NCBI GenBank assembly: GCA_015039465.1
Contig: MU130495.1
Coordinates: forward strand, 8,600-66,569
DNA length: 57,970 bases
Direction of reading: 5' to 3'
From: Phlegmacium glaucopus
Taxonomy: Eukaryota; Basidiomycota; Agaricomycetes; Agaricales; Cortinariaceae
Part shown: piece after piece, positions 1 through 57,970 of the stretch
Position numbering within the stretch: the first letter of the stretch is position 1
How the letters are laid out: every line of letters begins with the position of its first letter
The notes under the pieces: model-generated
Databases searched by the model: none
Seen by the model: the letters and a program-made list of their open reading frames with translations, nothing else
Told to the model about the DNA's origin: nothing
Program-made: the position numbers and the translations under genes

Positions 1-149
1 CAGCTAAGAACTAGTCGAAGGCATTAGTCGGGACAAGTTACGCTCTACACCTCTTTTAAGTACCAAGAGAGACGGTGCAGCGAAAACAGGTGGAACTGCC
101 GGCAAGTGTAGAGGGAAGGGAAAGGTTGAAACGTCGAAGAAAGGTTTCA

Positions 150-235
150 AGTCAAGTCTTGACTACGTCTCTTGGTCTTGACTGACTTGACTTGACTTTC
201 AAGTCAAGTCAAGTCAAGGTCAAGTCACAATGTGG
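150..235. repeat. CAAGT/TTGAC simple-sequence tract
   Basis: A degenerate tandem tract built from CAAGT and its reverse (ACTTG, GACTTGACTTT). It begins just beyond the point where the reverse transcriptase reading frame ends, so it sits at or near the breakpoint that truncates the retroelement. No coding potential is seen in bases 1-252. Confidence 0.8.
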
Positions 236-252
236 TCAGTCAAGACCAAGCG

Positions 253-1768
253 TCAAGGAACGCGGTCATGGAACTTTTGACGTTTGGGCTCAGGAAGACT
301 GACTAATTTCTGAGGAATATCCCAGAGATAGCCAATGAAGGTAGTTATAAATGCGAATGAATCATCCCCTTTTTCTGTGTGCCAAGGGACGTTAAGAGAT
401 GAAACGCGTCGGAGCATCTCAGCGCGGTCGTAATCGTAGCGGTAGTCACCCTCTATAAATAGGCCATCTGGGGTTGGAAATCGGAAAGCCTTCAAATCGT
501 CTTCGTATTTAGGCACTGGTCGCACTCCTTCGGCATCCCAGATGTCTACAACGGCATTGGCGATCATCCCGGCATTGCTGCTGGCACACGCGGCCCCGAA
601 AGGGTGTGTGTGGTCGATAAAGAACTGCCCAGGAGATCCTTGCATCACGAGCCAAGGCTTGTGAGCGGGCAGAACCGGACAAGTTCTATGGAATTTTTCG
701 ATATTGAGCGTGCATGCTTGTGTTCCAGGAGGTGCTAGTGCAATCTGCAGAACAATAGATGAATTTATGAGAACCCAGCATGAGCGGTGCAACAAGATAG
801 GTTTTGGAGACAAGGGCAGCAAGATACTCGCAGCGTCGAGGCCCTGACATCCATTCATGTTATGGTGCATCAGAGCATGCTTTCGACACACTCAGCGTGC
901 GGGTAGAGCTCAACACACCCGACGTGCGGAGTATAAGTCAACACACTCGCCGTGTGGAAGAGATGTCAACGCACTCGACGTGCGGAAAGATAGATCGACA
1001 CACTCGGCGTGCGGAGGTAGGGACGTCAGATGCCCAGACAACTTGATACGAGTAATGCAAGTGCCATAACTACTCAAGTAGTGGAAAGAAGAAGCTGTCC
1101 CATGCATAAAGCGCGAGAGAACGATGGGAGGGGAAGGTATAGGAGGGTGCATGAATAAGACTTACAATTTCAGCAACTTTGGACGCGGTGTCAAAACGTG
1201 TAGGAAAGTCGTCTTTGCGAATATGCGAGTTAACCGAGGCATGAAGTTTTGTAGCTTTTGATAGGTGGCGGCATATCCATATTTTATCTGGAGTGTCAGG
1301 GCCTTGAGGTTGGATGGACACAATGAGAGGGGAGGAGTAGAAGGACCCGCGCATAATGAGTTCGGTTTCTTCTTGGGAGAAGGGGCCTGATATCCTGTGA
1401 GCTAGAACTTCTTTACGTATATATTCCTCGACCTCGCTTGCATAGGAAACAACAGAGGAGTTATTGGGTAGAATTATGGTTTGCGAGAGCGGGGGCATGT
1501 GTCCCAGAGGGAAACCGGATCTAAGGTTCCCAGGGAGAAGCGGGTAGTGCGAGAGGAGATCATGCTTATGCAGTAAGAATTCGAATGCATCAGGATTATA
1601 AGGGTGAATTATTCTGTTAAAGATTGCGGAGTGTTCTGGATGTGAATAGGCCAAGGAAGGGCGAGAAACGATGGAAGAAGAGAAGTCTATATATGAGAGG
1701 AGTGGCGAATATGCAGCGAGGAGGAATGAATCAATTTCCGGGGGAACGGCAGGTCCAAGAGAACGCAT
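253..1768 (-). pseudogene. Truncated reverse transcriptase of a retroelement
   Basis: The minus-strand frame from the ATG at 1768 runs to 1166, is joined across a GTAAGT...CAG intron (1165-745) in the same phase, and continues from 744 to the stop at 253. The joined product has the layout of an RT fingers-palm region: a PFG motif (HPFGAACASSN) followed by a KYEDDLKAF motif, the YxDD catalytic box with Glu at the variable position. It resembles reverse transcriptase-like proteins of mushroom genomes that carry an RNase H-like region downstream; here the frame stops right after a KFHDRV-like segment, so that part is missing. The stop lies at the edge of a simple repeat, suggesting physical truncation. 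The gag-like ORF overlaps upstream in the frame one base away. Exact element class (DIRS-like or other) is not established. Confidence 0.75.
888..1020. repeat. Minisatellite inside the RT intron
   Basis: About four to five units of roughly 31-34 bp, each with a core like CAACACACTCGACGTGCGGA. The array lies wholly within the predicted 421-bp intron (745-1165) of the RT gene, which explains why that intron is much longer than the 50-80 bp introns elsewhere in the window. Confidence 0.75.
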
Positions 1769-3224
1769 GGTGACCTTTCTGTCCACAGAAGGAACAGAGG
1801 TGCACACATTCATCTTTGCTGTGGGCGCAGGTGGCATTGCTGCCTCTGACGTTCCAGTTGATGCAGAGGACCCGATTATCGGGAGTGACGAGGGTGCGGT
1901 TCGTGAATTTCGCCCATGTGGGCTTCCCGTCTTTGAACTTGATGGGGTTGGCGCTATCGTTGTGGATACGGGAATCGTGGCCCCTTTCGCCGCATATAAG
2001 GCAGTCGGTAGTCGAGGACGATGGCCTACCGCTGCCTGATGGAAAGGGCGAGGAGGAGGAGCGGTCAGAGAGACGCAAACGAGGCGGGTACCTGTTGGAT
2101 TTCGTGGGCTGAAGATTTCCGTTGTCACGACTGAAGGAAGGCTTATTGGTCGTTGCCATCAACTCGCGGATTTCGGCCATCATTTCGAATTGTTTCTCCA
2201 AAAGTGCAAAGGCCTGCTCGTATCGATATCCCTCGAAGGCACCATAATTCGCCCAATGTTCTTGTCGGAATTTAAACTCATCGGTCTTCCATGCATCGTA
2301 TAATCTGACCTTAAACCTCTGTGATAAGTAAAAGTTGAAATGATCATTATACCAATCGCTGTGTGAGTCTCCGGTGTCGACGGCGTCTCGCTCCTTTTGG
2401 AAGAGATACATATTCCCTGCGGCTTCGGTCCATTGGCTGCAGGTCAGGGACAGTTCTTTCCCAAAGCGTGCGGAGAGTTTGTTGACGTCGATTATGGATA
2501 TCCCTTTAGTTTCACCGGGATTAGGGTTAGTTTTTATGGTGGGAAGTGTGGTAGCCTCGGCATTCAGGATCTGTAAGTTCTCATTCAGGAAAAAAGGTAA
2601 TGGAACGGCAACACAGCCTTCTGTGTCAAAGAGGCTTTGTGGAAATTTTGCCTGCCACGGCACTCCCACGACCCAAGGAGCCAGTTTCTTCCCATCCATG
2701 CAACGCCGTTTAGCGATACGGGCTTCTTCCGCAGTCAGTCTTGGTTCATCTCCAGTCCTTCGTTTAGACTTTTGATCCTCTTTTTCTCTGACATCCTCAT
2801 CCGCAATCCATTTTGCGAGGCTAGAATAAATATAATCACGAAAAGATAATGCGAAAGAAGGAATTTTAAAATGGTCCCGGTCTTCGGGATCTAAGGTGAT
2901 AAGGGATGCGGCATCGGAGCCAGGGTCAGGGTAAGCCTCGTTGTTAAGGGTGTGATTAAGGGTCTTCAGGGCCCTCTCAGCATTCTGAGATTCGATCTCT
3001 TTATTCTTTTGGAGAATGGAGATCAAAGGTAGGTTTTTTAGAACCTGAATTATGGTAGGATTAATATGAGTACGGGGAGCATGGGGAATGGGATGAATTT
3101 CGTTGTGCGCTTCGTTGGGTACAATATCGATCTCAATAAGGGCATCTTGGACCATCTTGTCGGCGAAAAAACGAGATAAAGCTGGATGATATAAGAAAGG
3201 ATGTGAAAAGTGTTTTTTAGGCAT
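1731..3224 (-). CDS. Gag-like zinc-knuckle ORF of the retroelement
   Basis: A 497-residue uninterrupted ORF. The C-terminal quarter has two zinc-binding patterns: C-x2-C-x4-H-x4-H starting at CLICGERGHD and C-x2-C-x4-H-x6-C starting at CSFCGQKGHH. Between them lies a Ser/Arg/Pro-rich linker. Zinc knuckles directly upstream of a reverse transcriptase on the same strand indicate a nucleocapsid (gag-like) role in binding element RNA. It overlaps the RT frame by 38 bases; the RT frame is +1 relative to it, and a run of five C lies in the overlap just before the gag stop. The N-terminal 400 residues match nothing I recognise. The ORF is open, but the element is broken downstream, so present function is doubtful. 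Confidence 0.7.
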   Translation of the reverse strand: MPKKHFSHPFLYHPALSRFFADKMVQDALIEIDIVPNEAHNEIHPIPHAPRTHINPTIIQVLKNLPLISILQKNKEIESQNAERALKTLNHTLNNEAYPDPGSDAASLITLDPEDRDHFKIPSFALSFRDYIYSSLAKWIADEDVREKEDQKSKRRTGDEPRLTAEEARIAKRRCMDGKKLAPWVVGVPWQAKFPQSLFDTEGCVAVPLPFFLNENLQILNAEATTLPTIKTNPNPGETKGISIIDVNKLSARFGKELSLTCSQWTEAAGNMYLFQKERDAVDTGDSHSDWYNDHFNFYLSQRFKVRLYDAWKTDEFKFRQEHWANYGAFEGYRYEQAFALLEKQFEMMAEIRELMATTNKPSFSRDNGNLQPTKSNRYPPRLRLSDRSSSSPFPSGSGRPSSSTTDCLICGERGHDSRIHNDSANPIKFKDGKPTWAKFTNRTLVTPDNRVLCINWNVRGSNATCAHSKDECVHLCSFCGQKGHHAFSWTCRSPGN

Positions 3225-3875
3225 TTAGGATTCGAAAAAACTCGATGAGGACTGAGAGGACTCTTTTCTTGTGTCAGAATCAGATTTGAGGATGAGAGGT
3301 TCTTATCATTAAATTCGAATTTATTAATCGTGTTTGTAGTTGTTACAAACACCCAAGGATCTGATTCTGACGCTCGACATTATCTTATCCGATAATGAGT
3401 ATGCGCTCGTTCCTCGCGCTTACTCATTGCGGACCAGGGTACTCCAAAAAATCTGGGTTTCGGAAATTCCGCCAGTTCGGCAATTCGGCAGTTCGGCAAA
3501 TACCCAAATTAGTTCTTCACAGCCGCCTTGCCGCCTACTATTGCAAAGCGCATATGCAATAATGCAGTTGATGTACCGTTTAGGTCACCGGCATCCAGTC
3601 CTCACACATGTAACAAGGCCTCATGTGCCAGGCTTCGGTACAGCAAAGGAAATTAAATGTAGACTTTTGGACATCTTCTTGTGTAAGAGATGAAATTTAT
3701 TGAATCAATTTGGAATCAATGGTTTGACTGCCAGTGGTTCATTGAACTACCATTGCTTCTCTGGGTCAGTACTTCTCACCATCATCACCAAGGACTAATG
3801 AATTGGTGCACGCTCTGAACATGGATTGGAGGCTATAAAGGCAAGGGTATTTCACACCAAAGTCCCTAACTCACA
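3225..3875. other. Intergenic stretch with a 13-bp inverted repeat
   Basis: No gene seen. GTCAGAATCAGAT at 3273-3285 is repeated inverted and perfect at 3359-3371. Around 3460-3500 there is a short direct repeat of TTCGGCA/ATTCGGCA. The inverted repeat lies just upstream of the gag-like ATG and could be the edge of the retroelement, but no target-site duplication was found. Confidence 0.5.
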
Positions 3876-5990
3876 ATGAGTGACTTACAAGGACTTCTAC
3901 CACTGCTTGCATCGCCAGGACAGCCACCTGTAACATTTGAGCAGCTAGTCCGGTTTATCTCCTTTGCGTCAAGGCTCAGAAATGAGATCCTCCTTGTGCA
4001 ACCAGGTTCCATCAACTTCGAGAGTCACTCATGCCCCATTCTGCCTCCAAGCATTCAGGAATTTATCTTGGAGTCATGCTATATACCACTTCTGTCCATC
4101 AATATTATCTGGAAGTTTCTTGCCAGTGCCCAAACAGCATGGAACATTGACCTCAATATCACACCTGCCACGGGTTTGAATCTTCCTGCAATTTATGCAC
4201 AGCCTGAGCATGGACATTCTTGGGGAATCAGTAACAATTTATTCATTCATAATTCCTTTAATTTGAATTACTTTTCACATTTTTGTAGCATTCCAAAGCA
4301 TTTTCCCTCCTTCCCATCAATGCATGAACACAAGCTGCAAGCAATTTCAAAGGCTGATGCTCAAGAAAGCAGAGTCTCAGCAAGCAGTACTATTTACTAT
4401 GGATTGTGGTGCAATTCCTGTGTGGTCGGTTCACCTTATCTGCAAATGTACATAATTTCAGACCCATCTTTATCCGGGTACTATGTAGAAAGTTGACACT
4501 TTGTAAACAGGTTGCAATGTAAATTACCATCACAACTATCAGGTCTACCAGGGTCAACAAATTTACTATGATGGAATTCTGGAGATTTTGCAGATAGGTG
4601 AACATCAGTTTGCAGAAAGGAAACTTGTCAACATCTGGATTATGATGATGCTCCTTTCTTGGACATCAGCAACAAACTGTGTGAGGGTTTACAACTTGGG
4701 CTTCTCTGGGTATAACTTGAAACCGTCAAGCTGGCAATTCAACCTAGAGGTGACCTCTGATGGAGTTTATGATGCCTTTACCATTCTCTTGCTCCTTGAA
4801 GATTCTCAGCTTCAAAGGGCAACACTTGTTGTCCCACATGGAGGTCTAGCAAAAGACCGCTTCACAGAAGCCATACATATCAGGAATAACTGTTTCTGCC
4901 TCTGCAGCCAGCCAGAACTCTTTCATTACTGTAACAAATGTACATGCTGGTACCATCGTGTGTTTCTATGCCTGATTCAGCGCAAAGACAAATTAATGAC
5001 TGATAATGATAATAATATTAATAACTCATTTATCTAGGCAAGGTGTCAGTTATTGTTATTGATGGTGTCGCAAATGGCCGTCAATGTTGTGGTGTACCGA
5101 ACTGCAAGATCCCATTGAAGAGTAATGACAATTGTTTTTGCCCAACTCACTACCACATGAAGGGAGTTTGTGCTATTATTGGTTGCACCCTGCCCATCGC
5201 TTCTGAGCCTGGGAGGAAAACATGTTCTCTACCAGAACATGAGGCAGTGGAGAAGGTTCGTAATGACCATGGCCAAGCTTGCTTTCAACTCAAAGAATGC
5301 CAATGCCGGGCTCAAATTGCTCACCCACAAGATGCCTTACCTGTTGAGGTAACAGATATCTCAGAACTCATTGAAGATGCAGATATCAAGGACAATTTTG
5401 AGTTCAATGGCAAAGGTCAGCCAATACTTGCAGACTCAGCACCTACAGGAAAGAAGTCACTTCATGCTCAATTTGGTTGTAAGCGCACTCACAACAAACA
5501 ATTGTTTGTTGCCCCATGTGGTATGATTATCGCCCGAGAGACATTCTATCATGCAGAAGCCATTTACAGTGTAATTGTATGTCTTTTTTCCCTTTTTTCC
5601 TCTTAAAATCCAGCAACAATGTACTACCCACAGGAAATGATCAAATGAACCTACTGTATTCCTGGTACAAAGCCAGATCACATATTTTTTGACAATAACT
5701 GCACCCTTGGAAAGGCAGTCAAGAATGATTCTTTCTTTTGGAACATTGGACTTACTGTTGATGTATTCCACTTCAAATGCAAGCATAGCGAGAAGGATAA
5801 ATATTGTCAAGAGAATTGCAATCCCATTGCATACCCTGAGCTTCTTGGTCAAGGTGACAAACAATGGTACTTCAACTCTTCAGTTGCCGAGCAGATAATC
5901 TCTTAGGTACTGTTTTATGCACATCACAACAGTTCAGAAGTTTATACATCATGAAATTTACAAATATAAACTACAGAAGATGATGACAGG
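3876..5990 (+). pseudogene. CxC5/CxC6 protein of a KDZ transposon, broken by stops
   Basis: Five exons can be read: 3876-4230, 4289-4447, 4511-4957, 5038-5576 and 5634 onward. The introns (4231-4288, 4448-4510, 4958-5037, 5577-5633) all have clean GT-AG ends. The spliced product carries successive cysteine clusters (HLICKCC, HYCNKC, then VIDGVANGRQCCGVPNC and CNP) as in the 'CxC5/CxC6 like cysteine cluster associated with KDZ' families of mushroom fungi, followed by FFDNNCTL and a Cys-rich HFKCKHS region. Two in-frame stops break it: TGA at 5646-5648, where family members as I recall them have Arg (CGA to TGA would be one C-to-T change), and TAG at 5904-5906. Further family-like sequence continues to about 5990 in another frame. 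KDZ is Kyakuja-Dileera-Zisupton; these proteins accompany the transposase. Confidence 0.8.
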
Positions 5991-6079
5991 CTAGGCAATG
6001 TATGGAAATTACAAAGGGAGACACAAGAAAACAAGAAAACAAAACAAAATGCTCGAAGATTATCTATCATTGACAAGAA

Positions 6080-7295
6080 AAGACTGGGAAACAATCACAC
6101 TCAGACATTAACCTGCTAATCAATCTCAAAAATATCCCCCAACTGTGCCTTGGCCTTTTTTTTGCAACAAGCACGACATGCAAAGACAGTCCAGAGACCC
6201 TCCTTGCATTGACCAAGTTCCATGAACTCATCTCTAAGGGAACCAGGAGCATTGTTTCAGAGACCCCGTTGCTCACTGAAGGTTGAAGAAATGAAGTGAA
6301 CATTGGGGAAATACTCACAGAACACAGTCTGTTGATTGCGCTCATGCTGCTGAACTCGGTGTGTATGTGAATTGCATTCCCTCATGCACTTGCCAATGTT
6401 GACAGTGTAGTAGTCTGTAGGCCAATGCTTCTCCATACCAGCAGGCTCAATGGAGCTACTTGAGCCTCTGGTGCCACCAGTGAATGAAGGTTGAGTTTAG
6501 GGGGGTGGCAACCAGCTTGAAGCAGCCACAGGAGATGGAGATGGGGATGGTGTGGAGTTGATGTCAGACACAGGGGTAGTGGGTTGTGGGTAGTAAATAG
6601 ATTGTTGCCGTGAAGATGATGAGCTTGAGGCTGAAGGAGGAGTGGGCTGTTGAGGAGATGATATGGTTTTGAGAATCTCACGGACATAGGCACATTCATG
6701 AGGTAAATGGCAGTGGAGGTGAGGTGTACAGTTAGGGCAGGTATCAAGGGATTTCTGAAAGTCGGCACATCTGTGAATGGATGCATCCTTGAGGAATAGA
6801 CACTGTCCTTTGTGAACCTCAATGACATACCCAACATCAATTGCTACCCAGTCTAAAACCTCCATCTCATCAAACATCCTCAAGTTACCTTGCTTGCTGG
6901 CCTCCAGGAGCCCAACAGCAGCAAGTAGGGTAGGGGTGATGGTGAGATATGGCCATATAAACTCCTGGAAAAACTTGACAGTAGGCACACTTGTTCTCAG
7001 CCATCCAAGGGTATACAGCAATGCGCTGCTTTGCCTTTTGCGCTTTTTCTTTCTGTTCCGCATCAACCATCATCTGCTGGCGTGACTTCTCCTGTTGCTC
7101 AGCAACCACCGCCATAAAGATGGGATGCAGATGGCTCAAAAAACAAGGATCAGCTCTTGCATCAACCTTAGGAGATGGTGAGTGATAGGTGGTGGGAACA
7201 GAGGGTAATGGTTGCCTGGAGGTAAGGAGAATGGAGGTGGAAGGGGGTTGTGGTACTGAGAGAGGCTGGGGTGTGAAAGTGGTGGCTCCAGTCAT
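6080..7295 (-). pseudogene. Frameshifted agaricomycete hypothetical gene
   Basis: Frames in order on the minus strand: 7295 to about 6990 (ends ...RIAVYPWMAENK), a one-base-type shift into a second frame (VPTVKFFQEFIWPYLTITP ... CAYVREILKTIS), then Ser/Pro-rich linker, then near 6440-6090 a third stretch starting MEKHWPTDYYTVNI, with a TGA in the middle and LRDEF, KEGLWTVF and KKKAKAQ after it. This order (coiled region, WP segment, low-complexity linker, WPxDYY box, LWxVF box) is that of a widespread uncharacterised mushroom protein family, often near transposons. At least one frameshift and one in-frame stop make it non-functional. I know no activity for the family. It faces the KDZ relic tail to tail. 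Confidence 0.6.
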
Positions 7296-7299
7296 CGTA

Positions 7300-7966
7300 G
7301 ATGCCTTGTGTTTCTTTGAAGAGCATCCACCTTGCTCAATGCAATATTCTCAACAGACCTGACGTTGATGCACATGTGAGGCTTGTAAGCTCCTCAGAGG
7401 TACAATAGTTTGTGGGGCTGGTGTGGTTGAAGCAGTCTAAGGTAGAGGTCTGTTTGTTACTTTGTCACAGTCAGTCACACTATCTAAGTATCTATCCAAA
7501 TTTCCAACTATAGAATAAAACAAAGCTCATCAACGTGGACAGTCATCAGCTAGATGTGTTTGACCACAGCTGCCAATGGAGCATTTTTCTGCCACCTGCG
7601 TGATGAGAGCTGGTGCAACAGGTGGGTGATTGTGGAATATGGATGTAGAAAACTGAGTCTACCATTAGGATTTTCAACTGAGTCCACTGTTGTGATGCAG
7701 CCAGGGGTCCAGGGGGCAGAGCCCCCAGCAAGCCCTGAATCTGTGCTGGAGGCCGGCAAAGCGGAGTGGCGCCATGCCAAAGGCACGGGTTCATGGCTTG
7801 TTATTGATTATGTACTATGCCAGACCAAAAAATGATGCACTTCTGATTGGAAATATATTGTGTTGGTGACTTGAATAAATATTTTCATTACGGGTACGGG
7901 TACATTGTGCCATTTAACCTGTAAAATAATGCAAATAAGTAAATATATTACTTAAATGTTTGCCTT
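7300..7966. other. No gene; GC-rich foldback near 7700
   Basis: No convincing coding sequence. The short ORFs around 7546-7835 on both strands overlap a GC-rich segment with a small hairpin (GGGGTCCAGGGGGCAGAGCCCCC-type, near 7704-7728) and look like a repeat fragment rather than a gene. Confidence 0.4.
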
Positions 7967-8113
7967 GGGATATAGTGGTTCAGAATGGTTCAAACTGGTT
8001 CTCAGATTTCTGGCCAATCAAGAACCAGAACCAGAACCAAACCAATACTTGGTTTGGTTTGGTTGGTTCTGGTTCTCTGGACTGGTTCAGAACCAAACTT
8101 CAGCATCCCTAGA
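7967..8113. mobile_element. Small hAT-like MITE remnant
   Basis: A ~147-bp foldback whose ends (TTGGGATATAGTGGTTCAG on the left, and the complement of TTCAGCATCCCTA on the right) are imperfect inverted repeats. The interior is full of GGTTC/GAACC motifs like those of the better-preserved elements at 26312, 28792 and 52802. No 8-bp target duplication survives, so this is a decayed relative. Confidence 0.45.
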
Positions 8114-8488
8114 TTTTAATAGCTTGCATCGACCTGACAAACCCTTACCCTTCTGGAGGGTCAGGGTTTTTTTAGGAATTTTCATTTCTCTGATATCAGA
8201 ATGATCTAACTGTTGTGTATCTATACAAATGACTTTAAATCAGAGAAAAATAAAATCCAAAGAGGCCTCACTGCTTTCACAACAATTAGTAGCCTAAAAC
8301 ACTAGTCAAACCCTCTCTATTTCATTGAAAATATATTGATAAACATCTTTAACACCCTGAACATACTTTAAATAATAGCTAATTTGAAGGTTTCTTGGGA
8401 TTATAATGAGGAAATATTTGGACCAAACCCTTGCACTAAACCCTGCTGGGGTTTCTTACCCTCCAACCCCTCAGAAACCCTTACCATT

Positions 8489-8535
8489 ACCCTCCAAAAC
8501 CCTTACCCTCACCCAAGGGTAAGGTTTTGGAGGGT
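8489..8535. repeat. Near-perfect 20-bp hairpin, CCCTTACCC-rich
   Basis: Arm 8489-8509 (ACCCTCCAAAACCCTTACCCT) and arm 8516-8535 are inverted complements apart from one missing G, with a 6-base loop. More copies of the AACCCTTACCC and GGAGGGT words lie at 8140-8165 and 8440-8485, so the stretch 8120-8590 is a cluster of the same foldback word. No gene is seen in 8114-8859. Confidence 0.7.
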
Positions 8536-8859
8536 AAGGGTAAGGGTCAGCCTAATTCCACCCTGGGGTTACCCCTGCCCATCACTAATTAAGCTTGCAA
8601 ACATAAAAACAGTGTTGTCAAAGGAGGAGAACTATTGCATGACAGGTACAAGCAATATTCCTTCATTCCACAAATTACAATTACAAGCAACAATATCCAG
8701 GAGTATACCATGATTCCTTTCTGAGCTCTTCCCAACTGCCCACAAGATATACATTTTTTCTGTTTTTGGTTCTTTGCATAGAAGAGTGTGATGATTTAAG
8801 TATGCAGTTGGGCATTGGCTTATTTCCTTGCTATAGTTCCCATTAGTAGTATGTACTCA

Positions 8860-11800
8860 TCAACAAATAAAAATTGGATCCATACACAAGAGATTATTCG
8901 ATGCAGTCTGTACAGCCTCCTCACCCAGTAATTCATAATTGACATTGTCAACATGCAAAAAGTGTTTGACATGTCTCATTACATGAGAGCCTTTGAAAAG
9001 ATTTTCGAGTTCAAAAATCTTTTCAATTGCTTGCTTGACAGAGACATCACAAGTTGATTGCTGATAAATTTGAGCAGCTCTTTCAAAAGAGTCTTTGGTA
9101 CTTGGTGATTCTTGATGAAGAAAGAAAGACAAGTGGCCAATAATAGCTGCAACTAATAGTACAAGTGAATATTGAGAGTATGCAAAAGGGTTGAATCAGA
9201 TGCTTGCCAATTCCACAGTATGTAGCATCTTTTAAGTTGAATTTGGTAGATAGGCTGGAAAGCTTGAAAAAATTGGAAGATGAAATTTAGCCACTTTTCT
9301 GCCAGTGTATTGTCAAAAGCAACACTCACAATGGGTGACATAATTTTGGAGACAGAAGCCTGTACATTGAAATTAATAAAAACTGGATAAAAAAATAAGT
9401 ACAGAGATGGAAATGAGGCAAAAGAAAATCACCAAATGATATTTTATTATAGAGATTAAAAAATAAAGTTAAGAGTAATGATACTTGCCATCTATAAGCA
9501 AAGGTATAAGTAGGTGAGCAGAGCAAAAGGCAATCAGAAATTATTGCACATACTTGCTGTTGAGAAATGTAAGTCATGGAGTAATTGGTAAATAACATTA
9601 CATGTTCAACATACATACTGTCCAAAAGATATGCCAATCAGTAAGCAGAAATGAAGATATGATTGATGCACCTACATACTGTCCAAATAGATTATAGAGG
9701 GTGATAGGATAATTGAGATTTCTCTGTGCTTGTACTTACATGCTGTCAAAAAATTAAGACCAGTTTGAGCCAGAGCAAGATGGTCTCTCACTTACCAACT
9801 GTCAAAAGAGTAAGTTAGAGTCAAGGCAGATCAAGATGGTCTTGCACTTACTCCCTGTCAAAAGAGCAAGCTTGAGCAAGGCAGATCAAGATGGTCTTGC
9901 ACTTACCAACTGTCAAAAGAGCAAGCTAGAATCAAGGCAGATCAAGACAGTCTTACACTTACCAACTGTCAAAAGAGTAAGCTAGAGTAAAGGCAGATCA
10001 AGATGGTCTCACACTTACATCCTGTCAAAAGAGTAAGCCAGAGTCAAGGCAATTCAAGATGGTCTTGCACATACCACCTGTTAAAATAATAAGTTAGAGT
10101 CAATGTAGATCAAGATAGTCTTGCACTTACCTGCTGTCACAAGAGTAAGCTAGAGTAAAGGCAGATCAAGATGGTCTTGCACATACCAACTGTCAAAAGT
10201 AAGCTAGAGTCAATGTAGATCAAGATGGTCTTGCACTTACATCCTGTCAAAGAGTAAGCTAGGGTTGGGGCAGATCAAGATGGTCTTACACTTACCATCT
10301 GTCAACAGAGTAAGCTAGAGCAGATCAAGATGGTTGTGCACTTACATACTGTCAAAAGAGTAAGCTAGAGTAAAGGCAGAGCAAGATGGTCTTGCACTTA
10401 CAGACTGTCAAAAGAGTAAGCTAGAGTAAAGGCAGATCAAGATGGTCTTGCACTTACATCCTGTCAAAAGAGTAAGCTAGACTCAATGCAGATCAAGGTG
10501 GTCCTGTGCTTACATACTGTCAAAAGAGTAAGCTAGAGTAAAGGCAGATCAAGGATGGTCTTGCACTTACATCCTGTTAAAAGAGTAAGCTACAGTCAAG
10601 GGAAATAAAAGTGATCTTTCACTTACATCCTGTCAAAAGAGTAAGCTTGAGTCAAGGCAGATCAAGATGGTCTTGTACTTACTCCCTGTCAAAAGAGTAA
10701 GCTAGAGTCAAGGCAGATTGATAGTCTTGCACTTACATACTGTCAAAAGAGTAAGGCTAGAGTCAAGGTAGATCAAGGTGGTCTTGCACTTACATACTGT
10801 CAAAAGAGTAAGCTAGAGTCAAGGCAGATCAAAATGATCTTGCACTTACCTGCTGTCAAAAGATTAAGCCAGAGTCAAGGCAGATGAAGATGGTCCTGCA
10901 CATACCAACTGTCAAAAGAGTAAGGCAGAGAAGGCAGATTAAGATGGTCTTGCACTTACCCGCTGTCAAAAGAGTAAGATAGAGTCAGTGCAGATCAAGA
11001 TGGTCTTGCACTTACATTCTGTCAGAAGAGTAAGCTAGACTCAATGCAGATCAAGGTGGTCTTGCACTTACATACTGTCAAAAGAGTAAGCTAGAGTAAA
11101 GGCAGATCAAGGATGGTCTTGCACTTACATCCTGTTAAAAGAGTAAGCCACAGTCAAGGGAAATAAAAATGATCTTTCACTTACATACTGTCAAAAGAGT
11201 AAGCTAGAGTCCAGGCAGATCAAGATGGTCTTGTACTTACTCCCTGTCAAAAGAGTAAGCTAGAGCAAGGCAGATCAAGATGGTCTTGCACTTACCCCCT
11301 GTGAAAAGAGTAAGCCAGGGTCAAGGCAGATCAAGATGATTTTGCACTTACAGACTATCAAAAGAGTAAGCCAGGTTCAAGGCAGATCAAGATGATTTTG
11401 CACTTACAGACTATCAAAAGAATAAGCTAGAGTCAAGGCAGATCAAGATGGTCTTGCACTTACAGACTATTGAAAGAGTAAGGCAGAGTCAAGGCAGATC
11501 AAAATGGTCTTGCACTTACAATCTGTTAAAATTTCAGGTAACAAGTAATATAACATAATGATCACTCTTCACACACATACTGTCATAATATATGTTAGTC
11601 CAATGTGTTCAGCACTAAATGCTCAAGATAACACTCTAGTGACTCTACACAATCAATCAGCCATCAATTCCTTCTTTAGTCTTATTAAATACATACCACA
11701 ACTTGTGGAAAATATCTCAGAACAATTGCCATGAAATATGCCCAATTTCCTTCACTCTTCTTAAAATATCTCAATAGAGCTGATTCCTTCTCATTCAAAA

Positions 11801-12923
11801 GTCTAGGAAATATGTTAATGTGGGAATTTGAAAATACCATGGTTCCCAACCTTTTAATCCCATATTTAAAACACACCTCAACATTGTTTTGCTGTGTTGA
11901 AAGAAAGAGCTGTTGTAATTCTTCACTAGACAGCACAGCTGTCGTTTTTTCAATCAAATCTTTACAATCACCTCCAGGTTCATGCATCTCTACAACACAA
12001 TTAGCCAAATAGTTGTTAAGAAGTATAACACTTACTTCGAAATACAACATATGCCTTTGGTGGATATTTAAACTCTTCAAACCGTTCATGAATACTCTGT
12101 TGAAAATCAGCCCAAGCTTTTTGCGGAGCTTGTTGCATTGCCTCAGATCTGCTGTTACCTTCCTTGATGAGTTGCTTAATTTTAGCAACATCAAGGGAGT
12201 CAGTCTTGGTCCACAAAACAATCACTGGTACTTCACAGGATTATCCATCTGATCCCTTCACAGTAACATATTGATAAGATGACACGTACCAAGCCCTGTC
12301 CCACATTCATTGAAAAACTTCTTTTCTGCTGCCGTGATTGGTCGGTCATCACTCGTTGGAATGCAGTACCTACCCGATTCATTTTTTTCTGTTAAGAAAT
12401 TCGTTCTCGAAAGGCGAGTACTAACACACCAAATTGCATGAAGCTGCTCATCCACTTTTTTTGCCTTCGAACGCCCCTTAATGAACTCCTGTACCATCCT
12501 CAACTCCTGAGCACCACCGGCTTCAAAACCATGGGAATCGTGAAAGATAAAACCAGGGTTGCTCTCAAATATCATTTGATTCTGGATGTCATGCTTTCCA
12601 CGCTGCGGTGTGAGGATATTAATTGAACTATAACCCAATACTACAGGAACTGCCTACCCCCATCGATGGATCAAGGGCCGAGGACTCGATCTGAGATCAT
12701 GAGAATGGATGTCAGTATCTGGTATGAACCTTCACCATATACTTACCGTTTCACCATTCGGACTGAGGATCGTAGGCTCTCCTGTAGCGTTGCAGAGTCT
12801 TCGCAGGATTGTTGTCTTGCCTGCGTTGGCTCGCCCGATCACGAGGATACGGAATCGAGTAAACTTTGCTTGCAGTCTCCGGATCTGCTCAGCAGTGAGT
12901 TGGGGTTTCGATGAGGTAGACAT
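8860..12923 (-). CDS. G-domain GTPase gene with a microexon array
   Basis: Exons: 12923-12747, 12690-12658, 12602-12430, 12369-12290, 12230-12036, 11989-11697, then 38 three-base exons (separate entry), then 9359-9330 and 9262-8860. All introns are GT-AG apart from one GC-AG, and phases match. G-domain motifs are complete: P-loop GRANAGKT (residues 30-37), G3 DSHG (92-95), G4 TKTD (162-165). This is the AIG1/septin-like G-domain type (Walker A GxANAGKT) expanded in mushroom fungi. The C-terminal exon encodes a hydrophobic helix (LVLLVAAIIG) and a helical tail, so membrane anchoring is likely. I start at MSTSSKP; an upstream in-frame ATG at 13016 exists. One oddity: the tail is linked only if a run of four T (9184-9187 complement) is read as three, so there is a frameshift or base error late in the gene. 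Function is unknown; relatives are suspected of recognition or stress roles. Confidence 0.8.
9489..11696 (-). repeat. Array of 38 three-nt exons and 39 introns
   Basis: On the minus strand, units of about 56 bp each hold a donor (mostly GTAAGTGC), a branch-like CTAGCTTAC, an acceptor (TTTTGACAG) and exactly three bases before the next donor. Triplets with first plus-strand base: TAT 11577, ATT 11520, TCT 11464, TCT 11408, TCT 11352, GGG 11296, GGA 11241, TAT 11185, GAT 11129, TAT 11072, AAT 11016, CGG 10960, TTG 10906, CAG 10850, TAT 10794, TAT 10737, GGA 10683, GAT 10627, GAT 10571, TAT 10514, GAT 10458, TCT 10402, TAT 10346, ATG 10296, GAT 10241, TTG 10187, CAG 10131, GTG 10075, GAT 10019, TTG 9963, TTG 9907, GGA 9852, TTG 9796, CAT 9740, TAT 9676, TAT 9615, CAA 9554, ATG 9489. 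None is a stop. Inner introns are 47-62 bp (22 of 37 are 53 bp). Flanking exons end and begin in phase 0. Whether all are spliced is unproven. Confidence 0.9.
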
Positions 12924-13019
12924 TGCGAAAGACGCTCTCGTTGATGGGAACGACGATAAGGAGTACACACGGTCAAGTCCAAGTTGACTCCAAGTACATT
13001 GTGACTCTGTCACCAATAT

Positions 13020-14750
13020 GGCCCATGAATAATACTAGGGTAACTATCACGGTAGTCAAAAAAAACTAGGCACCTAATAGTAGCTTCGTGGGTAAGATGT
13101 AAGTAATTCGCAGGACCAATGTCTGGCAGGAATTTTCTCTGGACTCGAAAGTATCAGAAAATCTCTTCTCGCAACATTGTTGATATGCCGCCCGCTCAGG
13201 CTATATGTAGCAGCAACCCCAGAGCCTCATAGTAGAGTGACCAGAGAAGTGGACGAGATTCGACTGGTGACATAGGTAGGATGTCTCGTTCGTTTTATCA
13301 AACACTTCTTGTTTTAGTCGTCGATTAAAAGTAGAGTTGAGTTGGCCTCAGCTTTTATAACCTTTCAACCAAAAAATATATTTGATTATTTGTGTAAAAT
13401 TCAAATTTCTATTTTAATTGTCATGTTTTCATCTGAGTCGGCAACGCCCTGCATTGATTATCGCTATACGTAAGGCGGATAGTAGCACCGGGTTCACACG
13501 CTTTAGTTGGAGGCAAGAATTGTAGCGGCTCGAGGAGTTTTTCTTGATACTATATTATAGTCAGAAAGCGTTTGATTTTATAAGGAAAAAAAAGAGAGAC
13601 CGTCAAAGTCCTGTAAGTGCATCAACATCAGCTGTTGTTTGCGAAGGTGGGCTGAGACTGCTACAGACAGATTCAGGACTCGGAATGAACAATTTCTTGA
13701 GAGGTCATTATAATTAGTGTTGATGGGTCAGGAAACGGAGCGCACTTGATTGTACTAGATGCAACGCCACTCCTCTGAAATTTTGTGCTTGTGTTTGGTG
13801 AAAGGAAAGACGTTAGCTAGAGGATATTCCAAGCTGCTCTCGGCTTTGAGACCATCTGTAGGCTGAGGAGAAAGCAAGGAGAAAGGCGATAATTTCTTCC
13901 AGTTGGCGACTGAAAATTATCCTGTCGAGACAAGTGTTTGGAAGCCCACGCCACTGTCATGACTCATGTTGGTGAACACTGGCTATGTGAAGCTCAGCTT
14001 TGTGTGATCGCTTCGATAGATCACCGGATTCGACTAGTGGGGGCCTTGGACGAAAGCATCGACGGGGAGAGGTAACGCACTTCTCTACTTTCTCCAATTA
14101 GACATAGCAGGTGCCTGGACACGATCCTCAACGGGAATCTGTAGTATATAAATGCCGTACATGCAATTCCTTGCCAATTCCTTCTCGAGCAAATTGGCAA
14201 ATCATGTTACGTCGCTCGACACTAAGAGAGCAATAAACCCCATTTATTCTTGTTATTCTTGGATGTTTTTCCGCCATTGGAATATAATTGAGAATCGACA
14301 GAAACCCGTCAACAGATGAACACGGCAGAACCTCGCAACAACCTCGCCGCCAATGTATTAAAGTGACTGAAACAGATTAAAAAAGTCATTTACTCATAAG
14401 AAGTTGATAACGATACAGTGACTCATTATTCAAATAATAAAAAGCAATTCAATGAAAGATTTATCACGAGAGTCAAAAATACGTACGAATGTTTGATTTT
14501 TTCTTTCTTTAGGTCAGAAAATACACTTCTAGATCTGAAAATGTTTCCATGATATCCTTCAGAAATTGACAGAATCGAAAAAAAAAAAAGAATTACAAAA
14601 AATTTGAAAAAAAATTTGAGAAAAGTTTGTCTGTCTACATAAGAACCTGATTGTTTGTTGTTTACATGCCAAAAAGAAAAACGAGAGCCCCCTTTCCCCC
14701 AAAAAGCTATATATAAAAAGTAAAGGAAAACCTAACAGAAAGAAAAAAGT
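13020..14750. other. No gene recognised
   Basis: Upstream region of the GTPase gene followed by AT-rich sequence. A TATA-like AGTATATAAATG at 14142-14153 is not followed by a recognisable coding frame. A/T-rich runs at 14540-14640 precede the 3' end of the convergent TM gene. I see no RNA gene or repeat here. Confidence 0.5.
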
Positions 14751-16012
14751 TTAACTTAAAGATACAAATTTTACAGGTTGCGGATATGTCCAAGGTCCTT
14801 CTCGTTCACCATCGCTCCTGTTTTGTGATGATGATGATGATGATGACGATAACAGAGTTTCGCGTCGTCCATCCTGTACCGCTGGCAGAGATCTGGAGGT
14901 ATGTCGAGGTAGTGACGTTTCACGGAGAGGTGCTTCGGGAATAGTCGTAAGTTGATTTTTCAACTTGGAACTCGGAACGGCTGAATGCCGAATCGTGGAT
15001 GAAGAAGGCCTCGTCCGTCGTGCCCCATATCCATTATTCGTAACTGAAGTGACCTCTGTTGGTATCGAACGAAATCTAGCATTTCTACCCCGTGGATAAC
15101 TCGAGTGAGATGTTGCTGGTATTGTGGTATTATTGGACATTTGCGGAGTATCGGGAATGCCTCGGGGAAAGTCGTAGTAGTCATCGCCGCGTCTTTGCCG
15201 CCGACGTAGGAACCACCAGATGCCGCCTATCACAAGGAGACCAAAGACCGTACAGACGACTCCCAAAGTAACGGCCAGACCCTTCCTGGACGAGTTGCTG
15301 GAAGCGGTATTTGTTGTTGGAGCAGAAGTTGAGGAAGGCAGGGTAGATATTGAGGAGTCGGAGGTAGATGATGACGATGACGATGATGATGAAGAAGATG
15401 ATGATGAAGGTGAAGATGGTATGTCGTCTGCATCTAGGACCGTATACCTGGATAAATGTTGTTAAATTTTACCAATGTTCGAAAAAATGATGAGAGAAAG
15501 TGTTACATACACCAATGTGTCCATGATTGCAAGAGTTTCACCATCCCCTACTGACACCAACAAAGTATGTTGCGTATTCGCAAGATCAGTCTGGCTCCAA
15601 ACGACACTGGATACTACTACTTCTGGACCGTTGTTCCTAAGAGGGACGTCGTAATCTCTCAAATCCAGAAGAACAGGTGGGAAATCATCAAGAGCCACTT
15701 GAGTAGTAACTGAAAAAGTCCACAAAGGCGAATAAAAGTAAATGGCAACTCCTATCGCGCGAAAAAAAAAAAAAAAGAGTGAGAAAAGATTTCACGAGGC
15801 ACAAAAAACGAACCAGTAAACGTGAATGAAGCTGTAGCAGTGGGGTCAGAGGTGATCATATGTCGTCCACCCGCGTCTAACCTGTCAGGAACGGATTGAA
15901 TCCAGCTGGTAGGTGGCTGGTAGATTATGGAAGGGTCGTTATCGTCAACAGTCACATTATGGATGGCGTTTACCGCCAACAGGAAAGCAAGATACAGGAT
16001 GATAAAGGGCAT
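14751..16012 (-). CDS. Secreted/single-pass TM protein, ectodomain family
   Basis: Three exons, 16012-15814, 15751-15511 and 15447-14751, joined by 62-63 bp introns, give 378 residues with no breaks. Residues 1-16 (MPFIILYLAFLLAVNA) are a signal peptide. An ectodomain starting with NVTVDDNDPSIIYQP and containing GVAIYFYSPLW and SQTDLANTQHTLLVSVGDG follows. Next come a Ser-rich stalk (about 25 Ser), a single TM helix near VTLGVVCTVFGLLVIGGIWW, an RRRQRR stop-transfer patch and a low-complexity cytoplasmic tail. The layout is that of a large, unnamed mushroom family; a carbohydrate-binding-like ectodomain is my inference from its beta-rich look. Three intact paralogues lie at 37137, 40451 and 44203 on the plus strand, with the same intron positions, but this copy is far from that cluster and more divergent. 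Confidence 0.85.
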
Positions 16013-16479
16013 CGCTAGTGCGACGTCGATGGCAAGCTTTGAGTCAATTGACTTGTATCATGTCCTAGTCCGTCGTAGCTCACAAGCAAGGACCACTTCC
16101 AGGGACGGTGGGAAGAGTTGTTTACCCCGTGTGCCTTTTTGATGGCTGGGCGGACTAACAAAGCACCGATGTTTCCCCACCACATCGACGACCGTCCAGA
16201 GCAAAGAATTTTTCATTGACGATATAATACCAGCAGACCTTGGAACACATAGATTCAACGTAAACAACCGAAACACAATAACTTGACAATGACATTGATA
16301 ACCATCACTCAATAAGACACAGCTCAAATGAGGCCAAAAGGCAAAGTCTATCTTGTGTGTGTTTATTTTTAAGGATCATATAAATAACCTTTCTTTCGAT
16401 CAAGGCTTGCAAGGTGGTGTTATCGAAATTACCTGGGCCCTGGGGGCTGTAGGGACAACAATGCCATTGTCAGCTCTTT

Positions 16480-17720
16480 ATATCTTCCATTGTGAGATTT
16501 GATTGATTTGCCCAGTGAGATGAGTCCTTCGAAGAAGGAGAAAAAGTTGTATCAGGGATGTCATCTCTATCACGCACTCCGGGACTTTCCAATCCAAGCG
16601 TAACTCCATTGGTGTCGTTATTGCCGACACACCTTGATAAAAATTCAGTATCGACAATTAAGTTCAAGTCGTACGTGGGACATCAAACATTTAAACCTAG
16701 CTAATTTTTGATCAAGACAGAAAGGCCGGTACTGGATTGGAAAGTGGCGTATCACCATTGTCTAGCAACAATCCCTGCGGTTATGTGAGGTAAGATATGC
16801 ATTTCATATACAGGTGGCTTCTTTTTCATTGCGCAAAGAATGATTTATCGAAATCACCTAGGCCTCAATGCCGCTGTCAGTTCTCTATCTCTTCCATTGA
16901 AATTTGGTTGACTTGTACCCGTGTGGCAGTAAGATGAGCCTCCGAAGGAGAAAACTTGTACCAGACTCTCATTTTGTCGTGTACCTTTGAGACTTTTCCA
17001 ATCCAAGCGTAACTCCATTGGTGCTGCTATATATTGCCGACACAGTCTTCTCACCTTGATACAATTCAGTGCTAATTTTGTCGACAAGCCCTACTATTAA
17101 GTTCAAATGGTACGTGGCACATCAAACATTTAAACCTTAGCAAAATTTTGACCAAGACAGAAAGGCTGGTACGGGATTGGAAAGTGGCGTATCACCATAG
17201 TCTAGCAACAATCCCTTCAGTGATGACGACGATCGATACTTGAGGTAAGATATGTATTTCATATGCAGATGGCCTGCTTTTTCATTACGCAAAGAATGAT
17301 TTATAAAGTGATATATTCAGAGCTGGCATGGCCATCACTGGTTCTGCTTCAGTAGATGCGGCAAAGAAATGCACATAGATATGCGTCGCTCCGGAGACGG
17401 ACCAAGGAAGGTAAAAATATTCCCATACATTTAAATCCAGAAATTTTTGGATCAAGAGAGAAAGGCCGGTACGGGACTGGAAAGCGGCGTATCACCATAG
17501 TCTAGCAACAATCCCTGCGGTTATGTGAGGTAAGATATGCATTTCATATGCAGATGACCTTCTTTTTCATTGTGCAAAGAATGATTTATGGAGTGATATA
17601 TACTCAGGAGCTGGCATGGCCATCGCTGGTTCTGCTTCAGTCGATGCGGCAAAGAAATGCGCGTGGATATGCGTCGCTCTGGAGACGGCCCAAGGAAGGC
17701 AAAAATATTCCCATATACAG
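16480..17720. repeat. Tandem duplication of a ~300-430 bp noncoding block
   Basis: Blocks recur: TTTCCAATCCAAGCGTAACT at 16587 and 16993; an AAGACAGAAAGG-CTGGTAC-GGATTGGAAAGTGGCGTATCACC type segment at about 16713, 17153 and 17453; ATGCGGCAAAGAAATGC at 17356 and 17645, followed by GGAGACGG. At least three partial copies with about 85-95 percent identity by eye. No intact gene; the short ORFs are not conserved between copies. Confidence 0.7.
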
Positions 17721-17739
17721 AGTTTCAAGCTACAAGATC

Positions 17740-19014
17740 TAAAGGAGTAAACTCTTAATTGACAATATGTTGACTTGGATACTTACTAGAGTCGAAATCA
17801 TGATGAATACTTGTACTGTGGACAACCAACCTTCATTTTTTTGGTGTGGTCGCCATATCACCGCGTTGAGATCAGCTGCATGATACGCTTGAAATGAGGC
17901 GATTAGCATGAATTTTGCTGTTCGATGGAACGCTGATGGAAATGAGGAGATTAGCATGAATTTTGCTGTAAAAAAAAAAGCAATGACCCATCCAACCACC
18001 AAAATATAAAATGACCGAAGTCACCGCAGCTGATTTTAATAAACTGTGATATAACATAGATCAAAAAAGCTTCAAGTTGAGCCCATACCTCGCAATGATA
18101 CCTTTACAGAATGTAAAATGACCGAAATCACGGCAGCTGATTTTGATAAACTGTGATATAATATAGATCAAGAAGCATCAAGTTCACCGTGATGCGTCGA
18201 TGAGCCCATACATCGCAATGACACCTGTACAGAATGTAAAACGACCGAAGTCAATTTCTGGATGATGACACGGTGGTCACACGCGTCACGTATTACCGTA
18301 ATGATCATAGGCAGAAGTTAGAACCAACAACCATCTCTAGTCTTGCCTTCTCAAGGTTTCTTCTCCACCCGAATATCAGTGTCTTGATGAGGGTGGTTCC
18401 GGCGACTACAGAAACTTCCAGAAAGTTCAGAGGCTGTAACATCAAAAACAAAGATTGATCACATCCTGGTCCTGATATCTGGATGACATCCTCACTGATG
18501 GGACGACAACACCTTGATCAATGTCACCAATTCATCTTCGGGTACCACGGAACTTGCAAAGCTTTGATACGTCGCCCTCAAGTATTCATTTGTTGGTTTC
18601 ATGACCGATGGGAACTGAGAATCGTGATGGATTCTAACCTGTAGCAGAAATGATGGTTTTTCACTGACAGATTTCAACAAAGGAAGCTTAATCTGTCTCA
18701 CAATGACACTAGCGCTGGACTTCTCGGCCTAGTTTTCAAAGTTGAGAAATTCCGACTTCAAGTCTCACGTTTATCCGAAAAAGAACAATGCGCTACCATC
18801 TTTCTTCTCAAATCAATCAACTAGCTGTGTATGTATACATGGGGATGCGGGACGCGGTCTCATTGACAGCATCAGTTTGTTCTTGACCATCATTGGGAAC
18901 ATCAAGGTTTATTTCAGACGTTAGATTTGAGATTGATGCTGGAGTCATATATAAAACTTGAAGAAAGGACAAGACTTGGGCCACTAGATCAAAAGCGACC
19001 TTATGTTGTTTGCT
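17740..19014. other. No gene; ~115-bp tandem repeat at 18003-18255
   Basis: The sequence AAAATGACCGAA-TCAC-GCAGCTGATTTT-ATAAACTGTGATATAA occurs at 18003 and 18114, with the start of a third copy (AAAACGACCGAAGTCA) at about 18238. A shorter direct repeat GATTAGCATGAATTTTGCTGT occurs at 17901 and 17951. The rest (18256-19014) holds only short ORFs with no support; the last part is the upstream region of the 7-TM gene. Confidence 0.6.
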
Positions 19015-20260
19015 ATGCGGCACCGGCAAGAACTTGAAACATGGTTTATTGGATTATGTCTCGAAGGCTTCTTCTTCGGTATGACCATCTGTTCTAGTCG
19101 TTACCTCTGCTGAAGTAGTCCAACATTATCTCGGCCTCAGGACTTTATTCTGCCATATTCGCCTTGTATTTACTCTACCGGGCATCGACAGAGGGCACTG
19201 ACAAGACGAAAAATGTCATTTTCTATTCTCACTGTGCTCTGTATGTTTTATCTTTTGTTGCTTTTGCCTTCGACATAGCATCTTTCATGATCACAGTAAG
19301 TAAACCATTCCGTCCCTGATAATATCAATATTCTTTGCACTAATCAGTTGTGTAGTCTTGCCCGACAGCGCCCAATAAACTAGCAGAGTACTACCTTTAT
19401 GTGATTTCAATCACAATATACGGCTGCTGCGACTTCATCTCTCAGTCTATCCTAGTACGCACAAACTATGGCCTATCATTTATTCTATTCATCCAAACCT
19501 TTCAAAGATCTACCGCTGCTGGGTTGTGTGGGGTTGCAATATCTATGTGGTGATAATTCCTTTAATCTTAACATTCGCATTCTTACGTGAGTTAGCTTAT
19601 CCTCATTCACGACTAGTAGCTGACTTCAACTTATTGTCCCCCAGCTATTTGGCTATCCCATATCGGCTCAGTGTACATGATTGCACATCACGAAACGTTC
19701 GAGTTAAAGATTGCTGACTGGGGGTGGATCGTACTTCCGACAGGCCTCAGCATGTCCCTAATCGTGAATGCTTTCGTCACGGCCTTAATCGCGTTCAGGA
19801 TCGTCAAGATCTACTGTGAAATCAAGCCCACCTTGCACGACAGAGCTCTAGGCGGGAGAAAACTTCGTTCTGTCATATGCGTCATAATCGAATCTGGAAT
19901 GGCATTGTTTGCCTTTCAAATGGTTATGGTCGTGTGTCATTTTGCGCCGACGGACTCGAGCGCTATCGATGACGCTGTCAACCTGGTTATTGGTACCCAC
20001 CAAATGCTAGTTGTGAGTACATTGTTAGTTCTTATTCTCCTGATAACGTAGTGATGGGCGATGGGCCTTGGCAGGGCATAACGCCTACAATCATCCAGCT
20101 ACGGGTCTTGATGGCGTTGTCTGACCACGACGAGAATTCCACGGCTGAAGCTGCCAGCCTCAGTTTGTTCTTTGCGTCTGGCGACCCCGATCCAATTCCG
20201 AAAATGCCAAGAAGTATTGTGCACCTGGAGAGCAGAGAAGATGGTATTGGTTTTCGATGA
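19015..20260 (+). CDS. Seven-TM membrane protein of a basidiomycete family
   Basis: Six exons, 19015-19078, 19141-19295, 19356-19454, 19508-19586, 19645-20012 and 20075-20260. Introns are 53-62 bp with GT-AG ends and compatible phases, giving 316 residues without a break. Hydrophobic helices appear in order: FIGLCLEGFFFGLYSAIFALYLLY, CALYVLSFVAFAFDIA, YYLYVISITIYGCCDFI, IYVVIIPLILTFAFL, GLSMSLIVNAFVTALIAF, VICVIIESGMALFAFQMVMVV and LVIGTHQMLVGITPTII. The IYRCWVVWG motif between TM3 and TM4 is the hallmark of a large unnamed mushroom membrane protein family, sometimes called GPCR-like. The tail ends in a charged, Ser-rich segment. I chose ATG 19015 because it is the first in-frame Met before TM1. 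No ligand or function is known to me. It appears intact and is the only copy in the window. Confidence 0.85.
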
Positions 20261-20468
20261 AGGAACGATATTTATATTATAGAGAAATGAATGTATACTT
20301 AAAATAATGATCCCGTCGCAGTCTTGGAAAAGGCGGTATAGTACACAAGATCCTATCAATACGACACAAATCCAGACAGTCCAGCTCCGTTCGGTCAATC
20401 CTAGTAGATTGTATTAATTACAGTGTTCACTGGCCCATCTAGTCCATTTTGAAATTTAGAAACGTAGG

Positions 20469-22497
20469 TCACCCCTCCCATGATCTTGGTTCATGATAAT
20501 GGTTCACCGTATGTCTGTTGCCGACATTGGAGAAGCTCGCGTTCCGGATATTCCCCATATCCCGGTTTACCATCACGCCTGGACCGTTGTTGGTGAAATT
20601 AAAGTTTGAAGTCCCGGAGTCTGGTGAAAGTGGAGTGGATGGTGACCTCATTGCAGGTCGGGTGGATGTCTTCTTTCGCGGACTCCTTGGGCTTTCTGGC
20701 TGTCCATCTGTGGCCTTCCTTTCGTATCCTTGATCTTCCGAGTCCTTCCTCTTCTTAAATTGAGTAGGACTGGCTGTCTGAACCAGTGAGGAGGTGCCTT
20801 CTCCCTCATCCTCGTCATCTTCCCAATACCTCGGTTTCTGTTCAAAGTTCATCTGAGTCTTCCAGAATAGAGCAAAGGGTTGATCCACACACCGTTGATT
20901 TTCTTTCGCAGACGCCCTCCGGACCAGTACGAACCTTCAAACCACTGCCTGATGCTCTCGGTTTCTGTTTCGTCACGATTTGCTCTTCTTCCAGACATCC
21001 GAGTCTACGGGCTTCCTATTTTCCACATTCATGTTTAGTGCTTATTACAACATCTCAGATCATCAAACCTTCTTACCTTGTCCTTTTTGACTTTATCTCC
21101 AGCTAAACTACCCTTGTCGCTTCCCTGCTTCATTTATTTAGCGTCGTCGAATCGCACAAAAGCTTCTCGGTTAACTTACCTTTTCATTCTTGCTTGCCAA
21201 GCCTTTATGTTCGGCTTGGTGGTCTTCCTCAACTGCTTCAGACTCCACCTTCTCACTAGCGGTCTTCATCGAACTCGTTTTCTTCAGCTCTTGCTGTCGG
21301 AACTTTTCAGCGATATGCGCCTTCCAGCTACGAAGAATGGCAGCAATCTTATTCGATCCCGAATTGATAGGGACAGTCCCTTCGACTTTTGCCTCTGCCG
21401 GCAGCTGCAGACTTTCATCTTCGCTAACCACTTCCAGAGGACGATTAACGGTCTTGATCGAAGGCGATTTCTTCACCTCTTGCTGTCGAGACCCTTCAGC
21501 GACGGGCTCCTGGTTATTAGTAATGGCAGTACTAACCTTCTTCGATCCCGAATCGATGGGAACAATTCCTTCGACTTTCGCCTCTGCTGGAAGCTGGAGA
21601 CTTTCATGTTCGCTAACCGCTTCTAGCAGATGATTAACGGCCTTGATCGGACTCGATCTCTCGATCTCTTGCTGTCGGGACCCTTCAGCGACGGGCTCCT
21701 GGTTACTTGTAACAGCAACCTCCTTCGCTCCCGAATCGATGGGAACAATTCCTTCGACTTTCGCCTCTGCGGGGAGCTGGCATCCTTCATGTTCGCTGAC
21801 CACTTCCAACAGACTTGAATTTATGTCGACAATATGGTTTTTTGGTTGGGACATCTTCATGCATGATTATCAGCCGCCAGGTCTGAACGCGGAAAAAACC
21901 CATGCAGCAACCGAATCACGCCTTACCTCCATACGATCTGCCAGAGAATCTAGCTTGTGCAAAAGTTTCTTGATCTTCCCGAGATCGAGAACAATGAATA
22001 TCTTCCTTTTCAGGTATCTTTTGTCGCATTTTCTTTTTACAAGTTTTTGGGCGCGGTTGACAATCCTGAAAAAAGAAAAATTTAGCAAGTTTTGGTTCGA
22101 AACATTATAGTACTGATGGTATCGCGATATGGACACATACTTTTCAAATCTTCCGATAAGCGGACGTAAATGAGGGGGAGGCCAAATTGAGGGATAGGGT
22201 GATTTATCGTAGCAGTACCAAAGGACAGCGGCCAGGCCGGCAGCTTGGTGTGCGAATTGCTTGAAGTCTTGCATATGAATAATCTCCAAGCACTGAAGAA
22301 CCAAACCGTCAGTGGTCATATGGGCGGTGGCTAGCAGAGGTCAAAAGGATAACTACCTCAATATCGGTCAAAAGTGCCGAAATACTCTTGACTGGCACAT
22401 ATAGCTGAGTAGGAATTCTGTCCTCACTATCCACCATTTTCTTGATCATCATCTCAAGGACGGAGGCCTTCTCTACCGCGGTTTTTTGCCACTCCAT
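20469..22497 (-). pseudogene. Paralogue 1: helical-domain repeat protein, frameshifted
   Basis: Exons: 22497-22357, 22292-22141, 22065-21927, 21854-21180, 21124-21077 and from 21015 down. The N-terminal ~145 residues are all-helical (LTDIE, FKQFAHQAAGLAAVLWYCYDK, IVNRAQKLVKR...RYLKRKIF, KLDSLADRME). The pattern recalls HeLo/MLKL-type N-terminal bundles of fungal NLR-like proteins, but this is inference only. The fourth exon encodes three ~60-residue repeats (LLEVVSEHE...LPAEAKVEGIVPIDSG...QEPVAEGSRQQE). In the last exon the frame meets TGA at 20844-20842, one base out of step with the paralogue at 28581-31812; the other frame continues to 20469 through YWEDDEDEGEG, an SPRSPRKK patch and an Asn/Gly-rich segment (GNIRNASFSNVGN). 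The long C-terminal domain of the paralogue is absent. It is either a short protein of about 440 residues or a pseudogene. Confidence 0.65.
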
Positions 22498-23430
22498 TGA
22501 TTATGGCTTGTCTTCGCGGTTCTGTCCCTTTTTTCTGTACGCCTTTGCCCTCGAGGTACTATTTTAAAGGATTAGATGTGTGAGAGAGGAAGAGGGAAGA
22601 GAGAGAGGTGGGGGGAAAGCGAACATAGCCTCTGAGTCACAAGATATGCTGTGTAGTAAGTATGGGGGGAGGACAACAACTAATCCTCCTGAATGACAAA
22701 TGGCCGCCCTGAGAACCGGTTCCAGAGTTCCAAAAAAAGAATAATGGCCAGTGCCTAGTCCGGTTGAACATACGGAGGGGGGGGATCCAAAAAATGGCGA
22801 GCCAGTCGTTTCATCTGATTATACTAAATGGTAATAAATTACGTGAAGTTGTTTGAACGATACGGCCTTTCTCATCTCGTCGTGCATTATTGTCATTTGG
22901 TCGAGAGGATAAAGGTTTCTTGTATTCTGTAGAGGAATGTCGGTGACACCCATTTTTGGTCTAGTTCCCAACATACAATTATGACAATACTCAGGATCCC
23001 GGCCAACCCACTACTCCGCGGAAGATATCTTAGCGTTATAATACAATCAACATCGCCGGTCTATAACACCGATGCTGTAACTGCCAATGTAGATCAGAAG
23101 TCCAAAAGTTCTATCATAATCATCCGTGGGTTTCATTATTCTACCGCGATGGCCTGAGAGATTTGATGGATATATTCTTGTTCACCTTCCATCGAAGTTC
23201 TTGTGGGATTTGAATTAGACCTATTCAGTCCACGGTGACATTTTCTTTCCGAACGGACATGGTTTCCATTCGCAGGGACTCCTCCTGTTGGTCCACTTAT
23301 CGTTTTATTAAAGATTTTGATTTGGAGCTTGTCTCGGAAAGTGATTTATCCCAGGGGTTTCGGAAACAGCTGTCAATGTTATAAAGTCCTTGTGTCGTAA
23401 ATCGCCCCACCGTGTCAATCTGTGTCTGGC
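22498..23430. repeat. Segmental duplication flank, copy 1
   Basis: Noncoding sequence upstream of paralogue 1. It matches 31813-33230 upstream of paralogue 2 in the same order: GGATCCAAAAAATGGC..AGCCAGTCGT (22785), GATACGGCCTTTCTC (22859), GGTCTAGTTCCCAAC (22960), AAGATATCTTAGC (23022), ATGGCCTGAGAGATTTGATGG (23149), and GGGTTTCGGAAACAGCTGTCAA (23354). Together with the genes, the duplicated block is about 3 kb here. Confidence 0.75.
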
Positions 23431-23921
23431 AAATCAGGATGCGCCATTGTCACGTGCTAATGGATAGTTTCTGCCAGTGACACTGACAACAGATTGAACT
23501 TTGAAGGGCTCTCGTAATAATTAATTTTTTTTTAAATCGCAGTGCCATTAAGGTTTCGACTCAGTAAGATCAAATATTTTCCCACCAAATTTCGCGTCTG
23601 ATGTTTGAGGAGCCCTAGGCTCATCATCCCGGCGCCTATTTGTGATGGGTAGAGTTGTTTTTGAGTTGTTTACTTTTTCAAACCCAGCGGCACCTTTTCA
23701 TCTTCGGAGCATCAGACTGGGGCCAGAGACTCAGGTATATTAGCTGTCGCTTAAAAGATTCAATGATCCATTTCAAAGTTAAACTACAGAATGTCAATAA
23801 CAATCTTAGGTCTAGTTCCCAACCAATAAAGATCTGAAGGGTGCACCAAGTTTGACCAATGAATCTGATAGCGAAGGTGATCCTCAATTTTCGGAGATCA
23901 AGCCTCAGTGGCAGTAGGGCT

Positions 23922-24140
23922 GCGTACCGTAACCGTAGGCTACGGTATACGGTTGCTACGGTACGATAACGGGTACCGTATCGTGGAAGGTCTGGGGTGT
24001 CGAAAATACAGCCGTAAGCTTACGATTGTGCTACGGCTCGGTGAAATGTTTCAACTGATGGTCAATCCGAGTTCAGATTGAATTTTACCCGATCCCTAAC
24101 ATCAGCTGCCGAATTGTACACCGTGCAGAGTTCAAACGGC
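23922..24140. mobile_element. hAT-like terminal region rich in TACGGTAC words
   Basis: Starts TAGGGCTGCGTACCGTAACC and contains many copies of TACGGT/ACCGTA, the style of subterminal repeats seen in hAT family ends. No matching right end or target duplication was found before the SelO relic begins, so it is probably one end of a truncated copy. A related run (CCCGTACCGTAG...CACGGTACGG) lies at 27355-27405 inside another element. The stretch 23431-23921 holds nothing I recognise apart from a third copy of GGTCTAGTTCCCAAC near 23808. Confidence 0.5.
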
Positions 24141-24399
24141 CGGCCGACTACTTATTTTTATTCTTTAAAAATAAGTTTTATTTTTTATTGGTTTAAAATT
24201 ATATTTTTCTTAAATTACAAATTACAAATTACCTCATTGATATCCTGACTCACTTATGTCACCGCTAGAAGAGACTGATGAGGCTCCCACTGGCACCAGT
24301 GGTTTCGTCCCAATGGACATCAATCTGGTTCTTGGGCTGGCGAGCTATTACCATTCGTACGTGATTTCCTGACCATCCGAGTCCTCCAATTCCGCCTAA

Positions 24400-25480
24400 C
24401 TTTCATATTCAGTTGTTATACCTCACCCAACCGATCCCGAACTCTCCTACGAGCTTCGGCTCAACTGCTCAAGGGTTTAGAACGTTCAGGTCGTACCACG
24501 ATCTGCAGATGGCTTGGCCGTCCGCCGCTCGTCTATCCGCGAATACCTCTGTTCTGAAGGTACCCATTTTCACCTAAATGTTCCACACCCTCACGACACT
24601 CATACAACAAGATTAGCATACAGGCTCTTAAGATACCACCCGCACCTTGTCCCTCGTCTCCTTGCCCATCCTTCCAGTCGCGCGTGAACGCGTAGAAACG
24701 GCCTGTGTTCTCACCCGGATGGTCTCGTCATTTGTCCGCATCGGGTGCTTCGAAGATTTCAACAGTCCCACGAACATGTTTTTCTTTGGCAGACAGCAAC
24801 AGAAACCTGATGGATTATGACTATTAGGCGAATGAATTGTGATGTTTAGAAATCGAACATTGACGAACAGAAGGCGTGCAGCAAAGGGTTGGTCCTGAAA
24901 GTGTCTAGAAGGAATGCGAAGATGGTCGCTGGTTGGCAAGCTTATGGATTCATGAATGGAGTTATAAATACAGATAAGTAAGTGTTTTCCTTATCAAACT
25001 TTTGAACTCGACTAAATAAACCCATTTCAGTGCGTCAATCCTTGGATTAACTATTGACTATGGTGTTTACCGACAGATTTCTATTCTCACTCGTAATTTC
25101 TAAGCGTTAACTTAGGGTCGTATGCTCTCATGGACGTCTTTGATCCAGCACATGTTTGTAACCAGGCCGATATACTTACAAATTACGTTGCATCTCCCCA
25201 ACTAATCATCCTCTCCTTTATAAATTTCAAGTACCAACCAAATATGATGTGTGCGTCCATCTCCTGACATCAACGTTCAATTAAAAATGCCTTTACCTTT
25301 TTTTTGTAGAGCATATGCTATCCGTGCTCTCTCTTAAACGCCCTTGCTCCTCTCGTCGGTGCCGAAGAAGAGTTAGGAGGGCATGGCCCTCTCTGCGCGA
25401 TGGGCTGAAGGCGTCTAGTGAACTCGATAGAACAACACAGGAAACGACAGCTGTTGGGCATGGACTGCGGAAGGTGCGAC
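24400..25480 (+). pseudogene. SelO (UPF0061) pseudoenzyme-kinase relic
   Basis: Pieces of the SelO protein adenylyltransferase lie in order but in shifting frames: HPTDPELSYELRL (about 24424), ADGLAVRRSSIREYLCSE (24501-24558), LSLVSLPILPVARERVETACVLTRM, then VRIGCFEDFNSPTNMFFFG (to about 24790), GWQAYGFMNGVINTDN (24931-24977), an intron to 25030, NASILGLTIDYG, then YALMDVFDPAHVCNQADILTNY (25120-25180) and NALAPLVGAEEELG (25340-25378). SelO transfers AMP to proteins in mitochondria. Of its diagnostic motifs GVxNTDN is kept. At least four frameshifts, the loss of the N-terminal region and short gaps show decay. Some old introns keep GT-AG ends. It lies between a hAT-like end and A-rich sequence; no parent copy is in the window. 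Confidence 0.75.
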
Positions 25481-26311
25481 GGAGTCAAGTCTCACTAACC
25501 AGTACGCCACCCATCATCAGTCACCCCCAAACCACCCAAGACACTCGCTACCCCAGCCGCTTACTGCCAGTTATTTCCCTTAAATACTAATTCTATTTAG
25601 CTAGCCCGGCTGTCCTCGAGACGCTCTTTAAATATCCTTATCCGCACTAGCGGACCCCGTCGCCCTCGCCCATCAAGTCAACCCCAACACTCTCAGTTTC
25701 ATCTTCTCAGGATCTTAACAGGGGAGCATAGTCTAAGACGGTGGAGGATACACCGACCGGCTTTTACTCCGCTGCTTTGTCAGTGGGGGGGCATGGTATT
25801 CTATGGCTCTTGTAGTCTTAGATAGGTTTTGACTTAACACACCCTTAGCTTGCTCTCGTAATTACTTTCCTGTACGCTAGTACTGTGTACCATGAGGACT
25901 TGGTCTTCGCGCACAATAAATTTGATTAAAAAAATAAAAATAAAAAAGTCTCACTAAAAATTAAAGACTTACAAACGTCTATTTGTAACTCACATAGCGT
26001 CTTGGTCTCCGTCGCCAGGATTCAAGCGACGATTCTCAACTATTCAAACCTCTCCTTGGATTGATGGAATCCTCTCAACTTGATTTCCACTCTACTTTTC
26101 CGAGTCGTACCCTCTCAACTTTCAAACCTTCTTTACTCGCACAATGTCAAGACCCCAAGTCCTAATTTAACACCAATATCTTGAGCGTCACGCCCAAGCT
26201 CCAAAAAGTAGGTCATGGAGCAGCTACTACTGAATGGCTTAATTGGCTAGAACGTTACGCCATGCGAACCCCGAGAAAGTGATGTGATGTTTCCCAGCAC
26301 TTTTTACCAAC
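25481..26311. other. No gene; A-rich tail-like tract near 25912
   Basis: No coding frame with support. At 25912-25953 an AATAAATTTGATT is followed by A-rich sequence (AAAAAAATAAAAATAAAAAA), as at the 3' end of a retroposed transcript or non-LTR element, but the body upstream (25600-25910) matches nothing I recognise. Confidence 0.4.
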
Positions 26312-28227
26312 TAGTGTTACCGAAGTTCGGTTCAGTTCGGTTCTTCAACCATTTTTGAAGAACCGAGAACCGAACCGAAGGGTCCCCTGCTGAACTGAAC
26401 TGGAACCAGAACCGGAACCGATAGAACCGGTTCTCACAGTTCAGTTCAGTTCTAGAACCGGTTCGGACCGTCGAACCGAAACAAAAAACCTTGTAAACCT
26501 TGCAAATGCTGAGAATGTGTTTTATCCATTCAATTTCCTTACATTTTTTTCTTTTGGTGGTAATACATATTGTTAATTCATTATTACATACACATAGTAG
26601 CCTACTAAAATAAACCCATGGTGGGTTGTTGTTGTTCTTATGGTAGCCTATTGTATTCAACCATCATTCGTTTGTCGCCATTTATCTGTCGTAGTTTTCA
26701 TTAGAATTAAATGAAAATTAGAAAAAAACCTCACGAGGTTGTTGCGGGTGGTGGGGATGTTCTTAGGTGTTGCTTGGATGGGTCCTGGGCGTCATACGCG
26801 TCGTACACGTCATATGTCAATCGTAGCTGTCCATAGAGTTAATAATAAAAAAAGAAAAACAACTGATGGGCGTTTAAAACAAGGGCAGAGGTGTCTAACA
26901 GGAGGGTCGTAGTGGTGCAAGTGATGGTCGAGTCGTGGTCCTCGCCGTCGTTCGACATGGTGATGGTTGTTGTCGTCGGTAGTGGTGGCCACAAGTGAGT
27001 GGTGGTCTGCTATGTCCGTCGCCATCGTTGTCTGGCCGTCACCATTGTTGTCTGGCTGTCGCCATTGTTGTCTGGGTAGTCTGCTTGACGATGATAATTG
27101 AGTAATTATGGATGTAATGGGATGAGTCGAATACTCACATTAACGCCAGCGGCCGGAACGCTTACAGGAGCGAGATCATTGTTTGCCAAGGTGGAAGCCA
27201 AAGTAGAGACTCGGCGGTCATGGGCAGTCTGATTGATGACGATGGTAAATACTTAATGCTGCGATGGGCAAAGTTGAACGCTCACATTAATGCTAAACCC
27301 GTACTACCAGATATGGCTGTGGACTACCATAGACCTACGGCTGTTGCTTTCCAAAACCCGTACCGTAGTTATGGTCTGCTCTGAAGCCACGGTACGGTTG
27401 CCATTAACACTCGGGTGGTGCAAGTGATGGTCGCGGTCGTAGTCCTCGCCGTCGTTTGATGTGGCGACAGTTGTTGTCATCGGTAGTGGTGCCCGCAGTG
27501 AGTAATGGCCTGATATGACTGTCGTCATCATTGTTATGCTTGTGTTGAGCCGTCCCCGTATACTGCCGTTACTTCATTCATTCGTCGTTGCCGTCCATCC
27601 GTTCGTTGTCATCGTTTATCTGTTTGTTGTTGTTGTCCAATCATTTGTTGTTGTCGTCTAATCATTTGCTGTCATCATTTGTTCATTCCTTTGTTCGTTG
27701 TCTTTGGTTCGTTTGTGCTCATCATCATGATGTGGCGAAGTGATGTGGCTCATCGCCGCTGTCGTTGTAAAATAAAATAAAAAACCCAAGAGTTGTCATC
27801 ATTATCGTAGTGCATTAAAATAAGGGACTTACTTAAACTTATAGTAACTTCCCGGGTTGTTGGTGTTGTTGGTGTTGTTGCTAGAGTCGTTGGCGTTGTT
27901 GCTGGAGTCGTTGGCGTTGTTGTCGTGCAATGAGACTTTTCAAAGTCTGACTCCCAAAGCATCGGGTCTGGCGCCTAACGACATTTGTAGATTATAATTA
28001 ATATAAAATCATCAATTCTCTATGGAAATTTTAGAAAAAAATACCATCAGAAAGTTCGGTTCAAACCGGTTCGAACCCGGTTCTCAAAATCCTAGAAAAT
28101 TGAGAACCGAGAACCGAACAGACAGCCCAAAATCTTTGGACCGAACTGAACTGAACCTGAACCGATGGTTCGGTTCTTTCGGTTCTCGGTTCTTGCGTCA
28201 GTTCGGAACCGAACTTTGGCATCACTA
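26312..28227. mobile_element. 1.9-kb hAT-like element with 8-bp target duplication
   Basis: Left end TAGTGTTACCGAAGTTCGGT and right end (read in reverse) TAGTGATGCCAAAGTTCGGT are imperfect terminal inverted repeats. Subterminal regions (26320-26490 and 28040-28210) are packed with GGTTC/GAACC. The 8-bp direct repeat TTACCAAC flanks the element (26304-26311 and 28228-28235). An 8-bp duplication with TA...TA-type ends is the hAT signature. The interior is GTT/GTC-rich low complexity with an internal duplication (about 26890-27050 and 27405-27545). No transposase frame is visible, so the element would need one in trans. Part of the interior may be another insertion. Confidence 0.75.
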
Positions 28228-28580
28228 TTACCAACGCCAATGCTTTCTTCAAATTGCTCAACTGTTTCCTCCGGCTCGGAGTCGCCTCGCTCCATTAAAT
28301 ATAACCGTATGTGCCGCTAGCTCCGCATCTAATTCTGCTACATTTTTTTCAGCTGGTGTTGACTCGGATGTCAAAGTCATGATCAATAAGGCTCATCTCG
28401 GATTGAATGCAGTTTTAAGGTTCCTCAAGATGTATAATATACGAATGTTGATCATAGATCATTATACTAGAAGGTATGTACATGACGATGTCATTATCTA
28501 CCCCCCCCGCACCTCTCGAGACCAAAAACTAACACAAAATTCGAACCAACAGGAGTGATATTACAAACTTTAGCCCTATT
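28228..28580. other. No gene recognised
   Basis: Short AT-rich stretch after the element. Weak ORFs on both strands have no recognisable motif. A C8 run lies at 28502-28509. Confidence 0.4.
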
Positions 28581-31500
28581 TTATTTATTTTTCAGAAGTG
28601 AAGGCAAGATAGCGCCATACAAGTATTCTGTAGACAAGATCCAGGTCAGCGGTGATATTTCACGTGTAACACTGAAATAAGGCTTACCAGACTCGATAGG
28701 TGGACGCACTGGCACCACAGTTGATGCGATCTCATACAACCCCTGTCGCTCAATGACCGTCTGACTGCTGGTACCATTCACCTCCGAAACCTAGGGTTAC
28801 CAAAGTTCAGTTCAGTTCAGTTCTTCACCTCCTCAGCCTGAACTGAACTGAACTGTTTGCATATGGTCCTGAACTGAACTGAACCATTGAAGAACTGGTT
28901 CAAACTGAACTGAACTGAAGAACCATTATAAAATCTGAAATTTTACCTTTTTCTGAAGATTTATTGTACAAAGACCTTCCTTAGCCCTTAGCCACTTGAT
29001 TTCCACTCATATATGATCTCAGAACTCCTTTAGAACACAGAAAACCATTGATTTATATTTATTTTCCTAAATAGGCAGTACTAATCTATGCTGACATAAT
29101 AACATCAAATACCAAGTCTGGCCATTACCTCCTTCCTTAGCCATTATTTCATGCTCAAAAGGACTGCCAAACCATTCCAATGTTCATAAATTACTGAAGG
29201 ATCACTTTCCAGAAAATGTTAAGTCAAAAGAAGAGAATTGCCTGGCCATCTAGGACCTAACAGTTCAGCAGTTCAGTTCAGTTCGAACTGCATGAACCAT
29301 AAATCTCTAAATGCCTGAACCTGAACTGAACTGAACTGAATTATCAGTTCAGTTCAGTTCAGTTCAGGTTCATGAGTCAGTTCTGAACTGAACTTTGGTA
29401 ACCCTACCGAAACCGACTGACAGAACGTATCTTGTGACAGATCAGATGGCAACTCCAGTATGACAAGCTGACAAAGGTTGGAGTATAGGGGAACTTCGGA
29501 TGCTGGTGTCCCTGGGGCTAGTCCCTTGAACCAAGAAAGCCAACCTGAGATGGTATGACTGTCGCCACCAGGAGAAATCAAGGACCAACATGATTTAACC
29601 AGGACATCAAAATGTTTAGGTGGGGGTGGTGGAGACCCAACATCTTCTGTGCCATGAAATCTAACATTTGCACTAGGAAGGGCACGGTACCTCCCAAATC
29701 CAATCCCAGTCTGTCGCTCATTCCTGTCATCAACATAAAATCCCCAAGAAACAACTCCCCTAGAATGCTCCTCCGTGATTCTTGAATGGTATTTTGTACA
29801 TTCTGTACTGGAAGATGCTTCCTTTGACCTGCTCCCTGTAAATGATGCTGTTGGTATAACTGCCACTAAACCTGCAACAGTCCCGCCCATTGTAACTTTG
29901 TTGGCTGTAATCTCCTTGGTTTCTTGATTGAATGCTAGGGTTTTGAAAGGTTGGAGTACATCAATTTCAGTGTACTTGTCCTTTATATCTATCTCCACCC
30001 CCACGTAAACTTGTTCATAAGCCAGGCCAGCTGATTTCCTAGCCTGGAAGTTGAGCTTTGTGAATTCAACATGAGCTTTGGATTGAAGCCGCTTTGGTTT
30101 TAATTGACCAGGAGTTGTCTGGCTTTGTTGTAAGATTGTGTTTAATCAAAAGTCTTGCAGACACTTACCTGGACCACTAATCTACCATTGATTTCCAACT
30201 CCTGGAAAGGTCTGGAGGAAGAGGAATTACTTTTACCTTTGGCTTGAACATCAAAGGAGATACCAGGGATTGATGAATCTCCATTTCCAGCACCCTCTGG
30301 ATCTTCTGGAACACCATCAGGCTTACTATCATCAGGGTTGCCATTTCCCTGACCATTGTCCTCTTCCATACCACCATGATTATCATTTCCACCTCCTGAA
30401 TGACTCCTACTATCATCAGGGTTGCCATTTCTTTGACCATCATCATTATCATCAGAGTGACCATGACTGTTGTCACCTTCTATACCACCATGATTATCCT
30501 TTCCACCCCCTGGGTAGGTACTGGCCGTCTGAACCCGGGAGGAAGTACCTTCTCCCTTATCTTTGTCTTCCCAATACTGTTCGAGTTCAGCTGAGTCTTC
30601 CAGAATCAAGCAAAAGGTTGATACACCCACCGTTAACTTTCCTTCCCAGACACCCTCCGGACTGCTAGTGCGAATATTCAAACCAGTTGCTGCTTTCAGC
30701 TTCTGATTCATCACGATCTGTTCTTCTACCAGATATCCGAGTCGATGAGCTTCCTATTTCCACATTCAGGTTTGGTACTTATTAGAACATCCTAGATCAT
30801 TAAATCTTCTCACCTCCTCCTTTACGTCTTGCTCTCCAGCTAAATGACCCTCGTCACTTTCCTGCTTCATTTCCTTAGCGTCATCAAACCACACAAAAGC
30901 TTCTCGATTAACTTACCTTTTCATTCTTGCTTGCAAAACCTTTATGTTCGGCTTGGTGATCTTCCTCAACTGCTTCAGATTCCACCTTCTGAATGGTAGT
31001 TGATTTCTTCATCTCTTGCTGTCGAGACCCTTCAGCGACGAGCCACTGGTTACTAGGAAAAATTCCTTCGACATTCGCCTCTGCCGGAGGATGGGGTCTG
31101 TTAAACATGCTGACCACTTCCAGCAGAGTTGAATTCATATCGACAGTAAATTTTGTTTTGGACTTCTTCACATAGGGTTATCAGCCGCCAGCCTTGAACA
31201 GGGAAAAAACCTGTGTAGCAAACAAATCACGTCTTACCTCTATATCTGCTGCCAGAGAATCTAGCTTGCGCAAATGTTTCTGAATCTCCCCATGATCGAA
31301 GACGACGAATATCTTTCTTTTCAGAAAATTTTTCTCGCATGTTCTTTCTACAAGTTTGTGGGCGCTGTCAACAGTTCTAAAGCAGAAAAATTAGCAAATA
31401 CTGCTCCGAAACATCATAGTACTATGGGGGGTAATATTGCGATATGGACACATACTTTTCCAAGTCACCGATAGGCAGACGTAAATGAGGGGGCGGCCAA

Positions 31501-31812
31501 ATTGTGGGATAGAGTGAGTTATCGTAGCAATACCAAAGGATAGCGACTAGGCCGGCAGCTTGGTGGACGAATCGCTTGAAATCTTCTAGATAAGTAGTGT
31601 CCAAGGACTGAAGAACCAAGGTGTCAGTGGTCATATGAGTGGCGGGTAGCAGAGGTCAAAAGGATGACTACCTCAATATCCGTTAAAATTGTCGAAATAA
31701 TCTTGACTGGCTGAAACAGCTGAGCAGGAATTCTGTCCTCGTTCCCCATCATTCTCTTGATCATCATCTCAAGGACGGAGGCATTCACTACGGCGGTTTG
31801 TTGCCACCCCAT
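28581..31812 (-). pseudogene. Paralogue 2: helical-domain protein, split by a MITE
   Basis: Exons: 31812-31672, 31607-31456, 31376-31238, 31165-30917, 30861-30814, 30753-30169, then 30118-28581 interrupted by the element at 28792-29406. Exons 1-3 and 5 have exactly the lengths of paralogue 1 (141, 152, 139, 48 bases). The protein has the N-terminal helical bundle, one (not three) LLEVVS...AEGSRQQE repeat, a Gly/Asn/Asp/His-rich linker with duplicated NHGG...NPDDS units, then a C-terminal domain (GVVSWGFYVDDRNERQTGIGFGRYRALP) known to me only from hypothetical mushroom proteins. Without the 615-bp element and one 8-bp duplicate the last exon is open over 305 codons, so the MITE is the only clear lesion. 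A possible 60-bp in-frame intron lies near the end (28632-28691). Function is unknown. Confidence 0.75.
28792..29406. mobile_element. 615-bp hAT-like MITE, copy 1
   Basis: The ends are TAGGGTTACCAAAGTTCAGT and its complement, with long GTTCA/TGAAC subterminal tandem runs at both sides. The 8-bp CCGAAACC is duplicated at 28784-28791 and 29407-29414. No coding capacity. A copy of the same 615-bp length and near-identical sequence is at 52802-53416. It sits in the last long exon of paralogue 2 and introduces stops there. Confidence 0.9.
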
Positions 31813-33230
31813 TGATTATTGCTTGTCTTTACAGTTCTGTTCCTTTTTTACGTCCTTGCCTTCAAGGTACTATTTTCGAGGATGAGATGTATGGGAGGGA
31901 GCAGGAGGAAGAGAGAGAAGGAGAGCCTCACAAGTTGTAACCCTTCCTTCCTAATCGGCTGTGTACGGAGACAATAATCCTCCAGTGAATGACAGATGGC
32001 CGCCCGAGAAGCGCTTCCAAAAACGGAATAAGGGGCAGTGCCTGATCCAGTTGAAAGTTCCGACTCAAGGGGGAATCCAAAAAATGGCTAGCCAGTCGTC
32101 TCATCGGATTATACTAAGTGGTAATAAATTACATGGAGTGGTTTGCACGATACGGCCTTTCTCGCCTCGTCGGCATTATTGTCATTTGGTCGAGAAGCTA
32201 AACGTCGCTTATATTCTGTAGAGGAAATGTCGGTGACAGCCATCTTAGGTCTAGTTCCCAACCGTGATCAACACGGCAGATCCGAGTTCTGTGAGATCAA
32301 GTGTCGAACAGATACTATTAGGGTCACTTATCTGCATATCCCGTCAAGACTTTCATTTTAAAGCTGATCCAGAGACATGCAGTTGTGGGTAGATGGGAGT
32401 CGCTCGTGCTCCTCCAATCGACTGGAAGCTTTCGAACTGAATTAGATGACGCCTGTTGGTTTGATGGAATGAAAGATGGCGGACAGACAGCCAAATGTCG
32501 GCACTTCTGCCGAGTTCGAAATAAATTTACCTTCGCGGTCGAGCACTATTCAGAAACCGACCGGCTAAACCCGTATGAATAGAGATTGTAACGGAGTTCT
32601 CAATACTGAGAACTCGGAATCTGAAACATGGATACTTACAATTATAATAATACTAGGATCCAGCCAGGACGCCGTGGAAGATATCTTAGCATAAGAAAAA
32701 AATCCACAGCGCCGGCATATCACACAACTGACGCTGGTGTATGTCACTGATGATATACAAAATCTGCCAGTGTAGATAAGAAGTCCAAAACTTCTAAATC
32801 GTAGCCATCATGATCATCGCAGTGGGCTTTCTTATTACTGTCATTATGTAGCAATGGCCTGAGAGATTGAGACACAGACGCTATATTTCAAGTTAAATTG
32901 ATAGATACGAAGTTTAAGATAAAGAGTCCAGGTTTCTGCATCATTGTTGTCTTTGTTATTATATAGCGATAGCCTGAGAGATTCATCTTGTCCATTTTCA
33001 CTAAAATTCTTGTAGGAATAGAATTGGACCAGATTAATGACGTTTATTTTACAACAGTTAAGCTAGAAATGGTCGCAACTGGCAGCAACCCCTCTGTAGT
33101 TTACCGCTTACTGGCGATTTTGGCTCGGAGGGGCTTGAGGATGATGATTTGTCGCTGCAGGTGTTTCGGAAACGGCTGTCAAAGGCACAAACTCGGAGTC
33201 CTCGTGTCGTACATCCCGAGAAAGTGATGG
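31813..33230. repeat. Segmental duplication flank, copy 2
   Basis: Matches 22498-23430 in the same order (GGAATCCAAAAAATGGCTAGCC 32071, GATACGGCCTTTCTCGCC 32150, GGTCTAGTTCCCAACC 32250, AGATATCTTAGC 32680, ATGGCCTGAGAGATT 32855, GTTTCGGAAACGGCTGTCAA 33161). This copy holds additional insertions, for example about 32265-32640. No intact gene lies in 31813-33090. Confidence 0.7.
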
Positions 33231-33660
33231 ATGTGATGTTCCCACAAAGTGACTTTCGGTATTGTTGGGGTCTGGAGAAATCTCGTCCTGTCCAGCCTGA
33301 AGAGCCTGAAAAGAAATCGGTTGAGACCCTCGCGTTCAAGTTTTCTGTTACTGAAATTTCTCCGTTGGTGGCAACACAAAAATGTCCAGAAGGAAATTCA
33401 GCTGGATAATCATATGGGCGGCAGAGCAATACGTAAAAAGCGTGTTTCGCGCTTGGAGTCAATGTTGAGGAAGGAAGAAAGAAAGTTGAGGAAGGGAACG
33501 ATGCAGTGGTGGATGAAGTTGCGGAACCCGCGGCGTTCAACAAAGCTCTATATCTGAAGCCAGTCGCTGACGATAACGGTACATCAGCATCCGAAATTTT
33601 TGACCTGGATTTTGTTGCTTTACGAATATCAAGAAATAGATAAAGGTCAAACACACCAAG
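33090..33660 (+). pseudogene. Gene fragment of unknown family
   Basis: A plus-strand frame reads GDFGSEGLEDDDLSLQVFRKRL, then HPEKVMDVMFPQ, then PEEPEKKSVETLAFKFSVTE (33115-33408) and stops. After a gap an open stretch resumes in another frame (VEEGNDAVVDEVAEPAAFNKALYLKP...ASEIFDLDFVALRI, about 33459-33640). A worn copy of the last part occurs at 35505-35610 (KIIDLNFVLRTSEIDKG). The opposite-strand 198-aa ORF over the same bases has no recognisable features. It looks like the remains of a multi-exon gene caught at the border of the segmental duplication and the F-box cluster. Confidence 0.35.
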
Positions 33661-34012
33661 GTATCTACAATCGCAAGCCTACTATGCCCGATCCCAATTG
33701 CATGTGCTCTGTAATTTGAAGCCAGACTGGCTTCAAATTACATTAGAAGGTTGAATACTGTAGTCTTTCCGAGAAGGACGGGGGGGATAAATGATCAATA
33801 AACTCCGGAGTGACGACTGACAAGGTGTCAAGCTTGTCAAGGTCCACAAGCGCCAGTACAGACTCCCGTGATTGTCGGTGTTTGTATTTGTACTCTGTTT
33901 GTACTCTGATAATCACATGTGACAGTGTGAGCTTTCCCTACTCCGAGTCGAAGCGATGATAAGAGCCTGAGGTCGCCTCTGGTGCCCAACCGTAACGTGA
34001 AAATCGACACTA

Positions 34013-35400
34013 TGAATCGGTGAGTCTCGTAATACAGAATCAATATTCAGACTCTATGTATTACTAGTATCAAACTGACAACCTTTTACAGTTGTGCAAA
34101 TTCAGGCATCGGCATGGCGACAATCGGAGATATGCCATTTGAAATATTGTCAGAAATCTTCAAATGGCTCTATGTTGGGTCCCAAGGGCCAGGCCAGTTT
34201 CATAGTTTCTGGACCGTAGTTTGCGTGCTGATGAAAAGACCTCGGTGTCTCCAGAACACACATCAGAAGAAAGAGTGTGCGATCTTCGTTCTCCTACATT
34301 ATTTCCTTTCGCTCCTGCCTTGGTATGCCACTTTTGGTGTGGTATACTCGCCTATTCTCCTCATTACTGGGATAAACTCGTCCTTTATGCCGATGAAGAC
34401 CCACCTGCGCTCATAGACGCGCTATCTTGGTCAAAAGACCGTCCATTGGATATTCTTGTCGCCAGTCGAATTTCTGATATGACGGAAGGGGGAAAATTAT
34501 TGGAAAACGAGCGCATGGAGTTCATAATCAATGCTCTCATGCCTCACATCCACCGCTGCCGCAGAATTAGCTTCGAAGTTCTATATGCATCCTCACTGCC
34601 TTCCCTTTCCTCTATCTTCAAACAAAACCCAGTCGATCTCGTTGACCTCACATTTGAAATTCGCTTCGATGACGTTCAGGAACCGCTTCCTTTCCCCAAT
34701 AGTCCAGATACCTCCTGCTTATCAAATACTTTTTTCCCCAAACTTGAACGGCTTTCAATCAACGGGCGTGCGTTCATGGATCTAGGCCGCTTGCATCCGG
34801 ATTTGCTGAAGAGATTACCAGCTGATATTGAACTGGGCATCTCACAATTCACCTTTTCTGAGGAAGTTGACGACGGTTACACGGTTGCGGAGTTTATCAA
34901 ATATATCAAATCCATGGGTGGGATATACAAGCTTCGGCTCAATAAGTTCGACATTCCTGCGGAGCCACTTCAGGAGACCCGACAGGGAGTGATTCTCGAT
35001 CCTCATTGCCTTTACTTAAAGGTCTTGAGATCAGCAGTATTACCGTGAACATAGAGAATCATGCATTCATACATTTCTCTTTATCTCTCCTTTTCCTTTA
35101 TCCCTTGGTCACATCTTATCTAGGGTCAGATTTGTACAACACCGCTCGGAACTTTCCCTTTCGCCCTTCCATATGATACATTTCCGTTCCAGTTCTACGA
35201 CTATCAAGCAATGCGTTCTAATTAGAATTGATGCGTGATACACTAACGAGAACCTATCGTAATTTTGATGATATTCCTCAGGGATATGGTCTATATACAC
35301 GTTGTGCCTTGGATTTAACGATCGTCTATGGCGAAGCCTGATATGTCCGCATTGACTAGGTCGCTTGAAAATCTGGAACTGCACTAAACTTCAATTCGGG
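34013..35400 (+). pseudogene. F-box protein copy 1, one-base frameshift
   Basis: Starts at ATG 34013 with an 71-bp intron (34021-34091) or at ATG 34114 (MATIGDMPFEILSEIFKWLY, an F-box-like LPxEILxxIF motif). Relative to copies 2 and 3 one base is missing near 34200-34210, which moves the frame. The second frame then runs open from about 34221 to 35048 (ERVCDLRSPTLFPFAPALV, SPHYWDKLVLYADEDPPALIDALSWS, IKSMGGIYKLRLNKFDIPAEPL). A C-terminal part like that at 43209-43436 (DDIPQGY) follows at 35235-35390. F-box proteins are substrate adaptors of SCF ubiquitin ligases; this one has a leucine-rich-like body typical of expanded mushroom F-box families. An undetected splice could rescue it, but a mutation is simpler. 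Confidence 0.7.
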
Positions 35401-35499
35401 GTTCTTGACAGAGGTAGCTCATCGTAGAGTGTAAAAAGCGGCGGATTCGGACGGTGAAGAAAAAAAACCGTTAATCCATGCTACAGTATTCGTTGAGGC

Positions 35500-36250
35500 A
35501 GATTGAATCCGCCGCGTTACTGAGGACAACGGTAAATCAGCAATCAAAATTATTGACCTGAATTTTGTTTTACGTACATCAGAAATTGATAAAGGTCTAA
35601 TACACCAAGGTATCTGCAATCGCAAGCGCCTGCCCGATAGAAATCACACTGGACTGATCAAACATGGATATTAGAAGGTCGACTAATCATTGCGGTCTTT
35701 CAGGTCGGGAAGGATGGGGGATAAATCATCAATAAAACGCGTGATGAATGACAACGTCCACAAGCGCCAGACTCTTGTGATTGCTTATTTGTCCGTGATA
35801 AACACATGTGACGGTGTGATCATCCGAGTCTTTCTGAATGAAGATTAGAGTTACTCCGAGCAAGCTGCCAAGCTCCCTGTTGAAGCGATAATAAGAGGTC
35901 TGCTTTGTTGGAATATATTCAGGTAAGGAACTATGGTTGACCATGTGTTTCGCCTCATGTTTGGTGCACAGACCATTAAGATTTGATATAAGTACCTACT
36001 GTATTTTAGTATGTACCGTACTCGTTTGCGCCAATCCCTCTCAAGATCCCAATCGTTTCAGCAGTAGTGCAACTTTATGAGTGTATCCGTTGTAGGTAGG
36101 AAGGCACTCGATTATTCAACACACTTCAAGTGTTCGACCTTAACGTGAAAATTTGACGCTATGAATCAGTGAGTCTCGTAAATGCAGAATTCAATATTCA
36201 GGCTGCTAGCATTGGACTGACAACCTTTTACAGTTGTGTAAATTCTTTGA
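35500..36250 (+). repeat. Truncated duplicate of the F-box 5' region
   Basis: Repeats the sequence found upstream of F-box copy 1: 33560-33700 matches 35505-35650, and 33770-34095 matches 35700-36243 in pieces. It ends at the shared TTTTACAGTTGTG acceptor (36228-36240) just before the F-box start, where unrelated sequence begins. It is a remnant of a fourth F-box unit with the gene body lost. Confidence 0.65.
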
Positions 36251-37136
36251 ACAACCTTCTCATCTCGAGGCTATAGAACAATAGTACTCAGTCTCGGTAA
36301 AATAGACTATATATTGTCAAGTTGTACCTATAGAACAATAGTACTACTCGTTTGTAAGTCTCTGTTGTTGAGATATATAATATAGGTACTGACCTCAGTC
36401 TCGGTAAAATAGACTGAGGTGTTACAACGGGGCATCAAGTATAAGTATGTTTGAATCATCTCCCTTCTCGGAGAGGTACGGTTAACGGTCACACAAGGTG
36501 ATCATAAGACGAAGAGATAAATAAAACTAAGAGACAGGGGAAAGAGGGGCATAATTGATATTACATACGGTTTGTTTATTCAACAGAGGCTTCTGACCGG
36601 GAGGCATGGGAGACGTGAAGGCCTGAGCCTGCCGCTTTGTCGGACCGATGTGACCAGCCTGTGACTCAGGCAATCAAACATTTGAAAGACTACAAAATTA
36701 GCACAAAACGAGACCATATTTTCCATCCCATTCCCTTTCGCTCTAAAAATGAGAAAAATTGGTTTTCGGATGGATATTATGTTATATATGATAATCTGTC
36801 TAGTACGTGGCACTCAGAAGTCTTCAACAGTATAATTTCATTACTGAAAACTTGACACTGCCCTGATGAAACTGGTACCTTGTTATAAGCCCCTCTCACG
36901 AATGAGAGGGGATTAGGTTCAGCCTACCCAACTTTCACCCCCTCAAAATCCGACTTCTACTACCAAATACAGACCTGACCAACGACAGTCAATCACATGA
37001 ACTTTAACCCTCATATCACTGCCGCTTGACACAATGCATCGCCTTTCGAAGCCTTCCGATAGTCTACATAAAAAAGCACTACCATGCTTCCCCAGTTCAT
37101 TTCGGCACCTAGGCTTCACACTGGAAAACTTCAACC
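36251..37136. other. Upstream region of TM copy A; hairpin at 36893-36914
   Basis: No gene seen. Around 36265-36420 short direct repeats (ATAGAACAATAGTACT, CAGTCTCGGTAAAATAGACT) occur twice. At 36893-36914 a perfect 9-bp stem (CCCCTCTCA / TGAGAGGGG) with loop CGAA lies about 230 bp before the ATG. The same CCTTGTTATAAGCCCCTCTC context stands before TM copy B (40191-40222), with a 7-bp stem, so it is part of the duplicated promoter block. Confidence 0.55.
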
Positions 37137-38631
37137 ATGATCGGCTTCAACTTGAACTACCCCAGCCATCACCAGGTCACCTTCTTCCTCCTCATCTTAC
37201 TCCTCAACGTCAATGCCACCCCCATAGTCACAGATGTGATCATCGACGATCAAGATCCTTCTATCATATATTCAGGAGAATGGGGAATAACCAAGTACAC
37301 CACATTGGATTATGGGGGTACCCACCAACTAACGTCGGACCCAAGTGCCACGGCGTCATTCAATTTCACAGGTAGATGTGTTTTCCTCTGGTTTCTTTAT
37401 ATTTAGGTTGATTTGTGTTTTTATTATTGTTGCTCCATCTATCTAGGCATCGCGATATATTTTCTATCTCCATTGTGGCCTTATACCGTCAACACAGCTA
37501 TATCACTCGATTCTGGACCTATCACTCTAATCGATCTCGTGGATCACAGTCGTCCGGACGCCGGTGGAGGCCCCGAGACTATTTCATATGATATCGTTTG
37601 GAGCGCTACTGGATTAACTAATACTCAACACAATTTAAGGATATCTGTTGGAGCTGGTCAACCGTATGCCGTTGTTGATGGGCTTATGTATGTTCATCCT
37701 CTATCCCCGAACTACCCCTCCTGCTAATTATTGCATTTTTGGTTATGGAAGATATACGACAAACGTTACCTCCCCGCTGCCTTCCTCTATACCGCCGTCT
37801 TCCTCTATACCGCCGCCTTCCTCTATACCGCCGCCTTCCTCCACACCACCGCCTTCCTCTATATCGCCATCTTCCTCCCTATCATCAACTTCTACTTTGC
37901 TGGACCCCATCGCCGCTTCATCAACGGCAAATGCAACCCAGACTTCAACTATTAAATCCAGGTCCCGTCTCATGGTAGCTATCGCCTTAGGTTCATTTTT
38001 CGGCATCCTTAGCCTTCTCGCCATAATATGCGCCGCCTGGTATTTCTTCCGACGTCGAAAAAGGCCAACCTCAGAAGCTTGGACCGATGGTGCTCTTTAC
38101 ACTACACCATCAAGAAACCCTTCTATGTCTGCCCTTGTACCAAACGCCGCGAACAATGATGGAAATTGGACTGCAGAACAACTCTACAATAACGGATATT
38201 CCCTCCCTCATTCTAACGATGCAAGGGCATGGTATAATCAAGGCTATGAAAAAGTTGTCATGTTAGCACCTCCCATTCCATCCCAACCCTACTATCATGG
38301 AGGATACCACCAGATCGGTACTGGTTCACGTTCTGCCATGCATCAACCTCAAATGACAGGTGGAACCCCTGATCGATACGAACCGGGTCGTGCCTTATCA
38401 ACAATCACTGAGAGATTGACGCCTCAGATGGGAGATGGGAAAACTCCATTAACGAAAACACCTGCTTCGTATCAGTCAGAGTTGGAGTATTATACGGCGT
38501 TACAGGGATCAGAAGCAAGTTACGGTGTCTCTCGACTACAGCAGCTACCACCGCCGTCACTCAATACTCAAGGCTACTACCCTTCTCCACGAAGTAAACC
38601 CGTAGAGCCCAGAGCTGGAAACTGGATTTAA
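37137..38631 (+). CDS. Secreted/single-pass TM protein, copy A
   Basis: Exons 37137-37371, 37447-37687 and 37752-38631 give 451 residues, in frame throughout. Signal sequence around VTFFLLILLLNVNATP, ectodomain start VTDVIIDDQDPSIIYSGEWG, then GIAIYFLSPLWPYTVNTAISLDSGP and SATGLTNTQHNLRISVGAGQPYAVVDGL. A Ser/Pro stalk is built from a tandem CCGCCTTCCTCTATA-type repeat (SIPPPSS units). One TM helix (MVAIALGSFFGILSLLAIIC) is followed by RRRKRP and a long Gly/Tyr/Pro-rich tail. It is close kin of copies B and C; the stalk repeat number differs between copies. The second acceptor is a GAAG|AT. It is apparently functional; the ligand and role are unknown. Confidence 0.85.
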
Positions 38632-38962
38632 ATCGAGTTGTTTTGGTCTGGCTTTTTCTTCTTTCTTTAATGATGGTTTATCATGATGGAATTGGGCATG
38701 TAAGATGAGTTGGACATTTTATTTCTTGTAATAAACATATGTAACATTCAATGCTCTCGAGACAATTTCTAGATATGATGTATGTGTTGAGTACAACATA
38801 CTACTCGTGTAACATCTTGGTTGAGCTAATGACGGAGCTTCCAAATGGCCAACGCGTATTAAGCGCTGTAAATCAATGAGTCTCGTAAATGCAAATCTCA
38901 ATATTCAGGTTGCTAGCATTGGACTGACAACCTTTTACAGTTGTGTAAATTCAGACATCGGC

Positions 38963-39775
38963 ATGGCTACAATTGCAGATATGCCATTTGAAATATTGTC
39001 GGAGGTCTTCAAATGGCTCTATGTTGCGTCCCAAGAGCTAGGCCAGCTTTCATATTTTTTGGAACGCAGTTTGCGTACTGATGAGAAGACCTCCGTGTCT
39101 CCAGAACACACATCAGGACGAAGAGTGTGCGATCTTCGTTCTCATACACTATTTCCTTTCGCTCCTGCGTTGGTACGCCGCTTTTGGTGTGATATACTCG
39201 CCTGTTCTCCTCATTACTGGAATAAACTCATCCTTTATGCCGATGAAGACCCACCTGCGCTCATAGACGCGCTATCTTGGTCACAAGACCGTCCATTGAA
39301 TGTTCTTGTCGCCAGCCGAATTTCTGATCTGACAGAAGGGAGGAAGATATTGGAAAACAAGCCGCATGGAGTTTATAATCAACGCTCTCATGCCTCACAT
39401 CCACCGCCGTCGCAGAAGTAGCTTCGAAGTTCTGTATGCATCATCACTGCCTTGCATTTCCTCTATCTTCAAACAAAACCCAGTCGATCTCGTTGAAATC
39501 CGCTTCGATGACGTCCAGGAACCACTTCCTTTCCCCAATACTAGTCCGGTTGCGTCCTGTTTACCAAATACGTTTTATCCCAAACTGGAACGGCTTTCAA
39601 TCAACGGGCGTACATTCATGGATCTAGGCCGCTTGCATCCGGATTTTCTGAAGAGGTCACGAGCTGATATTGAACTAGACATTTCACAATTCAAGTTTTC
39701 TGAGGAAGTTGATGACGGTTACACGGTTGCGGAATTTATCAAATATATCAAATCCATGGTACGCGTTTTGTGGTG
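38963..39775 (+). pseudogene. F-box protein copy 2, frameshifted and truncated
   Basis: The frame from ATG 38963 (MATIADMPFEILSEVFKWLY) is continuous through the site where copy 1 is shifted, up to RKILENK near 39361. There an extra C (AAGCCGCATGG against GAGCGCATGG in copy 1) shifts it. The body continues in the next frame from 39366 (MEFIINALMPHIH...FPKLERLSINGR-like) until IKYIKSM at 39759, where homology ends abruptly at foreign sequence. The last ~35 codons of the other copies and the C-terminal extension are missing. No 5' donor remains: the GTGAGT of copy 1 is ATGAGT here. Confidence 0.75.
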
Positions 39776-40190
39776 TTGGAGTGTGAAACGGAGATTTGAG
39801 TGGAGGAGATGCCAGTGAGGCTGCGATATAGTTTATAAATAATATTGAAAATAACCGACATAACGACTTGATAACGACCACATAAAAACATAACATTACT
39901 AATACTATCTTAGTATCTATGCTTATCTATTTGGATCAGAGAAGTGGTGCCAAAATCCCCCGCAACACCCTAGTCTCATGCCAAGAATCTAAGATTGTCC
40001 ACTTGTGGATGGTCTTGTAACAAAGTACATCACATAGGAGGCACCATCACAACTCATTAGATATGAACTTGAAATTGTAGTCTTGGTCAAATTTCTCTTA
40101 TCAGCGTGACAAACCGAAATATTATTCTCGAGCTCGATAGTATGAGCATTCAGAGAATCTCAGAGACAACTCCCAGCTAACAGTCTGAGT
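39776..40190. other. Foreign sequence that truncates F-box copy 2
   Basis: AT-rich stretch joined to IKSMV of the F-box frame. It includes TTTGGATCAGAGAAGTGGTGCC (39930-39951), which looks a little like the primer-binding zone next to a Copia LTR, but no paired ends or target duplication were found. It is absent from the equivalent place in F-box copies 1 and 3. Confidence 0.4.
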
Positions 40191-40450
40191 CCCTTGTTAT
40201 AAGCCCCTCTCACGAATGAGAGGACTCGGAGCCTACCCAACACCCCTCAAAATCCGACTTCTCCTACTAAGAATAACCCTCACATCACTGGCGCTTGACA
40301 GACAATATATACTAGCATCAATGCATCGCCTTTCGAAGGTTTCTGAGAGTCCGAAGGCTTCCGATAGTCTACTAGTACATAAAGAAGCACTGCCATGCTT
40401 CCCCAGTTCATTTCGGCACCTAGGCTTCACACTGGAAAACTTCAATTATA

Positions 40451-41939
40451 ATGGGATTCAACTTGAACTACCTCAGCCATCACCAGGTCGCCTTCTTCCT
40501 CCTCAGCTTACTCCTCAACGTCAATGCCATCTTCACAGTCCAAAATGTGACCATCGACGATCAAGATCCTGCTATCAAATATTCTCCACCAGGAGGATGG
40601 GGAATAACCGACTACACCATATTGGATTATGGGGGTACCCACCATCTAACGTCGAACAAAACTGCCACGGCGTCATTCAATTTCACAGGCAGATATATTT
40701 TCTTTTGGTTTCTTTATATTTAGGTTGATTTGTGTTTTTTTTAATTGTTGCTCCATCTATCCAGGCGTCGCGATATATTTTCTATCTCCGTTGTGGCCTT
40801 ATACCGTCAACACAGCTATACTATCACTCGATTCTGGACCTATCACTCTAGTCGATCTCGTGGATCACAGTCGTCCGGACACCGTTAACGGCTCCGAGAC
40901 TATTCCATATGATGTCGTTTGGAGCGCTACTGGGTTAGCTAATACTCAACACAATTTAAGGATATCTGTTGGAGCTGGTCAACCGTATGCCGTTGTTGAT
41001 GGGCTCATGTATGTTCATCCTCTATCCCCGAACTACCCCCCTGCTAATTATTGCATTTTTGGTTATGGCAGATATACGACAAACGTTACCTCCTCTCCGT
41101 CTTCCTCTATACAGCCGTCTTCCTCTATACAGCCGTCTTCCTCTATACAGCCGTCTTCCTTTATATCGCCGTCTTCCTCCCTATCATCAACTCCTACTTT
41201 GCAGGACTCCACCACCGCTTCATCAACGGCAAATGCAACCCGGACCTCAACTATTAAATCCAGGTCCCGTCTCATGGTAGCTATCGCCCTCGGTTCATTT
41301 TTCGGCATCCTTAGCCTTCTCGCCATATTATGCGCTGCCTGGTATTTCTTTCGACGTCGAAAAAGACCAAATCCAGAAGCTTGGACAGATGGTGCTCTGA
41401 CCGATGGTGCTCTTTACCCTACATCATCAAGAAACCCTTCCATGTCTGCCCTTGTACCAAACGGCACGAACGAGAATGGAAATTGGGCTGAAGAACACCT
41501 CTACAATAACGGATATTCCGTCCCTCATTCTAACGATGGAAAAGCATGGTATAATCAAGGCTATGAAAAAGTTGTCACGTTAGCACCTCCCATTCCATCC
41601 CAACCCGATTATCATGGGGGATACCACCAGATTGGTACTGGTTCACGTTCTGCCATGCATCAACCTCAAATGACAGGTGGAACCCCTGATCAACCGGGTT
41701 GTGCCTTATCAACAATTACTGAGAGATCGACGCCTCAGATGGGAGATGGAAAAACTCCATTAGCGAATACACCTCCTTCGTATCAGTCAGAGTTGGAGTA
41801 TTATACGGCGTTACAGGGATCAGAAGCAAGTTACGGTGTCTCTCGACTACAGCAACTACCACCGCCGTTACCCAATACTCAGGGCTACCCTTCTCCACGA
41901 CGTAAACCCGTAGGGACCAGAGCTGGAAACTGGATTTAA
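40451..41939 (+). CDS. Secreted/single-pass TM protein, copy B
   Basis: Exons 40451-40688, 40765-41008 and 41072-41939 give 449 residues. The architecture is as in copy A: signal sequence (VAFFLLSLLLNVNAIF), VQNVTIDDQDPAIKY, GVAIYFLSPLWPYTVNTAI, an SIQPSS stalk (18-bp tandem TCTTCCTCTATACAGCCG, three units), TM helix MVAIALGSFFGILSLLAILC, RRRKRP and a long tail. The first intron begins GC (ACAG|GCAGAT) where copies A and C have GTAGAT, so it must be a GC-AG intron or is poorly spliced. The second intron (63 bp) is a multiple of three without stops, so retention would add 21 residues in frame. An additional TDGAL duplication lies after the TM patch. Confidence 0.82.
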
Positions 41940-42272
41940 ATCAAGTTGTTTTGGTCTGGTTTTTTCTTCTTCTTTCTTTAATGATGGTTTATCATGATGG
42001 AATTGGGCATGTAAGATGAGTTGGACATTTTATTTCTTGTAATAAACATATGTAACATTCAATGCTCTCGAGACAATTTCTAGATATGATGTATGTGTTG
42101 AGTACAACATACTACTCGTGTAACATCTTGGTTGAGCTAATGGCGGAGCTTCCAAATGGCCAACGCGTATTAAGCGCTGTAAATCAGCGAGTCTCGTAAA
42201 TGCAGAATTAATATTCAGGCTGCTAGCATTGGACTGACAACCTTTTACAGTTGTGTAAATTCAGACATCGGC

Positions 42273-43436
42273 ATGGCTACAATTGCAGATATGCCATTTG
42301 AAATATTGTCAGAAGTCTTCAAAATTCAAATGGCTCTATGTTGGGTCCCAAGAGCCAGGCCAGCTTTCATATTTTTTGGAACGCAGTTTGCGTACTGATG
42401 AGAAGACCTCCGTGTCTCCAGAACACACATCAGGACGAAGAGTGTGCGATCTTTGTTCTCATACACTATTTCCTTTCGCTTTTGGTGTGATATACTCGCC
42501 TGTTCTCCTCATTACTGGGATAAACTCGTCCTTTATGCCGATGAAGACCCACCTGCGCTCATAGACGCGTTACCTTAGTCAAGGGACCGTCCATCGGATA
42601 TTCTTGTCGCCAGCCGAATTTCTGATCTGACAGAAGGGAGAAAGATATTGGAAAACGAGCGCATGGGGTTCATAATCAATGCTATTATACCTCACATCCA
42701 CCGTTGCCGCAAAATCAGCTTCGAAGTTCTATATGCATCTTCACTGCCTTCCCTTTCCTCTATCTTCAAACAAAACCCAGTCGATCTCGTTGACCTCACA
42801 TTTGAAATTTGCTTCGATGACGTCCAGGAACCACTTCCTTTCCCCAATAGTCCAGTTACGTCCTGTTTACCAAATACAATTTTCCCCAAACTGGAACGGC
42901 TTTCAATCAACGGGCGTACATTCATGGACCTAGGCCGCTTGCATCCAGATTTGCTGAAGAATTTACGAGCTGATATTGAATTGAGCATTTCACAATTCAC
43001 CTTTTCTGAGGAAGTTGACCACGGTTACACGGTTGCGGAATTTACCAAATATATCAAATCCATGGGTGGGATATACAAGCTTCGACTCAATAAGTTCGAC
43101 ATTCCTGCAGAGCCGCTTCGGGAGACCCGACAGGGAGTGATTCTTGATCCTCATTGCCTTTACTTAAAAGTCTTGAGATCAGCAGTAACACCGTGAACGA
43201 AGAAAATCATGCATCCATACATTTCTTTACCCTCTTTATCTCTCCTGCATGATACACTAACCAGAACCTATCATAATTTTGATGATATTCCTCAGGGATA
43301 TAACACTTTGTGTCCTGGATTTGACGATCGTCTATTGCGAAGCCTGATCTGTCCGTATGGACTGGGCCGCCTGAAAATCCGGAACTGCACTAACTTCAAT
43401 TCGGGGGTTCTTGAGAGAGCTCATCGTAGTGCGTAA
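42273..43436 (+). pseudogene. F-box protein copy 3, several lesions
   Basis: From ATG 42273 the F-box motif is interrupted by an 8-base insertion (GTCTTCAAAATTCAAATGG against GTCTTCAAATGG), and about 19 bases are missing near 42478 (CTCCTGCGTTGGTACGCCG of copy 2). A TAG replaces a sense codon near 42576 (TTACCTTAGTCAAGG). The body from 42648 to 43196 (HIHRCRKISFEVLYASSLPSL, LRLNKFDIPAEPL) is open. A C-terminal part at 43209-43436 (LHDTLTRTYHNFDDIPQGY, LICPYGLGRLKIRNCTNF) is the best preserved of the three copies and shows where the family ends. It is not functional as it stands. Confidence 0.75.
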
Positions 43437-44202
43437 CAAAGTGGCGAATTCGGACGGTGAAGAAAGAAAACCGTTAATCCATGTTGTGGTCTCCGTAGGA
43501 GGCGGATGGTCTTAGATAGGCTGGGCTCTCTGAAGGGGAAAGGATGGGTTTTGTCAGCAAAGCCGAGCCAAGAACTGCTGTCACCTGTGTCAGCACTTTT
43601 AACGGAACTTACTACACATATCCCTTGAAAGTCTCCCTGGCCAGCTTGAGCGTCTTGTATACTTCGTTATCAATCTAGGCCAACTGATATTCATGAACCA
43701 AAGCAAACAAGCCATGAGCTGAGCCGCAAACGACCATCAAATTACTGTGTATCTCCGCTTGAAGCGTGTCGAAGTTGAGCTACGGCAAATGTCATTCGCC
43801 TGCCAGAACTTCACCACGAAGGTACAGATCTAATTTTATTGTGACAGTTATCGACACTTATAACATAATGCCTCAAGGCAAATGAAAGATCAAAGTCCTC
43901 TGTATCAGTCTATGAAATTTGTTCATACTCATGATTGCTAGTGTTTGCTGCGATAAATGTCTGCATGCAAAACAGACTGTTACTAACTAATTTTATACTT
44001 TGGTATGTTTGTGTCTGAGCAACCCACGCATCATTGCCGCTTGACAGACAATATACTAGCACCACCTTATCGAAGCCTTCCGATACTCGTGTCTCGGCCT
44101 CGTGTAAGGTGGACACTTACATAAAAATGCACTGCCATCCATGCTTCCCTGGTTCATTTCAGCGAACCCGTAGCCTAGGCTTCACGCTGGAAAACTTCAA
44201 CC
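43437..44202. other. No gene; upstream region of TM copy C
   Basis: Starts with the worn post-F-box sequence also present after copy 1 (AATTCGGACGGTGAAGAAA, 43448). The rest has no supported coding frame. The last ~170 bases, with CTTCACGCTGGAAAACTTCAA before the ATG, match the upstream sequence of copies A and B. Confidence 0.45.
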
Positions 44203-45652
44203 ATGATGGGCTTTAACTACCTCAGCCATTACCAGGTTGCCCTCTTCCCCCTCATCTTACTCCTCAACGTCAATACCATCCTCGCAGTCAAAAATGTGTC
44301 CATCGACGATCAAGATTCTTCTATCATATATTCTCCACCAGGAGCATGGACACAATCCGCGCAAAGCACATTGGATTTTGAGGGTACCCACAAACTAACG
44401 CAGAACCCAAATGCCACGGCGTCATTCAATTTCACAGGTAGATATGTTTTCTTTTGTTTTCTTTCCATTTAGGTTGATTTGTGTTTTTCTATTGTTGCTC
44501 CATCTATTCAGGCATTGCGATATATTTTCTATCCCCGTTATGGCCTTATACCGTCAACACAGCTATATCACTCGATTCTGGACCTATCACTCTAATCGAT
44601 CTCATGGATCACAGTCGTCCGAACGCCGGTCAAGGCCCCGAGACTATTCTATCTCAAGTTGTTTGGAACGCTACTGGGTTAGCTAATACCCAACACAATT
44701 TAAGGATATCTGTTGGAGCTGGTCAACCATATGCTGTTGTTGATGGGCTTATGTATGTTCATCTTCTATCCCCGAACTAGCCCCTGCTAATTATTGCATT
44801 TTTGGTTATGGTAGTTATACTGATGCGACAAACGTTACCTCTTCGCTGTCTTCCTCATTATCGCCGTCTTCCTCCCTATCACCAACTCCTACTTTACAAG
44901 ACCCCATCATTGCTTCATCAACGGCAAATGCAACCCTAACCTCAGCTGCTAAATCCAAATCCCATCCTAAGGTAGCTATCGCCCTCGGTTCATTTTTCGG
45001 CATCCTTGGCCTTCTCGTCATATTATGCGCCGCCTGGTATTTCTTCCGACGCCGAAAAAGACCAGTTTCAGAAGCTTGGACCGATGGTACTCTTTACACT
45101 ACATCATCAAGAAACCCTTCCATGTCTGCCGTTGGACCAAACGGCACGAACAAGAATGGAAATTGGACTGCAGAACAACTCTACAATAACGGATATTCCC
45201 TCCCTTATTCTAACGATGGAAAGACATGGTATAATCAAGGTTATGAAAACGTTGGAATGCCAGCACCTCCCATTCCATCCCAATCCTACTATCATGGAGG
45301 ATACCACCAGAACGGTACTGGTTCACGTTCTGCCATGCATCAACCCCAAATGACAGGTCGACTTCCTAATCGATACGAACCGGGTTGTGCCTTATCAACA
45401 ATCACTGAGAGATCGACGCCTCAGATGGGAGAAGGGAAAACTCCACTAGCGAATACACCTGCTTCGTATCAGTCAGAGTTGGAGTATTTTACGGCGTTAC
45501 AAGGATCAGAAGCAAGTTATAGTGTCTCTCGACTACAGCAGCTGCCACCTTCGTCTCTTGGTAGCGTACAAAGGGTGCCTTCACCCAATACTCAAGGCTA
45601 TCCTTCTCCACGACGTAAACCCGTAGAGCCTAAAACTGGAAACTGGATTTAA
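44203..45652 (+). CDS. Secreted/single-pass TM protein, copy C
   Basis: Exons 44203-44437, 44512-44752 and 44815-45652 give 437 residues. Signal sequence around VALFPLILLLNVNTILA, then KNVSIDDQDSSIIYSPPGAW, GIAIYFLSPLWPYTVNT, NATGLANTQHNLRISVGAG, a short Ser-rich stalk lacking the tandem repeat of A and B, TM helix KVAIALGSFFGILGLLVILC, RRRKRP and the conserved tail ending in KTGNWI. An extra PPSSLGSVQRV segment is inserted in the tail relative to A and B. No lesions seen. The ectodomain start is more divergent from A and B (WTQSAQSTLDFEGTHKLT) than the tail, suggesting faster change outside the membrane. Confidence 0.85.
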
Positions 45653-46275
45653 ATCAAGTTGTTTGGTTTTGGCTCTTTCTTTAATGATGGTTTATGAAAT
45701 TGGGCATGTACGATAAGTTGTGGGCATTTTATTTCTTGTAATAAACATATATAACATTCAATGTTTTCGAGACAATTTCTAGATATGATATATGCAGATT
45801 ACAACTTACTACTTGTGTGACGCCTTGGTTGAGCTAGTGGTGGACATTCCATATGGCCAACGCGTATTATGAGCATGCATCTCATCAGGTCTCTGGAATA
45901 GGTTACAGGGCATCCAACGTCAACGTGAGAGCTAACATGAAAAGCAAGAATTTCGTGACATACTCGGACCAAAACAGCTTATTTATAAGTCCTGTTCAGC
46001 CTGAATTATCGTTGCGTTCTGCCTCTATTTCTTAGAGGCAAAATGTACCTATTTAGCTCAAGGAATATCAGATAAGAATTTTATGCTGTAAGGAGATCTT
46101 CATCCGGTGGTTTTCATTGCACAAAGGGCATCACGTGATCGTTAGTCTCCGTACATCCATCTTCCACATCACAACCGCTGTCTTTTCAAAGTTTCATCTT
46201 TTAATCTGACGTTTTATTAGGACTTCTTTAAAGAAACCATGACGGTCGGTTTATAGACCTGAATGCTTCACAGTA

Positions 46276-46566
46276 ATGATGGGCTTCGAGGTGAACTACC
46301 TCCGACACTGAGGTTGTCCGGTTCCGACCCGTACCATCCTTGCAGTCAGGAATATAACCATTGACGATCAAGATATTTCTATCAAATAGGCTCGACCTTA
46401 TACTGTCAACACAACTGTATCACTCGATTCTGGCCCTAGCACCCTAGTCAATTCTGTTGTCCGGTTGACAGTGGACTCCATGCGCCTGCTCAATCTGAAG
46501 TCGTTTGAAATGCTGATAACTCAACCTGCTGGTATCTGTCAACAGTATGTTGTCGTTGATGGGCTT
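46276..46566 (+). pseudogene. TM family copy D, exons 1-2 remnant
   Basis: MMGFEVNYL at the old ATG, then NITIDDQDISIK, then after a deletion RPYTVNTTVSLDSGP, and VVVDGLMY at the old second donor. Stops and deletions remove most of the ectodomain. The matching exon 3 remnant lies 1.9 kb downstream at 48430-48770. Confidence 0.7.
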
Positions 46567-46921
46567 ATGTATAAATGAAACTGACTATTATTCTACTCGT
46601 GATCTTACCCAGCGATACGATGAACCTTCTTCGGCTACTCCACTTCGACCGAGAGTTATCCCTCTTCAGCCGTTGCCCGTCGCTCCTCAGCATCAACTAT
46701 TCCCGAACAATATCAATCCAAATGTTGGGAAGGGCTCTGGCGTGAACTCAACTTTGCAAGCGCAGCTTTCCCGTAAGTTTATTTTACTCTAGTTCGTCTC
46801 AGGTTAACTTTACTTTTTTACAGCTATTACATCTCCTTCCGACGACCCCAATATTGCCTCTCCAAGTTCTCGCTATGCCCTGATCTGTGAAAAAATGTTT
46901 CGTCCACAATGGGCTTGTTAA
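46567..46921 (+). CDS. Possible two-exon gene fragment
   Basis: An open frame from about 46574 (NETDYYSTRDLTQRYDEPSS) joined by a 51-bp GT-AG intron (46773-46823) to PITSPSDDPNIASPSSRY and a stop at 46919-46921. It is Pro/Ser-rich with no recognised domain and no clear start codon in the same frame. It could be the tail of a gene whose 5' part is lost, or chance. The stretch 46922-47588 holds nothing I recognise. Confidence 0.3.
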
Positions 46922-47588
46922 AACTAAGACGTTCGTGCGTTCTTCAAATTTTTGCCGTATCACTTGGGATTGATTGCTGGTTTTGCTTTTAAAGGATATG
47001 TTTTGTCCAAAATGCAATCACTTTAACGCGTCGACACTTTCAGAACGATCGCGCCATGTTATAGCGAGACCCTTTCCCCAACCGCGTCTGCCATGACATC
47101 ACCTACCACTATTGTTTAAACTACTCCCCCTACGGCAGCCATCGCCTACCTATCCACCACTTCTTCATTCTCGACAAGAATCGGAACTTTTAAATGTGGA
47201 CCATATGGAGCGGATAGATACTGAAGTCAATGCATCTACTTGAATCTTGATGTGTTCGGTTCTCGGTTGCCATTGTTATATCATCCTCCGTGTCGTTTAA
47301 CTTCGATGTAATAATAACGCTTTCTGCTTTGCAGGTGGGTGTCCTACTCGACAGATTTCGACATTGTCTAAGCTAAGTGGTATGCTATTTCTCTGCAGAG
47401 ATTCTCATCATGCCGTCAAGAATGCCAATGAAAGGGTAGGCTGGGCCAAATCTCCGGGATTAACTTGGTTGATTTACCAATGACGAACGTAAATTTAGTA
47501 AACTTTTATGTAAAACCGCTTATTTACATAAAACAACCAAAAAAACAGCACGTTCGATTCACCCCCAACCTCACACTCTGCTTCCAAC

Positions 47589-48361
47589 ATGGACTCCGTC
47601 AAAGAACTCGAATCAACCCACGAACAACTTAATGAGCCACAGGATCAAATTTCACATGATGTAACGCGTCTTGCGCTGTCACCGTTGTGGGCGCTAATTT
47701 ATCGTTGTAGAATGGGCAAGGATCTACTGTAATCGGTGATTCGAGAGATTTTCGAGAGCGTGCGGAAGCTGCTGAGGTCGCTGTGTGTTTTCTCAAGGCT
47801 GAAGTTGAAAATCTCCGAGAGGAGAACAGAGTATTAAAAGTATTACTGGATGTGTATTCTTGTGATGAGGTAAGTTCATGTGCCAATGACTCGATTGTTG
47901 TGTTCTTTTATAAATATCTTCTACATAGCCAGAGTATCCAATTCCTCCTCCGGAACGACAGGATGAACCTAAGTTACCTAAGTTTGACCTGGTAAGTCTT
48001 TCTGATCAGTTTCTTGGTGATTATTGAACGATATATTGTCTTTAATTAAGGAGAACAAAGTAAAGAAACTTGAGGAGAACCTCAAAACATACTACAAACA
48101 ATATAAAGTACCCAAGGAGACAAGGGAAGTGTTGCGAAATGTAAGTTATCTTCAATTTTATTCTTATACAATTTTGTCTATAACAATCTCTAGCTTTTTA
48201 CAGAACTCCCACCTCGAGTTCTTGGAGAAATCCAAACTCGACTTCTGCAAGAACTTGAAACTTTTATTTTTGCAGAATTTGAAACTCAAGGTAAAGCTTT
48301 CATTGAACAGAACAAAGACGCTTGGGTTGCAAATGCCAGTGATGACTCGGAAGATTATTGA
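47589..48361 (+). CDS. Small coiled-coil protein, five exons
   Basis: Exons 47589-47660, 47711-47869, 47929-47991, 48051-48140 and 48194-48361. All four introns (50-59 bp) are phase 0 with GT-AG ends, giving 183 residues without a break. It begins MDSVKELESTHEQLNE, then RAEAAEVAVCFLKAEVENLREENRVLKVLL, a leucine-zipper-like heptad region, then a PEYPIPPPERQ linker, KVKKLEENLKTYYKQY, and an acidic helical end (LLQELETFIFAEFE, NASDDSEDY). The last acceptor is CTCTAG at 48193; using the next AG (48204) gives a basic, less protein-like frame. No known family; a coiled-coil dimer is likely. It lies between the two halves of TM copy D, so it was inserted or trapped there. The clean frame and regular splice sites argue for a working gene. 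Confidence 0.7.
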
Positions 48362-48429
48362 AGCCAGGCTACGTAATGTGACAGATAACAATTAATTCTT
48401 TGCTATCCTCCTTGCTATCACCAACCTCT

Positions 48430-48770
48430 ACAGCTACTTTACCAGATGATGATAGATCCCATTATTGCTTCATCAACTTCAAATACAACTCTCGTCTTCT
48501 CTTAACTCTAAATCCCAATCCCGAATACTAGTCATCACTCTCGGTTCAGCTGGCCCCAGGCCCTGTGGTATCGCTCTTGACATTGAAAAAGACCAATTCG
48601 ACAATCGAAGGATCTCCTTACGCTACATCCATATCAATAAATCCTTCTATGTTTGCCATTAAGCCAAACGCCATGAACAAATATGGGAATTTAACTGGAG
48701 ATCAACTTGACGATAAGAGAATTCCTTCACGGCCCAATCGAACGATGGTATAACCCAGGTTCTGAGAACA
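48430..48770 (+). pseudogene. TM family copy D, exon 3 remnant
   Basis: Aligns with exon 3 of copies A-C: ATCCCATTATTGCTTCATCAAC (stalk), TCGGTTCAGCT (TM region), GAAAAAGACCAATTC (RRRKRP region), CTTCTATGTTTGCCATTAAGCC (NPSMSAL region) and AATATGGGAATTTAACTGGAGATCAACT (NGNWTAEQL region). It is interrupted by stops and missing the TM helix. Confidence 0.65.
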
Positions 48771-48884
48771 TATGAGTCAACGGAACCAGCGTATGATCAA
48801 ACATTGGACAGCAGCTTCCCCTCTTCACAGAGCCCACAGCGCCTTCATCCAAAAGTCATACTTATCCAAGGCTCGTAATGTTAT

Positions 48885-49300
48885 TTTTGTTTTCCCTCTT
48901 CAAAGTTATTGATGCGCATGTCAAGCACGATGAGTTGGTAATCTATTCTTGTAATGAAAATGGATTCCATATTTTGAAGCGGAATGTACCAGAGCTGGTA
49001 CTTCTGTGATATATCAATCTCCGTCAAAAGCAAATGTTGCGTGAATGTTGAGACGCTTTCGATGATGTTATACTCATACTTGGAACTCAAACCAGCTCGA
49101 TTGAACTGGATGTAATCTTTATTTTTTGCTTTCCCTCTTCCTTATTGATGCGCATGTACGATGAACTGGTAGTGGTTCCTGTGATGAAAACGGATTCAAT
49201 ATTTTTGAGCGGAATTCTAGATACACGAGAGCTGGTAATTGTATGACATATCAAAATATATCGATAGATGAGCTGACGACAAATCGCTAGGGGCATCCAA
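48885..49300. repeat. ~210-bp tandem duplication
   Basis: TTTTCCCTCTTCAAAGTTATTGATGCGCATGT at 48892 and TTTCCCTCTTCCTTATTGATGCGCATGT at 49131 begin two copies that share ATGAAAATGGATTCCATATTTTGAAGCGGAAT-type sequence (48955 and 49191) and a following CAGAGCTGGTA/GAGAGCTGGTAA (48992 and 49228). No coding frame is conserved between the copies. Confidence 0.6.
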
Positions 49301-49336
49301 TTGGTTGCGAACGCCCCTGTAGGCTGTAACGAAGTT

Positions 49337-50192
49337 TTAATCGAGTTTAGCCTTTCTCAAATCCACCATCTTCTGAACGTCACTCAACCACCGTTTAAGT
49401 GTGGAACCCCATCCGCCAATCCTCCTCATCCTCCGCCTTTCAATGTCACTTCCGATCCCTAGGCCTATCTGTTGCATCCTGACTCTATTCCGTTCACGAT
49501 CGCTCCAGTGACTACTTATGCACCACCAGATAATACTTTCTTTGGAAAAGAAAATTTCTCCAATCCGTTCCTCACAACCAGGAGCACAAGGAGGACGGAG
49601 GCGGAAGAGTCGTAAGAAAGTACGTATAACCAGACGAGGAAAGTAGAGCAGTAGAGGTGGATCGAGCCCTACATCACAAAATGAGATAGGGTGAGCATCC
49701 GTTCGTTGAAAGTGGTATTGGATTTGTTTGATTACTAAAATTACTGACATATAATATCCGTGGCTTCGTCATGCATTATCGATCCCCCTCGATTCACGTA
49801 ATCTCCCTCTGCAACCCATCCTCTCTCTTGATGTTCTTCCATAAAAGATCTTAGCTTTGCTTGAAATTCATCCCGTGGAGTTTGACCCCAACCCGGCTTC
49901 CACATAACAGTATCCAATGAGATGAATGGAACTCCCAGTATAGCTGCTAACGCAGCACCAGTGGTACTCTACAGATAACTCCTAATGATAGAAGTCATAG
50001 GGGCGGGAGCACACTTACCTTCCCAGAACCTGCGAAATGGGAAAACGAACAGTTTGAATAAGACTTATGTATTGTCTCGACGTGATATAATATTTTGAGC
50101 TTCAAGTACTTACCACTATTTCCTAGGACATGAACGCGATAACGGCCTTTGCCATCACCAAGGAGAGCGGGAAACGCATGCGGGGCCTGCAT
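49337..50192 (-). CDS. Adenylate kinase-like P-loop kinase
   Basis: Exons 50192-50114, 50029-50019 (only 11 nt), 49968-49749 and 49668-49337 give 213 residues without a break; introns are 84, 50 and 80 bp with GT-AG ends. Walker A GNSGSGKST (residues 24-32) is assembled from three exons, the 11-nt exon supplying the GSGK part. Then come GAALAAILGVPFISLDTVMWKPGW, RGWVAEGDY, DIIWLDPPLLLYFPRLVIRTFLR and a basic C-terminus. This is the AAA_17/18, FlaR-like (topology modulation protein) kinase layout, with a lid-like WLDPP strand after the core, as in small nucleotide kinase-like NTPases of fungi. Substrate unknown. I start at MQAPHAF, the first ATG in frame. It is divergent from the Nudix relic, sharing a 300-bp intergenic region with a CACGTG at 50338. 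Confidence 0.82.
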
Positions 50193-50496
50193 CCCAAGAA
50201 CTCGCTGTAGTAATAACAAGAGGAAGCTGAGCCTGAGCTTTGGGGTTCCAAGGACTTAAACTTGTGACGAGCGAGTCATTGTACTAATTGTAGGTTGTTG
50301 AGTGACTCAAATCATTTGTCGGGTCCGTTAATACGTCACGTGATTGTGACACGACGCGTTGCAAGAATACGAATACTGGTCTGTGCACTTGTTTGGCCAT
50401 CACATTCCAGGTCTTGTTAGACGATAATTTTCACGCATACCTTCACTGACTGTAACCGACAATGAGTTCCTTTTCCTCACCAATACCGTTAATACA
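50193..50496. promoter_or_regulatory. Divergent intergenic region with GTCACGTGA box
   Basis: Lies between the two start codons. GTCACGTGATTGTGAC at 50336-50351 is an imperfect palindrome around the bHLH-type CACGTG core. A similar TCACGTGA stands at 46132-46139. Regulatory function is inferred only. Confidence 0.35.
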
Positions 50497-51786
50497 ATGA
50501 GCTCTAAGAATGCGCCCAAACCTCTTACCTTCTCGAGTACCACAAAGGTGGAACGAAGCTGGTATCCCACCACTAAGTAAAGAGCCGAAGTGGTAGTGTT
50601 TTTATTCTTCTAATACCTTATCGCACCGAACTAACGAACTTGTTGCTATTACTACAGGTGCCTTAGGTGGCTGGTGGCCTATCGGTCAGCACAAACCAAA
50701 ATGACTTATCTTCGTTCACGATGTGCGGCTGTTCTGGTCGCATTGTTCATTGGTGGCCAGGGGGAACCTATATGTTTTGCTCAGCCGGTAGGCACATTGC
50801 TTCAATTTGGACTACGCTTAGTAGCCAGAAAACAGAATATCTACCGTTCATTCCAACAGTCGTTCTGTTTCACTGAGAACATATGCTGGGGACACTTCTT
50901 TACCTGGCGGTAAAGTAGAACCCCAGGATAAGACTATTGAAGATATCGCTGTGAGTTCAGGCTGTATTTTGAATCTGGGGATAACAGCGCGGAGAAACCT
51001 TCCAAGAGGTAGGTGATTTCGACTGGTATTATTTTCATATCCTGGTGTCTGACTTTGATCTAATAGATCGGTTTACCTCCTGATAGAATAAGGCACCGCG
51101 ATTGTGCATTCTCGAACCCTTTTTGGCTGCAGAGTTTTTTTTGTTACTTCGTGAGCATGGAATCCATTAACTATTTCACAAAGCTAACCCAATGCATATA
51201 ATTTTGCCGACAGCCTCGTTGTTCTTATCCTCCACAACACTCCGCGTAAGATTCTACACTATCACCACCTGCAACACTCATTGAAACAGTCGTTTTTTAG
51301 AAATAAAAGCCGATCTTAAATTGAAGTAGCCAGCCTCTTTTCTCATCCCCTCATTTCATTCCTCAGCACCAAACCACCTTTCCCATCTGAGCTAGACACG
51401 CTCGAAGCCTGTTTCACAAACCATTTGAGTACACCAGATCCTAACTGGCAGAGAAGCAGGAGGAATAAACCCTGTATTTGGGTTGACGGCGTTAGCCTTT
51501 TTCCTCTTTCTCATGTTATCATTCGAGAATCATCTAAGCAGACTCTTTTACATCCAGTGCTATGCTTATCCGCGTAGCTACCATCCGTTATGCTCGAGAA
51601 CCGGATTTTGAAGCCCAGTCCCCCAATGAGCTATCGATAGAAGAGAGGATAGCTTGGGTATCATTGAATCGTAAGGTTTTTAGAGATGCATGTGAAAAGG
51701 AAAGTATAGATCTACGGTCTGCGGAGAAGATTGTGAAGAGGTTTGAGAAGACACTTGGAGGGAAGGAAAAGAAACGATCAGACTAA
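50497..51786 (+). pseudogene. Nudix hydrolase (CoA diphosphatase type), decayed
   Basis: Exon pieces: 50497-50576, 50658-50787, 50860-50950, 50988-51008, 51067 onward. The order LRSRCAAVLVALFIG, LYVLLSR, SLRTYAGDTSLPGGKVEPQD, GETFQEIGLPPDR, LCILEPFLAA, VASLFSHPLISFLSTKPPFPSELD, then MLIRVATIRYAREPDF (51562-51786) is that of PCD1/NUDT7-type peroxisomal CoA diphosphatases, which cut CoA to phosphopantetheine and 3',5'-ADP. Lesions: an extra G in a G5 run (about 50760) shifts the frame before LYVLLSR; an intron of only 37 bp (50951-50987); a shift after LPPDR; and stops before 51562. In the Nudix box REtxEE reads GETFQE, so the first catalytic Arg and one Glu are replaced. It is therefore not active. 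Confidence 0.75.
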
Positions 51787-52801
51787 GATGAAGAGTTAAC
51801 GTTAACTTCGAGTGGTTGTAATTTCCCCCTTGTCCTTTGTTAGAAATTTGCTATCGTCAGAATGTCGTTTCAACCTATGTGGCTATGAATAATGCTTGTC
51901 GTTTTGCCTGTGTATGGGGACGCGCAACCACGGTTGCCTTTCCAGTTTGTTTGTACTTAATTGCATCACAGGCCGCCCTGCTAAAGGCGACCACAAAACG
52001 CCGGTGCAGTTCTTGGGTGCAATCCACCAGATTTTGACAATTTTCATGAACAGAGCAGACTTTAGTCCTTCAGACTTGAAATTGTTTGTAAAACATTCCA
52101 AATTAGTTTTGATAGGAAGGACTTACATCACACTTTCCATGCTAAACAAAGGAAATCTCAAGATGTTTTACAAACAATTTTAGATACAGTGGTAAAACAC
52201 GCAAGCACAAAAAACCATCCCATTTGCGCGTGTTCCCAGCTCAAGAACTGCACCTTACGAAAATCTCATTTAAGTCACGCTTTCACCATTGTCACATGTG
52301 TGACACACCAGTCCGCATGCATCACAAGCGTTGGGCAGGGTCGACAACATCAATGACGAGCTCAATTGATATACCTTATAATATTTAAATAATGCTATTA
52401 CATTCTCCAATATGTATTACTTCATGAAGCCTTCTACCAGCCCATTTCAAAGTGGGAGATGGCCGCTAGACAATGAATGACCTCAAATGAGATGTGCGGC
52501 GCACTTTCAGGGTGGCTGTGCACTTAGTCATTGGCCATCAGAGGAACAGTGGTTGCGTGTCCCCACTAGGTATGATTGTGATGGGGCCATGACACAAGTG
52601 TGACACAGGCAACTTGTAAAATTCACCAAGTAGCTATCTACGTTCGGATTCCATATTTCAGAAAGTAGGTAGGTAAGGGTGATAAAGGGTGATACAACAG
52701 GCTAATTCAAATTATCAGCCATGAAGGATGATCATAGAGGATAATTGATATAAGAACTATGTGACAAATAAACAAAGAATCTGGGCCATTACAGATGCTC
52801 T
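51787..52801. mobile_element. Inverted-repeat region, possible ~650-bp MITE
   Basis: TGGGGACGCGCAACCACGGT at 51915-51934 pairs with AGTGGTTGCGTGTCCCCA at 52548-52565 as a terminal inverted repeat (two or three mismatches). Inside, AAATTGTTTGTAAAACAT (52079-52096) is repeated perfectly inverted at 52163-52180. No transposase and no clear target duplication. The 95-aa ORF at 51896-52183 starts outside the TIR and has no motif. 52570-52793 holds nothing recognisable. Confidence 0.5.
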
Positions 52802-53416
52802 TAGGGTTACCAAAGTTCAGTTCAGTTCAGTTCTTCACCTCCTCAGCCTGAACTGAACTGAACTGTTTGCATATGGTCCTGAACTGAACTGAACCATTTA
52901 AGAACTGGTTCGAACTGAACTGAACTGAAGAACCATTACAAAATCTGAGATTTTAACTTTTTCTGAAAATTTATTGTACAAAGACCTTCCTTAGCCCTTA
53001 GCCACTTGATTTCCACTTATATATGATCTCAGAACTCCTCTAGAACACAGAAAACCATTGATTTATATTTTTTTTCCTAAATAGGCAGTACTAATCTATG
53101 CTGACATAATAACATCACATACCAAGTCTGGCCATTACCTCCTTCCTTAGCCATTATTTCATGCTAAAAAGAACTGCCAAACCATTCCAATGTTCATAAA
53201 TTACTGAAGGATCACTTTCCAGAAAATGTTAAGTCAAAAGAAGAGAATTGCCTGGCCTTCTAGGACCTAACAGTTCAGCAGTTCAGTTCAGTTCGAACTG
53301 CATGAACCATAAATTTCTAAATGCCTGAACCTGAACTGAACTGAACTGAATTATCAGTTCAGTTCAGTTCAGTTCAGGTTCATGAGTCAGTTCTGAACCG
53401 AACTTTGGTAACCCTA
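52802..53416. mobile_element. 615-bp hAT-like MITE, copy 2
   Basis: Same length and ends as copy 1 at 28792-29406, with only scattered substitutions by eye. It is flanked by the 8-bp duplication GATGCTCT (52794-52801 and 53417-53424). It sits 30 bp before the chosen NLR start, in what would be its 5' leader or promoter. Confidence 0.9.
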
Positions 53417-54845
53417 GATGCTCTCTTCATTGAGACCATCATCATCATGTTGAGCGAAAGACCATCTAGGAATGATCGCATAGACAAAGTTGCTCGATCT
53501 TTCAAAAAGAACTTATCTTCTCTTTTTCAATTGAAACGCCCAACTACACCATCATCAATCGAGGTGGATTCAGGCTCTGGTAATCATATGGTGTCGGTAG
53601 ATGCAGGAACAAGGTAGGTGACTAAATCCTGTTGTCTGATTATTACTTAACATCCTCATACTTCCAAGTAATTTACTGGGCGAAGTGGTCCCTGTGGTCA
53701 GTGTTGATCACACACTTGCCATGGCAGTTGTGAGTATGGAAGCACACATGGTATCCACTCCGATCTCCACACCCAGTTCAGCATCTGGACCTGCTGTGCC
53801 CATGCAACTTATTTCCGCTAGTAGCCAAGGACCAGAAACTCTACCCATGGTCAGCATCTATGCTGCACTCACCATCATTGTCACTGATTACTACTCATGT
53901 AGCACACATCTTCAAACACCCATAAGTCCACTGTCTGTCCTCCAAGGCACTCACAATGTATACCTGCATCAGCTGACATTTAACATGGCCAACAATGTAA
54001 GCATTATTCTATCTGCATAAAAGCCAACGGTTGTACTGAGAATTTCATCTTGTCGGATCCAGCATGTGTCCAAAGCTGATGGAAATGAACAATCAAGCTC
54101 TCAAATCTTAGTCAGTGCATAATCCTTGGAGTGTGATGATCTCTGTTAAAAGCTAGTCTACAGATTACACTATCTGAGAAACTCCTGCCATGTGCTCAAT
54201 TTGCTGAATATGATGCAGAGTCCCCTGCTCCACACAACACATGTACAAAGAATACTCATAAGGCAATCCTTGATGTGCTGCAAGTGTGGGCAAATGATAA
54301 TACAACCACAAAGGTATACTGGCTCAATGGGATAGCTGGAACTGGGAAAACAACAATTGCTTACACATTCAGTGAAATCCTCCATGAAAAGGATTCCCTT
54401 GGTGGTACCTTCTTCTCTTCTCACCTCCGGGTTGATACCAGTGATGTTTGTTGCATCATCCCCACCATTGCCCTTCAGTTGGCTAAGTATCTTCCTTCTC
54501 TGTCACAACTTATCCTGGACATGGTAGAGGCCAATTCTGACTGCCCATCTTGGAGGATCAGGAATCAATTCCTGAATTTCATTGTTAAACCACTCACTGG
54601 TGCGTACAGGGATACCAGAGAAGTAGTAGGAATTCCAGTCATTGTTCTTGATGCTCTGGATGAGTGCTCCAGCCAGTCCCATGTGGCTGAGTTGCTTTCC
54701 ATGATCTTAAAGCATAGTAAATCTCTTCCAGTGAAGTTCTTCATCACTAGTCATCCAGAGATAGTGCTCAAGGAAACTTTTGATCATTCTTGGGATTATT
54801 CCAACTTCATCCTCCATGATGTTGAAAAGGAGATTGTTGAGGCTG

Positions 54846-55433
54846 TGTTACATTCTGTCATATGTTACTCTGGTCCAACTCTGTCAGAGTTGTTTCCAGT
54901 AGTCCATACTCCATTCCAGTACTCTCCCTTGTTTCCAGTTCTACTCCTCCTATGTCCAACTCCGAGACTTCTCCGTATCATTCCGACTCTTCTGATGATA
55001 CTCCAAACCCATTACCACTTCTTCACCACAACCACTATTTCTTTGTCATCACTTTCCCACTATCAGTCAGCACACCAGCCATGGATTATTCACCCAAGAA
55101 TGCAGGACCTTTTCCGGGAGCAGAACACAGCACTTATATTTATATTCTATATTTTGGTTGCAATTCCTTTTATATTTAAGTACTTGAAACTTGTATGTTT
55201 TTCCTCAGTTCGAATATCATCTTAGTTTCCTCCTTTTGTTTGTCCTCTAAGTCACTGAGGTCTTCCGTCTTTCCATTCTCTTCCAGTTCTGAAATCAGGA
55301 CATTGTAGGAGCTGGGCGGCACAGCAAATACACTGAGGCCAAAGTCCTTTCTGTTACTTGTTCCGGTTCTGTTCCGTCTGATCCGGTATTACTCTGACGT
55401 GACTCCTTTGTTTAAACTTAACAGGCTGACATT
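54846..55433. mobile_element. Solo LTR (588 bp) inside the NACHT exon
   Basis: Begins TGTTACATTC and ends TTTAAACTTAACA, that is TG...CA with TGTTA/TAACA inverted ends. It is flanked by a 5-bp duplication GGCTG (54841-54845 and 55434-55438). The interior is CT-rich with a TATATTTATATTCTATATTT box near 55135. No internal retroelement genes are present, so it is a recombined solo LTR. The frames on both sides match across one copy of GGCTG, showing that the NLR frame was open here before insertion. The ORF running into the LTR (to 55225) is read-through. Confidence 0.88.
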
Positions 55434-56534
55434 GAGCTTTACATCAAAGCTTGTTTGCTTGGTGGGCAAGTTAAATGCATCAGGCATAGTTGGCCTCCTC
55501 AGGCTGAGCTTGAAAGCCTTGTTAACATGTCTGGCACCCTGTTCATTTATGCAGCCACTGTCTGCAAATATATTGTTCAGAAGGGTAGCCCTAGCATGCC
55601 TCAACGTCTCTCAGATGTGGTCGGTATGACATTGGAAACAACATCAGGTGTAACCCATCCACTGGATATCCTTTATGAAAGAATTTTGGATGCTGCCTAT
55701 GCCTTTACAAATCAAAGGGAGAGGAAAAATATAGACATGGTTCTCACAGCTGTTGTATATGTCTATAATCCTCTCTCTATGACTGCCATCAGTGCTTTGA
55801 TGCAAATGCCCATAGAGCACACTGAGGCTGCCCTTTCTTCTCTTCATTCTTTGATATATATTCCATCTCAAGACCTTGATGTACCCATCTCAACATTTCA
55901 TGCATCTTTCTATGATTTCATTAGTAATCAGATTCTTTCCTCAAAGCACTATCTTGACCCCTGTGCTTCACATAAATCCCTGGCACTTCAGTGTTTGTCA
56001 TTAATGGATACAGAGTGGTCAGGTAAAAGGGATGTTTCTTACTTGGCAGAAAGTAGATGTAAAGATATTTCTGAATCACTTGCATATGCTTGTGATAGAT
56101 GGGCCTTTCACTTCATCTATGCAAATAACAACAATGGATCTGATAAGTTGAAACATTTTTTTGAAACACATCTTCTGCGATGGATAGATTGTTTGAGTAT
56201 TTTAGGAAAGCTGGGAACAGCAATGCATGCACTAGATAAGCTAGAAAATTGGGCAAATTATAATGTAAGTGATCTTGTTTCTGTGAATGAATTGCACTTA
56301 CAACAGAAACTAGACCCAAAAATACATGGCCATAATGGTAATTGATGCTGAATGGTTTTTGAAAGAGAATTTTGATTTCATCAAAAGACACAGCCTTGAA
56401 GGATCCATCAGCACTAGCTTGGCTGCCAGAAAAATCACATATTTGGAAAACATATGGAAGTAGAATGAGCTGTCAATGGAGGCTTTGTGTAGGAAGATAA
56501 AAATCATGGAGTCTGTCTGAAGCAGTTCTGAGAC

Positions 56535-57600
56535 ATTTATCTCAGGTCTTGTCTGCTGTCTTTTCTCTGGATGGTAGGTATATTATGTCTGTATGTAATG
56601 ATAACATTGTAAGAGTCTGGAATGCAGCCACAGGGGAGTGTGAAGCAGAGCCGAAAGGTCATTCAGGCTGGGTAAATTCTGCTGTCTTCTCTCCTGATGG
56701 TACACATGTTGTGTCTGCATCTTAACATAATACTGCAAGGATCTGGAATACAGTCACAGGGGGCTGTATAGCAGAGTTGAAAGGACATTCAAAACAGGTC
56801 AATTCTGCTATCTTCTCTCCTGATGGTCTATACATTGTGTCTGTATCTGCTGATCACACTGCACAGATCTGGAATGCAGCCACAGGAAAGTGTGAAGCAG
56901 AGCTGAAAGGACATTCAGACCAAGTCAATTCTGCTGTCTTCTCTTCTAACAGTATGCATATTGTGTCTGCATCTGCTGATCACACTGCATGTATCTGGAA
57001 TACAGCCACAGGAGAGTGTGAAGCAGAGCTGAAAGGACATTTAAAGCAGGTCAATTCTGCTGCCTTCTCTCCTGATGATATGCATATTGTATCTGCATCT
57101 GATGATGACACTGCATTGATCTGGAATACAGTAACAGGAGAGTGTGAAGCAGAGCTGAAAGGACATTCTTCTTGGGTCAGATCTGCTGTCTTCTCTCCTG
57201 ATGGTATGCATATTGTGTCTGTATCTGCTGATCACACTGCATGTATCTGGAATACAGCCACAAGAGAGTGTGTATCAAGGCTAAAAGGACATTCAGACTG
57301 GGTCATTTCTGCTGTCTTCTCTCCTGATGGTCTGCATATTGTGTCTGCATCTGCTGATCACACTGCATGGATCTGGAATACAGCCACAGGAGAGTGTGAA
57401 GCAGAGCTGAAAGGACATTTAGACTGGGTCATTTCTAGTGTTTTCTCTCCTGATAGTCAGCATATTGTGTATGCATCTACTGATCACACTGCACAGATCT
57501 GGAATACAGACACAGGAGAGTGTGAAGCAGAGCTGAAAGGACATTCAGGATGGATCAATTCTGCTATTTTCTCTCCTGATGGCATGCATATTGTGGAGGA
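56535..57600 (+). repeat. Nine WD40 repeats of 126 bp
   Basis: Units of 42 codons with the pattern GHS-WV-SAVFSPDG-HIVSASADHTA-IWNTATGECEAELK. Units 3 to 8 (56781-57536) are open and very alike at the DNA level. Unit 2 has TAA at 56723-56725. Unit 9 stops after SPDGMHIVE at about 57597, where unrelated repeat sequence begins. High nucleotide similarity between units is typical of WD40 tracts kept alike by recombination in mushroom NLRs. Confidence 0.85.
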
Positions 57601-57633
57601 CTTTACACTCCCCCACATTGTCCAGCCGGACTG

Positions 57634-57750
57634 ACCGGACTCCACTGGACTTCCACCGGACTCCACTGGACTTCCACCGGACTCCACTGGACTTCCACCG
57701 GACTCCACTGGACTTCCACCGGACTCCACTGGACTTCCACCGGACTCCAG
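57634..57750. repeat. 21-bp minisatellite
   Basis: About five units of ACCGGACTCCACTGGACTTC plus C (21 bp, seven codons), followed by degenerate inverted-looking copies (AGAGTCTGGTGAGAGTCCGG) to 57795. It directly follows the truncated last WD40 unit, so it marks the breakpoint of the NLR gene. Confidence 0.85.
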
Positions 57751-57814
57751 CAGAGTCCAGTCAGAGTCTGGTGAGAGTCCGGTGGAAGTCTGGTGGAAGT
57801 ACAAAACATGCCTG

Positions 57815-57970
57815 TATCCCCCCCTAACCTAAGAACACACTACTGCGCAGACACAAAATATCCCCATCCCTAAATATTAATCCTAAGCCCTAAGCCTAAG
57901 CCCTAAATCTAAATATAACCCTAAGCCTAACCTCTAAATCTAAATATAACCCTAAATTCCATCAAAAGTC
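57815..57970. repeat. Degenerate telomere-like CCCTAA repeats
   Basis: Interspersed CCCTAA, CCTAA, CCCTAAA and AACCCTAAG words with variants (TAAATCTAAATATAACCCTAA occurs twice, about 57903 and 57938). The basidiomycete telomere unit is TTAGGG; this is not a clean array but a worn or subtelomeric-like variant running to the window edge. Confidence 0.6.

Follow-up and report, generated by a model that had tools for sequence, protein, structure and literature searches.

Tandem arrays of candidate one-codon exons between near-identical introns in a family of GTPase genes of Phlegmacium glaucopus

Results

The window gene and its array

The window, meaning the whole stretch of DNA that was analysed, comprises 57,970 nucleotides of contig MU130495.1 of Phlegmacium glaucopus. 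On its minus strand, positions 12923-8860 were read as one gene made of six GTPase exons, an array of short units and three C-terminal exons, the exon borders being placed manually by comparison with homologues. The features of the gene are as follows.

12747..12923, minus strand: exon 1, with the start ATG and the P-loop GRANAGKTT, hand-spliced against homologues P0001 and P0002
12658..12690, minus strand: exon 2, hand-spliced
12430..12602, minus strand: exon 3, hand-spliced
12290..12369, minus strand: exon 4, hand-spliced
12036..12224, minus strand: exon 5 (VIVLWTKTD), hand-spliced
11697..11989, minus strand: exon 6, ending ...YFPQVV (...CAA GTT GTG) in phase 0
9360..11696, minus strand: the array, read as a leading 117-nt intron, 38 putative one-codon exons, 37 inner introns and a trailing intron at 9488-9360
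11577..11579, minus strand: first putative one-codon exon, TAT
9489..9491, minus strand: last putative one-codon exon, ATG, followed by the GC donor GCAAGT of the trailing intron
9330..9359, minus strand: first C-terminal exon, ASVSKIMSPI, phase 0, beginning GCT TCT GTC
9208..9262, minus strand: second C-terminal exon, LSSLSTKFNLKDATYCGI, with a GC donor; placed by alignment to P0006, P0178 and P0180, its exact last base being putative
8860..9152, minus strand: last exon, (V)AAIIGHLSFFL...DPIFIC and stop

The triplets of the array are, in order, TAT ATT TCT TCT TCT GGG GGA TAT GAT TAT AAT CGG TTG CAG TAT TAT GGA GAT GAT (1-19) and TAT GAT TCT TAT ATG GAT TTG CAG GTG GAT TTG TTG GGA TTG CAT TAT TAT CAA ATG (20-38). 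The sequence-only reading of this window had counted 38 spacers of exactly three bases between an AG and the next donor, as well as 15 of 37 inner introns that depart from a 53-nt mode within a range of 47-62 nt, and these counts proved exact. Thirty-seven spacers precede GT and the last, ATG, precedes GC; the last inner intron is the 62-nt one. The exons flanking the array end at 11697 and start at 9359, both in phase 0, which also agrees with that reading. Three-base constancy in a single array is weak evidence when taken alone; the strong evidence, to which that reading had no access, comes from the avoidance of stops, the hypervariability of the triplets, the conservation of the splice sites and the recurrence in other genes. 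The gene would encode a GTPase in which a variable segment precedes a C-terminal helical domain, and each of the window triplets would be included in the mRNA.

When the 315-residue GTPase part was scanned against Pfam, with rows up to E 1, the best match was MMR_HSR1 (E 9.5e-5); nSTAND_NTPase5 matched weakly (E 0.068), and no row for NACHT or NB-ARC was returned. A sequence search of the PDB produced no match at E <= 0.001. The structure model of homologue P0020, built from 23 sequences, has a mean pLDDT of 80 and values below 50 at residues 308-336, which lie in the insert. In fold comparison the immunity-related GTPases (IRG) came out best but with low TM and high rmsd, and the predicted fold has no more than its layout in common with IRG proteins (e.g., Irga6) and dynamin-like GTPases.

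The arrays recur across a GTPase gene family

The genome (60.5 Mb in 259 contigs) was searched with the junction pattern CTTTTGACAG NNN GTAAGTGCAAGA, allowing up to three mismatches. This gave 1,421 matches, compared to 26 for the reversed control, and 1,161 of the 1,421 fall inside the 42 regions that we read. A profile parse of these regions resolved 1,318 introns, 878 of them exactly 53 nt long, with a maximum of 64 introns per region. Arrays of at least five triplets were present in 40 of the 42 regions and hold 1,246 triplets in total; C237:851000 and C3:15800, with one intron each and no triplets, were left out of the triplet counts. In 25 regions the upstream exon end was matched at 22 or more of 28 letters, and it translates as YFPQ[IVL]V in most of them; the remaining regions mostly begin within the array. 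The downstream exon start was matched at 27 or more of 34 letters in 35 regions, and GTPase or C-terminal matches adjoin many of the arrays. The one-codon array is a real, gene-family-wide architecture of about 40 related GTPase genes. Among the matches listed, copies of the 53-nt family lie in the array regions read, apart from six that adjoin GTPase-family matches.

The consensus of the 53-nt intron has a donor near GTAAGT and an A in CTTAC, the putative branch site, 12 bases before the acceptor. No stable secondary structure of the intron was detected beyond that of shuffles (z 0.58 and -0.28); the predicted fold of the consensus, itself no stronger than in shuffles, allows pairing between the donor GTAAGT and the GCTTAC of the branch-site stretch in the same intron. 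The C3:63688 array is glycine-rich (GGA, GCA, CAT and CCA), with an intron starting GTGAGTGCAAAACC seven times and clear unit duplications. A search of viral contigs for relatives returned one pattern match, and no relative was confirmed there.

The triplets behave as codons beside putative splice sites

Forty-three of the 64 possible kinds occur among the 1,246 triplets. Two of these triplets are stop codons, both TAG, compared to 111.3 ± 7.6 expected when each codon position was shuffled within its array; when each triplet was counted once per array, stops made up 2 of 489 against 38.0 ± 4.6. Reverse complements of stops were not avoided (30 against 32.6 ± 4.9), which ties the avoidance to the sense strand. 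Triplet-internal GT was depleted as well (GTN 31 against 128.6, NGT 33 against 96.2), and triplets containing AG showed no depletion. Avoidance of GT without avoidance of AG is the pattern to be expected beside donors that work, as they would here.

Conservation of the splice sites was assessed by a control anchored on intron cores only, which makes no use of the splice sites themselves. This control replaced an ungapped leave-one-out test (GT 959 and AG 946 of 1,059; G1 0.943, below several interior columns), which was rejected as confounded by indels. Of 711 anchored junctions, 704 have AG, 694 have GT and a further 11 have GC, and the triplet positions reach 1.5-1.9 bits of variability compared to at most 0.9 for the flanking bases.

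In the automatic parse, the spacer was 3 nt at 1,246 of 1,265 near junctions. The 19 junctions of other length compare with 23.9 changed triplets expected at the intron length-change rate, a rate that is a lower bound (Poisson P 0.19). An AG-NNN-GT reading still exists at 12 of the 19, which leaves seven and brings the three-base reading to 1,258 of 1,265; the P for seven or fewer against the same 23.9 is 5e-5. Three-base constancy was rejected as proof by itself in view of the result on the raw parse, and it became stronger after curation. Three arrays hold a stop, two in this first family (a TAG each) and one in a second family described below (TGA), and three contain an exon of a different length (4 nt in C220:189000, 4 nt in C128:359000 and 2 nt in C220:4500). 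Because of these, some array copies may be decayed or may use skipping.

A second intron family occupies the same position

In a gene on C223, from a P0009-like GTPase subfamily, 23 triplets lie between introns of 73 nt at the same gene position as the first-family array. The difference per site in this array is 0.009 for introns and 0.656 for triplets. No similarity between the 73-nt and 53-nt families was found outside donor and acceptor beyond that of shuffles (local score 9.0, with 24% of shuffles as high). Two further genes of the 73-nt family were read besides that on C223, and the genes read hold 68 triplets. A scan with the 73-nt pattern gave 183 matches compared to 43 for the control. 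Among the matches listed, which come from at least seven contigs (C223, C144, C164 in two places, C201, C203, C34 and C249), 96 junctions with perfect 28-nt flanks comprise 26 triplet kinds and include one stop, where 12.1 were expected. G was the third base in none of these 96 junctions, and in 2 of the 68 triplets read directly.

Homologous proteins carry a variable insert at the array position

P0178 (295 residues, on a contig of 1,373 nt) and P0180 (285 residues, 955 nt) are environmental sequences from other species. Both run from the GTPase end (YFPHL and YFPNV) through a variable stretch (e.g., WREMEMEWVTMMEWWEEEKEEWEEEWEKWEHH) to the C-terminal domain (NLKEATYCTIVAAIIGHLSF). The variable segment of about 45 residues sits at the array position, and both proteins continue across positions at which introns interrupt the window gene. 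Contigs of these lengths, given the residues that they encode, are too short to contain an unspliced array as well. By eye, the same layout with unrelated inserts was seen in the environmental P0020, P0086, P0123 and P0167, in P0044 from Laccaria and in P0080 from Pisolithus. The environmental records, read here as proteins, may be transcript assemblies.

Other records end at the array. P0001 and P0004, both NCBI models from P. glaucopus, and the environmental P0003 end within a few residues of YFP[NQH][IL]V, as would happen if translation ran on into the first intron of the array, and both the array and the C-terminal domain are absent from P0001 and P0004. Such early ends may be due to slow or conditional splicing, or they may be annotation artefacts. 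A further NCBI model from P. glaucopus, P0006, contains KIEEEEKYDWEYSLREY, which matches the C237:124400 array with some units omitted; the order in the array is K I E E E (D) E K Y D W E Y (R) S L R E Y, and the bracketed units are absent from P0006. The second part of P0006 joins YFPQIV directly to DSISKIMSP with no array between them. P0006 appears to be a fusion of two neighbouring genes, and we rejected it as proof of splicing for its chimeric look.

The models that leave out the array, P0001 and P0004, and the direct join in P0006 would fit a non-coding minisatellite within one large intron, whose splice-like motifs would be relics of an intron that was duplicated, with nothing from 11696-9360 entering the mRNA. 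We regard this explanation as very improbable, as it has to contend with strand-specific stop avoidance, GT avoidance, splice-site invariance and three-base constancy, as well as with the variable insert that homologues on short contigs carry. Because the triplets avoid stops, it is unlikely that 11696-9360 is always removed from the window gene as one intron. A plain satellite, which is ruled out by stop avoidance, splice-site invariance and recurrence, had already been discounted by the sequence-only reading in favour of a run of one-codon exons. That proposal is supported by the sense-strand stop avoidance and the near-invariant AG and GT/GC, and it is backed further by recurrence in 40 arrays, by the second intron family and by the variable insert in relatives' proteins.

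Triplets are hypervariable between near-identical introns

With one-codon exons as the working interpretation, the triplets were compared with the introns around them. Intron columns reach at most 0.96 bits of variability, and most are far lower, compared to the 1.5-1.9 bits of the triplet positions. The 589 units that have a 53-nt intron on either side were compared in pairs. Where two units from different arrays had at most one difference in the 106 flanking intron bases, their triplets differed in 95% of 200 pairs, compared to 94% for random pairs; pairs with such near-identical flanks within an array differed in 75% of 76 cases. The saturation of triplets between identical introns in the C223 and C220:189000 arrays, detailed below, is more extreme than selection and gene conversion normally give. 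Derived intron variants are shared by 23 blocks, in which the differences were 0.13 per site in triplets and 0.04 in introns, an excess of about threefold, with 17 non-synonymous changes and no synonymous ones, figures drawn from blocks that are not independent, as 17 of the 23 come from one array.

Simple tandem duplication followed by slow mutation was rejected as the source of the codon diversity, for neighbouring triplets show no more than a weak excess of identity. They are identical in 139 of 1,191 cases compared to 115 ± 9.5 expected, in 37 arrays, three more with 5-7 triplets having also been left out.

The third base is restricted in both intron families. In the first, T was found in 520 of the 1,246 triplets, G in 486, A in 239 and C in one; in the second, A or T makes up 94 of the 96 listed junctions. 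Selection on residues does not account for this restriction. Loss of CpG, with C standing before GT, could be the source of the missing C, but not of the scarce G in the second family.

These observations bear on an explanation that keeps the same splicing and has a dedicated or strongly biased process randomise three exon bases, or write new triplets as units are added, in place of selection on ordinary mutations. Several of them are in its favour: the young C223 array combines 17 identical introns out of 22 with 23 triplets of 15 kinds, five introns in C220:189000 (265 bases) recur unchanged later in the array while three of the four triplets between them differ and one is shared, neighbouring triplets come close to independent draws, and the third-base alphabet is specific to each family (A/T in the 73-nt introns, almost no C in the 53-nt ones). 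Blocks of clear common ancestry, however, mostly keep their triplets, the excess of change being only that of about threefold, and we know of no enzyme or template that acts on three bases of every 56. We judge such a process unlikely, though still a candidate beside diversifying selection on the codons.

Identical introns around diverse, old-looking codons, and two different intron families at one gene position, might also result from introner-like insertion, in which an older hypervariable exon, contiguous at first, took up near-identical introns between its codons or had older introns replaced by them. The contiguous inserts in the proteins from short contigs are compatible with this origin. 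Each insertion would nevertheless have had to land exactly three bases from the last one and in phase 0, and the exact 53-nt copies, among the matches listed, are in or beside arrays and not in other genes. The third-base alphabet tracks the intron family, and for this reason triplets and introns seem to have descended together. Taking both sides into account, we give introner-like insertion a low probability.

Discussion

The data are best explained, in our view, if the hypervariable triplets are one-codon exons that are joined in frame into a variable segment, with diversifying selection on the codons, homogenised introns and a role of the segment as a recognition surface; we consider this combination likely. 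The spliceosome would join the one-codon exons in frame to give a variable segment between the GTPase domain and the C-terminal helical domain. Each intron would be removed by intron definition, probably from 5' to 3'. Each step of such a scheme would lengthen the upstream exon by three bases, so that no tiny exon need be recognised as an exon, and donors near GTAAGT, the CTTAC A and the 53-nt size suit intron definition. Any unit could presumably be skipped with the frame kept.

In the same proposal, the codons would be under diversifying selection, and the neutral introns would be homogenised by concerted evolution through exchange within and between arrays. Whole codons could be added, removed or swapped by such exchange without cost to the frame, because crossovers would fall in introns. 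With the variable segment as its specificity surface, the GTPase may act in intracellular recognition or allorecognition, a suggestion made by analogy with fungal NLR repeats as they are described in PMC4986451.

As outlined there, fungal NLR repeats of high internal conservation (HET-D/HET-E WD, TPR and ANK types) undergo concerted evolution and have a few hypervariable codons under diversifying selection (PMC4986451). The GTPase arrays resemble the NLR repeats so described in their near-identical repeats, in their hypervariable codons and in belonging to expanded fungal gene families, and their triplets are hypervariable within units whose intron part is conserved. They differ in what is repeated: in the NLR genes of that account the repeat is protein, in which a few codons vary, whereas in the GTPase arrays the repeat is intron and the variable codon is the sole coding part. 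Protein repeats more than 85% identical across at least 100 residues, a mark of the NLR class, are accordingly not what the arrays contain; with at most 64 introns per parsed region, no array encodes 100 residues. A further difference from the NLRs is that the Pfam rows for the GTPase part include neither of their nucleotide-binding domains, NACHT or NB-ARC.

The introner-like elements (ILEs) of fungi are portrayed in PMC4457414 as near-identical spliceosomal introns multiplied within one genome in unrelated genes. The array introns are like these in being near-identical, predicted to be spliced and present in high copy in one genome. Unlike the ILEs so portrayed (PMC4457414), they stand in tandem, three bases apart, and among the matches listed they are in or beside one gene family.

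Many very short exons, in multiples of three and skippable in frame, are also known from the micro-exon genes of schistosomes and from the microexons of animals and plants. Compared to the GTPase arrays, with their dozens of putative one-codon exons, the exons concerned are longer, occur in smaller numbers per gene and lie between unlike introns, and no run of dozens of one-codon exons is known among them. A full-text literature search, whose hits dealt with ABCA4 exon skipping and with parasite antigens, found by title and abstract no gene in which one-codon exons follow one another in a run, within a coverage that leaves out most subscription journals and preprints. Pending transcripts, we regard the architecture of one-codon exon arrays as categorically new.

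If transcripts confirm it, the smallest coding unit, one codon, would be its own exon dozens of times running, and the spliceosome would be working at a limit, with exons of 3 nt alternating with introns of 53 nt as many as about 60 times in a single gene. The arrays would also amount to a natural experiment on intron multiplication, and would suggest a genomic way to vary a protein surface one residue at a time while the frame stays intact. A bolder version, which we put forward as rather doubtful, is that of a codon bank: more than 1,400 one-codon exons, spread over 40-50 GTPase genes and set in intron cassettes that are nearly identical, would have evolved at least twice with different introns, the birth of each cassette would give a fresh codon, and receptors would be rewritten residue by residue through recombination and possibly also through cassette skipping. 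Because at least two public P. glaucopus models stop at the array, other fungal genomes may hide such arrays; the homologues from Laccaria, Pisolithus and environmental samples have their variable inserts at the array position.

Repeats of other kinds lie elsewhere in the window. A WD-repeat gene at 56552-57595 on the plus strand has 126-bp units in 8.3 copies with 83% matches, of the high-internal-conservation kind, and its frame holds one internal stop (VVSAS*HNTARIW), so that it may be decayed or interrupted. Near the window end, a 21-bp unit is repeated perfectly in tandem, in 5.5 copies (57634-57749), and is followed by degenerate CCCTAA-like repeats (57868-57957).
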